From Candidatus Altimarinota bacterium (GTDB lineage Bacteria; Patescibacteriota; Gracilibacteria; BD1-5; UBA2023), in assembly GCA_003488655.1 (NCBI GenBank), contig DNKW01000035.1:1-10371 (forward strand): a stretch of DNA of 10,371 nucleotides, read 5' to 3'. The notes beneath the pieces were generated by a model. It had not been told where the DNA came from and searched no databases. It was given only the letters and a program-made list of their open reading frames with translations. Both the position numbers and the translations under genes were made by a program. Within the stretch, counting starts at the first letter, position 1. The number at the start of each line of letters is the position of its first letter. This document shows positions 1-10,371 of the stretch, piece after piece.

Positions 1-3
1 AAA

Positions 4-78
4 TGGCTCCCCGAATAGGATTCGAACCTATGACCCAACGGTTAACAGCCGTTTGCTCTACCACTGAGCTACCGAGGA
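4..78 (-). tRNA. tRNA-Asn (anticodon GTT)
   Basis: On the minus strand this stretch folds as a 75-nt tRNA. The acceptor arm TCCTCGG pairs with TCGGGGA (two wobble pairs), the discriminator base is G, and CCA is encoded in the DNA. The D-arm has TAGCTCAGTGGTAGAGC and the T-arm has GGTTCGAATCC. The anticodon stem AACGG/CCGTT encloses a loop with GTT, which reads asparagine codons. It lies behind its own promoter and beyond the terminator of the upstream operon. The tRNA-Gly(UCA) needed to read UGA as glycine is not in this window. Confidence 0.97.
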
Positions 79-108
79 ATATACCTTTCCAGAAAAGAAA
101 GCCCGCGT

Positions 109-136
109 ATATTATGGAAAAAGAGGAGAATGTCAA
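109..136 (-). promoter_or_regulatory. Promoter of tRNA-Asn
   Basis: A perfect -35 box TTGACA (complement of 131-136) is followed after 16 bases by TAATAT (complement of 109-114). The predicted transcription start near 102 leaves a leader of about 24 nt before the mature tRNA 5' end at 78. The -35 box overlaps the end of the T-run of the upstream terminator. Confidence 0.7.
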
Positions 137-167
137 AAAAAATTTCAAGAAAATACGTATTTTGAAA
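135..167 (-). terminator. Intrinsic terminator of the 1402-238 operon
   Basis: The 14-base palindrome AAAATACGTATTTT (150-163), flanked by TTTC/GAAA arms with a small bulge, is followed on the minus strand by a run of eight T (complement of 135-142). It lies about 70 bases downstream of the stop codon at 238. The rest of 79-237 holds only this element and the tRNA promoter; no gene was seen there. Confidence 0.6.
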
Positions 168-237
168 GAAACAGAAAAAATACTCATTATTACGAACCCC
201 ATTCACCCTCTTTATAAGAAGTTCAAAACAACAGTGA

Positions 238-933
238 CTATTTAATAGATTGAATGAGAATATCCCTCTTAAAAAACTTTTTCATATATTTTCTATTGAG
301 AGAATTACAACAGTAGGCAAAGGTTTTATCTTCCATCTTCATACTCCGTTCATTCGTCAATGTCGGATCAACAACTCGTATCGTTTGTATGCCATCTTGT
401 TCAATAAATAAGAGATTCGTGATAGAAATATCCTCTCCGATATCATCCTTTCAAATACATACCTTCACGACGAGCTGTCGAAAAATTTTCTGAAAAACAT
501 GGACAGCATTTTCATTCCCCTTTACCCCCTCTTTCGCTACGAGAGAGGCAATCATTCACTCAAGTCCAAAAAAATCGAATGCCCGCCCCGTCTCTGCATA
601 GAGAATCTCATTTTTATTCAAAAAATCATCAAACTGCTCCTGAAGATTCAGAGAATTCTCAAGCATATCGAAAGTAAGAGGCGTATTTATAGGAAGAATC
701 GGTTGAACAATTACATACCCCTTTGAGCTTTTTATATCCCGAATGACTGCCGTCGGCCAGATATACTCTTCAAAATATTTCGTCGCGATTTGCACGTCCT
801 CTGAAATCATCTCAAAGTCGCACAGAAGTCGCCAAATCCATTTTGGTTTTTTAAGAACGTTTCCATCTTTCGTGTCATAGACGACATGACACCCGCCTTC
901 TCAAAGGATGGGAAAATTTTCAGTTGTTTTCAA
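238..933 (-). CDS. Hypothetical protein, possibly a divergent kinase-like fold
   Basis: With UGA read as glycine this is a 231-residue protein ending in TAG. Three UGA codons fall at residues 11, 126 and 161. No family is recognised firmly. Several features suggest a protein-kinase or phosphotransferase-like fold. Residues 10-20 read LGEGGCHVVYD, like a glycine-rich nucleotide loop. VLKKPK (26-31) could supply the N-lobe lysine, and IVQPI near residue 77 resembles a hinge. SITNLLF (170-176) followed by VVDPT (187-191) resembles the catalytic-loop Asn and the metal-binding Asp. A clear HxD motif is missing, so this may be a degenerate kinase or something else. No ATG precedes residue 42 in frame, while the upstream residues look coding, so TTG at 931-933 is the best start; it has ATTCTCT directly before it. 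It lies 25 bases behind the DUF1360-like gene, probably in one operon. Confidence 0.7.
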
Positions 934-958
934 AGAGAATTTTTGAAAAAAAGTAAAA

Positions 959-1402
959 TTATTTTTTGAGTGTCGCTTTTTCCGTGGGACGAATGAGACC
1001 ATTAATAATAACCTGAATAAACGAGGCGAGTCCCGCAATGGCGAGCAAGAGCACAAAAAGCCATCCGAACGAAAAAAGAGTAAAGAGCGCGAGGAGAAAA
1101 AGCGCCGACCATACCCCCGAACACCACGGACAGATGAGAAGTTCAAAGACGGTTCGACCGAAAGGATGGTCTATAGAGCCAAAATACGCCCGGATAAAAT
1201 TGGTAATCTTATCGTAAGTCAAGAGACGGATAAGACGGAATGTCGCAAGAGAGAGGAGGAAAAAATCGAACGGGGCGATTCGGCGTGGAAGTCATCACTC
1301 AATATGGAGCCGAAAAGCAAGTGCCCCAAACAATAGGAGGAAAATGAGAGTAAAAATCCCATTCCATACATCTTCCGCGGTTTTAAAAAATGGTCGACCC
1401 AT
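959..1402 (-). CDS. DUF1360-like membrane protein
   Basis: A 147-residue protein (ATG to TAA) with two consecutive UGA codons read as Gly36-Gly37. Under the standard code only the C-terminal half would appear intact. Hydrophobic segments at about 15-30, 46-57, 98-110 and 113-134 suggest an integral membrane protein. The motif LLICPWCSGVWSAL (CPWC at 91-94), and the FRLIRLLTYDKIT stretch before it, match my memory of DUF1360 proteins such as Bacillus YngL, whose biochemical role is unknown. Its length fits that family. A TTGCGG/TATAAT promoter lies about 20 bases upstream, and TTCACTCT sits one base before the ATG. The kinase-like gene follows after 25 bases. The family call comes from motif recall, not from a search. 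Confidence 0.85.
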
Positions 1403-1403
1403 A

Positions 1404-1411
1404 AGAGTGAA
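1404..1411 (-). promoter_or_regulatory. Possible non-SD start signal of the DUF1360-like gene
   Basis: TTCACTCT lies one base before the ATG at 1402. The identical octamer precedes the ATG at 10202 (two-base gap) and at 10360 (no gap). No purine-rich Shine-Dalgarno sequence is present. Confidence 0.4.
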
Positions 1412-1428
1412 GATAAGGAAACTCCCTA

Positions 1429-1456
1429 ATTATACCCTTTCCCGTACTCCCCGCAA
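1429..1456 (-). promoter_or_regulatory. Promoter of the 1402-238 operon
   Basis: A perfect TATAAT (complement of 1429-1434) lies 16 bases from TTGCGG (complement of 1451-1456). The predicted transcription start near 1422 is about 20 nt before the ATG at 1402, which supports that start. Confidence 0.65.
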
Positions 1457-1532
1457 GTGAAAAGCTCTTGACTTTTTTGGAAATTTGGATTTTTTTAGAT
1501 GGATTGTCAGCCAATGAATCATAAAGTATCTC

Positions 1533-1561
1533 AAAAAAAAACAGACCGATCGGTTGGCCTG
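1533..1561 (-). terminator. Intrinsic terminator of the 140-residue gene
   Basis: On the minus strand CAGGCC pairs with GGTCTG (one G-U pair) around an 8-base loop. Nine T follow at the complement of 1533-1541. It begins 22 bases after the stop of the gene ending at 1584. Confidence 0.7.
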
Positions 1562-1583
1562 AGTTTGTGATAACGTCCTTGTT

Positions 1584-2006
1584 TTATGCCTTTTTTACAC
1601 ATGCTACCAAATCCTTCAGAACTTTTTCTTTGATTGTTTCACGATCCAAGACACTGAATTTCCCGACTTTGTGCAATCTCGATTTTATCCCGAGTCCCGT
1701 TGTAACGAGGTCGATATGGATATTTCCGTATCGTTCATCGGTATGATGGTGCCGAAACATACAATTCACTATTCTTTCCACCCCCTGCTCTTGATCGTCT
1801 ATCCGAACTTTCAGATTATTATTCCCTCAGAGAATAGAGTCTACTATGAAATAGTCTCAGAGATCTTCCTCGATGGCTTTTTCGATGATATCCATGGTTT
1901 TTTGCAATTCCTCCTTGTATTTTCACTGGAACATTACCGTCGAACGAATGGGCTTTAGCGCCGATTCTTTGGATTTTCGTGCATATCTTTCTGAACTGGC
2001 AATCAT
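1584..2006 (-). CDS. Hypothetical protein, 140 residues
   Basis: Reading UGA as glycine (residues 28, 50 and 60) gives a 140-residue protein ending in TAA. No family is recognised. The N-terminal third is charged and helical (ASSERYARKSKES, then KEELQKTMDIIEKAIEEI). The middle holds a polar GGNNN turn and a histidine cluster, FRHHHTDERYGNIHIDLV (residues about 84-101). The C-terminus is lysine-rich and helical. No signal peptide or membrane segment is seen, so a cytoplasmic location is likely. The start at 2006 is chosen because a TTGTCA/TAAAAT promoter predicts a leader of about 16 nt. A later ATG at residue 25 is possible but lacks any start signal. It stands alone, between its own promoter and its own terminator. 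Confidence 0.72.
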
Positions 2007-2028
2007 ATTTCTGTTATAATGTGTAAAA

Positions 2029-2057
2029 ATTTTATAGAGTATATGAAAATATGACAA
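2029..2057 (-). promoter_or_regulatory. Promoter of the 140-residue gene
   Basis: TTGTCA (complement of 2052-2057) and TAAAAT (complement of 2029-2034) are separated by exactly 17 bases. The predicted start near 2022 is about 16 nt before the ATG at 2006. Confidence 0.6.
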
Positions 2058-2084
2058 ATAACGTAATAATATTTGAAGATTTCG

Positions 2085-2118
2085 AAAATAGCTGTCTTAA
2101 ATCAAGACAGCTATTTTT
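2085..2118. terminator. Bidirectional intrinsic terminator
   Basis: A perfect 14-bp stem (AAAATAGCTGTCTT at 2085-2098, matching arm at 2104-2117) encloses a 5-base loop. T-rich sequence follows on the plus strand, and the stem itself ends in T's when read on the minus strand. It lies about 38 bases beyond the stop codon of the 752-residue gene, so it most likely ends that transcript and insulates it from the next promoter. Confidence 0.8.
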
Positions 2119-2155
2119 AATTTAATTCTCATTTGGCATTTCTCAAGAAGTGTAT

Positions 2156-4414
2156 TTAGAGAACTTCTCTTTTTGCTTTTAACATACAATCAAATTCCTT
2201 TTGATTAAAAGTTCCCCCAGGGGTTAGAATTCATTTTTTCCTCAATTGTGCGTCAAATCAGCCTTTTTGATTTACTGTAGTATATAGCCTTTCTTTAAAA
2301 TCAGGAATTGCTGCTTTTGTGCTTTTCGCAGCCATTTTATCTCCCATGTTAAGATCAAATATCTTATCTACCACTCCCAATAAAATAGCCTGTTGTTCTT
2401 CATGGAAACCATTCTGCAGATTAAATTTTGGATATGTTGAATTGCTATCTTGAACAGTAGTAAGAAATTTGCGCATAGACGGAGCTATTGACTTGAGTCC
2501 CATGTCGTAAAAAAAACTGTAGGAATCTATTGTTTTTTTCACCTTTTTTTCAGTCGAGCAAATTTCTTCTTCTCCGTTGATGGATAAGATATACTTACCA
2601 TTTTCTTTTTTTACAAAACAATCCTCATTACCAATAACATCTTTCAAAGGGATATACTTTCCATCTTCATGGAGTGTTGCCAATCTTCCACTTATATCAT
2701 TTTTTTCTGTATGATTTTCATTGACATATTTCTGTTTTTTCTCCATTTCAGGAACAGTAAAGTCCGTCGTTTTTTTCTGCTTCACATCCTCTTTATAGAG
2801 GCTTTCAGCGAAACTGTCGGAATACATTCCGTTTCTCTTCAGTTCTTCCAATTGTTCTCCTGTAATATTCTGTGTTGCCATCACATAATTATCGGCCTTG
2901 TATTCCTCAAATTGAAGATGAGGTTTTAAGTCCCTATATAACTCTGTTGTTGCTAGATTTTTCGCCTCTAAAATCGAGAGTACTTTCTTGAGTACTTTCT
3001 TATCCCCACATATGCTTGCTATACTCACCTCAGAATATCCAATCTGCCTAAGGGTTTCTTTATATGATTTCTCTTTTGAGAGAATATTATCCTTACTTCT
3101 CCCAGCATCAATCGTTCATTTCATTACATTCTCTAGCTTTTGAGGAGTTCAGCTATGATTCATGGTCGCAGCAATCGCCTCACCTGTTGGTCGGTCATAA
3201 AGATGTTTTATATTCTTAATATCCTGTTTATTTTTATCAATCTCTTCTTGTTTATTTATAAACTCCTGGAACCATAAAGGAATTTCCTTCCCGCTTTCTT
3301 TTATATCTTTTATTAATATCTTTTTCTCGTCAGAAGTAATCTCATATATCTTTTTATTTTTTATTCACTCAGGTAAAGTACTTTCTGAAATCTTAAATCA
3401 AAATCATCCGAATGTCTTCCCGATAGTTTTATCTCCGAAGAATTTTTTTTGTTCAGTTTCGAGTTTCTTATTTTTTTTCTCTTTCTCCGAAATTTTCCTT
3501 TTAAAAAATTCTGTAACCATAAAGCCTGTTGGGTTTTTTTCATGAAATTCACGCTCTAACTCCTCAATGAGTTTTTTTACCACATTCTCATAATTCATGG
3601 ACTTCCCTTTTTCATTAAAAAATTCTTTTTTTATTCCGGCCTGTTCTGCTTTATCGAAGATAACGCTTTTAAAAATATGTTCCGTAGCGGATTCAATACC
3701 ACCAACTGTTCCGGAGCGTATCCAGGCGCTCGTTTTTGCCATAAATCCTGAGTTCTTATGAAAAGCATCTCTTATATGTTCAGATCTTTCCATTTTTGCT
3801 CCCCAAAGGACTGAGAGTTCCAATAGTCGCTTAGCTCATCAGCACCTCTGTTCCAAGACCGTTTTATTCAAAAGCCCCTTCGATTTCAAATGAATGAGAT
3901 AATTCTTCATAGCAAGACCATTAATCTCCTCCATAGGAAAGGATTCCGATCGAAGTTGTTTTTCGAATACTTCTATTGATACAAGACCATGTCCATCAGC
4001 ACTATTAAATGTCTGAAGAGTATTTTCGGATATAATTTTTTGCTGAATAGATGTTGCTATATCCGTACTTATATTCACAACCTTACTTTTGGTATATTCT
4101 AATCCTGACTGAAGACTCTCGAGAGCCGTGTTGGATATTGCGAGGGTTTTCTTTCTTTCTCACAAATACGCTTGTTTGATTTCTTGCAAACTCGCGTCGT
4201 GTTTCTGAAAAATCTCTTTGGCTGCATTTGCAAATCGGTTATATTCGACATTGGTAATTTTTCCTTCCAACTTCTTTCCCCAGAGTTTTTGCAAGTCCTT
4301 TTTGAGCATATCCTTAATTTCCACGTCCGTGGTAGAATTATCCTTTATTCCATCCGAACGTATATCAATAGCATCCACCCATTGAGATGCTGTTTGCTTA
4401 GGAATTTCTACCAT
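2156..4414 (-). CDS. Large hypothetical protein (752 residues) with SHOCT-like segments
   Basis: Ten UGA codons read as glycine join several standard-code fragments into one 752-residue protein ending in TAA, with no TAA or TAG inside. No family is recognised. It is charged and mostly helical, with no signal peptide and no clear membrane segment. Four short helix-turn-helix stretches resemble SHOCT domains: 41-70 (LWGKKLEGKITNVEYNRF), 169-201 (HLKSKGLLNKTVLE), 519-546 (LEELKRNGMYSDSFAESLY) and the C-terminal 720-752 (LRKKGIL, then FNQKEFDCMLKAKREVL). A lysine/glutamate-rich stretch (about 300-330) is followed by a glycine- and phenylalanine-rich turn (GGFGF) containing two UGA codons. ATG at 4414 is chosen because the promoter places transcription start near 4442; GTG at 4423 is possible. 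It is divergent from the three-gene operon starting at 4612, whose promoter closely resembles its own. This suggests joint function, but the function is unknown. Confidence 0.85.
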
Positions 4415-4448
4415 ACAAAACACATAAAGAAATATAATTTCGTCTACG

Positions 4449-4483
4449 AGTATAACATATACCCTTTTTTAAAGCAAAAAACC
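4449..4483 (-). promoter_or_regulatory. Promoter of the 752-residue gene (shared element)
   Basis: On the minus strand TTGCTT (complement of 4472-4477) and TATACT (complement of 4449-4454) are 17 bases apart. The start near 4442 leaves a leader of about 27 nt before ATG 4414. Over 35 bases it matches the rightward promoter at 4548-4582 at 25 positions, including the -35 region GGxTTTTTGCTTTAAAA. Confidence 0.72.
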
Positions 4484-4564
4484 AAACATTTTTCAAATAT
4501 ACATTATTACACAAAACTTAAATAGTATGTCAATGCATTATTATATCGGGTTTTTGCTTTAAAA
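4467..4564. repeat. Inverted repeat of the divergent promoters
   Basis: TTTTAAAGCAAAAA (4467-4480) and its exact reverse complement TTTTTGCTTTAAAA (4551-4564) lie 70 bases apart in the intergenic region. Each copy contains the -35 box of the promoter pointing away from the centre. They may also be binding sites for a common regulator. The AT-rich stretch between them contains no gene. Confidence 0.75.
4504..4533 (-). promoter_or_regulatory. Possible second promoter for the 752-residue gene
   Basis: A perfect TTGACA (complement of 4528-4533) is followed after 18 bases by TAATAA (complement of 4504-4509). The spacing is slightly long and the region is AT-rich, so chance is a real possibility. 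Confidence 0.3.
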
Positions 4565-4582
4565 GAGAACAAATGATAAGAT
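4548..4582 (+). promoter_or_regulatory. Promoter of the rightward three-gene operon
   Basis: TTGCTT (4554-4559) and TAAGAT (4577-4582) are separated by 17 bases, within a 35-base element nearly matching the leftward promoter. It overlaps the ATG at 4573 and predicts transcription from about 4589, so that ATG would not be on the transcript. This favours ATG 4612 for the first gene. Confidence 0.68.
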
Positions 4583-4611
4583 ATAAACAATTCTTACTTT
4601 ATCCACACCCT

Positions 4612-4884
4612 ATGTCCCATATAAAACAATATATAGAAAAATCTCTTCTCATCCCTCCAGACAGAAAAGAATGTCTATCGAACGAGGAAGTGCATGGAGC
4701 TATAAAAGACGATGTGCTGTGTTTTATACAAACATACGCTCCCCTGGAACAAGAAATTTTGAGTCAAGTAAACAAAGAGCTCGCGATTCTTAATACACAA
4801 ATTAGAAACTATCTACAAAATAAAGAAACCGAGCTCAGAGAACGGGAAATAAATCAAATGGAACTCGAAATTGCCTATCTTTAG
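4612..4884 (+). CDS. Small helical hypothetical protein, 90 residues
   Basis: This ORF encodes 90 residues and ends in TAG, with no UGA codon. No family is recognised. From about residue 50 on it is strongly helical and probably coiled-coil (LEQEILSQVNKELAILN, then NKETELREREINQMELEIAYL). There is no signal peptide or membrane segment. It is the first gene of a rightward operon, 20 bases before the 1263-residue gene, so a partner or chaperone-like role for the large protein is conceivable but unproven. An in-frame ATG at 4573 would add 13 residues, but it lies between the -35 and -10 boxes of the predicted promoter, so the start at 4612 is preferred. Confidence 0.75.
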   Translation: MSHIKQYIEKSLLIPPDRKECLSNEEVHGAIKDDVLCFIQTYAPLEQEILSQVNKELAILNTQIRNYLQNKETELREREINQMELEIAYL

Positions 4885-4904
4885 ATCCCTATTAAAACAA
4901 AAAT

Positions 4905-7900
4905 ATGCCAAAAGAGCAAAATTCATCCTATGTTATGAATGAAGAAGTCTTTCACTCGGAAAAACAGAGAAATAATCATACCTCTCATGATTCATGAGAA
5001 GTTTTACAATCATTCCAGCATCATGTATCACACCTTGATACGATGATCAAAAAAGTAAATACTCTCGATGAAAATAGTATTAAAAATACGGATACCATCA
5101 GCATTCTCAATACCCTCTTGCAGAAATCCAAACTCTGAGGAAGCAACGGATGAACGGAGAATAAGGCATACTTTAAAAAACACGAAGGCCAGATTGTACT
5201 TGTGCTCAACACGGTTGTTAACGGCAAAAAAATTGATAGTTTCGGGGATATCAATGCAATACTCGCAAATATAGATACGCTTCTCATAAAAAATCCAATC
5301 GATTCAAAAATCTCCCCAGAAAAAAAAGAGATTGCGTCCGGAGAAAAGTTACAGAGAGCCAATAAGCGCCTCGCTCAATACGGGCATCAGATCGAAGAAA
5401 TAAATAATTCTTACCGGGAAAATATCAATGATTGGTTTATGGTACGGGATGCGGTTGTCGAGGCAACATGAGGAGAATCTGGGAAAAAAATATATGGAGA
5501 AAATATACAATCCATCCAAAAAAATATCGAAAAGGATTACAAAGCCCTTTTCGCTTCTTTTGAATGAAAAGAACTCAATGCAGACGATGCTAAAAAACTT
5601 GCTTTTTATAAGAAGCAGACGGGGATCCTTCTCTGAAAAAGATTAGAGGAGGTGCAATCTTTTGCCGGATATCTCATTACAGAGAAAAAACTTGATTCAG
5701 CAAAAAACGCACTCTACGGAGTAAAAGGAATAGGGGTGGGGATAATTGAAGGGTTTACCGAAGGTATAGTTTTCGCTTTTCTTTTTCTAACCAATCCGGA
5801 ATTACGCGATGCGGTATATGTCAGTGTTGAAAATTTTTATGATTATCTCAAAGAGAATTATTCCGATTATGAAAAACTCTGGGGAGATTTTCTCAAAAAA
5901 TTCGAAGAGGGACTTAAGGAAATCCAGGGGCTCCCAGAAAAACAACAGGCGGAAGCGGTTGGAAAAATATTCGGAAATGCCATAGTGGCGATTCTCGGAG
6001 CAAAAGGGATGAATGCCGTCATAAAATCAGGAAAAGCCCGTCTCAAGTTCAAACAACCGGAAACATCGGATCAGAATATAAAATTCAAAGCAACGGGGAA
6101 AACAGAATCCAACAAATCTTTTGCACCAAGAAAACAGCAAAAAAGAGCATCCGAAAAACTAGAGACAAAAACACCGAAAAAAATCGTTACTGCTATTGGG
6201 GAAGTAAAAAATTGGGACGATCTCGAAAGTTTCGTAAACACGATTGATCGTGTACGCTTTAAAGAATGACTTACGGGAAAGAAAATCCAAGAAATCATCA
6301 ATGGAGTACGCGGATGAACGAGAAGTATCAAAGACATTCCTAATTACGGATGAATCCGGGAGGTTGTAGACAAACTCAAAAGAAATGCCGATATTATGCC
6401 AGAGGCTATGGGTATGGAAAAGGTGATGCAGGCAACTGGGAAAATAGTATGAACGGGTATGGAAAAAATCCAAGATACCCTCCCTTTCAAAGAGGCACGA
6501 AAATTTCTCCATAAAAACATCCTTACGGGATATGACTCCATCGATATACATATCACCAAACTTCGAACACTCACAAATGAAACAACCCTACTCTGATTGA
6601 GTGGTCTTGTAAGAATAACCCATTTCAAAAAAATAGAAGAATTAACTATTCAAATCATCGACGATATCAAGACTGTTTCATTCCCCGGGAAAGAATGACT
6701 GTTAAATAAATTAGAAAAACTTAGATCTTCTCTCACGGAAAAGAAAAAGAATACAGAAGAAAAGATAGAACATTACAATAAAGAGTATTTAACAAAGGAG
6801 TGATATCTCACGGAAAAGGAATTTCGCATGCTTCGTTTCGAGGAAGGTTTTGCCATACGGGAAATAGAAAGAAATGGGAAAACATTCTACGAATATCGTG
6901 ATGTAAATGGGAAAAAAGTTTTTGAAGAATACACTTATGCAAGCCATTTTAAGGATGGGCAGGCAGCGGTAACAAAGATAGAAAATGGGAAGGAGGTAAA
7001 TCTAATTATAGACAAGAAATGAAAAGAGTTATCAAAACATACTGATTCCTCATTTACTTCCATTCAACGATTCAAGAATGGTGGACATCGGATATTTAAC
7101 GGGGAAGATTATCAAATAAAATACCCTGATGAACACAAAAGAGATAAGAGTAATTATTATGCTTTTATGACCGAGATTCGTGGTAATATGGTCATTGGAA
7201 TAGATAGAAAAAATACGGTAAAATATATAATTAATCAAGATGGAGAGAGATTTAAAACGCCCTTTCATTTTATCGACGATTTCACCGAAGATGGGGTCGC
7301 AGCAGTAAGAAATAGTCCGAATGGAAAATGGCTCCTCATCGATAAACAAGGAAATGTCCTCAAAAAGGATGGGGGTATTTTGCGGGAAAATATAAACATT
7401 ATCGGCAAAGATAAAAATTGAAATCTTATCGATGGAAATGGGGTATCTCGAACGTCAGCTGAAAAAGAGATTCAAGAAAGAGAGTTTGAAACGGAGGGGT
7501 TTGAGCAAAATCTGCAAGCCATTCATGTACACCAAGAGACTATAAATAACAGAAATAAAGAGGAGGTTGATCCTGAAATGATGGCAAAAAAAAGAAAGGC
7601 AGATTCTATAGTCATTTCAGGAATACTAAAGAAAAACAATATTCAACCACCTGACTCTTTTGTTTTTAGTTATACAGGGAAAGAAGGAATGATTCTCTAT
7701 AACAATCCTCATACGAAAGGAATACAGATAGTGGACCTCAAAAATGGAAGTATATCGAAAGAATCTTTCTCTTATGTACATAGTCCCGATTTCAATAACG
7801 GATTCATACGAGTTTCTCCACTCAATGAGAAGAGTATGTGAGTAATGGATTTTAATGGAAAATATATTATACCCCCAAAGTATCATGATATTCAGATTCT

Positions 7901-8696
7901 TGACGAGAAAAAGAAGCTCTTTGAAGTCTCTGAGATGAGAAAAATTGGAGATAATCTTAATGATGGTACAATTATCGAAAAAAATTTTTCCGATAAGCTT
8001 GAGGAGGGTAATAATATGGTAAAAAGAATAGGACTGATTGATGGGAGAGGAAAAATGGTTATAGAAACAGGTTACACGGAAATAACCCTATTGGATGAAA
8101 AAACAGCACAAGGGTTCATACGATGAGAGAATCTTGAAATTCTCAAGAGATCAAAAAAATATGATACTCATAAAGCTCTTACGGACGTCGCATCGTCTAC
8201 CAATAAAACCGTTGCCATGACCGCCGTATTGATGGCTGAATCCCCTATGGTAATCGAAAATATACGAAAGAGTTCTATCAATATAACCAGAAGCGAAACC
8301 AGTACGGTTATATCGGAACTCAAAAACAATAAATTATCGCTCTCTACGAATAGGATTTCAACGATACGAGATATTCAAACATTTGAAAAGGAAATAGAGA
8401 AGATTGTGCATGAAGAAGTAAATGAGACTGTTCGAGGATATCTGGAGAGAAACGGATTCTCCAAACTCACAAAAGAGGAACGGATAGAAGTTGCAACCCA
8501 TGAAAAGGAAACGAGAAAAAAACTCATCGAAGCAATTCGTCTACAGGTAAAAAGCGAGCAAATACCTTCCAGGAATAGAAAATCCCAAGAAGGAGGAGGT
8601 CTTGTAAATACTCTTGTAAAGAGTCTCCATCCAGAACTTCATAAAGCTCTCGGGGGAGCAGGGGAAATATTGAGAGAGGTGAAAAAAGCAGCTTAA
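4905..8696 (+). CDS. Giant multidomain protein (1263 residues) with WG-type repeats
   Basis: Seventeen UGA codons read as glycine fuse many short standard-code pieces, all in one frame, into a 1263-residue protein ending in TAA. Residues 1-250 are charged and helical with no signal peptide. Residues 272-295 (GVKGIGVGIIEG, then IVFAFLFL) are hydrophobic. Residues 351-375 (AVGKIFGNAIVAILGAKG) resemble the glycine/alanine-rich segments seen before toxin tips in polymorphic toxins, a weak similarity. Residues 376-640 are basic, then helical. Residues about 642-1074 contain diverged WG-type beta repeats, for example DFTEDGVAAV with GKWLLIDKQGNVL (793-817), and SMGVMDFNGKYIIPPKY (around 979). Residues 1075-1263 are helical with a glycine-rich tail. 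WG repeats are generally regarded as binding modules; the role here is unknown. Protein-protein interaction or a toxin-like architecture are possibilities. It is the middle gene of the operon, 18 bases before the next gene. Confidence 0.88.
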
Positions 8697-8714
8697 TTAT
8701 AAATAAAATATTCT

Positions 8715-9545
8715 ATGTCAATACTGGAAAAAATAAAAGAGGCAGTTTCCGCAAGATCAGAGGAAAAACAAGTTCAAAATATTCTCGAAAAAAAACTCAT
8801 CGCCATTGGATGATTTGAGAAAAATGAAATTAAAGTGGTTCGTATCGAACCAAATCTTTTTTCTGTAGGGACAGAGAAAAATATCTCTTTTTATTGCGAT
8901 ATTAAAGGAAAGATTTCCTTCAATATCGGATATATTCGAGAGCAACCATTTTTTGAATCATTCCTCTCTACAGCGGGAGTTTACGAGATAAAAAATAAAA
9001 ATGGAGAATATGAGCTCTTTCGGGTAAACCATGATTCCCTATCACCCGAGAAAAAAGCGAAAGGAGAAAAGGATATTTCTCTCTATTCAAAGGAGTATTT
9101 TTCCATATGGGAAGATGTAAATTTTTATAGAAATAAATTCACCGTCCGATTTTTCCAGAGACAAGATAGGGATAAAAACTATCACCCCCTCAGCGATGCC
9201 AAAATACAGCGGCTTTTTGATGCAAAATCCCTTCGGGTACGCGATTTTGTCTTCTTTTTGGAACACAAACAGATTTCCCAAGAAGCGTATAATACCCACA
9301 TGCAAAAACTCATAGAACGTCTTCCTAATCAGATTGGAGATCTTCGTCTAAATAAAATCGATGATATTGTTACTACCTGAGAAATACGGGATTATTTGAA
9401 AAGAAAAATGATTACCCAAGAGATGTTTGATATACTAAACAGGTCAATTAAATCACGAAATGAGTTACTGGGAATTAAGGATCTTGCAGATGATGAGATC
9501 AGAAAAAAAACATCATCACAGCTCAATGCACTCAAACAAAGATAG
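8715..9545 (+). CDS. Hypothetical protein, 276 residues, with two SHOCT-like segments
   Basis: ATG to TAG, with two UGA codons read as Gly33 and Gly222. No family is recognised. The N-terminus is a charged helix (residues 1-30). Residues about 38-115 are predicted beta-rich (VRIEPNLFSVGTEKNISFY, then KGKISFNIGYI). The C-terminal third is helical and holds two short helix-turn-helix stretches with a central (I/Q)(T/S)QE: VRDFVFFLEHKQISQEAYN (about 175-193) and IRDYLKRKMITQEMFDILN (224-242). These resemble SHOCT domains and segments of the 752-residue protein. There is no signal peptide or membrane segment. It is the last gene of the operon, 18 bases after the giant gene, and meets the sortase gene end to end 15 bases later without an evident strong terminator. 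Confidence 0.85.
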
Positions 9546-9560
9546 GAATTTTGTTCAATT

Positions 9561-10202
9561 CTATGGAACCAGATCCGTAAATACCACAAGTCGTTCGGAG
9601 TAATTTTTCTTGGATTTACTCCAAATCCCCTGACAGGTAATGAGGTTGAGATGAGCTTTCCCATCGTTCGACGCAAAGACCTCCGGCACATCTTCATCCT
9701 GCCCGTATATCCGAGATTCGCGTACTACGAAGGAGATTACCACTCCTTTTTCATCTCGGACACTGAGCTTATCTCCTTTTCGGAGGCGATGGAGATTATT
9801 AAAGGCTCCCGGTTTCTTTTTGATAAAGCCGAAATGTCCGTCAATAACCGCACTTCCTCTATCCCCCGGTCGGGGACCGAGCTCGAACCAGGCGGTATTT
9901 ATGAAGTTTTTTGGTACCTCCATCGCTCCCTGGGAAGTCAGTCCTACATGCTCAATAGATATATTTACTCGAATTTTTGGAATCATGAGTCGAGTAGGAA
10001 TTCCATGGGAGGATAGTAAATCTTTGGTCAACCCAGTAGACTCATAGCGGATATCATGAGGAGATGAACTCCTATCGATAGATGGGATCGATCCGGCATC
10101 GGAGAGATTAAAAGACACGGAGAAAAGAGCTGTCGCGCCTAAAATAATCCCGACAATACCCGCGACAAACGATACCCCTTTTAATGAGACTTTTAATAGC
10201 AT
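9561..10202 (-). CDS. Membrane-anchored sortase
   Basis: A 213-residue cysteine transpeptidase of the sortase superfamily. Such enzymes cleave a sorting signal on a secreted protein and link it to another surface component. One N-terminal membrane segment (about 9-31) would anchor it facing outward. The catalytic set is visible: His123 in IDGHFG, Cys190 in LITCQG and Arg204 in SERLVVF. The stretch LMIPKIRVNISIEHVGL (72-88) is the usual start of the sortase barrel. The class is uncertain; the spacing and GDRGSAVIDGH look closest to class D/E/F-like enzymes. It has 20 glycines and no UGA codon, unlike the cassette genes. The reading frame stays open to 10325, but that part overlaps the small membrane gene in another frame. 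ATG 10202 has TTCACTCT two bases upstream. Substrates are not seen in this window. Confidence 0.93.
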   Translation of the reverse strand: MLLKVSLKGVSFVAGIVGIILGATALFSVSFNLSDAGSIPSIDRSSSPHDIRYESTGLTKDLLSSHGIPTRLMIPKIRVNISIEHVGLTSQGAMEVPKNFINTAWFELGPRPGDRGSAVIDGHFGFIKKKPGAFNNLHRLRKGDKLSVRDEKGVVISFVVRESRIYGQDEDVPEVFASNDGKAHLNLITCQGIWSKSKKNYSERLVVFTDLVP

Positions 10203-10204
10203 AG

Positions 10205-10212
10205 AGAGTGAA
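10205..10212 (-). promoter_or_regulatory. Possible non-SD start signal of the sortase gene
   Basis: TTCACTCT lies two bases before ATG 10202, within the 17-base gap after the previous stop codon. The same octamer precedes ATG 1402 and ATG 10360. It helps decide between this start and upstream in-frame codons. Confidence 0.4.
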
Positions 10213-10219
10213 GAAATTT

Positions 10220-10360
10220 TTATTTTCCTCGGATAATTCGGGTGAGGATTACAATGATGGCGATGACGAGGAGAAGATGAATAAAACCACTTACCACATG
10301 AAAACCGATGAATCCGACGAGCCAAAGGGCGATAAGTATAATCCCGATAGTAAGAAGCAT
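10220..10360 (-). CDS. Small lmo0937/DUF5670-like membrane protein, 46 residues
   Basis: A short ORF, ATG to TAA, encoding 46 residues: MLLTIGIILIALWLVGFIGF, a short polar turn HVVSGFIH, a second hydrophobic helix (LLLVIAIIVIL) and a basic end (TRIIRGK). Two helices around a short turn, length under 60, the LIALWLVG start and the GFIHLLLVIAI second helix match the lmo0937 (DUF5670) family as I recall it. Those proteins are small membrane proteins of unknown role. It lies 17 bases upstream of the sortase gene on the same strand, so the two are probably co-transcribed. It uses no UGA codon. Its promoter would lie beyond the window. Confidence 0.85.
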   Translation of the reverse strand: MLLTIGIILIALWLVGFIGFHVVSGFIHLLLVIAIIVILTRIIRGK

Positions 10361-10368
10361 AGAGTGAA
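10361..10368 (-). promoter_or_regulatory. Possible non-SD start signal of the DUF5670-like gene
   Basis: TTCACTCT directly abuts ATG 10360. This is the third copy of the octamer before a start codon in this window. Confidence 0.4.
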
Positions 10369-10371
10369 TAT

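What the first reader, a model, noticed from the sequence alone, without database searches (positions are those of the whole stretch)
2156..9545. Divergent four-gene cassette of unknown function
A 752-residue gene on one side and a 90-, 1263- and 276-residue operon on the other share a divergent control region. None of the four is recognised beyond repeats. Tight spacing (20 and 18 bases), matched promoters and shared short motifs suggest one functional unit, perhaps involved in cell-cell interaction or a large surface or cytoplasmic assembly. This is the best candidate here for an undescribed system.
Basis: inference. Interest (0 to 1): 0.75.

Follow-up and report, generated by a model that had tools for sequence, protein, structure and literature searches.

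The report
Modular four-gene unit in Gracilibacteria
Four neighbouring genes in an uncultured parasite-like bacterium form one conserved, jointly controlled unit, and its last gene belongs to a lineage-specific family found right behind lipase-like and other large proteins, which suggests a helper protein for exported or assembled proteins, but nobody has tested what it does.

Summary
Read with code 25, the window holds g1 (752 aa, -) diverging from g2 (90 aa), g3 (1263 aa) and g4 (276 aa), with gaps of 20 and 18 bases.

The unit is real. A rare 13-base element stands in inverted copies before g1 and g2. It recurs there in three related genomes (one copy altered in one), and before g2 in distant G397, where all four genes lie together at 23-26% identity, g1 moved to the operon's end.

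The main new result is g4, an unnamed family in 14 of 77 genomes of the order. All 17 complete copies with upstream sequence lie within -28 to +24 bases of a same-strand gene: WG beta-propeller (4), class-3-lipase-like (7, one split) or large unknown proteins (6). One C-terminal module is shared by three otherwise different client bodies.

g1 is mosaic: 89-97% identical to a relative over residues 1-560, then 34-44%.

Best reading: g4 is an adaptor or chaperone for a modular class of proteins lacking Sec-like signals, possibly exported at host contact. Function and export are inferred; g4 is dispensable (remnant in G003, absent in G002).

The parts
2156..4414 (-). g1, 752-aa mosaic protein of a Gracilibacteria family; 10 in-frame TGA
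2156..2734 (-). g1 C-terminal exchangeable module (residues 561-752): 34-44% to P0006 while residues 1-560 are 89-97%
2735..4414 (-). g1 N-terminal part (residues 1-560); stretches of it, mostly between residues 75 and 310, resemble parts of other proteins of the order
4449..4454 (-). -10-like hexamer TATACT of g1, 17 bases from TTGCTT
   Evidence: sequence; alignment
4468..4480 (-). promoter element TTTTTGCTTTAAA, copy facing g1 (altered at two bases in G003)
4551..4563 (+). promoter element TTTTTGCTTTAAA, copy facing g2; an equivalent lies before g2 in G397
4577..4582 (+). -10-like hexamer TAAGAT of g2, 17 bases from TTGCTT
   Evidence: sequence; alignment
4612..4884 (+). g2, 90-aa small protein, looks helical by eye; homologous to G397's 96-aa g2 (hhalign E 2e-5)
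4905..8696 (+). g3, 1263-aa large protein without Sec-like N terminus; 17 in-frame TGA
5322..6074 (+). g3 core region (about residues 140-390, one borderline hydrophobic stretch near 275, ending LPxxQQAEAxGKIxGN), shared with large proteins that carry PG_binding_1 or other ends
6795..8084 (+). g3 WG-repeat region, predicted beta-propeller (residues about 631-885; further strands about 920-1060)
8178..8693 (+). g3 C-terminal region; relates to G397 g3 C terminus (E 3.1e-4), which relates to the C-terminal module of six other g4 clients (E 1.6e-7)
8715..9545 (+). g4, 276-aa accessory protein family, confident predicted fold (pLDDT 87) without clear PDB match

Best explanation
The four genes are one co-regulated unit of a modular system that, as far as searched, is confined to one order of Gracilibacteria. 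g3 is the large working protein: a conserved front half, a WG beta-propeller for binding, and a C-terminal module. g4 is a dedicated adaptor or chaperone made next to its client; the same family stands behind WG-propeller proteins, class-3-lipase-like proteins and large proteins of unknown family, so it is a general partner rather than a toxin-specific antidote. g2 is a small partner made just before g3. g1 is a second large, mosaic protein under the same unusual promoter element, and its C-terminal module is exchanged between strains. Most likely the clients act outside the cell or at the host contact after export without a Sec signal, with g4 (and g2) keeping them soluble and targeted. SHOWN: co-location, shared element, tight g4-client pairing, modularity, no Sec-like N terminus by simple hydropathy. 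INFERRED: binding of g4 to client, role of g2, co-transcription, export, host contact, any toxicity.
For: All four genes lie together in window, G001 and G397, where identities to the window are 26% for g1, 24% for g2, 25% for g3 and 23% for g4. The element is rare genome-wide (13 pattern matches in 4 genomes against 1 for the reversed control) and 7 of the 13 stand at this unit. g4 pairing: 17 of 17 complete copies with upstream sequence, -28 to +24 bases, three client types. One C-terminal module on three different bodies (WG protein of G397; L078/L083/L091/L120; L087/L118): of 2913 ORFs the profile matches only those seven at E<=0.01, the G397 protein at 1.6e-7 without being in the profile, and leave-out profiles mostly confirm the links. 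Client C-tails are more hydrophilic than other genes of the loci (mean GRAVY -1.49, n=17, against -0.43, n=104). Client N termini are not signal-peptide-like: highest 15-residue mean hydropathy in the first 45 residues 1.18. 7 of 7 lipase-type clients keep GHSLGG. g1 mosaicism.
Against: No experiment and no predicted complex. g4 has no match in G002 and is a remnant in G003, where g1-g2-g3 persist. Client C-tails are not more positively charged than controls (P 0.61). The C-terminal module was not found in lipase clients, not in the WG client of G394 (L035), and is only weakly supported for the window's own g3. Other small upstream genes could not be shown to be homologous to g2. g3-core proteins with PG_binding_1 have no g4 match beside them in the stretches fetched. 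No secretion apparatus was seen beside the locus; TraG/VirB4-type ATPase hits occur in 74 of 77 genomes, so they do not discriminate. Relatives within each client type are not independent (tree).
Confidence: 0.5

Rival explanations
1. Cytoplasmic assembly: g3 is an intracellular scaffold (beta-propeller) and g4/g2 are assembly factors; nothing is exported.
For: No Sec-like signal, predicted propeller, a DnaJ domain in two g3-core relatives, below cut-off in one.
Against: g4 also stands behind lipase-like proteins, and five g3-core relatives carry PG_binding_1, which fits wall contact; g1 exchanges modules, unusual for a housekeeping scaffold.
Confidence: 0.27
2. Toxin-immunity: g3 or lipases are toxins and g4 the antidote, or g1 is the toxin.
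For: Tight toxin-antidote-like order; lipase-like, Fic and deaminase genes at some g4 loci.
Against: One g4 family behind three client types; g4 lost while g3 is kept at 81% identity in G003; no variable gene follows the variable end of g1, and the next gene (1584-2057) is 85% and 93% identical in G002 and G003.
Confidence: 0.12
3. Anti-phage defence or decayed mobile element.
For: Mosaic g1; large unknown proteins; patchy g4.
Against: PADLOC and PHROGs give nothing of note; no related locus in viral contigs with the patterns drawn from g3; same three upstream genes in G003.
Confidence: 0.06
4. No unit: chance neighbours.
For: Modules of g1, g3 and g4 also occur apart.
Against: Conserved element and four-gene co-location in distant G397.
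Confidence: 0.03

Closest known systems
T7SSb LXG effectors with small helical targeting factors (Lap1/Lap2; PMC9600955, abstract and section list read)
   Same: Small partner gene beside a large modular protein that has a helper for export; no Sec signal.
   Different: No LXG, WXG100 or DUF3130/3958 hit; no EssC above cut-off in 77 genomes; here one downstream family is constant across clients.
T6SS effector adaptors (DUF4123/Tap, Eag), recalled; only a search listing seen
   Same: One adaptor family encoded beside varied effectors, lipases among them.
   Different: g4 has no Pfam match and no clear fold match; no T6SS search was run.
WG repeat proteins (PF14903)
   Same: g3 passes the Pfam cut-off.
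   Different: The repeats are only a part of g3; no single function is tied to the repeat (recalled).
Patescibacteria type IV secretion (PMC12102498, passages read)
   Same: A Sec-independent route exists in these bacteria.
   Different: No link from this locus to it was found.
Gracilibacteria hypervariable repeat gene (PMC6851277, passages read)
   Same: A diversifying protein in the lineage.
   Different: That gene varies in PTD repeats, almost only by synonymous changes; g1 varies by exchange of a C-terminal module.

Membership tests
WG_beta_rep (PF14903) protein | WG repeats above Pfam gathering score | tested here: met
   g3 35.4 bits, cut-off 25.6
T7SSb LXG effector operon | N-terminal LXG domain in the large protein | tested here: not met
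   no LXG hit at E<=1 for g3 nor at E<=0.05 for five of the six large unknown clients (L118 not scanned)
T7SSb LXG effector operon | WXG100-like, DUF3130 or DUF3958 small partner | tested here: not met
   g2 has 0 Pfam families at E<=1; its structure was not predicted
T7SSb LXG effector operon | EssC ATPase in the genome | tested here: not met
   TIGR03928 over cut-off in 0 of 77 genomes; 64 have sub-cut-off hits, nearly all to one stretch of about 200 positions (FtsK-like, recalled); genome completeness is not told
T6SS effector adaptor (DUF4123, Eag) | adaptor domain in g4 | tested here: not met
   0 Pfam families at E<=1
T6SS effector adaptor (DUF4123, Eag) | adaptor fold | tested here: inconclusive
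T6SS effector adaptor (DUF4123, Eag) | T6SS apparatus present | not tested
   no search for T6SS genes was run
Toxin-immunity pair | antidote specific to one toxin family | tested here: not met
   g4 behind three client types
Toxin-immunity pair | toxicity and neutralisation | not testable with these tools
   needs expression
Type IV secretion substrate | hydrophilic, positively charged C-terminal tail (recalled) | tested here: inconclusive
   hydrophilic yes, charge not above controls

The most novel reading that the evidence does not exclude
g4 is the universal adaptor of an undescribed, Sec-independent delivery route of Gracilibacteria, which loads interchangeable payloads (lipases, beta-propeller proteins and large proteins of unknown family) for use against or on the host cell; g1 is a co-regulated, rapidly exchanged specificity factor.
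Probability: 0.3. Interest if true: 0.85.

Novelty: new variant of a known kind. Interest (0 to 1): 0.6.

Why it matters
How Gracilibacteria act on their presumed hosts is largely unknown. A lineage-specific accessory family that marks its client genes by position gives a direct way to list candidate exported or host-acting proteins in these genomes, and a compact test (does g4 bind its client?). No description of the g4 family or of this operon showed in the listings of five searches of the paper library; that library lacks most subscription journals, and only passages of four of the listed papers were read.
Full report
WHAT IS THERE. Under code 11 g1, g3 and g4 fall into short pieces. Of the 29 in-frame TGA, 11 align with a GGN glycine codon in at least one relative; three relatives were used for g3, one each for g1 and g4. 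Pfam recognises only WG repeats in g3, 35.4 bits against a cut-off of 25.6. NCBIfam, PHROGs and PADLOC give nothing of note.

RELATIVES. Protein searches listed 6 proteins for g1, 7 for g3 and 20 for a g4 profile, the window's own included. Five of these bear a readable name, 'hypothetical protein' each time, of Gracilibacteria (four) or Patescibacteria (one). One scan of genome contigs found three loci, all Gracilibacteria MAGs: L001 (STA_21, G001), L002 (CG12, G002) and L003 (STA_89, G003). In all three g1, g2 and g3 keep order and orientation; g4 follows g3 in L001 only. In G003 a remnant of g4's front end is left (69% over residues 2-27), and G002 has no g4 match (stretch seen). g3 and g2 of G003 are 81% and 82% identical to the window's; g1 gave a BLASTP match only over its last 187 residues (44%).

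DISTANT UNIT. In genome G397 (locus L038) lie a 96-aa g2, a 1521-aa g3 with WG repeats, a 278-aa g4 and, convergent at the operon's end, a 933-aa protein matching the g1 profile over positions 327-738 (E 4.4e-5 in ORFs of 23 loci). The order-wide profile search did not list that g1 match. Identities to the window are 26% (g1, 183 of 710 aligned), 24% (g2), 25% (g3) and 23% (g4). The two g2 align by profile at E 2e-5, with reversed-sequence controls at 0.05 or worse. A second distant genome, G394 (L035), has g3 and g4 but no g1 match.

CONTROL REGION. TTTTTGCTTTAAA occurs exactly at 4551-4563(+) and 4468-4480(-). With up to 1 mismatch the window has 3 matches, mean 0.17 in shuffles, and 0 of 200 shuffles reach 3. 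Both copies are conserved in L001-L003, except that the copy facing g1 in L003 reads TTTTTGCTTTGGA. In the window's two copies TTGCTT stands 17 bases from a -10-like hexamer (sequence). A wider pattern, TTTTTGCTTTNNAN{8,16}TGNTA, was scanned in four whole genomes: 13 matches, against 1 for the pattern read backwards. Six of the 13 are the two divergent copies in G001, G002 and G003, and one lies directly upstream of g2 in G397. Of the other six, three stand directly before a gene: a 937-aa and 263-aa gene pair in G001, a 1195-aa gene in G397 and a 440-aa gene in G002; two lie about 390 bases before large genes, of which one is an SLH-domain protein and the other similar by eye; one lies inside a 172-aa reading in G397. 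Generic sigma-70 scanning finds no promoter in the region, so what binds the element is unknown.

g4 IS A FAMILY WITH A FIXED POSITION. Profile search of the order found g4 in 14 of 77 genomes (24 matches, fragments included), and in the phylum sample only in G003 and one weak, short match, that is 2 of 379. Completeness of these genomes is not told. I examined 21 copies, the window's included, for the upstream gene; the fragments in L086 (two) and L122 were left out before the count. Three of the 21 (L084, L088, L089) end at a contig edge, and L085 looks decayed. The other 17 all have a same-strand gene ending between 28 bases inside and 24 bases before g4: four WG proteins (window, L001, L038, L035), six proteins of unknown family of 923-1038 aa (L078, L083, L087, L091, L118, L120) and seven lipase-type proteins (L079, L080, L081, L082, L117, L119, L121; 384-593 aa, that of L080 split in two ORFs, the nearer 179 aa). 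Pfam Lipase_3 or Mbeg1-like passes its cut-off in four of these seven (L082, L117, L119, L121) and falls short in three; all seven keep GHSLGG. So one accessory family stands behind unrelated clients.

SHARED END OF CLIENTS. The six unknown-family clients have two bodies: L078, L083, L091 and L120 match one another over much of their length (L091-L083 only at E 1.4e-4), while L087 and L118 match each other throughout and match L091 and L120 only at the last 140-165 residues. A profile of the last 190 residues of the six, run on 2913 ORFs, finds one further protein at E<=0.01, the WG client of G397 (E 1.6e-7). Leave-out profiles: L087+L118 find L091 (1.3e-14) and L120 (4.4e-12); L078+L083 find the G397 protein (1.2e-7) and L091 (2.9e-5); L087, L118, L091 and L120 together find no further protein. 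The window's g3 end, with its three orthologues, finds the G397 protein at E 3.1e-4. Direct comparison of the window group with the six is weak (hhalign probability 23%), and L035 and the lipase clients show no link. Client tails (last 25 residues, 17 clients) are more hydrophilic than those of 104 other genes of the same loci (P 1.4e-6), but not more positively charged (P 0.61); related clients are counted separately, so the P value is optimistic.

SMALL UPSTREAM GENE. Readings of about 90-116 aa lie directly before the large gene in the window, L001-L003, L038, L035, L078, L087, L091, L120, L045 and L039, with longer readings in L118 (144 aa) and L083 (175 aa). The same scan lists readings before L041, L042, L046, L081 and L121, which I took for chance by their look and left out, none before L036, L040 and L117, and other genes before L119 and L079. 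Beyond window-G397 and the close relatives within each group, homology was not shown, so this is a similarity of position and size.

g1 IS MOSAIC. Against P0006, window g1 is 97, 96, 93 and 89% identical in four successive stretches up to residue 560, then 44 and 34% (G/W pairs skipped, since one source reads TGA as W). The end of P0006 instead matches G003's g1 at 66 and 73%, while their fronts match at only 15-28%. This looks like exchange of a C-terminal module. The gene after that end (1584-2057) is 85% and 93% identical in G002 and G003, so no matching antidote is seen.

WIDER FAMILY OF g3 AND g1. g3, mostly its core (about residues 140-390), matches in 14 of 77 genomes at E<=0.01, many of the matches weak and partial. 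Five of the recovered proteins carry PG_binding_1 near the front (L036, L040, L041, L042, one of two in L046) and two a DnaJ domain, below cut-off in one; none of these loci gave a g4 match in the stretches fetched. g1-like stretches occur in 10 of 77 genomes at E<=0.001, most of them partial. One L086 protein seems to join a g1-like front to an end like that of a g3-core protein (L039); this was seen by eye, not scored.

MECHANISM. I read g4 as an adaptor or chaperone, because one conserved partner stands behind unrelated clients in near-coupled gene pairs, and g3 as its client. Export is suggested by lipase-like clients, a PG-binding front in g3-core relatives and a LysM neighbour at one g4 locus, by the lack of Sec-like fronts, and by the host-dependent life proposed for the group (PMC11452946, PMC6851277; passages read), but no apparatus is linked to the locus. 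T7SS EssC is above cut-off in 0 of 77 genomes; TraG/VirB4-type ATPase hits occur in 74 of 77 and so do not discriminate. That g4 can be lost while g1-g2-g3 stay means it is not essential, or is replaced in trans: G003 keeps another complete g4 behind a lipase-type gene, but G002 has none found.

NOVELTY. The genes are unnamed families. The logic of client plus shared helper is known from other secretion systems; the parts are not. I therefore call it a new variant of a known kind, with the bolder reading (a new delivery route) kept as the novel case.

Noticed in passing
window 9561-10325 (-): Sortase-domain protein (PF04203, above cut-off; best NCBIfam hit class F, below its cut-off) directly behind g4, convergent; no homologue in L001-L003 in the blastp.
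   Followed up: partly
window 959-1402 (-): DUF1360 protein (PF07098, above cut-off); it, the 1584-2057 gene and the gene within 238-1146 have homologues beside the unit in G003.
   Followed up: partly
window 4-78 (-): tRNA-Asn gene.
   Followed up: no
window 2084-2118: Terminator-like hairpin of 15 pairs after g1.
   Followed up: no
L085:4408-7311: Protein with deaminase, Fic and methyltransferase domains near a decayed g4; a deaminase-Fic protein in L088 and Fic proteins in L082 and L119 also lie at g4 loci.
   Followed up: partly
L078:994-3498: Large pseudopilin-like protein (N_methyl and FecR domains) near g4; similar C-terminal ends seen by eye at L085, L088 and L119.
   Followed up: no
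L085:8152-12654: 1500-aa reading with a LysM domain on the strand opposite the decayed g4, overlapping it at its front.
   Followed up: no
L137:5238-8871, L136:2389-5976, L140:2435-3757: Genes of unknown family directly preceded by the same promoter element, possible further members of the regulon; the L140 one was not scanned against Pfam.
   Followed up: partly
L138 site 2929, L139 site 3391: A variant of the element lies about 390 bases upstream of large genes, an SLH-domain protein in L138 and a similar one by eye in L139.
   Followed up: no
L038:16192-16437: 81-aa protein with signal-like front and hydrophobic end, resembling a filamentous-phage coat protein by eye; no Pfam hit.
   Followed up: no
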